From positions 1 through 31,817 of the IMG/VR virus record IMGVR_UViG_3300027844_000891: DNA of 31,817 nt. One strand, written 5' to 3'. Under the pieces are notes generated by a model that saw nothing but the letters and a program-made list of their open reading frames with translations, was not told the origin of the DNA and made no database searches. Positions within the stretch are counted from its first letter, which is position 1. The number at the start of each line of letters is the position of its first letter. The stretch comes from a virus. Made by a program: the position numbers and the translations under genes. Below are positions 1 through 31,817 of the stretch, one piece after another.

Positions 1-822
1 GCCAAGTCCTTCGAGGACTGCTTAAGGCATCACAATCTAGTTGAAATCGCCCCTATTTTTAGAGAGATTCTAGACAACCCAGAGATTATAGGTTTAGACA
101 AGGATTTTTTGAAAAGCAAATCTGAGCCGCACAGGGAATCTCTGATACTAGGAGAGTACCTACTTAAATTATCAGTGCATCTAGGAACACTTTCTTCATA
201 CTATCTAAAGCACGGTCAGTGGTCTTATGAAACGCCTGACTGGTTTGATCAAAGACATCATACGCTAGATTTGAAGACACAAAACAAAAACTCTTGGCTG
301 GAATCAATAGCTTCAGTACTTAGAGTTCTACCGGAAAACGGGAAATTGTTGGATTACTGCGCTGGAGATGCATATTTAGACTATGAGTATTTCAGACACA
401 TGGCCAGTGAGATAACTTGTGTTGATATAGACGATTCTAATGAGTATAAAAATTATCTTATAAAGAAAAATTCCAGTGTACCAAATATTGAATATATCTA
501 TGAAAATATTCTTACTCATGATGCTAAAAATGACTACTATGATGTAGTTCTAATGAGAGGATCAATAGAACACTTCTCTAAGGAAAATCAGAAATTGCTG
601 TTTGAAAAAATCAAACGGTCCTTAAAAGAAAATGGGTGGTTTTGTGGAGACACTCCCGCTTCTTTAAGCGATGAAAGCAATATGCACTCTGCTCATGAAT
701 ACGAATGGAGGAATGAGCATGAAGCCAAAGAATTATTATCGGAACACTTCGGTGAGGTTCATACTTATTCCGTATATTGTAATATAGACCCCAGAACTAC
801 AATTTTCTGGAGATGCAGATAG
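1..822 (+). CDS. SAM-dependent methyltransferase, 5' end outside the window
   Basis: The reading frame is open from base 1, so the gene starts upstream; the TTG at 109 is only the first possible start inside the window. The middle of the visible protein carries a class I Rossmann methyltransferase signature: the SAM-binding stretch LLDYCAGDAYLDYEYF, an acidic strand end (CVDIDD) for the ribose, and a later DVVLMRGSIEHF strand followed by a helix and KENGWF turn, as in the Methyltransf_11/25 type. No DPPY or PC motif of DNA base methyltransferases is visible, so a small-molecule, sugar or protein target is likelier. It sits upstream of a nuclease-like gene and glycosyl/HAD genes. The substrate is unknown. 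Confidence 0.8.
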   Translation, partial: AKSFEDCLRHHNLVEIAPIFREILDNPEIIGLDKDFLKSKSEPHRESLILGEYLLKLSVHLGTLSSYYLKHGQWSYETPDWFDQRHHTLDLKTQNKNSWLESIASVLRVLPENGKLLDYCAGDAYLDYEYFRHMASEITCVDIDDSNEYKNYLIKKNSSVPNIEYIYENILTHDAKNDYYDVVLMRGSIEHFSKENQKLLFEKIKRSLKENGWFCGDTPASLSDESNMHSAHEYEWRNEHEAKELLSEHFGEVHTYSVYCNIDPRTTIFWRCR

Positions 823-840
823 ACTCAAGTCACGGCGATC

Positions 841-1374
841 TTGTTCCGAGTCCTGCCGAGAGTACTTACAGTGAGACAACTCCTACTATGGGAAGAAGAA
901 GAATCCGAGGTATATGAATTTTTAGTATTAGTTGAAAAAATACAAGATTTTTCTGGTAAAATATCAACCGCTGTTAGTGATGCGGTTTATGAATCAAAGT
1001 TTGGAGTAGACAGTATAGAGGACTTAGACTCACTTGGAAAAACTATAATAGGTGCGAGAGTAGAACATCACATAAGAAATCAACTCTCAGCCCTTCAGGG
1101 GACAACTTGTGATTGTTTATTGAATGGTCTAGAATTTGACATAAAAACTACTGTTCGAAAAAATTGGCAAATTTCCCCAAAGCAGGTGAGAAATAAATCT
1201 ACCCTTCTTCTTCTAAAAATAAACGATATAAATTTTTCTTGTGGTGTAATAAAAGTAAAAGAACAGTTTCTGAACGAAGGAAGAAACAGGGACCAAAAAA
1301 GGACACTAAGCGAATATGGTAGAAATAACATAGACTGGCTTATAGGGGGCTTTAAATATGAGAGACACAAGTAA
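841..1374 (+). CDS. NaeI-like restriction endonuclease catalytic domain
   Basis: The 177-aa product has E75, D91, D100 and K102, with the D-x8-D-x-K core embedded in TCDCLLNGLEFDIKTT. The spacings (16, 9 and 2 residues) equal those I recall for the NaeI active site (E70, D86, D95, K97). Downstream, GVIKVKEQFL...NRDQKRTLSEYGR resembles the NaeI stretch after its active site (GLVKVIPQFL...NRDLKRRLTPEGR). NaeI is about 317 aa with a second CAP-like DNA-binding domain; that domain is absent here, so this would be a stand-alone nuclease domain. There is no in-frame ATG. TTG 841 is the farthest start after the upstream stop; GTG 871, with GAGAG 8 nt before it, is an alternative. It overlaps the HAD gene by 17 nt. 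Activity is inferred, not shown. Confidence 0.7.
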   Translation: MFRVLPRVLTVRQLLLWEEEESEVYEFLVLVEKIQDFSGKISTAVSDAVYESKFGVDSIEDLDSLGKTIIGARVEHHIRNQLSALQGTTCDCLLNGLEFDIKTTVRKNWQISPKQVRNKSTLLLLKINDINFSCGVIKVKEQFLNEGRNRDQKRTLSEYGRNNIDWLIGGFKYERHK

Positions 1375-1783
1375 GAGATTAATAGTGGATTGTGATGGTG
1401 TCATAGCTGATAAAGGTAATGGTGGAGAATACGCTAAAGCAGAACCTCTACCACACGGCATAGAACAAGTTAACAAATTATACGATATGGGTTACGAGAT
1501 TGTATTGTATACTGCTAGATATGGGGATAGAGAACATGGAAATATTAATAGACAATATGAGAGAGGCTACGTTGAGTGGATGAAGTGGCTAGATGACAAC
1601 GGAGTTAGATATACATACGCATGGATGGGTAAACCAGCGGGAGCAATCTATATAGACGACAAGGCTGCTAGAGTTAGAGGTGACAATAAGGACGGATGGG
1701 GTGAAGTTTGGAAAGAAGTAGACGCATTAAAAGATAAAGACAGGTATGGCAATCCGATAGTAGACATTCCAGAACGGGAGTGA
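1358..1783 (+). CDS. HAD-superfamily phosphatase
   Basis: A 141-aa compact HAD hydrolase. Motif I is LIVDCDGVIAD near residues 8-18 (nucleophile and general-acid Asp), motif II is LYTARYGD (Thr), the motif III Lys is in WMGKPAG, and motif IV is YIDDKAAR. The protein is little more than the core fold, with a small insertion between motifs I and II, like short phage and capsule-cluster HAD phosphatases. The ATG has a purine-rich AGGGGG site about 9 nt upstream inside the preceding gene, so translation is probably coupled. Glycosyltransferase and nucleotide-sugar genes nearby fit a sugar-phosphate substrate, but a nucleotide or polynucleotide end is equally possible. Confidence 0.8.
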   Translation: MRDTSKRLIVDCDGVIADKGNGGEYAKAEPLPHGIEQVNKLYDMGYEIVLYTARYGDREHGNINRQYERGYVEWMKWLDDNGVRYTYAWMGKPAGAIYIDDKAARVRGDNKDGWGEVWKEVDALKDKDRYGNPIVDIPERE

Positions 1784-1789
1784 CAAATA

Positions 1790-2665
1790 ATGGCGGACTG
1801 CGAAGTTGTTAACCTTTTAGTTGATAACGCCGTCGAACGTGAATATATGACGGAGTGCGTTAATCTATTGTCTAGGATGTTAAAAGGGAACTTGAAAGTA
1901 GTTCTTAAGCATCATTTTCAAAAACTTCCTAGACCAGATAGAAAACGTATAGTACTGATTGACATATCCGATGAGGCACACAGTGTTCCTCAAGAAATTA
2001 ACAGGCCCGATGTGTTGATTATATTCCAACCGTACTATATGTTAAATATGTGGGAAGAGCCTTTACACAACCCTAAAGTCAAGCCATTACCGTTAGGTGT
2101 TACAAACGGGTTTAATCCTAAAGCTATACCAATAAAGGACAGAGAGTATGATTTTTGTTTTTTGGGACAAATCCCAGAAACAGGATCAAGACACAACTTC
2201 AAGATACATCTAGACAAACTTGTTGATAAAAAGAGGTATAACGGATTTGTAAAATATACGGAATCATTTAATACAGGATTATGTAAAAAGGATTATTCAA
2301 ATATCATGTCTAATTCTAAAGTTTCTTTATGTCCGCCGGGTGCGATAAGTAAAGAATCATTCAGAGTATTTGAATCAATAAAATCTGGATGCATGTTAGT
2401 ATTGAGATCGCTTCCGAAACTATGGTTCTATGAGAGGTCTATATTTTTCCCAACGGCTTGGCAGCATTTAGAGAGCGCGCTAGACTTTGTGTTTAGTTTG
2501 GGAGATGAAAAACTTCAAGGGATGCAAGATGCTTCTACCTCATATTATGAAGATCAGTTATCACCAGAACCTATAGCTAGGTATATGTTTAAGGAAACGG
2601 CCCATAGACTGCGTAACACAGAACCGGTAGATCCGTCTATACTATCAATGGCACAATCAAGGTAA
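1790..2665 (+). CDS. Exostosin-like (GT47-type) glycosyltransferase
   Basis: The 291-aa protein has the C-terminal nucleotide-sugar-binding half typical of exostosin-like GT-B enzymes: a KVSLCPPGAISKESFRVFE stretch in which Glu and Arg contact the donor, followed by ESIKSGCMLVL. The N-terminal half contains DVLIIFQPYYM and VKPLPLGVTNGF, then REYDFCFLGQI, which opens the second Rossmann domain. There is no signal peptide or membrane segment, so it should act in the cytoplasm on a soluble or lipid-linked acceptor, or on phage DNA or protein. The start has a CGGGAG element about 10 nt upstream and follows the HAD gene by 6 nt. Donor and acceptor are unknown. Confidence 0.7.
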   Translation: MADCEVVNLLVDNAVEREYMTECVNLLSRMLKGNLKVVLKHHFQKLPRPDRKRIVLIDISDEAHSVPQEINRPDVLIIFQPYYMLNMWEEPLHNPKVKPLPLGVTNGFNPKAIPIKDREYDFCFLGQIPETGSRHNFKIHLDKLVDKKRYNGFVKYTESFNTGLCKKDYSNIMSNSKVSLCPPGAISKESFRVFESIKSGCMLVLRSLPKLWFYERSIFFPTAWQHLESALDFVFSLGDEKLQGMQDASTSYYEDQLSPEPIARYMFKETAHRLRNTEPVDPSILSMAQSR

Positions 2666-2679
2666 AAGAGGATATAAAT

Positions 2680-4188
2680 ATGAAGCCGTCTACCTCAGTC
2701 CAAGGTCCAGTAGCCGAAGGAAAAAACTTTATAAACGGCAACTTCGTTGAAGTTTCTGGAGGTAATCTTTTTAAAAGTGAAGATCCATCCACTGGCGAAA
2801 TTTTAGGATTCTTTCCAGAGTCGAGTCAAAAGGATGTAGACTCTGTCTATCACTTTGCAAGAGACTCTTTTTATGGGTGGCGACAATACAGTAGAGTTCA
2901 GAGGGCAGAATATTTTCTTAAGTTAGCTAATATAATAGAAAAAAGAAAAGAAGAGATAGCCAGAGTAATAACTTTGGAAACAGGCAAGGTTTATAATGAA
3001 TCCATTGCAGAGGTAAATGAAGCCTTGCACATGGCTCAATACGCTTTCAGTACCGGAAGAATACCTTATGGGGAAGTACTCGCATCTGAGCTACCTGAAA
3101 AAGACGCTTACATGCTTCGTAAACCAAAAGGTGTGGTCGCAATTATTGCTCCTTTTAATTTTCCTTTTGCTATTGGTGGCTTCTGGTGTGCCGCGCCCGC
3201 TCTGGTAGAAGGTAATACTGTAATACTTAAACCAAGCGAAGATGTTCCTTGGGTTGGTCAGTTAACTGCTGAACTTTATCAGGAGGCTGGGTTCCCACCG
3301 GGAGTGTTTAATGTTATTCAAGGGGGAGCAGAAACAGGAGATCTTTTAATACACAAAGATGTTGATCACGTATGTTTCACGGGAAGTGCTGAAGTAGGAA
3401 TGCATGTTCGTAAAGTCTGTGCCGAAAGTTGGCATAAGACCTGCTCGTGTGAAATGGGAAGCAAGTCTGCGGTAATTATTCATGAAGATGCAAATTATGA
3501 TATGGCAATGGCCGCATGTTTGGCCAGCGCTTACAAACTATCTGGCCAACGTTGCGTGTCTGCTGGTAGGTTGATTGTTCACAGATCACTGCACCACAAA
3601 TTTTCCGAGGAATTTGCCAGCAGAAGCTCACAGTTAAAAACAGGAGACCCCTTTGAAAGCACCACCTTTTATGGCCCATTAGTCAATAGACAAGGCTTTG
3701 ATAAAGTGGTAAAATACAACAGTATGGTATTCAACGATTCAGAAGCAAGCGTTCTTCTGGCTGGCGTGGAAGTAGTTAAAGATGGACTTTACATAACACC
3801 AACAGTTTACAGGACGGAATGGAGAGATGCACCATATCTTAAACAAGAAGTATTTGGCCCCCATGTTTCAATCATTCCTTACGATACAGTGTCTGATGCT
3901 ATTGATATTTACAACGACACTGATTACGGGCTTTCTCTTGGGATAGTAACGGAGAACTTCAAAGTTGCCAGAAGAATTCGTAATGAATGTGATTTTGGTC
4001 TTGGTTACTGGAACGGTGGTAGCATTGCGGCTGAAAGTCATCTGGGATTCGGAGGAGTGAAGAAGTCTGGTAACGGACAGCCAAGTGCGGCTCGCACCTT
4101 TAGGTCCGTTACTCACGAGGTCGCGTGGACTGTTAATCACGGTGACAGTCTTAACTTTCCACAAGGTATGAACACGGGTAGTGACTAG
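2680..4188 (+). CDS. NAD(P)-dependent aldehyde dehydrogenase, possibly for aminoadipate semialdehyde
   Basis: A full-length 502-aa aldehyde dehydrogenase. Visible landmarks are the oxyanion-hole region IIAPFNFPFAIG, the cofactor-binding VILKPSEDVP, the FTGSAEVG turn, the general base Glu in CEMGSKSAVI, the nucleophile Cys in SGQRCVSAGR, and the conserved EVFGPHVSII and GFGGVKKSGNG blocks. All catalytic residues are present, so the enzyme should be active. The family oxidises aldehydes to acids. The aminotransferase and lysine-dehydrogenase-like genes downstream point to L-2-aminoadipate 6-semialdehyde (piperideine-6-carboxylate), giving 2-aminoadipate and NADH; that substrate is inferred from context. 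The SET gene begins at its stop codon (TAGTG), indicating coupled translation. It is unusual cargo for a phage. Confidence 0.93.
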   Translation: MKPSTSVQGPVAEGKNFINGNFVEVSGGNLFKSEDPSTGEILGFFPESSQKDVDSVYHFARDSFYGWRQYSRVQRAEYFLKLANIIEKRKEEIARVITLETGKVYNESIAEVNEALHMAQYAFSTGRIPYGEVLASELPEKDAYMLRKPKGVVAIIAPFNFPFAIGGFWCAAPALVEGNTVILKPSEDVPWVGQLTAELYQEAGFPPGVFNVIQGGAETGDLLIHKDVDHVCFTGSAEVGMHVRKVCAESWHKTCSCEMGSKSAVIIHEDANYDMAMAACLASAYKLSGQRCVSAGRLIVHRSLHHKFSEEFASRSSQLKTGDPFESTTFYGPLVNRQGFDKVVKYNSMVFNDSEASVLLAGVEVVKDGLYITPTVYRTEWRDAPYLKQEVFGPHVSIIPYDTVSDAIDIYNDTDYGLSLGIVTENFKVARRIRNECDFGLGYWNGGSIAAESHLGFGGVKKSGNGQPSAARTFRSVTHEVAWTVNHGDSLNFPQGMNTGSD

Positions 4189-4553
4189 TGGCACAGGTTG
4201 AAGTAAAGACCTTTATAAAAAGCACGATGAACGACATGATTTGTCTTCTTCCTAGCCATATTAGTGGTAATGGACTATTTGCTAATAAAGATATTGAAGC
4301 GAACAGTTTTCTTCATGTTACACACGTTCACCGTGACCTAGTAGGAAAAGGTAGTTGTGAAAATACGTGGATTAATCTTACTCCAAACCACCTATACAAC
4401 CACTCTAAGAAAAATGAAAATTGCACGTTAATCACAGACGGCTTAACAAAAGGTCTGATGGCAACTAAAAATATAGCCGCATGGAAAGAGATTTTAGTTG
4501 ATTACACAGAAGACAAGGAATTAGAACAACCACAGTCAGGATGGACTGAATAA
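4188..4553 (+). CDS. SET-domain protein (putative protein methyltransferase)
   Basis: A short 121-aa protein showing the SET-domain skeleton: N-terminal ISGNGLFANKDIEANSFL (the SxxxGxGLFA strand), then HLYNHSKKNENCTL, matching the NHSxxPNC pseudoknot motif, then LMATKNIAAWKEILVDYTED, matching the GEEI-x-x-DY end. SET proteins usually transfer methyl groups from SAM to lysine side chains. No post-SET cysteines are present. The GTG start overlaps the upstream stop by one base (TAGTG), and the stop overlaps the next ATG (TAATG), so the gene is locked into the metabolic operon. An alternative ATG start lies at 4229. Target unknown; it could methylate a phage or host protein, or a free amino acid. 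Confidence 0.75.
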   Translation: MAQVEVKTFIKSTMNDMICLLPSHISGNGLFANKDIEANSFLHVTHVHRDLVGKGSCENTWINLTPNHLYNHSKKNENCTLITDGLTKGLMATKNIAAWKEILVDYTEDKELEQPQSGWTE

Positions 4554-5353
4554 TGAGTGAATTTTTAATGTGTAATCCTGCATACTTTGATGTGAAGTAT
4601 GAAATAAACGACTGGATGAAAAAATTAAATAAACCAGACCTACCATTAGCCAAACGCCAGTGGTCTTATCTGCATGATAGACTGATCCAGAGTGGGGCGA
4701 CTCTTAAATATGCTACACCACACCCAGATTTTCCTGATATGGTTTTTACAGCAAACGCCGGGTTGGTAAAAGGGAAAAGGGTTGTATTATCCAACTTTAA
4801 ATATGAAGAAAGAAGAGGGGAAAAACAATACTTCAAAAAATGGTTTTTAGAAAACGGGTATCAGGTTATAGAAATACCAGAGGATATATTTTTTGAAGGT
4901 GCTGGAGACGCTCTATTTGTTGGTGGAGTGCTATTTATGGGATACGGATTTAGAACTAGTATAGAATCCCATAAAATTGTTGCACAAGCCCTTGGTGTAG
5001 ATTATGTATCATGTGAGTTGGTAGATCCAAGATTTTATCATTTGGACACCTGCTTCTTCCCATACGATAATGGACTGTTATATTATCTAAACGCTTTTTC
5101 CGTACCGTCACAAAGAGATATATTACTGAACCTTATATCTTTGAGTGTTTCGCGAGGCGGAATAACTGTTGTTCCAGCCTCTGATGAACAAGCATCTGAA
5201 TTTATATGCAACAGTGTTGTCAGCAATAGCAGCATAATAACGCCATCTAAAAGGTTTAATAAAACCTTTTTGGGATACAATATCTATAGCTGTGAAATGT
5301 CTGAATTCATTAAATCTGGAGGCGCTGTAAAATGCCTCACGTTAGAACTATAG
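4553..5353 (+). CDS. Amidinotransferase/dimethylargininase-fold hydrolase
   Basis: The 266-aa protein matches the guanidino-modifying superfamily (arginine deiminase, dimethylargininase, amidinotransferase). Key elements are PDMVFTANAG near 61-70, the acidic FEGAGDAL (E115, D119), the general-base His in FYHLDTCFFP (H163), and the C-terminal nucleophile Cys in GGAVKCLTL (C261). All these residues are intact, so hydrolysis of an arginine-like substrate (arginine, methylarginine or citrulline) through a thiouronium intermediate is likely. The closest-looking families are dimethylargininase and citrulline hydrolases. The ATG overlaps the SET stop, and the next gene's SD lies within the last codons. 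The substrate cannot be fixed from sequence, and it does not belong to the standard lysine pathway. Confidence 0.82.
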   Translation: MSEFLMCNPAYFDVKYEINDWMKKLNKPDLPLAKRQWSYLHDRLIQSGATLKYATPHPDFPDMVFTANAGLVKGKRVVLSNFKYEERRGEKQYFKKWFLENGYQVIEIPEDIFFEGAGDALFVGGVLFMGYGFRTSIESHKIVAQALGVDYVSCELVDPRFYHLDTCFFPYDNGLLYYLNAFSVPSQRDILLNLISLSVSRGGITVVPASDEQASEFICNSVVSNSSIITPSKRFNKTFLGYNIYSCEMSEFIKSGGAVKCLTLEL

Positions 5354-6540
5354 ATATCTTGAAAGAACATATACTTGTTGATGGGTTTCATATTGTAGTA
5401 GACCATCGGCAAAGTATTGGTAGTTGGATTGTAGACATAAACACTAAAAAAAAATATCTGGATTGCTATTCACAATTTGCCAGCCAACCATTAGGTTGGA
5501 AACACTCTTCTTTGATACAAGCTCAAAATGAGATGGGAAGTATCGGAAGAGTCAAAATGGCTAACAGTGATATGTATTCAGAGGAATATGCCCTTTTTGT
5601 AGAGAAATTTTCAGAGGTAACACCCGACTTCAAGCACTATTTTTTTATCGAAGGGGGTGCTTTAGGGGTAGAGAACTCTCTTAAGGCGGCTTTTGACTGG
5701 AAGGCTAAAAAGTTAGGATATACACATACTGTTGATATAAATAACCTAGACGTATTTCATCTAAAGAATGCCTTTCACGGTAGAACAGGGTATACACTAT
5801 CTCTTACCAATACCACCCCAGAAAAGACCTCGCTGTTTCCTAAGTTTAGATGGACTACCGTAGAGCCTGACTGGAAAGATATTGAACGTAGAATGCACCC
5901 AGAAGTTGCAGCAATAATAATCGAACCAATACAAGGGGAGGGTGGAGATAATCACTTTCCTCTAGAATTCTTTACAAACATAAGACGGATAGCAGACCAA
6001 AACGATTGTTTACTTATATTTGACGAAGTGCAGACTGGACTAGGGCTAACCGGAAAAATGTGGGCATACGAACATTTCGATGTTATCCCAGATATTATGT
6101 GCTTCGGAAAAAAAACACAGGTATGTGGATTCTGTTCGACTGGACGTATAGACGAAATAGAAGACAACGTTTTTACCACTAGCGGCAGAATTAATTCCAC
6201 TTGGGGTGGCAATATTGTTGACATGGTTAGATTCAGATACATAATAGACGCAATTCACAAGCATGAATTAGTTAAAAATGCTCACGATGTTGGGCGAGAT
6301 CTTTTGTGTGGGTTAAGAAAGATTACAAAGATTGAAAACATCCGAGGTAGAGGATTAATGATAGCATTCGATTTACCTTCCACCGAACTTCGTGATAGAA
6401 CGGTAGAAATTCTAGAAGATAACATGCTGATTTTAAAATGCGGGGAAAAATCAATCAGACTAAGACCTCCGTTGACATTTTCTACAGAGGACGCAGAGAT
6501 CGCGTGTGAGTATATAGAAAAGGCTGTTGACAAATTATGA
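5332..6540 (+). CDS. lat: L-lysine 6-aminotransferase-like class III PLP enzyme
   Basis: A 402-aa class III aminotransferase. Landmarks are FFIEGGALGVENSLKAAFDW (phosphate and substrate loop), FHGRTGYTLSLTN, IIIEPIQGEGGD, the PLP-ring Asp in LIFDEVQTG (D231), and the Schiff-base Lys in CFGKKTQVCG (K260). The combination of GKKTQVCG with RINSTWGGNIVDMVR is what I recall as characteristic of lysine 6-aminotransferases such as mycobacterial Lat, rather than ornithine or acetylornithine enzymes. The reaction would be lysine plus 2-oxoglutarate to aminoadipate semialdehyde plus glutamate. The ATG overlaps the upstream gene by 22 nt, with GGAGG 9 nt before it. Confidence in the fold is very high; confidence in lysine as substrate is moderate. 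Confidence 0.85.
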   Translation: MPHVRTIDILKEHILVDGFHIVVDHRQSIGSWIVDINTKKKYLDCYSQFASQPLGWKHSSLIQAQNEMGSIGRVKMANSDMYSEEYALFVEKFSEVTPDFKHYFFIEGGALGVENSLKAAFDWKAKKLGYTHTVDINNLDVFHLKNAFHGRTGYTLSLTNTTPEKTSLFPKFRWTTVEPDWKDIERRMHPEVAAIIIEPIQGEGGDNHFPLEFFTNIRRIADQNDCLLIFDEVQTGLGLTGKMWAYEHFDVIPDIMCFGKKTQVCGFCSTGRIDEIEDNVFTTSGRINSTWGGNIVDMVRFRYIIDAIHKHELVKNAHDVGRDLLCGLRKITKIENIRGRGLMIAFDLPSTELRDRTVEILEDNMLILKCGEKSIRLRPPLTFSTEDAEIACEYIEKAVDKL

Positions 6541-7388
6541 AGATACAAACTGTAGGAATCATAGGACAGGGGTTTGTTGGTGAAGCATTAGCAGAATGTT
6601 TTTCTCCACACTACAAGGTATACACTTACGATAAAGTACACGCAAATTTATCTACGCACAAAAGCGTGAGTTCTTTGTCTAGGGATTGCGATTTACTTTT
6701 TGTCTGTGTTCCAACGCCGATGAAAGAAGATGGGTCTTGTGATGTTTCAATAGTTAAAGAAGTCGTGCTACAATCCTGTAGTACAGGAAGAAGAAATATA
6801 GTAGTCATTAAGTCTACCGTACCTCCCAACACAACCAAAGCCCTACAGGAGTTATGTTTAGATTCACAAATAGTTTTCAACCCAGAGTTTCTGCTTGAAA
6901 GAAATGCAGAGGAAGATTTTAGAAATACCAGTAGGGTTATTTTGGGTGGCCCTAGACCTGCAACAACCAGACTAAAACAGTTCTACTCAAAAATATTCCC
7001 AAAAGCAGATATAATAAAAACAGATTCTACAATAGCGGAAATGGTAAAGTATCTAACAAACTCGTTTCTGGCTGTTAAAGTTTCTTTTGCTAATGAAATC
7101 TATAATATATGCAACAGCCTGAGTGTAGATTATGACAAGGTAATAGAATATTCTCTTTACGATGAAAGACTCGGACAGAGCCACTGGTCAGTCCCCGGAC
7201 CCGATGGACACTATGGTTTTGGTGGTAGTTGTTTTCCAAAGGATATAAACGCTCTGATGCATCTCGCACAGACCCTTTGCATCAAGGCCAATACTATAAA
7301 CGGAGCTTGGAACACGAACTTAATGGCAAGACCAGAAAAAGACTGGGAACTTCTTAAAGGAAGGGCCGTAGTAAGTAACGATAAATAA
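6537..7388 (+). CDS. Short UDP-glucose/GDP-mannose dehydrogenase-family protein
   Basis: The N-terminal NAD domain is intact (VGIIGQGFVGEA, then DLLFVCVPTPM and IVVIKSTVPPNTT), followed by FNPEFLLERNA, the central helix EMVKYLTNSFLAVKVSFANEI, and the catalytic-Cys loop GFGGSCFPKDINAL. These are diagnostic for nucleotide-sugar 6-dehydrogenases, which oxidise the sugar C6 alcohol twice to the acid. Normal members have 390-450 aa with a C-terminal NDP-binding domain; this 283-aa version ends soon after the central helix, so that domain is missing. The ATG overlaps the upstream stop (ATGA). It may work with a partner subunit, on a smaller substrate, or as a reduced form kept by phages. The stop looks genuine, since the next gene has its own good SD. 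Confidence 0.85.
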   Translation: MKIQTVGIIGQGFVGEALAECFSPHYKVYTYDKVHANLSTHKSVSSLSRDCDLLFVCVPTPMKEDGSCDVSIVKEVVLQSCSTGRRNIVVIKSTVPPNTTKALQELCLDSQIVFNPEFLLERNAEEDFRNTSRVILGGPRPATTRLKQFYSKIFPKADIIKTDSTIAEMVKYLTNSFLAVKVSFANEIYNICNSLSVDYDKVIEYSLYDERLGQSHWSVPGPDGHYGFGGSCFPKDINALMHLAQTLCIKANTINGAWNTNLMARPEKDWELLKGRAVVSNDK

Positions 7389-7405
7389 ATTACTAGAGGT
7401 AAAAT

Positions 7406-8479
7406 ATGAGATCTACAATATTTGGGGTTGGGCAGATGGGCAAATGCATAGCCGCTGCCATGGAAAAGCTAGGCCACGAACTTACCGTTGTAGATAGCTC
7501 TGCTGATTCGTTGTCTCAGTGTGGAGATATTCTGGGAAATTTTTCCAAGCATAACTTTGTACACTACCACGACACATCAAAAGAACACTACGAAGATTTC
7601 CTTGGTGATACTGATGTTGTAATTTCTGCATTACCCTATCATCAAACAGCTAGGCTTGCCAGATATTGTATAGGAAACGGTGTTAGATACTGCGACTTGG
7701 GAGGTAGCGATCAAACCAGTAACGCGATAAACAATTTAGCATCACAAAATGCAAGCAAGCCTGTCATGACTGATGTCGGGCTAGCCCCCGGCTGGATAAA
7801 TATATTAACAGAACATCTCTACAATGAATGCGTGGCAAAAAAAGGTGGAATGATACCTGAAACTGTAGAAATGATGGTTGGTGGCATACCTAAAGATCCA
7901 AGCAATCTATTAAAATACTTATGCACTTGGTCTGTTGATGGGTTGATAAATGAGTATAGAGGAAACTGCTTAGTATTAAAACATGGTCTTCAAGATGTAA
8001 CTTCTTCTTTAGGAGGTTTATCTTCCGTTACAGCCAGCGTAGGCGATCTTGAATGCTTTCATACTAGTGGCGGTGCTTCAAATACAATAGACTTAATGCA
8101 AAAAAGGGGTGTGCAAAACTGTCATTATAAAACAATAAGATGGCCCGGACACTGTGAGTTGGTAAAATTCCTAATTCATGACTGCGCACACGAAGATGAT
8201 GACTTAAAAAGGATTTTTTCCGAAGCGTGCAAGCCTACTAAAAATAAGAATGAAGACTTGGTAATCATGCGAGTATCCATGGACGAATGGGTTGAAGAAA
8301 AAATTATATCCTCAGACGCCTCTTGGTCAGCGATGCAAAAAGCGACAGCCTTTCCAACGGCGGCGATAGCTACTATTATTGGTAGTGGCGTTTTAGATTC
8401 CCACCGAATTGTTTCGTATGAAAAGATCCCCTATGAAAAATTTAGTGAAATTTTAGAAAAACTACTAGGGGGGACATAA
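7406..8479 (+). CDS. Lysine 6-dehydrogenase-like (saccharopine reductase family) oxidoreductase
   Basis: A 357-aa protein with an N-terminal Rossmann motif (FGVGQMGKCIAAAM), a VVISALPYHQT strand, YCDLGGSD, and the block MTDVGLAPGWINIL that typifies saccharopine reductases and lysine 6-dehydrogenases. Later MVGGIP, LECFHTSGGAS and YKTIRWPGHCELVKFL match the lysine 6-dehydrogenase pattern as I remember it (VGGIP, EAFHTSGG, YKTIRYRGH). Such enzymes oxidise the lysine 6-amino group to the semialdehyde with NAD(P), releasing ammonia, or reduce/oxidise saccharopine. This would converge with the upstream aminotransferase on the same semialdehyde. SD AGAGGT lies 6-7 nt before the ATG. The exact direction and substrate remain inferred. 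Confidence 0.8.
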   Translation: MRSTIFGVGQMGKCIAAAMEKLGHELTVVDSSADSLSQCGDILGNFSKHNFVHYHDTSKEHYEDFLGDTDVVISALPYHQTARLARYCIGNGVRYCDLGGSDQTSNAINNLASQNASKPVMTDVGLAPGWINILTEHLYNECVAKKGGMIPETVEMMVGGIPKDPSNLLKYLCTWSVDGLINEYRGNCLVLKHGLQDVTSSLGGLSSVTASVGDLECFHTSGGASNTIDLMQKRGVQNCHYKTIRWPGHCELVKFLIHDCAHEDDDLKRIFSEACKPTKNKNEDLVIMRVSMDEWVEEKIISSDASWSAMQKATAFPTAAIATIIGSGVLDSHRIVSYEKIPYEKFSEILEKLLGGT

Positions 8480-8482
8480 CCT

Positions 8483-8980
8483 ATGCCAACAAGTCAAGAA
8501 GAAGCCTTCAGTATTGTCGAGATACTGGATGAATATCTAGACGAGAGACAGGCTAGAGAACTTACTGCTCGATTGGAGCAGGAGATTGGGCAAAAGACTG
8601 ACAACGATTCCCTCAAAGTTAGTCTTGAAATGCTAAAAGCCCTGTATTCTAAAAAACCAAAGAGAATAGACTACTTAAAGAAAGGTCTTCTATACTCTAT
8701 CATTCTGTTTCACACGTCTATTATAGCTGTAAACATTGTTGCATTTTTTATACTACCTTTTCTATATCCGCTATGGGTTTGGGTTCCTATTAATAGTTTT
8801 ATCCTAACCGTTACATTTACCAGAGAGATATGTCCGCTAACAAGATTGGAAAACTACCTTAGAACTTCTCTTGGGGTTCAAAGGATAGGAGGATTTATAG
8901 GACACTACTTTGTTAAACCAATAAAGAACTTTCTAAAAAACCACGGGGGCGAAAAGGCATCGACTGGTAGTGCAGATTAA
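8483..8980 (+). CDS. DUF2784-like small integral membrane protein
   Basis: The 165-aa product has a charged helical N-terminus (about 1-60) and two hydrophobic segments at about residues 68-90 and 92-112. These are followed by REICPLTRLENYLR and GGFIGHYFVKPI. The CPLT-x-LEN-x-LR block and the FI-x-HY ending resemble DUF2784 membrane proteins, whose function is unknown. A GGGGGGA site precedes the ATG by about 9 nt. Its last 12 codons (8945-8980) lie inside the tmRNA gene, so the C-terminal GGEKASTG residues are dictated by the tmRNA 5' end. Cleavage of the transcript at the tmRNA 5' end would remove the stop codon from this mRNA. Confidence 0.65.
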   Translation: MPTSQEEAFSIVEILDEYLDERQARELTARLEQEIGQKTDNDSLKVSLEMLKALYSKKPKRIDYLKKGLLYSIILFHTSIIAVNIVAFFILPFLYPLWVWVPINSFILTVTFTREICPLTRLENYLRTSLGVQRIGGFIGHYFVKPIKNFLKNHGGEKASTGSAD

Positions 8981-9284
8981 TAATGGCATGGAGTGGTTGG
9001 TCAGTGGGCCACTATAAAAGCTGACCAAAAAGTAATTGCCGAAAAGCAATTCGCGTTAGCTGCCTAGAGTAGCTGGGGGTTGCACAAACCTTTTTATCCA
9101 ATTGTGCTGACTCCGATAATCGGATAGGGTTAGGCAGACCCGATATATTAGTGCCTGATGACCATAATGGTCTGATGATGGTCAATCCATCTAGTTTCGT
9201 CTGCTGTACGATAACAACAGACTAACCATGTAGAAATTATTATTCAAGCTAGACAGGACGCGGGTTCGATTCCCGCCGCCTCCA
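8945..9284 (+). ncRNA. ssrA: tmRNA (one-piece), tag AEKQFALAA
   Basis: The 5' end GGGGGCG (8945-8951) pairs with CGCCTCC (9277-9283) to form a 7-bp acceptor stem, followed by A at 9284. The T arm is GCGGG-TTCGATT-CCCGC (9260-9276). The 5' GGGGGCGAAAAGGCATCGAC is close to the tmRNA consensus. A tag ORF starts at GCC 9038 and encodes AEKQFALAA, stop TAG 9065-9067; the ALAA end matches bacterial degradation tags. TAAUU precedes the resume codon, keeping the A at -4. CCA is not encoded and must be added by the host. A run of seven T (9285-9291) follows and could terminate transcription. The total of 340 nt is a normal tmRNA length. The stem-loops between are presumed pseudoknots, not individually folded here. 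Confidence 0.95.
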
Positions 9285-9305
9285 TTTTTTTATGTCAGGA
9301 TAAGA

Positions 9306-9791
9306 ATGAATAAAACTATAGCAATCAGTGGTGGATTTGATCCTGTACATATTGGCCATCTGAATATGATTACAGATGCCGCCGAAAATGGTAGCGTTAT
9401 TGTTATTCTAAATAGTGACTTATGGCTAGAACAAAAAAAGGGATACGTGTTCATGCCCTTTGAAGAAAGAAAAGCAATCCTCGAAGCGTTTAGCGATGTC
9501 CATCACGTTGTTGGGGTGGATGACTCTGACGGTACTGTGTGTTCTGCTTTAGATATATTACGACCGTGTTATTTCGGAAACGGGGGAGATAGGGTATCTG
9601 ATAATGTTCCAGAAGTAAAGTTTTGTAAGAACTATGGTATTGGGTTGATATGGAATCTTGGAGGAAATAAAATTCAGAGCAGCAGCAGTCTTGTGACTCA
9701 CGCAAATGATTATGACTACAAAGATAGAGATCTTAAACATCACAACGATCCCGATAATCCCTTTAGACTTGAAGTTGGAGGAGAAGGTTAA
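9306..9791 (+). CDS. Cytidylyltransferase-like nucleotidyltransferase
   Basis: A 161-aa single-domain enzyme of the HxGH nucleotidyltransferase superfamily. ISGGFDPVHIGHL at residues 7-19 holds the nucleotide-binding HIGH motif, MPFEERKAILEAF the following helix, YFGNGGDR the central strand, and KIQSSSSLV the C-terminal ISS-type motif. It resembles glycerol-3-phosphate/ethanolamine-phosphate cytidylyltransferases and the nucleotidyl domain of RfaE/HldE, which couple CTP or ATP to a phosphorylated small molecule. SD AGGA lies about 6 nt before the ATG, just downstream of the tmRNA. The stop overlaps the next start (TAATG). The likely role is activating a sugar or alcohol phosphate for surface-polymer synthesis; substrate unassigned. 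Confidence 0.85.
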   Translation: MNKTIAISGGFDPVHIGHLNMITDAAENGSVIVILNSDLWLEQKKGYVFMPFEERKAILEAFSDVHHVVGVDDSDGTVCSALDILRPCYFGNGGDRVSDNVPEVKFCKNYGIGLIWNLGGNKIQSSSSLVTHANDYDYKDRDLKHHNDPDNPFRLEVGGEG

Positions 9792-10081
9792 TGATGATAA
9801 AGGCGAAACTAAGACCAATTAAGTTTAAAACTTATATGAACGCTCTGAAGAGTAATAAATTTTTATTCACTGGTCTAAACGGAAGAACTCAGGGTCAGAT
9901 TTTTGGTAGAGATAACGATGGATATGCTACCGGTGGTGAATGCGCACATATAGAAGATGTTCTTCATACCATGGGCTGTGACTTATTTGGATTAACTCAA
10001 TACGAAATATCTATACAAGTAAAGGAAATACCTAGTGGGTCGAAACGAAAAGAAGCAGATCAAGAAGAAGAAGGATCGTGA
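9791..10081 (+). CDS. Hypothetical protein, 96 aa
   Basis: Not recognised. The protein has a basic N-terminus, a central GRTQGQIFGRDNDG segment and a charged, lysine/glutamate-rich end. It contains no membrane segment or signal peptide. The start codon overlaps the stop of the nucleotidyltransferase, and a strong GGAGGAGAAGG purine run precedes it, so expression with the upstream gene is likely. A second, highly basic small ORF begins 47 nt before its stop in another frame. Confidence 0.65.
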   Translation: MMIKAKLRPIKFKTYMNALKSNKFLFTGLNGRTQGQIFGRDNDGYATGGECAHIEDVLHTMGCDLFGLTQYEISIQVKEIPSGSKRKEADQEEEGS

Positions 10082-10214
10082 GAAGAAATCGAAAGAAAAA
10101 GTTCTTCGTCGTAGAAAACTTATTCGAGAGCAAGCAAAATTAGAGAAGGAGTGCAAGAAACTGGAATGGGAACATCGTGAAAAAATAGAACCTATAAGGA
10201 ATAAAAAGAAATAG
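10035..10214 (+). CDS. Small, very lysine-rich ORF (59 aa)
   Basis: A GTG-started frame preceded by AAAGGAAA with about 8 nt spacing. It runs 59 codons and fills the gap up to the aldolase start, ending one base before ATG 10216. The product is almost entirely charged (long KKQIKKKK and EKVLRRRKLI runs), suggesting a nucleic-acid-binding or ribosome-associated peptide if made. It overlaps the previous gene by 47 nt. The compositional bias could also come from purine-rich leader sequence, so I hold this as plausible rather than certain. A similar basic mini-ORF precedes dCMP deaminase at 27966. Confidence 0.45.
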   Translation: MGRNEKKQIKKKKDREKKSKEKVLRRRKLIREQAKLEKECKKLEWEHREKIEPIRNKKK

Positions 10215-10215
10215 T

Positions 10216-11214
10216 ATGCAGAATATCATCCATAGGATATTAGGAGGTTCGGCCTACAACAAAGGAATTCTTGCCGCAGATGAAAGCTCTCCCACTATAA
10301 AAAAGCGATTTGATTCTGTGGGAGTGGATAGTACAGAAAGCACTAGGCATAGTTACAGACATAATCTTTTCTCCACCGACAAGTTGGAAGATTATATAGG
10401 CGGGGTTATACTTTTTGACGAGACAATAAGAAACGAAGATACCATCTCTCCCCTTAAAGAGAAGGATATCTGTCTTGGTATAAAAGTAGACAAGGGTGCT
10501 AAGCCCTACGATATGGACGGTCTTCTTACAGAGGGGCTTGATGGGCTATCAGATAGACTCAAAGAATATTCTAAGCTGGGGGCCGAGTTCGCTAAGTGGC
10601 GCGCTGTTCTTAATGTTCATGACACCGATGCTTGTATTATTGCTAATGCTTGGACTCTTGCTAGATATGCTAAAATATGTCAGGATGAGGGAATAGTCCC
10701 TATAGTTGAGCCGGAAGTATTAATGAGTGGTGGACACCGTATAATTGATTCTCTATGGTTTACAGAAAAAGTTCTACACCATGTGTTCGACGCCATGTAT
10801 TATGAAAACGTAGAATTGGAAGCTATGATACTTAAGCCGAACATGATTCTTAACGGTTATAAGAGCAATATACCTCTGCCACAATTCAGCGACTCCGCAA
10901 AAACTCTTCCTGACAGCGAAATAGTAGCCCACTACACCATACATGGCTTCAGAAGATATGTTCCTGCTGCCGTACCAATGATAGCCTTTCTTAGTGGCGG
11001 GCAGCCAGACGGGAAAGCTGTTGAAAATCTTAACCAGATGAACTTTTCATCTCTAACTCCTTGGCCTTTATCATTTTCATTCGGAAGAGAACTTCAAAAT
11101 AGCTCTCTAGCATTATGGGGTAACGGTGAACTGGGGTTGTCTAGAGAGGCTCTTCTAAGGAGGGCTGTACAGTGTAGCATGGCGGCTGAAGGAAATCTTA
11201 ACGAGTATGAATAA
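10216..11214 (+). CDS. Class I fructose-bisphosphate aldolase
   Basis: The 332-aa product matches the animal/plant-type class I aldolase: GILAADESSPTIKKRF at 17-32, GGVILFDETI, FAKWRAVL with K127 (the rabbit K146 equivalent), VPIVEPEVL with E165 and E167, and the Schiff-base Lys in MILKPNMIL (K207). Further on, PMIAFLSGGQ and the phosphate-binding C-terminal part with NLNQMN are present, with WPLSFSFGRELQ. All catalytic residues are there, so it should cleave or form fructose-1,6-bisphosphate without metal. As a phage gene it would push host central carbon flux between glycolysis and the pentose phosphate route. It overlaps the deaminase-like gene by 8 nt. Confidence 0.95.
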   Translation: MQNIIHRILGGSAYNKGILAADESSPTIKKRFDSVGVDSTESTRHSYRHNLFSTDKLEDYIGGVILFDETIRNEDTISPLKEKDICLGIKVDKGAKPYDMDGLLTEGLDGLSDRLKEYSKLGAEFAKWRAVLNVHDTDACIIANAWTLARYAKICQDEGIVPIVEPEVLMSGGHRIIDSLWFTEKVLHHVFDAMYYENVELEAMILKPNMILNGYKSNIPLPQFSDSAKTLPDSEIVAHYTIHGFRRYVPAAVPMIAFLSGGQPDGKAVENLNQMNFSSLTPWPLSFSFGRELQNSSLALWGNGELGLSREALLRRAVQCSMAAEGNLNEYE

Positions 11215-11647
11215 AAGCATTTCAAAATCAATTGAAATATCCAGAAAACTTTTTCCTCCTGTCTACAACAAAAAAAAGAGATACAGAACCTTTCATTTTT
11301 CTTTTGCGTGGAAGAGAAACAGGCTCTTATCGATAGGTCAGAACATCCCTCATCAACCAAGCGGCAAAGCTCTAAAATTTGCCAAGATGTTCAAAACCCC
11401 CGAAACAATTAAGTACCCCTACCTCCACAGCGAGGTAGATATGATTAGCAAGCTATGGGGCAAAACAAAAGTGGATGGAAATATTAAAATTATTTCCCTT
11501 AGACTTAACAGGTTTGGAAATCTGTGCAATAGTAAGCCATGTAAAAGTTGCTCAATAATCCTATCGGCCCTCAACATATCAGACATTTGGTGGTCTAACA
11601 CTGATGGAAAAATCACCGATGGCAATTTTGTTCTGGATTTTTCTTGA
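11207..11647 (+). CDS. Cytidine-deaminase-fold zinc protein
   Basis: The 146-aa protein contains HSEVDMISKLWG (the HxE zinc/proton-shuttle motif) and, after an RLNRFGNL strand, CNSKPCKSC (the PCxxC zinc ligands), followed by ISDIWWSNTDGKI, the strand and turn seen at the end of cytidine/dCMP deaminase cores. The N-terminus is basic (KNKKKRYRTFHFSF-like) and could bind nucleic acid. It is distinct from the dCMP deaminase at 28051 and lacks its allosteric-site features. Substrate could be a nucleoside, a nucleotide or a base in nucleic acid. The start is inside the end of the aldolase gene; no strong SD is visible. The rIIA promoter overlaps its stop codon. Confidence 0.72.
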   Translation: MNKSISKSIEISRKLFPPVYNKKKRYRTFHFSFAWKRNRLLSIGQNIPHQPSGKALKFAKMFKTPETIKYPYLHSEVDMISKLWGKTKVDGNIKIISLRLNRFGNLCNSKPCKSCSIILSALNISDIWWSNTDGKITDGNFVLDFS

Positions 11648-11671
11648 CTTCCAGTTTCTAACTGCTAGAAT
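11644..11671 (+). promoter_or_regulatory. Sigma70-type promoter for the rIIA region
   Basis: TTGACT (11644-11649) and TAGAAT (11666-11671) are separated by 16 bp, a near-consensus arrangement located at the end of the deaminase-like gene and 38 nt before the rIIA start. The leader then carries GGCGAGGA ahead of the ATG. Confidence 0.6.
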
Positions 11672-11709
11672 GTATGTAGATTGAATTTTCCTTTGGCGAG
11701 GACGAAAAG

Positions 11710-13884
11710 ATGAAGTTGCAAGATAAGGTAAATACTATTGAAAGGTCTAGGGACTTTGAACAGTCCAACTACACTATCGAGGCCACGGCTAAGGCATTCT
11801 CGATTTTGTCAGACCAATTATATTCCAACAAAGTCAGAGCCGTAGTTAGGGAACTAAGTACCAATGCGTATGATTCTCATGTGGATGCTGGAAAATCTGA
11901 TACCCCATTTGAAGTTCACCTACCCTCCTCTATGGAACCCCATTTTTCCATTAGAGACTACGGAACCGGATTGGATCATAGCGACTGTATGCACCTTTAC
12001 ACAACATACTTTCGTAGTAATCGAACAGGCAGCAACGATGCCGTTGGGTGTATGGGGCTAGGGAGTAAGTCTCCCTTTGCTTACAGTGATAGCTTCACTG
12101 TTGAGTCTTTCTTTGATGGTGAGCATCGCACTTATAATGCTTACAAGAACGAAGAAGACGAACCCGTCTTTGCCCTTCTCAACACTAAAATTACCCATGA
12201 GCCTAACGGGCTTAAGGTTAGTTTCCCTGTTGCGTCAAACGCTTATAATAACGACTTTGATGAATTCGTAGATGAAGCAGAAGACCTCTATAAGTTCTTT
12301 AAGGTTCAGCCCAAGATTACTGGACAGTCTATTGAGATTAAGCCAGATGAATACATTATCGAAGGTGACGGTTGGGCTGTTCGTAAGCGGAACGGGGGAG
12401 CTTATGGCGTTTATGCCATCATGGGTCAGGTTGCCTACCCAATTGATGTAGACCAGTTTAATAATAATAAGGACCATGAAACTTATTCAATCCTGAAAAC
12501 CAATCTCAACATTACGTTTGACATTGGGGAACTTAGCGTTACTCCTTCTCGTGAATCTCTCAGTTATAACAAGCACACTGTTGCCAGTATCACTAAGAGG
12601 TGTGCAGAGATTAAAGAGAACGCTGAAAAGGTAGCAGAGGAAGCTGTGTCTGAAGCAGAGACTCTTTGGGACGCTAGGCTCTCCTATGTCTCAATCACTA
12701 AGACCAATGGCTTGCTCGGTGGTCTTTCCAATGTAATTAGTATGGATACGGCTGAGTGGAATGGCATCCAACTCTTTAAAGATAAAAGACACCAAAGTAT
12801 CTATATTGGGGACATTTTAGACCTTAGTGTTGTTGTCTACTATAGGGATGGGTGGAAGAAAGCAGTTCAGAGAAATGACATTCTAACACTGGTTGTAGAC
12901 CCCAGTGTCGTGTTTTATATTGACGACCTTAAGCGTGGTGGTATTAGTCGCGTCAAAGAGGCGGTTAAAGACCAAACCAGTAGTGGTAGAAACGCAGCTT
13001 GGGATGGCACTGGTCGTGACGGCAAATTTAAGATTTACCGTATAAAAGGAACAGAGGAAGCTATTAGTAAGTTCCGCGAATTGTTGGGATGTGATGATAG
13101 TCACTTCTGTAAGACCTCCGACCTTGCTTCCGTCCAGCGTTACTCAGGAGATGTAGAGAAGCGTACCAGCATTGCTAAGTGGACTGGCAGCACTAGAAGT
13201 TGGAAGAAGGGGGACAACTGGGACGATGTATCGAAAGACCTAGACGAAGGTGGCTACTTCGTAGAGATTAACCGCTACGAACTTAGAGACACCAGTGGGT
13301 GTTTTGGAGACGTTGGTACTCTAGATGAGATTGTGGACATTCTTAATAATCTTGGCTACGACATTGATAAGAAAAAGATTTACGGCATCAAGACCGGCGT
13401 TAGGAATAGGGATAAGTTTCGTAAGCTGGAGAATATTGAAGGCAAGTGGATAAATATCTTTGCCCTCGCTCAAAAGGTTGTCAAAGAATTTCTTGAGGAT
13501 GGCTACAAAGAACTTATCCAAGAGAAAAGGTCTAACCAAGACTTGTTCGATATGAACAACACTCGTTGTCTTATCGCGGACATCACTAATATCGCAGAGA
13601 AGACTACTACAGACAATGACCTGAAAAAGTTGGTGGTTCTTCACAAACACCTTATGGAATTGGGAAAAGACCAGAAGTTGGATAACGTCTTCAAGTTGGC
13701 TAGGAAGTTTCGGCTTCTCCCCGGTAAGAAGGAAAGTAAGCATGAGCCTTATGTCAAAGCGGCGGTGGATAAGTACCCGCTGATTAAACTATGCTCCGAC
13801 ACTAGGTATGGAGACCCAATCAAGTCTCAAGAATCTATTACTGAACTTGCCCGTTACGTTGACCTTATTGAGGCTTCGTCGTAG
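11710..13884 (+). CDS. rIIA: rIIA-like GHKL ATPase-domain protein
   Basis: A 724-aa protein whose N-terminus is a GHKL ATPase fold: N-box RELSTNAYDSHVDAG (E48, N52) near 47-61, G1 box RDYGTGLDHSD near 82-92, and G2/ATP-lid GCMGLGSKSPFAY near 113-125. After about residue 330 the sequence is not recognisable but is rich in charged, ordered segments. The combination of this N-terminus, the length near 725 aa and an rIIB-like gene nearby identifies T4 rIIA-type proteins, membrane-associated factors involved in lysis timing and resistance to exclusion systems. It has its own promoter at 11644 and an SD-like GGCGAGGA. Codon choice is richer in G/C-ending codons than in the flanking metabolic genes, suggesting high expression. 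Confidence 0.85.
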   Translation: MKLQDKVNTIERSRDFEQSNYTIEATAKAFSILSDQLYSNKVRAVVRELSTNAYDSHVDAGKSDTPFEVHLPSSMEPHFSIRDYGTGLDHSDCMHLYTTYFRSNRTGSNDAVGCMGLGSKSPFAYSDSFTVESFFDGEHRTYNAYKNEEDEPVFALLNTKITHEPNGLKVSFPVASNAYNNDFDEFVDEAEDLYKFFKVQPKITGQSIEIKPDEYIIEGDGWAVRKRNGGAYGVYAIMGQVAYPIDVDQFNNNKDHETYSILKTNLNITFDIGELSVTPSRESLSYNKHTVASITKRCAEIKENAEKVAEEAVSEAETLWDARLSYVSITKTNGLLGGLSNVISMDTAEWNGIQLFKDKRHQSIYIGDILDLSVVVYYRDGWKKAVQRNDILTLVVDPSVVFYIDDLKRGGISRVKEAVKDQTSSGRNAAWDGTGRDGKFKIYRIKGTEEAISKFRELLGCDDSHFCKTSDLASVQRYSGDVEKRTSIAKWTGSTRSWKKGDNWDDVSKDLDEGGYFVEINRYELRDTSGCFGDVGTLDEIVDILNNLGYDIDKKKIYGIKTGVRNRDKFRKLENIEGKWINIFALAQKVVKEFLEDGYKELIQEKRSNQDLFDMNNTRCLIADITNIAEKTTTDNDLKKLVVLHKHLMELGKDQKLDNVFKLARKFRLLPGKKESKHEPYVKAAVDKYPLIKLCSDTRYGDPIKSQESITELARYVDLIEASS

Positions 13885-13938
13885 CTAAACCTCTCGAATT
13901 GCTTTCAAAGCGACACGATTTTTTGAAGGAGACAAATT

Positions 13939-14187
13939 ATGCCCCGTTATGTTTCAGGAAAAGACTTAGTAAGCACTAATGAAAGAATATTTAAACCAAC
14001 CGACTCTGACTATATGAGTAAAAAGTCTGTAATAAAGAAAGTTATCAAGAAACTTAACGCAGAATACAGGAGACGCAAATTAGAAAAGGCACTTAATAAG
14101 ATGAATACTGAAGAAGTTGTTATGATAGGTATGGTTGTCGAAATGGCAATCCAAAAAGAAATCGATGAAAGACTATTAAGGATGTAA
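13939..14187 (+). CDS. Hypothetical protein, 82 aa
   Basis: Unrecognised, but well supported by a strong GAAGGAG site about 8 nt before the ATG and placement between rIIA and rIIB. The sequence is mainly helical and highly charged: a lysine-rich middle (KKSVIKKVIKKLNAEYRRRK) followed by an amphipathic MNTEEVVMIGMVVEMAI segment. There is no cysteine or signal peptide. It may be a small DNA- or RNA-binding or regulatory protein; nothing in the sequence decides this. Confidence 0.7.
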   Translation: MPRYVSGKDLVSTNERIFKPTDSDYMSKKSVIKKVIKKLNAEYRRRKLEKALNKMNTEEVVMIGMVVEMAIQKEIDERLLRM

Positions 14188-14191
14188 TCGG

Positions 14192-14623
14192 ATGAATAAG
14201 ACTACTATCGCGTTGTGGGTTGTTGTTGTTACGCTGGTCAACTATGGTGTTTGGCAACATGGTGAAAACACTCGTCTGAATAATATGCTTGAGTTGTCAG
14301 ATATGCGTAGTGAGTTGAGTCAAGAGTGGACTAACGAAGTTACCTACTCTTTGCTTAATAAGCTAAACGACAACCATGAAGAAGGCATGAGGAGTCAGGG
14401 GAGAATGGAAGGTATCGTTGATTACCTTACTAAGCCCGAAGATTACCAATCGGTTTGGCATGAAGGCTATCAGCGCGGCCTTAACCAGAGCGAAGAGATG
14501 GCTAGGATTGAAAAAGAAGAAGATGATAATGCTCCTTTCGATAGGCCAATCAATCCAGACGCCATTAAGAAGCCGGACTTTGACAAGAATATTGAAAAAG
14601 TCCAAGATGGTGGTGGAGAATAG
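14192..14623 (+). CDS. Membrane-anchored hypothetical protein, 143 aa
   Basis: The first 22 residues (after MNKTT, IALWVVVVTLVNYGVW) form one hydrophobic segment, acting as signal anchor. The rest is a soluble, acidic, helix-prone tail with a heptad-like NNMLELSDMRSEL region and a proline-containing, acidic C-terminus. It starts 4 nt after the preceding stop, with AAGGA upstream, in the rIIA-rIIB interval. The topology (short cytoplasmic N-terminus, tail outside or inside) cannot be fixed. A lysis-control or membrane role alongside rIIA/rIIB is possible from context only. Confidence 0.7.
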   Translation: MNKTTIALWVVVVTLVNYGVWQHGENTRLNNMLELSDMRSELSQEWTNEVTYSLLNKLNDNHEEGMRSQGRMEGIVDYLTKPEDYQSVWHEGYQRGLNQSEEMARIEKEEDDNAPFDRPINPDAIKKPDFDKNIEKVQDGGGE

Positions 14624-14653
14624 CTGTTCCAACTAAGGCGAGGATATTTTGAG

Positions 14654-15502
14654 ATGAATTATATTGTTAGCGGCAACGGAACTATGACGATTGTGGTTGA
14701 TAACCAAAGCTATACGATTGGTTATGACCATCCTAACTACTTGGCAATTAAGGAATGTGTCAATAACAACGATGCAGAGAACATCGTTACTCTTATGGAC
14801 ATCCCTGCCTCTATCGAAGACTATGCAGAAGGTAAGGTAACTGTTGTTAATGGTGTCCTTCGTTATGAGGATGAAGAAATCCACAACACTCTTACTGAGC
14901 GCATTATGTCTATGATGCGGGATGGATTTTCCTTTGAGCCTATGGTTAAGTTCTTGGCTAACGTATTGGAGAACCACAGTAATCGTGCTGTTCAAGAACT
15001 CTATACTTTTCTTGAGAATAAGAACCTTCCTATCACAGAAGATGGTTGCTTCCTTGCTTACAAGGCGGTAACTCACGACTATAAGGATAAGTGGACTAAG
15101 CAGATTGATAATAGCATTGGCGAAACTGTTGGTATGCAACGCCGCAAGGTTAATGATGATTGTGGCATCGGATGTGCTGACGGTCTTCACTGTGGGGCCA
15201 TCGAATATGTCGAAGGCTACAGTAATTGTCGTGGCGATGAACATGACGATAAAATTGTTATCGTTAAGGTCAATCCCAAGGATGTTGTGTCGGTCCCCAC
15301 TGACTCCCAGTGTCAGAAGGTTCGCACCTGTGAGTATCAGGTTATTGCTGACTACGAAGGTCCGCTTAATAACCTTGTTCATAAGTCAGAAGACGGTGAG
15401 GAATGGACTCAAGATGAGTTTGCTCACTTTATGAACGGACTTATGGGGTCAGAAGATGGTGAAGAATACGAGGAGCAAGATGGTTTTGATGCTGATAATT
15501 AA
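14654..15502 (+). CDS. rIIB: rIIB-like protein
   Basis: The 282-aa protein has the recognisable core of rIIB-type proteins: a helical segment with FEPMVKFLANVLENHSNRAVQELYTFLE, then LPITEDGCFLAYKAVTHDYKDKW, then VGMQRRKVNDDC...CADGLHCGAIEYV and a VKVNPKDVVSVPTDS strand. The N-terminus (YTIGYDHPNYLAIKECV) is also typical. T4 rIIB partners with rIIA at the inner membrane. The start is preceded by GGCGAGGA, the same octamer found before rIIA. The C-terminal 40 residues are acidic and variable. A strong terminator lies 30 nt after the stop, closing the rII block. Confidence 0.85.
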   Translation: MNYIVSGNGTMTIVVDNQSYTIGYDHPNYLAIKECVNNNDAENIVTLMDIPASIEDYAEGKVTVVNGVLRYEDEEIHNTLTERIMSMMRDGFSFEPMVKFLANVLENHSNRAVQELYTFLENKNLPITEDGCFLAYKAVTHDYKDKWTKQIDNSIGETVGMQRRKVNDDCGIGCADGLHCGAIEYVEGYSNCRGDEHDDKIVIVKVNPKDVVSVPTDSQCQKVRTCEYQVIADYEGPLNNLVHKSEDGEEWTQDEFAHFMNGLMGSEDGEEYEEQDGFDADN

Positions 15503-15531
15503 CTAACAACTAATCTGAACTTCCTCGCCAG

Positions 15532-15563
15532 CCGCCTCCGCAAAGTGCGGGGGCGGTATTTTT
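15532..15563 (+). terminator. Intrinsic terminator after rIIB
   Basis: CCGCCTCCGC (15532-15541) pairs with GCGGGGGCGG (15547-15556), with loop AAAGT, followed by TATTTTT. The stem has ten pairs including one G-U and is very GC-rich. It separates the rII block from the next gene, whose ATG is at 15578. Confidence 0.85.
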
Positions 15564-15577
15564 GTACTAGGACAAAC

Positions 15578-16138
15578 ATGAAAAGTAGACTAAAAGGCAT
15601 GACGTGCTATTTGTGCGGTCCTATGGATAGGGTTCCAGACGGTGGGACCGAGTGGAGGGACTACATTTCCAAAAAAATAAAAAGGATGGGGGTAGGTGTT
15701 TTCAACCCCTGCGACAAGCCCAGCGATTATGCCAAAGAGGACAATATAACTAGGGAGGAAATTCAAAATCTAAAACTTAGCGGGGGTTACGACGAGATAT
15801 CTAACATAATGAAACCGATATGTGCTGTTGATCTCCGTATGGTTGACATAACACATTTCATTGTGATGAACTTAGACCTTGACGTGCATCTGTGTGGCTC
15901 GTATCATGAAGCGTTCCTAGCGCTCTCACAGAGGAAGCCTGTTCTGGTTAGATGCAAGCAGGGGAAATCCAATGCCCCTAACTGGCTGTTCGGCGTAGTT
16001 CCGCACCAACTAATATTTAGCAACTGGGAAGAATTGTTGGGTTATCTGGGTGAAGTGAACTGCTGTGAATCGGACGTTGAACATCTCAACAGGTGGAGAT
16101 TTTTTGACTTCGATAAGGTTTTCAATGACATCGAATAA
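15578..16138 (+). CDS. Nucleoside 2-deoxyribosyltransferase-like protein
   Basis: I place the start at ATG 15578 (AGGAC about 6-10 nt upstream), because an earlier in-frame start at 15545 lies inside the terminator. The 186-aa product begins MKSRLKGMTCYLCGPMDRV, the substrate-binding strand of the deoxyribosyltransferase/LOG-like fold, then WRDYISKKIKRMGVGVFNP, and near the middle HLCGSYHEAFLALSQRKPVLV. In that last block the Glu in GSYHEA matches the catalytic nucleophile that attacks deoxyribose C1'. Such enzymes swap bases on deoxynucleosides or hydrolyse (d)NMPs. This fits the phage's other nucleotide genes. Substrate preference is not predictable. Confidence 0.78.
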   Translation: MKSRLKGMTCYLCGPMDRVPDGGTEWRDYISKKIKRMGVGVFNPCDKPSDYAKEDNITREEIQNLKLSGGYDEISNIMKPICAVDLRMVDITHFIVMNLDLDVHLCGSYHEAFLALSQRKPVLVRCKQGKSNAPNWLFGVVPHQLIFSNWEELLGYLGEVNCCESDVEHLNRWRFFDFDKVFNDIE

Positions 16139-16206
16139 AAAACGCGGATAAACACAACCACAAGCTGGATCGTTAGCTTTCTTGAAAATATTTGGAATAA
16201 TTTAAA

Positions 16207-16473
16207 ATGGTTAGACAACTTAAACAAAAGAGAATTCCAGCCACGAAAGAATCCTATAAATATAGGACACGTTACGGAAGTCATGTGGAGATGATTGATG
16301 AAGAAGAGACAAAAAAACTTAATGATGAAAATAAGGTTGTACTGCAAGACGAGCATGGTTATTACACTACTGAAAAATCTCGCATAGATAGTGGTCTGGC
16401 AGATCCCAACCGATATCATTCTGCTAGATTGATATGGTACGGCAAACAGCATGGCAATAAGAATATTTTCTAA
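16207..16473 (+). CDS. Hypothetical protein, 88 aa
   Basis: Not recognised. A basic N-terminus (MVRQLKQKRIPATKESYKYRTRYG) is followed by an acidic helix and a tyrosine-rich end. No membrane segment or cysteine pair is present. The SD is weak (GGAATAA about 8 nt before ATG). A short signal-peptide-like ORF begins at 16451 in another frame before its stop. Moderate support as a gene. Confidence 0.55.
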   Translation: MVRQLKQKRIPATKESYKYRTRYGSHVEMIDEEETKKLNDENKVVLQDEHGYYTTEKSRIDSGLADPNRYHSARLIWYGKQHGNKNIF

Positions 16474-16543
16474 AGGCTTTCTTCTTTTTATTATTATGTG
16501 TCCATTTCTTGCAGACGCCTATATATTGGAGGGTAAGAAATAA
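16451..16543 (+). CDS. 30-aa ORF resembling an isolated secretion leader
   Basis: Starting at ATG 16451 inside the preceding gene's end, the frame encodes MAIRIFSKGFLLFIIMCPFL followed by ADAYILEGKK and a stop. It has a positively charged n-region, a hydrophobic core and an ADA-type cleavage site, that is, a textbook signal peptide with only a few residues after it. It could be a tiny secreted or membrane peptide, or a leader whose translation opens the SD (GGAGGG at 16528-16533) of the next ORF. No strong SD of its own is visible. Confidence 0.4.
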   Translation: MAIRIFSKGFLLFIIMCPFLADAYILEGKK

Positions 16544-16545
16544 CA

Positions 16546-16719
16546 ATGTCTCGTCTGGACATGAATTTACAATTTCAACCTAAACATGCGGCATATATCT
16601 CTATGTTTGCTGCTCTCTTCGTCTCTATTGCAAATAGTTTTCGGCCAGCTTTTTCAACTGAGCTACTCTTATGGATATGTATTAACTGTTTCGTCTGGCA
16701 AAACATTAGGGGTCGATAG
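16546..16719 (+). CDS. Small membrane protein, 57 aa
   Basis: ATG 16546 follows a strong GGAGGG site (12-nt spacing) and opens a 57-codon frame. The product has a hydrophilic start (MSRLDMNLQFQPKH) and two hydrophobic stretches, AAYISMFAALFVSIANSF and ELLLWICINCFVW, ending NIRGR. This suggests a two-helix membrane protein of unknown role, about holin size. It overlaps out of frame with a longer N-terminal extension that the downstream glycosyltransferase would have if started at 16586; the SD evidence favours this frame. A terminator-like hairpin at 16800 lies about 80 nt after its stop. Confidence 0.5.
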   Translation: MSRLDMNLQFQPKHAAYISMFAALFVSIANSFRPAFSTELLLWICINCFVWQNIRGR

Positions 16720-16726
16720 AATTGGC

Positions 16727-17818
16727 ATGATGAACAAGATAAATCTGATAGCTCCAATAAACCAGCTAGGTTATGGCCTAGTTGGTTTAAATATTTTAAG
16801 GACACTTTCCGGTCTTTCGGAAGTGTCCTTTTGGCCTATAGGATCTCCTGAGTGCGACCCAGTACATCACGATCTGGTTAAGAGGTCAATAAAAAACTCC
16901 CACACGCCAGATTTTTCAGCCCCCTGCATAAGAATATGGCATCAGCACGACATGGCCCAGTTTGTTGGCTCTGGCCCAAAGATAGGGTTTCCTATATTTG
17001 AACTAGACAGATTTAATGACGTTGAAAAGCACCATCTGGAGCATCTAGACAGAATACTTGTTGCTTCTTCTTGGGCTAAAGATGTTTGTTTGGAACAGGG
17101 GGTTGCTTCGGAGCAAAATATAGACGTTATCCCTTTAGGCGTAGACTCTGGTATTTTTACTTCAACAACACAACACAAATTAGAGACCGATAATAAAACC
17201 GTATTTTTCAACTGCGGCAAGTGGGAAGTACGAAAAGGGCATGATATTATTGTTCAAGCATTTAATAAAGCCTTTAGTCGGGAGGATAACGTAGAACTTT
17301 GGATGTTGTGCGACAACATATTTTTTTCAGAAGCTGAAAATTTAGAATGGGAAAATTTATACACCTCATCCAATTTAGGCGACAAAATCTTAATCATTCC
17401 TCGTCAACAGTCTCAAAAAGAGGTGTATAATATAATGAGGGAGTCTGATTGCGGAGTGTTCCCCGCCAGAGCAGAGGGCTGGAATCTAGAGCTACTGGAA
17501 ATGATGGCTTGTGGGAAGCATGTAATAGCAACCAACTATTCTGCCCATACGGAATTCTGCAACGAACAAAACTGCCTACTAGTTGAGGCTAAAGAAAGAG
17601 AAGAAGCCTTTGATGGAAAATGGTTTAAAGGTCAGGGCGGTTGGGCTAAAATATCAGAACCCGAAATTGAATCAATATCTAAACACATGCAATTAATCCA
17701 CGAATCAAAACAAAACAATACTCTTGGTGTGAATCAAGCAGGATTGGATACCGCAAAAAAATATTCTTGGAAAAACACTTCTCAGGAGATAATGAATGCC
17801 CTCTCCAAACCCCAATGA
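16727..17818 (+). CDS. GT4-type (GT-B) glycosyltransferase
   Basis: From ATG 16727 the protein (363 aa) begins MMNKINLIAPINQLGYGLVGLN, a normal GT-B N-terminus with the glycine-rich acceptor loop. The middle contains RILVASSWAKDVC and IDVIPLGVDSGIF, then VFFNCGKWEVRKGHDIIVQAF opens the donor domain. Near the C-terminus PARAEGWNLELLEMMACGKHVIATNYSAHTEF supplies the E-x7-E-type donor-binding Glu pair of GT4 enzymes. It should be a retaining enzyme using a nucleotide sugar. A longer start at 16586 was rejected because that stretch overlaps a small ORF with a better SD and is not GT-like. An intrinsic-terminator-like hairpin lies within codons 25-36. Confidence 0.88.
   Translation: MMNKINLIAPINQLGYGLVGLNILRTLSGLSEVSFWPIGSPECDPVHHDLVKRSIKNSHTPDFSAPCIRIWHQHDMAQFVGSGPKIGFPIFELDRFNDVEKHHLEHLDRILVASSWAKDVCLEQGVASEQNIDVIPLGVDSGIFTSTTQHKLETDNKTVFFNCGKWEVRKGHDIIVQAFNKAFSREDNVELWMLCDNIFFSEAENLEWENLYTSSNLGDKILIIPRQQSQKEVYNIMRESDCGVFPARAEGWNLELLEMMACGKHVIATNYSAHTEFCNEQNCLLVEAKEREEAFDGKWFKGQGGWAKISEPEIESISKHMQLIHESKQNNTLGVNQAGLDTAKKYSWKNTSQEIMNALSKPQ
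16800..16832 (+). terminator. Terminator-like hairpin inside the glycosyltransferase gene
   Basis: GGACACTTTCCG (16800-16811) pairs with CGGAAGTGTCC (16818-16828) with one bulged T, loop GTCTTT, and is followed at once by TTTT. It lies about 80 nt after the stop of the 57-aa ORF and 73 nt into the glycosyltransferase gene. It has the shape of a rho-independent terminator but a short U tract, so partial termination or pausing is the most one can infer. Confidence 0.5.
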
Positions 17819-18104
17819 GCCAAGAGAAAAAAACGAAGGTGAATCTTCTGCTGCTGTTTTCATCTACAAGGATGTTAGAACTGGAGAACTTTATCAATAC
17901 TCCAGAAAAGGTCTTTATAAAAAGAGTGGAAGAACTTTAATTTTTATTAGAGAGTCTAAAGGTGAAATTATGAAAGATGAACATATTTTAAACAAAGCTG
18001 CTAGGATTTACGCAGACGAAAAAGCTGGATACCCACCAAACTGCAATGAAGGTTATGTGGAAAAAGATGGAAAGTGCGTACCAAAGGAAAAGACAGAGGA
18101 ATAA
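17796..18104 (+). CDS. Hypothetical protein, 102 aa
   Basis: Unrecognised. The ATG overlaps the glycosyltransferase end by 23 nt and has AGGAG about 8 nt upstream. The protein begins with a proline/glutamate-rich segment and has a central TGELYQYSRKGLYKKSGRTL beta-type region. It ends with PPNCNEGYVEKDGKCVPK, two cysteines spaced 13 apart that could form a small disulfide or metal loop. No signal peptide. It is coupled to the glycosyltransferase and the sulfotransferase on either side. Confidence 0.65.
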   Translation: MPSPNPNEPREKNEGESSAAVFIYKDVRTGELYQYSRKGLYKKSGRTLIFIRESKGEIMKDEHILNKAARIYADEKAGYPPNCNEGYVEKDGKCVPKEKTEE

Positions 18105-18725
18105 ATGAATATCTATGGATTAGGACATCCAAGATCAGGAAATACTTGGGTAGAATATATATGTGGATGCTTCGGAGTTTCCAATTACATAAAAGCCCAC
18201 GGAGGAGCGAGTTTTCCCGGTCATCGTGGAATAAAGAATTGGAACAAAGACTATTTGATGATCTTTATGATAAGAGATTATAAAGAGGCTATATTAAGAC
18301 ATCAATTGTTTGAAGAAGAAGCAACATCAGAAAAAGTTGCCGATATAGCACTTAATAAAGAGTATGCCGAGGGTATAGAGATATATGACTCTTGGCCCAA
18401 TAAAAAAATGCATATCTATTACGAGGATCTAATATCAGAGCCTAGTGTGACCATATGTGAGTTGGCGAATTTTGTAGGATGTGAAAAATCTGTCCATGAA
18501 AAATTTATGGCTGGATACGAGGACCACAGAAACGCATCCATCAGACTGTATAGCTCTTCTTTAGGGCCGTCAGTTACTGGGGGAGTTAAAAAAGATTACC
18601 ACAAATTTAGACTATCCTATGAAGAGAGGGTAGAATCAGATCGTCTGATTCGGGAAGGAATTCCTGTCTTGTACGAAAAGTACCTTACTAGGTATACTAC
18701 AAAAAAGGAGAGTCGAGATGCTTGA
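18105..18725 (+). CDS. PAPS-type sulfotransferase
   Basis: The 206-aa protein opens with MNIYGLGHPRSGNTWVEYI, the 5'-phosphosulfate-binding loop (PRSGNTW) of the sulfotransferase P-loop family. MIFMIRDYKEAILRH matches the 3'-phosphate-binding RDP-x-x motif region, and MHIYYEDLISEP the usual YEDL segment. A full sulfotransferase is 250-300 aa, so this is compact. The family transfers sulfate from PAPS to sugars, small molecules or peptides. SD AGAGGA lies 4 nt before ATG, and the gene starts right after the previous stop. With the GT4 gene next door, sulfation of a phage- or host-surface glycan is a reasonable inference; the acceptor is unknown. Confidence 0.8.
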   Translation: MNIYGLGHPRSGNTWVEYICGCFGVSNYIKAHGGASFPGHRGIKNWNKDYLMIFMIRDYKEAILRHQLFEEEATSEKVADIALNKEYAEGIEIYDSWPNKKMHIYYEDLISEPSVTICELANFVGCEKSVHEKFMAGYEDHRNASIRLYSSSLGPSVTGGVKKDYHKFRLSYEERVESDRLIREGIPVLYEKYLTRYTTKKESRDA

Positions 18726-18918
18726 CCTAATCAAAAATCATTGGCTGTGCTTCCTGTTGGGCGGCGCAGTTGGCTATTGTCTACACTTCTGCCCCATTCT
18801 TTGCAGCAGCGCAGGCGTATGTCCGGTTGATGGCCTCTGTAATCCTGCTTGTGCTTGCGATAATTGCGTATGTGACGTGTGCAAGTGTGACGACACCGGT
18901 TGCAAGTGTCCTAACTGA
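18718..18918 (+). CDS. Cysteine-rich membrane micropeptide (metallothionein-like tail)
   Basis: A 66-aa product with 14 cysteines. Residues 9-22 (WLCFLLGGAVGYCL) form one short hydrophobic segment near the N-terminus. The tail, from about residue 35 on, is packed with C-x-C, C-x2-C and C-x4-C pairs (ACACDNCVCDVCKC, then TGCKCPN), a spacing pattern seen in metallothioneins. SD GGAGAG is well placed, and the ATG overlaps the sulfotransferase stop by 8 nt. If made, it would tether a metal- or thiol-binding tail to the membrane. No known family is recognised; low-complexity C-x-C repetition could mimic metallothionein by chance. Confidence 0.65.
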   Translation: MLDLIKNHWLCFLLGGAVGYCLHFCPILCSSAGVCPVDGLCNPACACDNCVCDVCKCDDTGCKCPN

Positions 18919-18934
18919 ATGGTAAAGTAACTAA

Positions 18935-18972
18935 ACACCGGTTCGGTGTAATCTATCTAGGAATAAAAAGGA
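18935..18972 (+). promoter_or_regulatory. Leader hairpin and motif before the 87-aa gene
   Basis: ACACCG-GTT-CGGTGT (18935-18949) forms a 6-bp hairpin without a T run. It is followed by TAGGAATAAAAAGGA (18958-18972), which contains part of the SD. A near-identical TAGGAATAAAAGGA occurs at 20705-20718 in the leader of the 216-aa gene. Both sites open a new gene group after a gap, so a shared promoter or leader element is possible. Confidence 0.35.
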
Positions 18973-18983
18973 GGGATAAAAAA

Positions 18984-19247
18984 ATGGACGAAAAATTTCA
19001 GGCACAGCAAACCGCCCCAGAACAGCAGCCTAATCTTGTTATAGAAGCCTTGACCGCACATTTTGTAGCAAAAAGCACTGAGGCTCTTGCTAGGTTGGCT
19101 ATCTATACCCAAAAGCCTGTTGGTATCGGGGAACATTCTAATATATTGGAGGAATGCGCGTCTGCCGCTTTGGATTACGATAGCGCACAAAGCACGCTAG
19201 AACGCCTTCATACTTTATTTGGAAATAAACCGGTAGAGAAAGGTTAA
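18984..19247 (+). CDS. Hypothetical protein, 87 aa
   Basis: Strongly supported start: AAGGAGGG is 8 nt before the ATG. The protein begins with a glutamine-rich segment (MDEKFQAQQTAPEQQP) and continues as amphipathic helices (NLVIEALTAHFVAKSTEALARLAIY, then a conserved-looking DYDSAQSTLERLHTLF). No membrane segment, cysteine pair or known motif is apparent. The next gene follows directly with ATG right after the stop, so this is the first gene of a four-gene run of unknowns. Confidence 0.7.
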   Translation: MDEKFQAQQTAPEQQPNLVIEALTAHFVAKSTEALARLAIYTQKPVGIGEHSNILEECASAALDYDSAQSTLERLHTLFGNKPVEKG

Positions 19248-19643
19248 ATGGGATTTTTTAAATATCCGGTTAGGATAAACTTGGGAATCACGGCATATGG
19301 ATCTGGTGATTTTCAAACATATAAAATTCTCGTTGACGATTTTGATGTGCCACACACATATTTATCGGGACATAAAGATACTCTTGAATGCATAGAAAGA
19401 CTGTTTTACGATTATTTTGAGCACTCATTAGATTGGGAACGTGTTAAGTTCATTAATGCAAAAACTGTTAAAAAAGATAATGAGTTGCCTCATTTATTTT
19501 TGAATTATGTATGCATGACAAACTCTTTTTTTGAACCAAAAAAGGGTGAGTGGAGCACATTTATAGAGGTTTACAAGAACGAAAACGGCAAATTTAAAAA
19601 CTATGAAGAAATTATTACGAAAATTGGGGACGTTATTTTTTAA
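19248..19643 (+). CDS. Hypothetical protein, 131 aa
   Basis: Unrecognised. The ATG directly follows the preceding stop, with GAAAGG about 5 nt upstream. The sequence looks like a compact alpha/beta domain: VRINLGITAYGSGDF, then YKILVDDFDVPHTYLSG, an acidic helix LECIERLFYDYFEH, and a C-terminal WSTFIEVYKNENGKF strand pair. There is no signal or membrane segment. It overlaps the next gene by 41 nt, suggesting a coupled pair. Confidence 0.65.
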   Translation: MGFFKYPVRINLGITAYGSGDFQTYKILVDDFDVPHTYLSGHKDTLECIERLFYDYFEHSLDWERVKFINAKTVKKDNELPHLFLNYVCMTNSFFEPKKGEWSTFIEVYKNENGKFKNYEEIITKIGDVIF

Positions 19644-20007
19644 ATGGGGTCTGGAAGATTCGGAGTCGATAGATGACGATGGCCGTGTTGCCGAGATATC
19701 TTTTTCTATCGATGAAAAAGAACACATCTATATACACTGTTTTTATAAAGAGGACGACGAGTCAAGGACGACTTTTGCAAAGCTCTATACTCATATAAAT
19801 TGCGGTAGTCTTTCTTCCGAGATTCTTGAAATAATACATCACCAGTACCAAGAAGAAGAAAACCTTGAGGAATACTTAAAACTTCTGGCCAACATTTCTG
19901 AATACCACAACGATCACATGTTGGAATCTAACTCGCACACAAGTCCTGATCCTTTAGTAAAACCCACACAGGTCATAGACGGACAAGAAGGTGGCGATCT
20001 GTTTTGA
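19603..20007 (+). CDS. Hypothetical acidic protein, 134 aa
   Basis: Unrecognised. A basic start (MKKLLRKLGTLFFKWG) is followed by a strongly acidic body (DSESIDDDGRVAEISFSIDEKEHIYIHCFYKEDDE) and a helical C-terminal part with EEENLEEYLKLL. The start lies inside the preceding gene in another frame with no clear SD, so coupled re-initiation is likely. The basic amphipathic N-terminus could attach to membrane or nucleic acid. Confidence 0.6.
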   Translation: MKKLLRKLGTLFFKWGLEDSESIDDDGRVAEISFSIDEKEHIYIHCFYKEDDESRTTFAKLYTHINCGSLSSEILEIIHHQYQEEENLEEYLKLLANISEYHNDHMLESNSHTSPDPLVKPTQVIDGQEGGDLF

Positions 20008-20028
20008 CTTATGTTCTGGAGAATAGGT

Positions 20029-20664
20029 ATGACGAGCAAAGAAATAGCTTGGGAAAAGTGGGAAGACGACATAGTACAGGAAAGACCAGCAGATACAATA
20101 AAAAGTGACGCTTCCGATGAAGATGATGAATTATCTATCGAGGCTTTAGAAGCTGCTTTTTCTCAAGAAATTCCCAAAGTAGTCTCTACGGCAGTTGGTA
20201 TATTTGAAATATATGACAGGAATAAACCCAGCAACAATTATGACTGCTGGCTGGGTCATACAAATTTTGACATAACAAACGAAATAAAAAATAGTATTGA
20301 AAAAATAGGGGGCGTAGAGGTATTAAAAATACTAACAAGATACCGATTCTTTGTGGGTGTTGCAAAAATGTTTGATTTTAAAACGGTAAGAATTGAGATA
20401 GAAAAAATTCTATGCGGAAAACACATAGAAGATCAAGACGAGTCTATTTTAGATGACGAAACCCGCGTTGCAGTAGACAATATAAAATCTAGGATATCTT
20501 CTCAAAAACTGTGGGCTATATACGTTTTTCCAAATGGACAGATTGACTATATTAGCTCAGACAGTCCAACTGATACAGAATATCTTGACAGACTACAAGT
20601 ATTTAAAGCTGCTGAAGAATATTCTGGAGGTCTGTTACTTAACAATTTGGCAACAGAACAGTAA
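20029..20664 (+). CDS. Hypothetical protein, 211 aa
   Basis: I choose ATG 20029, which has GGAG with 7-nt spacing, over ATG 20011. The product starts MTSKEIAWEKWEDD, has an acidic linker (SDASDEDDELSIEALEAAF), then a likely folded domain with VSTAVGIFEIYDRN, VEVLKILTRYRFFVG and a WAIYVFPNGQIDYIS strand near the C-terminus. No known motif was recognised. It ends the unknown-gene run, and a TATAAT promoter-like box overlaps the region just after its stop. Confidence 0.65.
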   Translation: MTSKEIAWEKWEDDIVQERPADTIKSDASDEDDELSIEALEAAFSQEIPKVVSTAVGIFEIYDRNKPSNNYDCWLGHTNFDITNEIKNSIEKIGGVEVLKILTRYRFFVGVAKMFDFKTVRIEIEKILCGKHIEDQDESILDDETRVAVDNIKSRISSQKLWAIYVFPNGQIDYISSDSPTDTEYLDRLQVFKAAEEYSGGLLLNNLATEQ

Positions 20665-20674
20665 CAAAATGGTG

Positions 20675-20680
20675 TATAAT
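20675..20680 (+). promoter_or_regulatory. Possible -10 box upstream of the 216-aa gene
   Basis: A perfect TATAAT (20675-20680) lies 74 nt before the ATG at 20754 in the only sizeable gap before that gene. No convincing -35 is at 16-18 bp; TTGGCA at 20647 is 22 bp away. It might depend on a phage factor. The following leader holds TAGGAATAAAAGGA (20705-20718). Confidence 0.4.
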
Positions 20681-20727
20681 ATCTTAGGAATGGATCTCTT
20701 TATATAGGAATAAAAGGATATCAAAAA

Positions 20728-20750
20728 AACCGCATATATGAAAGGCGGTT
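20728..20750 (+). promoter_or_regulatory. Hairpin overlapping the ribosome binding site
   Basis: AACCGC (20728-20733) can pair with GCGGTT (20745-20750). The loop contains AAAG of the AAAGG ribosome binding site for the ATG at 20754. The stem ends 3 nt before the start codon, so it could either present the SD in a loop or hinder 30S access. Confidence 0.35.
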
Positions 20751-20753
20751 ATC

Positions 20754-21404
20754 ATGGCAGTTCCCACAGCATTTTTAAGAGGCACTACCGGAAGTGCGTT
20801 TGTCGCACAAAAGCAGGGTGGAGCTATGGTCGGTATCACAGATGCCACCACCACCACAGAGGGGAATCCTATCACAAAGGCTATTGCCTTAAAGGATGTG
20901 ATAGCCGAATCCCCCGCCAACAGAGGCATGAATCTACCAAAACTGCTCGCCGCAGGTGTTTACACCGCGCAAAAGGCAGTTAGCGGTGGAGCCTTTGCCT
21001 TTACTCCCGCAGGAAAAGATAGAACCTCATCAGATCCACAGTTCGTGATGATGAGAGTTGCTGTTACCCTTGGTGGAGTAAGCAACACTGTTCTACAGAG
21101 CGGTGCTGGTGACTTTAACCGCAGGTCTATTCATTCTGCCCAGACTCAGTTCGGAGCAAAGACTCTGACCAAATGGGCCGCTAATCAGTTCTCTTGGGTT
21201 GGCGTTGCTAACCAAAGGCATAACTGGATTTCAGGAGTTCCTGCTACGCTAAAGACAACTCACTTCTGGGATATTAGCGATGCAGACGCAACTGACCTAG
21301 TAGACGACGACGCCCTGCCAACTCTGGCAGTTCCGGGCGAGCTTGTTTACCTTGAAACTGGCAAGACGCCAACTCAGGATGATTACCCAGCCAAGACCGG
21401 CTAA
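20754..21404 (+). CDS. Unknown protein, 216 aa, possibly structural
   Basis: Not recognised. The sequence is rich in Ala, Gly and Thr with few lysine runs: MAVPTAFLRGTTGSAFVAQK, VGITDATTTTEGNP, and later FVMMRVAVTLGGVSNTVLQSG. It has balanced beta-type segments and no signal peptide or membrane segment. Codon use is richer in G/C-ending codons than in neighbours, and the gene has its own leader, TATAAT box and a strong terminator. This is the pattern of a highly expressed single-gene unit, as for a virion decoration or other structural protein. That role is inferred only from composition and transcription layout. Confidence 0.65.
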   Translation: MAVPTAFLRGTTGSAFVAQKQGGAMVGITDATTTTEGNPITKAIALKDVIAESPANRGMNLPKLLAAGVYTAQKAVSGGAFAFTPAGKDRTSSDPQFVMMRVAVTLGGVSNTVLQSGAGDFNRRSIHSAQTQFGAKTLTKWAANQFSWVGVANQRHNWISGVPATLKTTHFWDISDADATDLVDDDALPTLAVPGELVYLETGKTPTQDDYPAKTG

Positions 21405-21427
21405 TCATTCTATAGCTTGATTTCATG

Positions 21428-21462
21428 GAGGGGGGAAGGCTATTTGTCCTCCCCCCTCTTTT
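21428..21462 (+). terminator. Intrinsic terminator
   Basis: GAGGGGGG-A-AGG (21428-21439) pairs with CCTCCCCCCTC (21448-21458) with a single bulged A, then TTTT. The very stable 11-bp stem closes the single-gene unit of the 216-aa protein. Confidence 0.85.
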
Positions 21463-21489
21463 AATCTCTGTACTCGGGAGAAAATTGAA

Positions 21490-21813
21490 ATGGAATCAGA
21501 TATCCTATCCATTCCAGTACTAGCAGCGATAGTAGCAATTGTCATAGGCCTAGGAAAGGTTATTGAGGTTCTAATTTTAAAAGCGGTTCCGCAAAGATCC
21601 ATTTTAATGGACGATGAGAGAGACTGGGTACAACATACTTACAAGATAATATCTCGGCAAGATTCCGATGGCACGCCGTTAGTTTACGTTCCTAGGAGTT
21701 GGGCAGAAACCCAAAAAGATATGCAGCAAGTTATGATTCAGATAGTTAATGATCAAAGAAGGATTGCTGACATATTAGACAGAATAGAGAAGAAATTAGA
21801 AGAGAAGAAATAA
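21490..21813 (+). CDS. Single-span membrane protein with coiled-coil tail
   Basis: The 107-aa product has one hydrophobic segment near residues 8-32 (SIPVLAAIVAIVIGLGKVIEVLIL), then a soluble part with WVQHTYKIISRQDSDGTPLVYVPRSW. It ends in a heptad-rich, charged helix (QQVMIQIVNDQRRIADILDRIEKKLEEKK). Size and layout resemble phage membrane accessory proteins located beside lysis genes, including some holins and holin-like proteins, but no family was recognised. SD GGGAGAAAA precedes the ATG, and the stop overlaps the next ATG (TAATG), coupling it to a papain-like hydrolase. Confidence 0.65.
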   Translation: MESDILSIPVLAAIVAIVIGLGKVIEVLILKAVPQRSILMDDERDWVQHTYKIISRQDSDGTPLVYVPRSWAETQKDMQQVMIQIVNDQRRIADILDRIEKKLEEKK

Positions 21814-22403
21814 TGAATCTAGTCCCTTACAGCGAAGCGTTAGAACAAATAAAAGAAGCGGACGTTCTTTTGTTTCGCAGTGAGGGACTAATTTCTTGGC
21901 TTATAAAAAGATACGGCAGCGGAGTCCACAGTCACGCCGCAATGGCACATTGGGATGATGACAATCTTGATTGTATTGAGTTCAGGGAATTCAAGGGTGG
22001 AAGATCAGTTTCATTAAAAGGTCAGGTAGCAACTCATCCTGATAACATAGATGTGTTTAGAATTGCTGACTCCATATGTTTTGAAAACGAAAAATACTAC
22101 TTTACAGAAGAGGTTGCCAACAAAGTCACCGATGTAATTCATGACATCACCGGTCTTCCATACGGTTGGAAAAACTTCTGGAAGCTGGGTAAGCATTATC
22201 TACCTTTCTGTAGACTAGCGGAGCAAAATGTAAAAGACGACGATCCCACAACCATATTTGTATGTAGCACGGCGGTAGTATATGCGTATCGAATGGCGTA
22301 TTTTGACCCCGTACCATACCTAGCAGATTCCGCTGTCACACCAGCAGACCTAGCTAGGTCGTCTGTTTTTCAATATAAGTTTACTATCCAGAAGGATTGG
22401 TGA
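21813..22403 (+). CDS. Papain-like (permuted NlpC/P60, YiiX-type) hydrolase
   Basis: The 196-aa protein begins with EADVLLFRSEGLISWLIKRYGSG, then VHSHAAMAHWDDD, which carries the likely catalytic His after a small acidic strand, and later TIFVCSTAVVYAYR with the likely nucleophile Cys, then VTPADLARSSVF. The order His-then-Cys and the TPADL-x-xS ending match permuted papain-like amidases/peptidases (YiiX/LRAT-like). These cut peptide or amide/ester bonds, sometimes in cell wall or lipids. There is no signal peptide. With a coupled membrane protein before it and a mini membrane ORF after it, a role in envelope degradation or lysis is possible. Substrate unproven. Confidence 0.72.
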   Translation: MNLVPYSEALEQIKEADVLLFRSEGLISWLIKRYGSGVHSHAAMAHWDDDNLDCIEFREFKGGRSVSLKGQVATHPDNIDVFRIADSICFENEKYYFTEEVANKVTDVIHDITGLPYGWKNFWKLGKHYLPFCRLAEQNVKDDDPTTIFVCSTAVVYAYRMAYFDPVPYLADSAVTPADLARSSVFQYKFTIQKDW

Positions 22404-22486
22404 TGGAGGATTTAGAACTCCTGCTTCTAGGATTTGCTTTTTCGCTAATAATGTTAGGTATAATAATGAAGACCAAATGTCATTGA
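22403..22486 (+). CDS. Tiny membrane peptide, 27 aa
   Basis: ATG 22403 overlaps the preceding stop (TGATG) and follows AAGGA by about 7 nt. The product is MEDLELLLLGFAFSLIMLGI plus a short IMKTKCH tail: a single membrane helix with an acidic start and basic end. Its stop is 10 nt before the protease start. It is too short for family assignment, but coupling and the clean hydrophobic segment support translation. Confidence 0.5.
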   Translation: MEDLELLLLGFAFSLIMLGIIMKTKCH

Positions 22487-22496
22487 GGATTACATC

Positions 22497-24515
22497 ATGC
22501 GCAAATTCCTTTTCTTAACAGTCCTTTTTTTAGGGGCGGTTCTAAATACCGGTCCAGCAAACGCGCAACCTTTAACTATCGACCAAGCACTAGATGCGGT
22601 GTGCAGGGTCAACACCAACGAAGCCAGAGGTAGTGGAACTGTCTTTCAAGAAGACGAAGAAAACTACTATATACTGACCAATGGTCACGTAATTGAAAGA
22701 GCTAAAAGAGGGCATTTAGAATTCTTTCAAGACGGTTACAAGTCTGCAATGCTTCCTTTTAAAACTGAATACGTAGCTTACGAAGAAGGCACCGCTCTTG
22801 ACCTAGCTATAGTCTCAGTAAAAAAGAAATATTTTGGCCGATACCCCCCGAGGGTAATTCCCCTAGCTCCCAAAGGCACGAAAATTGGTGCGAACGATCT
22901 TGTTATGGCTGGCGGGTGTCCTTCTGCTCAATGGGCCTGCGCTTGGAAGGGTAGGGTTCTTAGTAACACGGGAGCCGTTGTTAGCTTTAATGCGGCTCCC
23001 ATCGGTGGACAGTCTGGTAGCGGTGTTCTCATTCTTGTTAAAGATGACAGGGGAGAGATTCACACTAGACTGGGCATCTTACTAGCTTGGAGAGTTGGAG
23101 ACGGGGCTTGGACAGATGATGGCCCAAATGACTACGGCGCTGGCTTATCTTTAAAGCAAATTTACGATATCATTGAGGGTAATGGTCAGGGGTATCCTAT
23201 TGAAACTTCTTACAATTTGGTGTACGAAGAAAAAGAAGAGGTGAAAAACACCAAGTCCGCAGAAGAAAGATTAAGTAAGGTTTGTCCGCATTGTGGTCAT
23301 AAAATTAAAGACCATGTGGTTATTCCCTATGAAGGTGGCCTTAGAAAGACCGTCAGGGGTGAGTTTATGTTTTGCCCTGAACTGAAGCTCTCCGATGGGA
23401 GCATCGAAGATACGGCAAAATATTATGGTGGCATCAAAGTTGGTGAGTTATACGAAGGAAGCGGGTTGTTTCCTTGGTGTCCTTGGGATAACAGGCCTCC
23501 AAACCAACCTCCTCAATTACCCCCCTCCAACCCAAATCCGCCAGACAACGGCGGTGGTTTTGATGGCTGGCCCGGTAGACCAGATCTCGGTGGCCCCGTA
23601 GATCCTCCCGTAGACCCTCCTGTGGACTTTGGGAAGGAGCGACAGGAGTACCTCGACAAGATTACCGAGCTTCAAGAAAAGCTGACTAATTTAGAGGGTC
23701 TTTCCGAGAGTCTCAAGGCAGAGTTGTCTGGAATTAATGGGAATCTTTCGGGAGCCAATAATGAAATCGACGGACTAAAAGACATGCTTGGCGCTGTTGA
23801 GGGCCAGAAGCTAACTCTTAAGTCTAGAATTGATGAACTTTTGAGCTTTGCGAGTGATAAAGATAGGGTTATAGATGAATTGAAAGAAGGAGGAATGCAT
23901 TATCTTGATGGGCCAACTGGCGGTAATGGCAACACTGTTGAAAATGTAAGCTTTACTCTTGGTGGTATGAGCTTGGGAATGTTGGCGTTAAAATACGGAG
24001 TTCCGTTGTTACTCAACAGAAGACGAAGAAAAAAGAAAAAGGATGAAGATAATGAAGATTTAGATAGAGAAGAAGGGTATGATAACATGGGGCCTTCGCA
24101 TCCTCCAAGCTTGGATGATGGCCCAAAAGAGCATGTTCATCGACACGAACATATTCATAAACACAAGCATGCAAATGAATATATAATGCCTCCTGATGAA
24201 TGCCCTCAACCTCAAACAAGCAATGAAATTGACGATTCGCAGAGAGGACAGAGCGGGCCTAATTCTGGGTTTGCTGGATATGGGATGCCTGTAAACGTAG
24301 CAACCCCATATTATCAGCAGCCACAACCGGTCCATGGACTTCCACCACAGTTTATTAATATACCGTTTAGCACTAGAAAAACGGTAACATCAGAGCAGAT
24401 TATGACGGTTATTGGTGAATTGACTAATGAGTATCGAAACGACCAAACCATGACGATGGGGCAGCTTGATACACTTATTCGTCAGCGCCTAAAAGAAAAA
24501 TTTAACATAGAATAA
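22497..24515 (+). CDS. Membrane-anchored trypsin-like serine protease with coiled coil
   Basis: A 672-aa multi-part protein. Residues 1-24 are a Sec signal peptide ending ANAQP. Residues 25-225 are a trypsin-like domain with H64 (TNGHVI), D102 (ALDLAIV) and S173 (GGQSGSG). Four Cys (C263, C266, C293, C328; CPHC and FCPE pairs) suggest a zinc ribbon. Residues 332-378 are proline-rich with a PVDPPVDPPVD repeat; about 380-465 is coiled coil; 486-506 is one membrane helix followed by RRRRKKKK. The C-terminal tail has a histidine-rich HVHRHEHIHKHKH stretch and a short helical end. The predicted topology is protease outside, tail in the cytoplasm. ATG 22497 has GAGGA about 8 nt upstream. The target is unknown; HtrA/Deg-like quality control or superinfection/lysis functions are guesses. 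Confidence 0.85.
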   Translation: MRKFLFLTVLFLGAVLNTGPANAQPLTIDQALDAVCRVNTNEARGSGTVFQEDEENYYILTNGHVIERAKRGHLEFFQDGYKSAMLPFKTEYVAYEEGTALDLAIVSVKKKYFGRYPPRVIPLAPKGTKIGANDLVMAGGCPSAQWACAWKGRVLSNTGAVVSFNAAPIGGQSGSGVLILVKDDRGEIHTRLGILLAWRVGDGAWTDDGPNDYGAGLSLKQIYDIIEGNGQGYPIETSYNLVYEEKEEVKNTKSAEERLSKVCPHCGHKIKDHVVIPYEGGLRKTVRGEFMFCPELKLSDGSIEDTAKYYGGIKVGELYEGSGLFPWCPWDNRPPNQPPQLPPSNPNPPDNGGGFDGWPGRPDLGGPVDPPVDPPVDFGKERQEYLDKITELQEKLTNLEGLSESLKAELSGINGNLSGANNEIDGLKDMLGAVEGQKLTLKSRIDELLSFASDKDRVIDELKEGGMHYLDGPTGGNGNTVENVSFTLGGMSLGMLALKYGVPLLLNRRRRKKKKDEDNEDLDREEGYDNMGPSHPPSLDDGPKEHVHRHEHIHKHKHANEYIMPPDECPQPQTSNEIDDSQRGQSGPNSGFAGYGMPVNVATPYYQQPQPVHGLPPQFINIPFSTRKTVTSEQIMTVIGELTNEYRNDQTMTMGQLDTLIRQRLKEKFNIE

Positions 24516-24527
24516 GGAGTTCCTTAA

Positions 24528-25325
24528 ATGGCAGATAATCTTATCATTCCCACCCACGACGCAATTCTCCCTTACATGTTTAAGGGTGTAAAGTGGGCCA
24601 TCCCCAACGTAGGGGACAACAAAGAAACCATGAATCTTGCCTTGGCTCGCCTGTTTGAAAAGGTTGGCGAACACCTACAGGCATTTTCGGTTCGTACCGA
24701 CTGTTTCGTTCCCGGCCCTCCAACGCTTGGCGCGGTGAAGCATCATCACAACATGTTTGTCCGTTTGTGCAATCTGATTGACACAAACACCAAGAGAGAC
24801 AACATGGAAAGACTTGAGGCTCATCACATCAGTCACGAGAGACGGGCTTTCAAGCTTTATCCAATTCGTTACTTCGATGTAAAGAATGACTACTGCCGTA
24901 GATGGATTGAGCTATGTCTTCAGGGTCTCAGCAATATCGCCCAGCTAAGTGAAAACACTTGGGGCAACGATTGGTCAGAACCTACGGCTAAGGAAATGAA
25001 GAAGCTCTTCCGCGAAGGCTACAGGCTTATGTGCGTAGAACTATTCAGAGTTCCTATTGCTACAGCAGAAAAGGTCTTCAGCGACGAAGGGGACGCCTTC
25101 TTCTTGACAACTGAAGACTTCGGCAGTTATGATGTCAGCCACATTCCTACCATCGAATGGATTAAGCATCCTGCTCTTGGTAGTGAATTTACTGAAGACG
25201 AGCTTCGTCCGATTGCAACTCCTAATGTTCCGGTTGCTCCCGGCGTAGAAGACAATGACCCCAATTCACCCAACCGTGTACTCGAAAGAGAGATGCAGGG
25301 TAATGGTGGAGAGGTTATAGGGTAA
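24528..25325 (+). CDS. Unknown protein, 265 aa, probably abundant
   Basis: Not recognised. The start has AAGGAG 8 nt upstream. The protein has no signal or membrane segment; it is mixed alpha-helical with many aromatic and charged residues (HHHNMFVRLCNLIDTN, EAHHISHERRAFKLYPIRYF, YCRRWIELCLQGLSN) and an Asn/Pro-rich flexible C-terminus. Codon use matches the other GC-richer genes (rIIA, rIIB, the 216-aa protein), and a strong terminator follows, so high expression is likely. A virion or assembly role is possible but unsupported by motif. It lies between the two protease genes. Confidence 0.65.
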   Translation: MADNLIIPTHDAILPYMFKGVKWAIPNVGDNKETMNLALARLFEKVGEHLQAFSVRTDCFVPGPPTLGAVKHHHNMFVRLCNLIDTNTKRDNMERLEAHHISHERRAFKLYPIRYFDVKNDYCRRWIELCLQGLSNIAQLSENTWGNDWSEPTAKEMKKLFREGYRLMCVELFRVPIATAEKVFSDEGDAFFLTTEDFGSYDVSHIPTIEWIKHPALGSEFTEDELRPIATPNVPVAPGVEDNDPNSPNRVLEREMQGNGGEVIG

Positions 25326-25343
25326 TTAATTCGATTTCTACTT

Positions 25344-25375
25344 GATGGCCCCCGAAGGGGGGCCATCTTTTTTTT
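25344..25375 (+). terminator. Strong intrinsic terminator
   Basis: GATGGCCCCC (25344-25353) pairs perfectly with GGGGGCCATC (25358-25367) around loop GAAG, followed by eight T. It ends the transcription unit that includes the first protease and the 265-aa protein. Confidence 0.95.
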
Positions 25376-25395
25376 ACACAGGAAGGATGCCTACC

Positions 25396-26373
25396 ATGAA
25401 ATTTCTAATCGCTTTAATGGCCGCTGCCATTTTATCCCTGCCCACACACACTTCGGCAGAAGACAAATCTGTAAAAGAGATTTCTCAGCTTTTGCAAGAC
25501 ATTTCTGTAACAGTCAAGAGCGGGGGTGGAGAGGGTTCTGGAGTAATTATTACACGAACTATTCCCATTGCCATAGACTCCAAAGGCAAACCGCTAACGG
25601 CAAAGGTAAATTTTATCTGGACGGCAGCACATGTAATCGACAATTTAAGGTCTGTTAGAACAGTAATCAAGGATGGTAGGCCAATTAAGATTGTTGAATT
25701 TAAGGATGCTCAAATCGTTCAGGAGTTAGTCGAAGATGGCCGTCGCGTTGGCGAGGTCAAGATGGAAGCCAAGGTTATTAAATATAGCGACTCTGAAAAC
25801 GGAGAAGACCTAGCTCTTCTGATGGTTAGAAAGAAGGGCTTTATTGACAAATCTGTAACCTTCTATAATGACACTGGCAAGCCGGTGGCTATTGGTACAG
25901 AATTATACCATGTGGGAAGTTTGCTTGGCCAAACTGGCTCGAACAGCCTGACGAGGGGTATAATATCTCAGATAGGAAGAGTTCTTGACTTGGGTACTGG
26001 CGATGGTGTAGTTTTTGACCAAACGACGGTTACGGCATTTCCGGGGTCCAGTGGCGGTGGCGTTTTTCTATCAGAGAGGTCGGGAAATAAGGCGGGACAA
26101 TACGTGGGAATGCTGGTTAGAGGTGCGGGAGAAACTTTCAATCTTATAGTGCCCGTTAGAAGGATTAGAGAGTACGCACAAAGGGAGGGAATTCTATGGT
26201 CCGTTGATGAAGCTGCGCCTACCCCTACGCTAAAGGAGATTCTATCTTTACCGATAGAAGGAGGGGCAACAAAATCAAGTGAAGGAATCAAGCTCACAAA
26301 GGACTCTGTGAAGTTTCCGGTACTATTCAAACATAATCACCACAGAGGCAACAACGATGCTAAACGTAAGTAA
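25396..26373 (+). CDS. Secreted trypsin-like (HtrA/Deg-type) serine protease
   Basis: Start set at ATG 25396, 8 nt after GGAAGGA; ATG 25387 overlaps the SD, and an earlier in-frame ATG lies in the terminator. The 325-aa product has a signal peptide (MKFLIALMAAAILSLPTHTS, cleavage near SAE). The catalytic triad is H79 (TAAHVID), D138 (GEDLALL) and S219 (FPGSSGGG), with GSGVIIT opening the barrel. There is no PDZ domain and no later membrane segment; the C-terminus is basic (HRGNNDAKRK). It is smaller than the first protease and unlikely to be a duplicate, since only the triad surroundings agree. The predicted location is the periplasm or outside. Its last 17 nt overlap a small membrane ORF. 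Confidence 0.85.
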   Translation: MKFLIALMAAAILSLPTHTSAEDKSVKEISQLLQDISVTVKSGGGEGSGVIITRTIPIAIDSKGKPLTAKVNFIWTAAHVIDNLRSVRTVIKDGRPIKIVEFKDAQIVQELVEDGRRVGEVKMEAKVIKYSDSENGEDLALLMVRKKGFIDKSVTFYNDTGKPVAIGTELYHVGSLLGQTGSNSLTRGIISQIGRVLDLGTGDGVVFDQTTVTAFPGSSGGGVFLSERSGNKAGQYVGMLVRGAGETFNLIVPVRRIREYAQREGILWSVDEAAPTPTLKEILSLPIEGGATKSSEGIKLTKDSVKFPVLFKHNHHRGNNDAKRK

Positions 26374-26536
26374 ACTGTCCGGTCTATTCTCATCACGCAG
26401 ATTTTGGGTCGCTGTTGGGGGCGTTGTATTTGTGATATTCGACGGTCTTGGCACTGGCATTTCACCCGAACAAGTTAACCATGTAGTCCTATTGGGGGGC
26501 GCTTGGATTGTCGGGGATAGCCTTAGAGCATCATAG
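26357..26536 (+). CDS. Two-helix membrane protein, 59 aa (holin candidate)
   Basis: ATG 26357 overlaps the protease end, with AGAGG about 9 nt upstream. The product is SRRFWVAVGGVVFVIFDGLG (first membrane helix), a GTGISPEQVNHV turn, and VLLGGAWIVGDSLRAS (second helix). Length, a basic patch before helix 1, two short helices and a polar turn fit small class II-type phage holins or phage membrane proteins of unknown role. No endolysin with clear cell-wall motif is adjacent; the nearest candidate hydrolases are at 21813 and the two proteases. Confidence 0.6.
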   Translation: MLNVSKLSGLFSSRRFWVAVGGVVFVIFDGLGTGISPEQVNHVVLLGGAWIVGDSLRAS

Positions 26537-26546
26537 GTTAGGTTAA

Positions 26547-27458
26547 ATGAAGATTATCTGTACCACCGTGGTTAGGGCTGCTGAACATGGCTCTAACCAC
26601 GGTGGGCTTTATGTTATCGACGTAGAAGAAGAGCGCGTAATTCATTACGCTCCCTACGACGAGAAATTTGTCAATGACAACGAGCGAGGTGGCGAGCGTG
26701 GCCTTAGAGGAATATGTGTTCTCGACGATAGAATTATCGTTGCCAGTGCCACTAGCCTTATCGAGCTAGACAAAGAAACTTTTGAAGTAGTCAAAAGGCT
26801 TGAAGACCGCGAGGCTTTTCGTTCAATTCACGAGATATGCTTTTTCGCCGGTTCTATTTGGGTCACCTCTACGGCAATAGATTGTATAGTGCAGGTAGAC
26901 CTAGACTTTAACGTCGTTGGCATCTATCAAATATTAGGTGAAAGCCAAAGCGATTACAAAATTCTTACGGGCAAACACCTGACAGACGTGTCTAAAGTTC
27001 AGGAAAACGACAGCTTCCATATTAATTCAATTTCCTCCTTTTCCGATAGGCTGGTAGTTGGTGGATTAATCACACATCTATATGACTTTGACACCATGAG
27101 TGTCGTCGAGTCAATGCCCATAATTCAAAACGCTAAAAGCTTCCAGCATAATTTCTATGAATACGATAATTTTAATCTCGTTAACTTAACGGGTTGGAAT
27201 AAATTGGGGGTTATTAGAAATTCTATTTGCGAAACTACTGATGTCCCCCGTTCTAAGTCAGTTAAATATTATGCCGATGATATAGCTGAAAATAACTGGA
27301 ACAGAGGATTGGCTAGATTGGAGAACTACATTTTTGTAGGCTCTTCACCGGCTAGAGTTCTTATGTTTGACATGAAAACAAAGAAGTTTGAGAAAGAGAT
27401 TGGTTTAGAAGAGGATATGCGTCACTGTATTCATGGACTAGAAATACTGGAGCCATAA
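26547..27458 (+). CDS. Beta-propeller-type protein (DUF4915/TIGR03032-like)
   Basis: The 303-aa protein shows repeated four-strand-like blocks: GLRGICVLDDRIIVASATSLIELD, SIHEICFFAGSIWVTSTAIDCIVQVD, DSFHINSISSFSDRLVVGGL, and WNRGLARLENYIFVGSSPARVLMFD. These resemble the NHL/YVTN-like propeller family with the GLRG and SIHEI blocks of TIGR03032/DUF4915 proteins, whose role is unknown and which often occur near glycan-synthesis genes. No signal peptide is present. A 13-bp inverted repeat sits in codons 6-20. The stop overlaps the next ATG. Family placement is from memory of motif pattern. Confidence 0.65.
   Translation: MKIICTTVVRAAEHGSNHGGLYVIDVEEERVIHYAPYDEKFVNDNERGGERGLRGICVLDDRIIVASATSLIELDKETFEVVKRLEDREAFRSIHEICFFAGSIWVTSTAIDCIVQVDLDFNVVGIYQILGESQSDYKILTGKHLTDVSKVQENDSFHINSISSFSDRLVVGGLITHLYDFDTMSVVESMPIIQNAKSFQHNFYEYDNFNLVNLTGWNKLGVIRNSICETTDVPRSKSVKYYADDIAENNWNRGLARLENYIFVGSSPARVLMFDMKTKKFEKEIGLEEDMRHCIHGLEILEP
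26563..26605 (+). repeat. 13-bp perfect inverted repeat at the gene start
   Basis: CCACCGTGGTTAG (26563-26575) and CTAACCACGGTGG (26593-26605) are exact reverse complements separated by 17 nt. In RNA this gives a stable hairpin beginning 16 nt inside the propeller gene. No U tract follows, so it is not a terminator. It may act on translation initiation, mRNA stability or as a protein-binding site. Confidence 0.75.
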
Positions 27459-27964
27459 TGGACAAAGCTATACGGGTAGAAGATTTAAAGGACTGGCAAG
27501 AGCCTTTTGAAAGAATACTGAGCCATATGTATAAAGGGAAAACCGGAAGCCCTCTCAATATGCCAGACGAACACAAGAATAAGCTTATAGAAGATGCTTA
27601 TTTTCTTAAAACCCTATATGACCGTTCTGGAGTGGTGGTGTCAGACTTGAACAGTATAATTGAAATTGACAAATCAAAAGACCCGGCTAGCCACATGGAA
27701 TTTACCTGTAAGCTGCTGGGATTTAGAGGGAAGTATACCTACAAGAAGTTTGATGACGAAATTATTCAGGAGCTAAACAGAAAAAATATTGACAGCGCGA
27801 GCGGCGTAGAGGAAACATATGACCTTTGCGTAACCAGAGTTCCCACAAAGATATCAGAAGTCAACATGGAAGATGGGGGCTGGTATTTAGTTGTGTCTAA
27901 GCTGACAAAAAAGTATTCGTTTAGTGTTCGTGCTTATAGATATTTAACGGCTGTGGCTTTTTAA
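27458..27964 (+). CDS. Hypothetical protein, 168 aa
   Basis: Unrecognised. It is coupled to the propeller gene by a TAATG overlap. The N-terminal half is helical and acidic (VEDLKDWQEPFERILSHMY, NKLIEDAYFLKTLYDRSG); the C-terminal half is likely beta (YDLCVTRVPTKISEV, GGWYLVVSKLTKKYSFSVRAYRYL). No catalytic motif, cysteine cluster, signal or membrane segment is visible. Context suggests it acts together with the propeller protein. Confidence 0.65.
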   Translation: MDKAIRVEDLKDWQEPFERILSHMYKGKTGSPLNMPDEHKNKLIEDAYFLKTLYDRSGVVVSDLNSIIEIDKSKDPASHMEFTCKLLGFRGKYTYKKFDDEIIQELNRKNIDSASGVEETYDLCVTRVPTKISEVNMEDGGWYLVVSKLTKKYSFSVRAYRYLTAVAF

Positions 27965-27965
27965 A

Positions 27966-28070
27966 ATGGGAAAGACTATTAGGAAAAAGAGCAAGCGAGA
28001 CAGGAAGCGCTTAAAGAGTGAGAGACGGAACAGGAACAAGAAACGAGCCTATGAAACCTCGACAAAATAG
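27966..28070 (+). CDS. Small basic peptide, 34 aa
   Basis: A frame starting ATGGGAAAG just after the previous stop encodes MGKTIRKKSKRDRKRLKSER followed by RNRNKKRAYETSTK: more than half basic residues and no hydrophobic core. It ends 20 nt inside the dCMP deaminase gene. SD support is weak. It recalls the basic 59-aa ORF at 10035; both lie in short gaps ahead of metabolic enzymes. It could be real or a purine-rich spacer. Confidence 0.35.
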   Translation: MGKTIRKKSKRDRKRLKSERRNRNKKRAYETSTK

Positions 28071-28548
28071 ACCCTCTTGGCACGATTATTTTATTGGGCT
28101 TGCTTACTACGTTTCCACAAGAAGTCACGACTCTCAGACTCAAGTGGGCTGCGTTATAGTTAATAGCCAGCATGCGGTTGTTGGAGTTGGGTACAACGGA
28201 TTCCCCGGCGGCGTGGATGACAGCGCCCTCCCTACAACCCGACCGGGAAAATACCCGTTTATGGTTCACGCAGAAGCTAATGCTGTGAGCAATCTAATTG
28301 TTAAACATATGGATTATTACACGGCTTATATCACCCATCTCCCCTGCGCTACTTGCGCAAAACTACTGTGGCAAAACGGAGTTCATGAGTGGTATGTGCC
28401 AAAAGACTCAAAGGCACACGGTCAAACCGAAGAAGACCGCATAGTTTATGAATTCTTGTCTAGCAATGGTCTTGAAGTTAATTTTATCGAACCCGACCTG
28501 TCGCATCTAAATCAACTGGTGAGTAGTCTGAAAAGTTCTTCGAGTTAG
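28051..28548 (+). CDS. dCMP deaminase
   Basis: I prefer ATG 28051 (MKPRQNRPSWHDYFIGLAYY) over GTG 28018, because WHDYF-x-x-LA is the usual start of phage/ComEB-type dCMP deaminases. The 165-aa enzyme has TQVGCVIVN, a CVIV...GYNGFPGG loop, MVHAEANAV (HAE zinc ligand and proton shuttle), and LPCATCAKLL (PCxxC zinc ligands). The reaction is dCMP to dUMP, feeding dTMP synthesis, which agrees with ribonucleotide reductase and dUTPase genes just downstream. No thymidylate synthase is in this window. Confidence 0.93.
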   Translation: MKPRQNRPSWHDYFIGLAYYVSTRSHDSQTQVGCVIVNSQHAVVGVGYNGFPGGVDDSALPTTRPGKYPFMVHAEANAVSNLIVKHMDYYTAYITHLPCATCAKLLWQNGVHEWYVPKDSKAHGQTEEDRIVYEFLSSNGLEVNFIEPDLSHLNQLVSSLKSSSS

Positions 28549-28673
28549 TGAGAAATATAGTGTATATCTATTGCTGGATTTTATAGAGTTCTAAGCGACG
28601 GCGCACAAAGCTGCCCCTCCTATAAGAGCTAGAGCGACACTTATCCAGCCAGCCCGCGAGCATCAAGCATTAT

Positions 28674-28702
28674 TTGTAATCATAATGAACTTAAGCTATA
28701 CT
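28674..28702 (+). promoter_or_regulatory. Sigma70-type promoter
   Basis: TTGTAA (28674-28679) and TATACT (28697-28702) have an ideal 17-bp spacer. It lies in the 274-nt intergenic gap after dCMP deaminase; bases 28549-28673 before it show no gene, hairpin or tRNA. Predicted transcription starts near 28708, and the first downstream intrinsic terminator is at 28766-28797. Confidence 0.65.
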
Positions 28703-28707
28703 AATAG

Positions 28708-28797
28708 ACGTGAGCGTTACTATGCTGTGCTTGATTAGTTTCCAGTGTCGTTCTTAAAAATTACAGACCCGTAGCCTACCCGCTACGGGTCTTTTTT
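28708..28797 (+). ncRNA. Candidate ~90-nt small RNA or terminated leader
   Basis: A good promoter at 28674-28702 and an intrinsic terminator at 28766-28797 bracket about 90 nt with no ORF. The transcript could be a free small RNA, or an attenuated leader for the nuclease-nrdJ-dut genes that start 26 nt after the terminator. Weak internal pairings are visible (AGC/GCT type), but no known RNA family, riboswitch box or tRNA cloverleaf is recognised. Confidence 0.4.
28766..28797 (+). terminator. Intrinsic terminator before the nucleotide-metabolism genes
   Basis: GACCCGTAGC (28766-28775) pairs perfectly with GCTACGGGTC (28782-28791) around loop CTACCC, followed by six T. It lies upstream of the nuclease gene and downstream of the 28674 promoter. 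Confidence 0.92.
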
Positions 28798-28822
28798 ATA
28801 AGGTATTCAGAGAGAGGCAGCC

Positions 28823-29179
28823 ATGAAAGAACCCCCAACGGGCTTTACAACCAAGGCTAAAATAACTAGAGTAGTTGACGGTGATACCGTAGATGTTCTA
28901 ATTGAAAGGCGAATGCGCATTAGATTAGAGGATTGTTGGGCGCCAGAAACACGGACTAGAGATAAAGAAGAAAAGGCGAGGGGGTTAGCGTCCAAACAGT
29001 TTGCAAAAAATAAACTTTTGTACCGAGACGTTGTCGTTCATATACCCTCTGACCCAGAAGGAGAGATAAAGGATGTCTTCACCTTTGGTCGGGCGATTGG
29101 GAGAGTCTTCCTTGACGGAGAGGATTTCTCAGCTATAATGGTTAGGGAAGGTCTAGCTACCGAGACCAAAAACGGATAG
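28823..29179 (+). CDS. Staphylococcal-nuclease-like (SNase) thermonuclease
   Basis: A 118-aa SNase OB-fold domain: KITRVVDGDTVDVLIE with the calcium-binding Asp pair, MRIRLEDCWAPETR with the first catalytic Arg and Glu, GLASKQFAKNKLL as the helix, and FGRAIGRVFLDGEDFSAIMVREGLA with the second catalytic Arg and the closing helix. It lacks a signal peptide, unlike most secreted thermonucleases, so it would act inside the cell, for example on host DNA or RNA to supply nucleotides. SD GAGAGG is about 6 nt before the ATG. It is followed 12 nt later by nrdJ, consistent with a nucleotide-scavenging role. Confidence 0.9.
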   Translation: MKEPPTGFTTKAKITRVVDGDTVDVLIERRMRIRLEDCWAPETRTRDKEEKARGLASKQFAKNKLLYRDVVVHIPSDPEGEIKDVFTFGRAIGRVFLDGEDFSAIMVREGLATETKNG

Positions 29180-29190
29180 AAATATATACG

Positions 29191-31374
29191 ATGTCAGTCA
29201 CAGAACTACAAAATTATGCGTTTGTTAGCAAATACGCTAGATGGATTCCCGAAAAGAAAAGAAGAGAAACTTGGAAAGAATCTGTCACTCGCGTTAGGAA
29301 GATGATGCACGAACGATACCCCGAGGTCAACGGGGATATTGATTGGGCGTATGACCTAATGTATAAAAAGCGAGTCTTAGGTTCTCAGAGGGCGCTACAG
29401 TTTGGTGGCGAGCCTATCCTCAAACATCACGCGAGAGTGTATAACTGCATTGCGTCGTATGTTGATAGACCAAGATTTTTTCAAGAATGCATGTATCTTC
29501 TTCTTTGCGGTTGCGGCGTAGGCTTTTCGGTGCAGAAGCATCATGTAGAAAAGCTGCCTAAGTTGATTCAAAAGAAAGACGGCACTAAGAAATTCACCAT
29601 CCCAGACACAATAGAGGGGTGGTCTGATGCTGTTGGTGTTTTAGTCGTCAGTTATTTTGAAGGTTGCGAACTGTTTCCTGAGTATGTAGGGAAGACCGTA
29701 AGCTTTGACTTCTCAGAAATCAGGCCAGCCGGTTCGTACCTAAGTTCAAGTTCAGGCAAAGCTCCCGGCCCAGAGCCTCTCAAAAAAGCCCTGACAAACA
29801 TTAAGAAAGTTTTAGACAAAGCGCTGAAGGATGCGCTATTTTCAAATAAAAAACTGAGACCTATAGATGTCTACGACGTTGTTATGCACGCTGCTGACGC
29901 TGTTATCTCTGGTGGTGTGCGTAGGAGTGCTACCATTTGCCTCTTTTCGCCAAACGATGAGGAGATGGCATTGGCAAAGACTGGTAATTGGTTTCACGAT
30001 AATCCTCAACGTGGTCGTTCTAATAATTCTGCTCTGCTACTTCGTGATAAGACCAGTCCTGAACAATTTACATCATTAATGCAATCGGTTAAGGAGTTCG
30101 GTGAGCCGGGGTTTGTTTGGTCAGACTCTACAGAGCTTATCGTAAATCCCTGTGTGGAGATTGGGCTTTATCCTGTTGATGAAAAAACCGGCAAGACCGG
30201 ATGGCAAGCGTGCAATCTTAGCACTATCAACTGCGCAAAAGTAAAAACAAAAGAAGAGTTCTTCGAGTCCTGTCGAGCCGCTTCAATTATAGGAACCCTC
30301 CAAGCCGGGTTCACCACCCTGCCATATTTAGGTGAAGTAAGCGAAAGAATTTTTAAAAGAGAAGCCTTGCTGGGTGTCTCCATGACGGGAATAATGGAGC
30401 AGCATGAGCTTTGTCTGGACCCAGATGTTCAAAAAGAAGGCGCCAGAGTTGTCAAGAGAACGAATAAAGAGCTTGCTGCAAAAATCGGAATTAATCCAGC
30501 AGCTAGAACTACTTGTGTTAAGCCTGAAGGAACTGCTAGTTGCATTCTTGGTACTAGTAGTGGCATTCATCCTCATCATGCCAAGCGCTATATTAGACGT
30601 GTGCAAGCTAATAAACTGGAAGATATCTACCAACACTTCAAAAAAACGAATCCACGGGCGTGTGAAGAATCGGTCTGGTCCGCTAATGATAGCGATGATG
30701 TTGTTTCTTTTTGCATAGAAGTGCCAGATGGCGCAAAGCTTAAAAATAAAGTCGGCGCCATAGATTTGTTAAGCTGTGTTAAGACTACCCAACAAAATTG
30801 GGTGATGACAGGAAGAACTGACTCACTATGCGTGAAGAGTTTTCTTCAACACAATGTTTCAAATACAATCAATGTAAAGCCTGAAGAATGGGAAGACGTA
30901 GAGAAATTTATATTTAAAAATAGAAAGTATTTCTGTGGAGTTTCTCTTCTCCCCGTGAGTGGGGACAAGGATTATCCGCAAGCCCCCTTTACAACGGTCT
31001 ACCTTCCCAGCGAGATGGTGTCTCATTATGGGGATGGCGTTGTATTTGTCAGTGGGTTAATAGAAGTTGCTCTCAATCTGTGGGAAGACAACCTTTGGAT
31101 TGCTTGCGATGCTCTAATGGGCCTAGGAACCAAGGTCAAAGGCAACGGAAAGAAAGACTGGGTCGATAGGTGTACTCGTTTCGCAAACAAGTATATGGAT
31201 GGGGATATCAAAAAACTTTCTTATTGTATGAAAGACGTATACAATTGGAAAGAATGGGTAGACATTAAAGGGTCTTATAGTTCTGTAGATTACACTCTTT
31301 GTGTAGAGGAACATGACAACACTACGCCGGAACAGGAGTTGGCTTGTTCTGGTGGTGTGTGCGAGATTATCTAG
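29191..31374 (+). CDS. nrdJ: Adenosylcobalamin-dependent ribonucleoside-triphosphate reductase (class II, monomeric)
   Basis: A 727-aa enzyme colinear with the Lactobacillus leichmannii-type monomeric RTPR. Redox Cys C86 is in VYNCIASY; GCGVGFSVQKHHV follows. The radical Cys and acid are in NPCVEIGL (C321, E323, with N319), the partner redox Cys is C341 in CNLSTINCAK, and the C-terminal shuttle pair is C719/C724 in CSGGVCEII. Further blocks GGVRRSAT and PEGTASCILGTSSGIHP are typical. It reduces NTPs to dNTPs using B12 coenzyme, without a second subunit or oxygen requirement, so the host must make or import cobalamin. Complete and apparently functional. dut follows. Confidence 0.97.
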   Translation: MSVTELQNYAFVSKYARWIPEKKRRETWKESVTRVRKMMHERYPEVNGDIDWAYDLMYKKRVLGSQRALQFGGEPILKHHARVYNCIASYVDRPRFFQECMYLLLCGCGVGFSVQKHHVEKLPKLIQKKDGTKKFTIPDTIEGWSDAVGVLVVSYFEGCELFPEYVGKTVSFDFSEIRPAGSYLSSSSGKAPGPEPLKKALTNIKKVLDKALKDALFSNKKLRPIDVYDVVMHAADAVISGGVRRSATICLFSPNDEEMALAKTGNWFHDNPQRGRSNNSALLLRDKTSPEQFTSLMQSVKEFGEPGFVWSDSTELIVNPCVEIGLYPVDEKTGKTGWQACNLSTINCAKVKTKEEFFESCRAASIIGTLQAGFTTLPYLGEVSERIFKREALLGVSMTGIMEQHELCLDPDVQKEGARVVKRTNKELAAKIGINPAARTTCVKPEGTASCILGTSSGIHPHHAKRYIRRVQANKLEDIYQHFKKTNPRACEESVWSANDSDDVVSFCIEVPDGAKLKNKVGAIDLLSCVKTTQQNWVMTGRTDSLCVKSFLQHNVSNTINVKPEEWEDVEKFIFKNRKYFCGVSLLPVSGDKDYPQAPFTTVYLPSEMVSHYGDGVVFVSGLIEVALNLWEDNLWIACDALMGLGTKVKGNGKKDWVDRCTRFANKYMDGDIKKLSYCMKDVYNWKEWVDIKGSYSSVDYTLCVEEHDNTTPEQELACSGGVCEII

Positions 31375-31418
31375 GATAAAAAATGTTTTTTATGACACGG
31401 TGTGCGGAGGAGGATAGC

Positions 31419-31817
31419 ATGGCACTTGCGGACGAGGAGGGTTCACTACAGGTCAAATTATTGTCGGACAAAGCAACGCTGCCATCTAAGGCGAATCGCT
31501 TTGATGCCGGGTTTGATTTGTACGCTTCTGAAAGCGTTTCAATTGACCCAGAATCAAGAGAGCTTATTGGCACTGATGTTGCTGTAGCAATACCCAACGG
31601 CCACGTGGGGCTTATTTGGCCCCGCTCTGGTCTAGCTGTAAAGCAAGGCATAGATGTTTTTGCCGGGGTGATTGACGCTGAATATAGGGGAGAGATTAAA
31701 GTCTGTCTGTACAACTCAAGCGATGATATCGTGGAACTTTTGGAAGGCGACCGGATAGCTCAACTTTTAATTCAAAAAGTAGATAACTTTTTTATTAGAA
31801 AGGTGCGAGAGTTAGAC
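31419..31817 (+). CDS. dut: dUTPase, 3' end outside the window
   Basis: Start chosen at ATG 31419, just after a strong GGAGGAGG site. The 133 visible codons show trimeric dUTPase motif 1 (DAGFDLYAS), motif 2 (PRSGLAVKQGI), motif 3 (GVIDAEYRGEI with the catalytic Asp) and motif 4 (GDRIAQLLI). Motif 5, the glycine-rich C-terminal arm, lies beyond the window. The enzyme hydrolyses dUTP to dUMP and pyrophosphate, preventing uracil incorporation and feeding dTMP synthesis together with the dCMP deaminase and the reductase. An earlier in-frame ATG at 31383 lacks an SD. The frame runs to the final base. Confidence 0.95.
   Translation, partial: MALADEEGSLQVKLLSDKATLPSKANRFDAGFDLYASESVSIDPESRELIGTDVAVAIPNGHVGLIWPRSGLAVKQGIDVFAGVIDAEYRGEIKVCLYNSSDDIVELLEGDRIAQLLIQKVDNFFIRKVRELD

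Follow-up and report, generated by a model that had tools for sequence, protein, structure and literature searches.

A candidate phage operon for lysine side-chain oxidation with an arginine-dihydrolase-like gene coupled to its aminotransferase

Described systems and the layout of the phage locus

The reactions of L-lysine 6-transaminase (LAT), lysine 6-dehydrogenase (Lys6DH), piperideine-6-carboxylate (P6C) dehydrogenase (P6CDH) and arginine dihydrolase are established for the families of those names. The cellular route that combines LAT with P6CDH (Mycobacterium, Neomarinimicrobiota) resembles the phage locus described here in that it uses the same LAT family and has an aldehyde dehydrogenase (ALDH) nearby that oxidizes the product. 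In Neomarinimicrobiota (locus L050), the ALDH next to LAT belongs to the P6CDH family NF050084 (score 780, cutoff 730). The ALDHs of cellular LAT loci are mostly of this NF050084/ALDH7 type, whereas the phage ALDH is of another clade, and the cellular loci were seen without a linked Lys6DH-like gene or a coupled arginine dihydrolase. A Verrucomicrobiales contig (L045) has LAT, an ALDH7-type ALDH and DDAH near one another, but its DDAH gene is separate. No donor of the whole ALDH–DDAH–LAT operon was found among the cellular LAT loci.

A second relative is an operon on two Ruegeria plasmids, in which a saccharopine-dehydrogenase (SDH)-like enzyme of the same family as that of the phage directly precedes an ALDH. 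In the one case tested, the two genes are 3 nt apart and the ALDH is a true P6CDH (NF050084, 822.6 bits, cutoff 730). The Ruegeria operon differs from the phage locus in this P6CDH, in an SDH-like protein with only ~30% identity and in the cyanophycin genes alongside. Seven plasmids from alphaproteobacteria were inspected: an ALDH adjoins the SDH-like gene in these two and not in the other five. In Nitratireductor and Agrobacterium the SDH-like gene adjoins Lrp/AsnC regulators. A third relative is ArgZ/AgrE, an arginine dihydrolase–ornithine cyclodeaminase (OCD), the N-terminal dihydrolase domain of which resembles the DDAH-like ORF of the phage. An OCD-family gene also occurs in some phages, but there the genes are separate, and the DDAH-like ORF scores under its NCBIfam cutoff and is coupled to LAT.

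Phage genes have been filed under lysine degradation before. 'Lysine degradation' is named among auxiliary viral genes in a virome survey (PMC10732071), and a single KO, K14157 (aminoadipate-semialdehyde synthase), is given for gut phages (PMC13205691). As far as these sources were consulted, the entries are pathway-level or single-KO and do not amount to an operon of LAT, a Lys6DH-like enzyme and ALDH. A search of the open-licence literature found no phage lysine-oxidation operon, in agreement with the first-pass annotation of this DNA, which knew of no described phage lysine-catabolic module.

The locus lies in a 31,817-bp record of a marine bacterial virus, analysed as a whole and called the window below. 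The record carries viral genes for RIIA/RIIB, dCMP deaminase and ribonucleotide reductase, as well as a tmRNA. Six genes, all on the + strand, follow one another in the order ALDH–SET–DDAH/arginine-dihydrolase-like–LAT–UGD–SDH-like (Table 1). Going downstream, the junctions are overlaps of 1, 1, 22 and 4 nt and then a 17-nt gap. The module has a GC content of 39.8%, similar to the 41.7% of the remainder of the window. The first-pass annotation had described an aminotransferase, a dehydrogenase and an ALDH in one translationally coupled operon. All three are where it placed them, but they are not consecutive, as the SET, DDAH-like and UGD-like ORFs intervene. Half of the operon had thus been omitted, including the arginine-dihydrolase-like gene, a constant partner of LAT.

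Table 1. Genes of the module and the gene that follows it in the window
Gene	Coordinates	Strand	Properties
ALDH	2680..4188	+	502 aa; Pfam Aldedh 421.6 bits, E = 4e-126
SET-domain ORF	4188..4553	+	121 aa; Pfam SET 28.3 bits; 1-nt overlap with the ALDH stop
DDAH/arginine-dihydrolase-like	4553..5353	+	266 aa; NF052232 252.3 bits
LAT homologue, class-III aminotransferase	5332..6540	+	402 aa; Aminotran_3 E = 2e-80; TIGR03251 464.7 bits
Short UDP-glucose/GDP-mannose-dehydrogenase-like (UGD)	6537..7388	+	283 aa; Pfam UDPG_MGDP_dh_N and central domain
SDH-like, predicted Lys6DH-like	7406..8479	+	357 aa; Sacchrp_dh_C 70 bits, E = 3e-19
DUF2784 protein	8483..8980	+	Pfam PF10861; starts 3 nt past the SDH-like gene

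The Aldedh, Aminotran_3 and Sacchrp_dh_C matches in Table 1 greatly exceed what chance would give. The SET ORF is also found between ALDH and DDAH in three more contigs (L132–L134), where its homologues are 55% identical. In the UGD-like protein, Pfam did not detect a C-terminal UDP-binding domain.

Recurrence among viruses

Viral sequences were scanned twice, with a LAT search that returned 19 loci and an ALDH search from which 80 loci were kept; some loci are the same contig repeated between the scans, and each count below stays inside one scan. In the LAT search, nine close loci (63–80% identity) all carry ALDH and DDAH, and three of them carry the SDH-like gene; the ten other viral LAT contigs, one of them 340 kb long, contain no ALDH. 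In the ALDH search, LAT and/or the SDH-like gene is present in 63 of the 80 loci. The SDH-like gene occurs in 51, always on the same strand, downstream and within 6 kb. LAT occurs in 16, each time directly preceded by DDAH, and the ALDH–DDAH–LAT order is kept in 16 other viral loci. A further arrangement, in which the Lys6DH-like gene is present and DDAH and LAT are both absent, is found in 47 ALDH loci. Another 16 have no LAT, DDAH or SDH-like gene nearby, but seven of these end within 4.1 kb downstream of ALDH, and three are on contigs with LAT or SDH elsewhere. In huge phages, ALDH and LAT are found far apart (LR756511, 595 kb; G044, 381 kb; G050, 511 kb, which also carries SDH), so the genes are linked without synteny. 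No DDAH match was found in LR756511. The set is therefore present in many viral contigs, and the recurrence in related phages on which the first-pass annotation had made its reading depend is borne out. Host-type metabolic genes in a viral genome that recur in related phages constitute an auxiliary metabolic module, which is a known kind of module; the pathway content would be new.

A small VOC protein is encoded in 53 of the 80 ALDH loci, mostly immediately upstream; a fold search with a modest model of it gave weak epimerase/HPPD-like matches only. Other neighbours are an HAD-type phosphatase (36), a UDP-sugar-dehydrogenase-like protein (24), DUF2784 (11) and glycosyltransferases. The phosphatase, the UDP-sugar-dehydrogenase-like protein and the glycosyltransferases, together with the presence of LAT without ALDH in other phages, would fit a biosynthetic use of the module, in which the semialdehyde or aminoadipate is the precursor of a modified glycan, a DNA base or an osmolyte (e.g. 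pipecolate). We regard this as improbable: a P6C reductase, an amino-acid ligase or a DNA-modification partner is not consistently linked among the ALDH-locus neighbours, and ALDH, which would consume the precursor P6C, is the constant member of the loci searched.

The aminotransferase and the gene coupled to it

The window aminotransferase matches TIGR03251 (L-lysine 6-transaminase) far better than any other family. The second-best family scores 204.2 bits, under half of the TIGR03251 score, and ornithine aminotransferase models reach about one third of it. The lysine aminotransferase call made earlier is upheld as to the family, but the 464.7 bits do not reach the equivalog cutoff of 520.8. 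In a PDB search, the only matches of comparable strength are M. tuberculosis (Mtb) LAT entries (2cin, E = 8e-103). When 89 class-III aminotransferases, 16 of them other than LAT, were placed in a tree, the LATs split from the others with an SH-aLRT of 100, and the window protein is inside the LAT clade. All 24 viral LATs form a single clade within LAT (SH-aLRT 99). The phylogeny that would have told against a lysine enzyme, a placement with ornithine or acetylornithine aminotransferases, was thus not obtained.

The active site points the same way. The 16 active-site positions of Mtb LAT listed in PMC9780415 were mapped by HMMER alignment to 2cin, and 15 of them are identical in the window protein, with R170, E243, Q274, K300, N328, T330 and R422 all retained. 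The sole differing position is Val63, which is Phe here and in 37 of 49 cellular LATs. Asn328 is Asn in 33 of 34 viral LATs (rows that contain repeats of the same contig) and in 48 of 49 cellular LATs; not one of 31 further class-III aminotransferases has it. The LATs of the module are without an internal segment of ~25–35 residues that is present in other LATs. Taken together, the family match, tree and residues strongly suggest that the enzyme catalyses the LAT reaction, the epsilon-transamination of lysine.

The DDAH-like ORF scores best of all families with the arginine dihydrolase family NF052232, below the cutoff of 450 bits. Its best PDB matches are Sll1336/Alr4995 (ArgZ/AgrE; E about 1e-61), with which it shares identical FTANAGL (Asn) and FYHLDTCF (His) motifs; the C-terminal Cys motif of ArgZ/AgrE is also kept. 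The enzyme is probably an arginine dihydrolase, converting arginine to ornithine, two NH3 and CO2. Its gene overlaps LAT by an identical 22 nt in all 16 loci of the ALDH scan that bear LAT. Upstream of the LAT start, within the DDAH gene, lies TCTGGAGGCGCTGTAAA, so that a ribosome-binding-like GGAGG sits in DDAH codons. A further 59 viral DDAH loci have the DDAH-like gene but neither ALDH nor LAT.

The strict coupling of LAT to an arginine-dihydrolase-like gene widens the module beyond lysine, and a rival route from arginine to glutamate has to be weighed. The DDAH-like enzyme would make ornithine, the LAT-like enzyme would convert it to glutamate semialdehyde and ALDH would oxidize the latter to glutamate, so that lysine would not be the main substrate. 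Besides the invariant overlap and the match to ArgZ/AgrE, an OCD-family gene close to the module in two loci (L006 and L009) is consistent with such a route. It is at odds with the LAT clade membership and the LAT-specific Asn, with the low scores of the ornithine aminotransferase models, with the 595-kb phage that has LAT and ALDH and no DDAH match, and with the 47 ALDH loci in which a Lys6DH-like gene occurs in the absence of both DDAH and LAT. We consider it unlikely, since LAT-specific features are kept and the ALDH clade pairs with Lys6DH-like genes in those 47 loci. The strict LAT–DDAH coupling is something that a lysine route does not need, and it speaks against pure lysine catabolism.

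The dehydrogenases and the proposed pathway

The top PDB sequence match of the SDH-like protein is 3abi, an L-lysine 6-dehydrogenase (PMC10413350). A four-phage profile scores 113 bits against 3abi, 51 against AASS, 39 against saccharopine reductase and 22 against 4ina, a structure argued to be a carboxyspermidine dehydrogenase (PMC10413350). The AlphaFold2 model is of high predicted quality (pLDDT 92, pTM 0.91), and Foldseek again ranks 3abi first (E = 2.6e-22), ahead of AASS (2e-16) and carboxyspermidine dehydrogenase (1e-14). At 357 aa (3abi, 365; 1e5l, 450; 2axq, 467), the protein has the size of a Lys6DH (about 360 aa) and is shorter than saccharopine reductases (~450 aa). PHROGs contains no family for it. 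In line with the first proposal, Lys6DH of P. horikoshii is the closest relative of the dehydrogenase both by sequence and by predicted fold, and we assign the Lys6DH reaction to it with moderate confidence as a prediction from sequence.

Carboxyspermidine dehydrogenase and homospermidine synthase share the fold and family of the SDH-like protein (PMC10413350), and the best PDB matches of the phage ALDH, for which many ALDH classes tie, are betaine/trimethylaminobutyraldehyde dehydrogenases. The SDH-like/ALDH pair might then act on another amine or semialdehyde, for example of the polyamine type as in carboxyspermidine dehydrogenases, with LAT recruited secondarily. Such a role is very unlikely, given the scores of carboxyspermidine dehydrogenases relative to Lys6DH (22 versus 113 bits; Foldseek 1e-14 versus 3e-22) and the frequent ALDH-locus neighbours, among which no carboxyspermidine decarboxylase was seen as read from sequence. 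In view of the much better Lys6DH scores by profile and Foldseek, carboxyspermidine/homospermidine chemistry was not kept as the favoured reading of the SDH-like protein.

The phage ALDH, the least secure step of the proposed pathway, is a clear ALDH that retains its catalytic motifs, SGQRC with the Cys and CEMGSK with the Glu. The first-pass annotation had pointed to the ALDH7/P6CDH family, but the protein is not a member (NF050084, 274.9 bits, cutoff 730). In a quick tree, where several of the other rows sit on long branches, the phage ALDHs group by themselves (SH-aLRT 100). Their sister group is haloarchaeal (100), and they lie outside the P6CDH clade. By score (275 versus 730) and by clade, the phage enzyme is not a known P6CDH. 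The PHROGs match is a family annotated as of unknown function, and the annotated plasmid neighbourhood of one haloarchaeal ALDH suggests no clear pathway. Of the cellular ALDHs near LAT that were sampled, 18 of 24 are in the P6CDH clade and four in a second, GucD-like clade, the members of which are 35–37% identical to the phage enzyme. ALDHs next to LAT are thus drawn from more than one subfamily, which makes it plausible that the phage ALDH is an AASA/P6C dehydrogenase, where AASA is 2-aminoadipate-6-semialdehyde. By its genomic context, the enzyme may act on AASA/P6C or on another semialdehyde. The oxidation of AASA to 2-aminoadipate that had been proposed for it remains plausible from context, but since the enzyme is outside the P6CDH family and clade, aminoadipate as the product rests on that context.

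In the proposed pathway, LAT would convert lysine and 2-oxoglutarate to AASA and glutamate, and the Lys6DH-like enzyme would convert lysine and NAD(P)+ to AASA, NH3 and NAD(P)H. AASA would cyclize to P6C, with which it is in equilibrium, and the phage-clade ALDH would oxidize AASA/P6C to 2-aminoadipate with formation of NAD(P)H. The arginine-dihydrolase-like reaction would run as a parallel branch. The net effect would be that, during infection, basic amino acids of the host are converted to glutamate, ammonia and reducing power; the context suggests that the physiological purpose may be nitrogen and energy recycling.

The cluster is probably an auxiliary metabolic operon with which the phage takes the epsilon-amino group off lysine by LAT and/or Lys6DH, followed by ALDH. 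As an interpretation, lysine oxidation came through the three checks that could have overturned it, namely the placement of the aminotransferase, the nearest relatives of the dehydrogenase and the recurrence, but the ALDH turned out not to be a P6CDH and the arginine gene had been overlooked. On its side are the LAT clade and active site, the closeness to Lys6DH, the recurrence, the huge phages and the P6CDH neighbours of LAT and of the SDH-like gene in cells. Against it are a LAT that is shortened and under its cutoff, an ALDH outside the P6CDH clade and the ten LAT contigs without ALDH.

On a broader proposal we are evenly divided, namely that many marine phages share a new pathway of lysine side-chain oxidation. 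In it, LAT and Lys6DH-like enzymes would be interchangeable or additive, a phage-only ALDH clade would replace P6CDH and an arginine dihydrolase would, in a single lineage, be translationally coupled to LAT, the yield being glutamate, ammonia, reducing power and 2-aminoadipate. If this is true, the imprecise 'lysine degradation' annotations of virome surveys would gain a concrete basis, and a new ALDH clade would be defined, with a testable substrate. Ocean phages would then go beyond nucleotide salvage and the boosting of photosynthesis to the catabolism of lysine and arginine, two nitrogen-rich residues that would feed glutamate and ammonia into the production of progeny.

Two shortened proteins of the module

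Compared with the M. tuberculosis structure 2cin, the lysine 6-aminotransferase homologue (LAT) of the window (5332–6540) lacks about 25–35 residues, a deletion common to the LATs of phages with the module. It falls around M. tuberculosis residues 201–225 and is not shared by several of the other viral LATs. The UDP-glucose/GDP-mannose-dehydrogenase-like protein is only 283 residues long, with no detectable C-terminal UDP-binding domain. Its relatives keep this short form, and its substrate may therefore be something other than a nucleotide sugar.

Other genes of the window

The tmRNA gene overlaps the end of the DUF2784 ORF. The putative aldolase, possibly another metabolic gene, has a 60% identical copy in L010, another viral locus with the module.

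Coordinates of the features
Feature	Locus	Position	Remark
Methyltransferase-domain ORF	window	109–822	just before the NaeI-domain ORF
NaeI restriction endonuclease-domain ORF	window	841–1374	Pfam, 57 bits
UDP-glucose/GDP-mannose-dehydrogenase-like protein	window	6537–7388	
tmRNA gene	window	8945–9284	tag AEKQFALAA
Putative class I fructose-bisphosphate aldolase	window	10216–11214	likeness judged by eye
Ornithine-cyclodeaminase/mu-crystallin family gene	L006	4082–5029	
Ornithine-cyclodeaminase/mu-crystallin family gene	L009	3614–4567	
VOC-fold protein (Glyoxalase_4)	L010	7215–7715	

Gene neighbours at other loci

In two further viral loci (L006 and L009), the ornithine-cyclodeaminase/mu-crystallin family gene lies 3–4 kb upstream of the module; together with the arginine dihydrolase, it could form a split ArgZ-like route from arginine to proline. 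In two Ruegeria plasmids (L354, L391), cyanophycinase and cyanophycin synthetase genes adjoin the cellular pair of Lys6DH-like and aldehyde dehydrogenases.

A small VOC-fold protein, absent from the window, is encoded near the aldehyde dehydrogenase in 53 of the 80 viral loci, usually directly upstream. His5, His89 and Glu142 are conserved in it, and its C-terminus is reminiscent of 4-hydroxyphenylpyruvate dioxygenase. These features hint at a metal-dependent enzyme, which possibly performs a further step on the product.

Follow-up and report, generated by a model that had tools for sequence, protein, structure and literature searches.

Phage-borne tmRNAs are already established, as one survey observed them in about 2.3% of the 18,146 phage genomes it covered (PMC9004378) and they have been listed in an update of the tmRNA Website (PMC4131195). 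They include the genes carried in the genomes of the mycobacteriophages Bxz1, Cali, Catera and Wildcat and of Bacillus phage G, which are unrelated to the phage described here and have Mycobacterium or Bacillus hosts (PMC4131195), as well as the marine phage-borne tmRNA of the methylophage Melnitz and the pelagimyophages, which has been used to argue about host history (PMC9004378). In this study, we investigated a tmRNA gene, likewise of a marine phage, in an IMG/VR virus record of 31,817 bases (IMGVR_UViG_3300027844_000891), referred to below in its full length as the window. The RNA is one-piece and planctomycete-like, whereas that of Melnitz and the pelagimyophages is two-piece, of alphaproteobacterial type, and accompanied by a glutamine riboswitch. 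The 595 kb uncultured phage LR756511.1 likewise has a tmRNA, but with the tag ANPEFAMAA; it shares with the window an aldehyde dehydrogenase (53% identical) and rIIA (33% identical) and, unlike the window, possesses its own gene of the CCA-adding-enzyme family (positions 311655-329115 of this phage are our sequence L125).

Compared with the one-piece bacterial tmRNAs of Rfam family RF00023, the window tmRNA has the same tRNA-like domain, tag frame, P2, PK1, PK2, PK4 and T arm, but differs in being phage-borne, in a PK3 that is loosely kept in its family, and in the existence of two exchangeable PK2-PK3 types. In one Planctomycetota order, the tmRNAs of the MAGs SZAS-5 and BP6.bin28 display the identical tag AEKQFALAA and no encoded CCA. 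Their 5' half and 3' end show 74-78% identity to the window, though the PK2-PK4 region is only about 42% identical and is shorter in the phage. What is new here is that a large lineage of uncultured phages has a tmRNA with affinity to planctomycetes, together with the module exchange. The gene has a complete anatomy, it is conserved in related phages, and its closest sampled bacterial relatives belong to one planctomycete order. It is likely that we are dealing with a functional tmRNA gene of a tailed, probably planctomycete-infecting phage, descended from a chromosomal ssrA of planctomycetes and kept for trans-translation during infection.

Gene anatomy and secondary structure

The first-pass annotation, made from the letters of the DNA, had proposed a phage-encoded tmRNA at 8945-9284 with the tag AEKQFALAA, no encoded CCA, and a visible acceptor stem, T arm, 5' consensus and tag reading frame. 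All of this was borne out when ARAGORN and a covariance model were run, the setting being a viral record with phage genes both in the window and in its relatives. ARAGORN called exactly 8945-9284 (+) with this tag, and RF00023 matched 8945-9287 over the full model with 128.1 bits (E 5e-50) against a gathering score of 47. The tmRNA alone also folded better than 100 of 100 dinucleotide-preserving shuffles (z -2.95).

Among the features that define membership of RF00023, we observed a tRNA-like domain with a G3-U acceptor stem, a T arm and the D-region consensus. The acceptor stem is near-identical across all homologues and its third pair is the G3-U wobble; a G-U acceptor pair is the feature recognised by alanyl-tRNA synthetase, for which it has an identity role. 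The D region reads GAAAAGGCAUCGAC, a slight departure from the UUCGAC consensus that is found likewise in the related contig L007. The tag frame resumes at the codon GCC (9038-9040) and stops at TAG (9065-9067), while TTT, and hence no encoded CCA, comes after the discriminator A at 9284. Upstream of the tmRNA no promoter better than chance was detected, and no dedicated terminator scored above chance; the T run at 9285-9291, directly after the acceptor stem, may be a candidate transcription end.

For the comparison of structure, we used an alignment of eight phage homologues (Table 1). As the candidate helices were taken from the window sequence, which favours those helices on cells paired, slid controls and compensatory changes provide the better evidence. 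Pairs with changes on both sides numbered four in PK1, six in PK2 and two in the T stem, and the covariation score of these three elements was equalled by no shuffle. The named pairs of PK4 were formed in 100% over the eight homologues. PK3 was partly conserved, with 62.5% and 43.6% of cells paired for its two stems, and the hairpin at 9160-9172 is likewise retained by some members of the phage tmRNA family only. The covariance score is far from weak and the pseudoknots fold, with PK3 conserved in part only, and the reading as a tmRNA stands.

Table 1. Positions of the tmRNA gene, its parts and its neighbours in the window. Percentages are cells paired over eight phage homologues, a measure that favours helices taken from the window sequence.
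Feature	Position	Strand	Details
DUF2784 membrane-protein gene	8483..8980	+	3' end overlaps tmRNA; last 12 codons (stop included) inside tmRNA
Complete one-piece tmRNA (ssrA) gene, no encoded CCA	8945..9284	+	ARAGORN; Rfam RF00023
Acceptor stem, 5' strand GGGGGCG, partner CGCCTCC	8945..8951 / 9277-9283	+	sequence
Helix P2, 5' strand, partner 9227-9242	8978..8990	+	100% of cells paired, 8 phage homologues
PK1: 8992-8996/9009-9013 and 8999-9004/9021-9026	8992..9026	+	100% paired
Tag reading frame GCC GAA AAG CAA TTC GCG TTA GCT GCC TAG	9038..9067	+	AEKQFALAA, then stop
Helix across tag-frame end, 9056-9063/9069-9076	9056..9076	+	95% of cells paired
PK2: 9078-9080/9088-9090 and 9082-9087/9102-9107	9078..9107	+	100% paired
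PK3: 9127-9129/9139-9141 and 9132-9136/9152-9156	9127..9156	+	forms in window
PK4: 9197-9199/9209-9211 and 9200-9207/9214-9221	9197..9221	+	one C-A mismatch
T arm, stem 9260-9264/9272-9276	9260..9276	+	100% paired
Cytidylyltransferase-like gene (PF01467), adjoins tmRNA	9306..9791	+	neighbourhood kept in related phages

Planctomycete affinity and the PK2-PK3 module

The suggestion that the tag could be a clue to the host was pursued by comparing it with bacterial tmRNA tags, and it was supported. With all codon choices allowed, the exact tag was detected in only 2 of 84,980 species genomes, both of them Planctomycetota and both as real tmRNA tags. In the planctomycete order to which one of these two genomes belongs, we observed the tags AEKQFVMAA, AEKQYAMVA, ATEKQFALAA and ANKQYALAA and many copies of ANKQFSMAA, the commonest, from which the phage tag differs slightly; Planctomycetota outside the order display many other tags. 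A strict tag pattern (F or Y) recovered a single genome among 392 planctomycete genomes, so the exact tag is rare even in planctomycetes. When bacterial tmRNAs were ranked by the alignment score of the 5' half, the two tag-sharing genomes came first, followed by members of the order.

A maximum-likelihood tree of 84 tmRNAs placed the phage tmRNAs together with the planctomycete sequence L013 inside the order, with 98% ultrafast bootstrap. The tmRNA of E. coli is the sole one in this tree from outside Planctomycetota, so the wider placement rests on the scan of tags over the whole collection. A huge-phage sequence (L127) also fell inside the group of phages and L013, but on a very long branch, and its placement is not trusted. 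Nearly every blastn match between 16 kb of the window and 170 genomes of the order was to the tmRNA, the best showing 83% identity over 86 bases spanning PK1 and the tag, and the tmRNA 5' half gave only 16 matches in 392 genomes across the phylum, among which the AEKQFALAA genome was again best. CCA is not encoded in 25 of the 25 tmRNAs sampled from the order, whereas the phylum sample lacks it in 20 of 49, so that its absence is a property common to these tmRNAs rather than a defect. The tag scan, the tags of the order and the tree all point to Planctomycetota.

The DUF1501 family is greatly expanded in planctomycetes, yet occurs beyond them; the DUF1501 protein (PF07394, 246 bits) encoded by a 161 kb relative of the window is consistent with a planctomycete host. 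The phage contig L154 carries, at 2507-3742 (-), a DUF1501 protein with a twin-arginine-like start. A comparison of the order's 170 genomes with the initial 16 kb of the window detected no CRISPR-like match. Judged from these sequence comparisons, a planctomycete is the probable host, though the tmRNA gene could have been acquired from a former host. Planctomycetes are common in water; to our knowledge few planctomycete phages appear to be known, and our literature search gave almost none. A tag found almost exclusively in one group offers an inexpensive way of marking the host of large uncultured phages.

Among viral sequences, the exact tag AEKQFALAA was detected in six contigs, and a full tmRNA of the window type in seven phage contigs; the exact tag string was not found in the literature searched. 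ARAGORN disclosed full tmRNAs in related phage contigs with the tags AEKQFALAA and AEKQYALAA or the read-out ADEKSTAEKQFALAA, and one further tmRNA, in L005, was found by the Rfam model alone. The longer read-out ADEKSTAEKQFALAA belongs to L007 (7822-8165), where the start was probably called too early; in contrast to the related tmRNAs, that of L007 has an encoded CCA, and its T arm is strongly different. Another phage contig, L014, harbors at 1365-1707 (-) a tmRNA with the tag ATPMAMAA. This tag is near AEYPMAMAA, AEEPMAMAA and AKQPMAMAA of planctomycetes, and in the tree the L014 tmRNA clusters with the tmRNAs that bear them.

Outside positions 124-250 of the window tmRNA, the phage tmRNAs show 73-95% mutual identity. 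Within this stretch they fall into two module types with 40-47% identity between them, and membership of a type does not track the flanking sequence. For instance, the identity between L002 and L004 is 95% over the 5' half, drops to 43% in the middle and returns to 94% towards the 3' end; for L003 and L010 the values are 94%, 41% and 87%, respectively. The simplest reading of this pattern would be that the PK2-PK3 module has been swapped by recombination, which fits earlier work in which PK2-PK4 proved more replaceable than PK1. These phages provide a natural set of tmRNAs in which the pseudoknot module varies while the tag and the tRNA-like domain are fixed, and which can be used to test which parts matter. 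Taken together, we lean towards the view that large uncultured tailed phages infect planctomycetes and took their tmRNA from one planctomycete order, that they kept the tRNA-like half and the tag while the PK2-PK3 module recombined between two unrelated types, and that the phage thereby supplies its own ribosome-rescue RNA matched to the proteases of its host.

Proposed function and partner genes

A search of the window and of nine related viral records, which are partly fragments, detected neither SmpB nor a CCA-adding enzyme, so the tmRNA would have to use the SmpB, CCA-adding enzyme and alanyl-tRNA synthetase of the host, and we infer that the phage tmRNA depends on host factors. The CCA-adding enzyme of the host would complete the 3' end, the host alanyl-tRNA synthetase would charge the RNA through the G3-U pair, and host SmpB would deliver it to ribosomes stalled on broken mRNA, after which the AEKQFALAA tag would direct the incomplete protein to a Clp-type protease of the host. 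During infection, the cutting of host mRNA and the shutdown of host transcription would leave ribosomes on broken messages, and the likely benefit to the phage would be a ribosome pool that is kept free and the recycling of faulty peptides. The rescue of ribosomes on cleaved mRNA and the steering of tagged proteins to host proteases both appear plausible. As the tag is identical or near-identical to planctomycete chromosomal tags, tagged proteins more likely enter the normal degradation route of the host than a new one. For the tmRNA of phage Melnitz, the roles proposed were to maintain the hijacked machinery or to tag host proteins for recycling (PMC9004378).

Other roles, such as a decoy for SmpB or an answer to mRNA-cutting defences, are possible. 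That the RNA serves as a regulator or decoy, which competes for SmpB, damps or redirects host trans-translation, or counters a defence that cuts mRNA or tmRNA, nevertheless seems unlikely to us. The tmRNA of phage DS6A, which amounts to roughly the tRNA-like domain only, does resemble a strong tmRNA inhibitor (PMC4131195), and the slight departure of the phage tag from ANKQFSMAA could be taken in the same sense. However, all functional parts are present in the window tmRNA, including an open tag frame whose product ends in ALAA before a stop codon, and most relatives retain the tag; a decoy would need neither the open frame nor the kept tag.

Still less probable is a passive remnant, either an att-site duplicate or a host fragment left by imprecise excision of an ssrA-integrated prophage, even though integration at ssrA is common and parts of the gene can be found in prophages (PMC9004378, PMC11590407). 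The gene is of full length and not a 3' fragment, its helices are kept by compensatory change across phages, and the same cytidylyltransferase-like neighbour accompanies it in several of them. In addition, no integrase (PF00589) was detected in the window or in the nine related viral records of up to 161 kb, partly fragments, which makes an attachment-site remnant unlikely, and with ssrA at full length this candidate was rejected. A tmRNA gene kept for trans-translation is the reading that we prefer.

The tmRNA gene in its phage setting

Genes of phage type in the window encode rIIA, rIIB, ribonucleotide reductase and dCMP deaminase. The only rIIA from an annotated phage to align over nearly the whole protein was that of Ruegeria phage vB_RpoS-V10, with 27% identity, and the nucleotide search of annotated phages gave a short T-arm match only, indicating that there is no cultured close relative. 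In L009, L010 and L011, the tmRNA precedes the cytidylyltransferase-like gene at a distance of 20 to about 310 bases, and relatives of this gene were found in contigs of up to 161 kb. The 161 kb relative displays terminase large subunit, portal, tape measure and DNA polymerase III alpha domains, and the best annotated-phage match to this terminase shows about 23-24% identity; these genes and the low identities indicate a large tailed phage family without close cultured relatives. That the window might be a piece of bacterial chromosome misfiled as a virus, with the tmRNA as a host gene, is scarcely credible and was rejected, its many metabolic genes notwithstanding. The window has the phage genes named above, its gene set recurs in the 161 kb contig alongside terminase, portal and tape measure, and over the 16 kb of the window that were compared, the nearest bacterial genomes have little more than the tmRNA in common with it.

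On the 5' side, the DUF2784 gene enters the tmRNA by 36 bases, which supply its last codons and its stop. By contrast, the DUF2784 gene of twelve related contigs has its own end and no tmRNA alongside, so that a cassette was probably joined at the 5' end of the tmRNA.

Several other genes of the window were also observed. The run at 2680-8479, which belongs to amino-acid metabolism and consists of genes for an aldehyde dehydrogenase, a DDAH-like hydrolase, a class-III aminotransferase, a UDP-glucose dehydrogenase-like protein and a saccharopine dehydrogenase, looks like a lysine-degradation cassette in a phage, and the aldehyde dehydrogenase and the aminotransferase are also present in the 161 kb relative. 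A protein with a NaeI-like restriction endonuclease domain (PF09126) is encoded at 841-1374, and two proteins with trypsin-like protease domains at 22497-24515 and 25342-26373.
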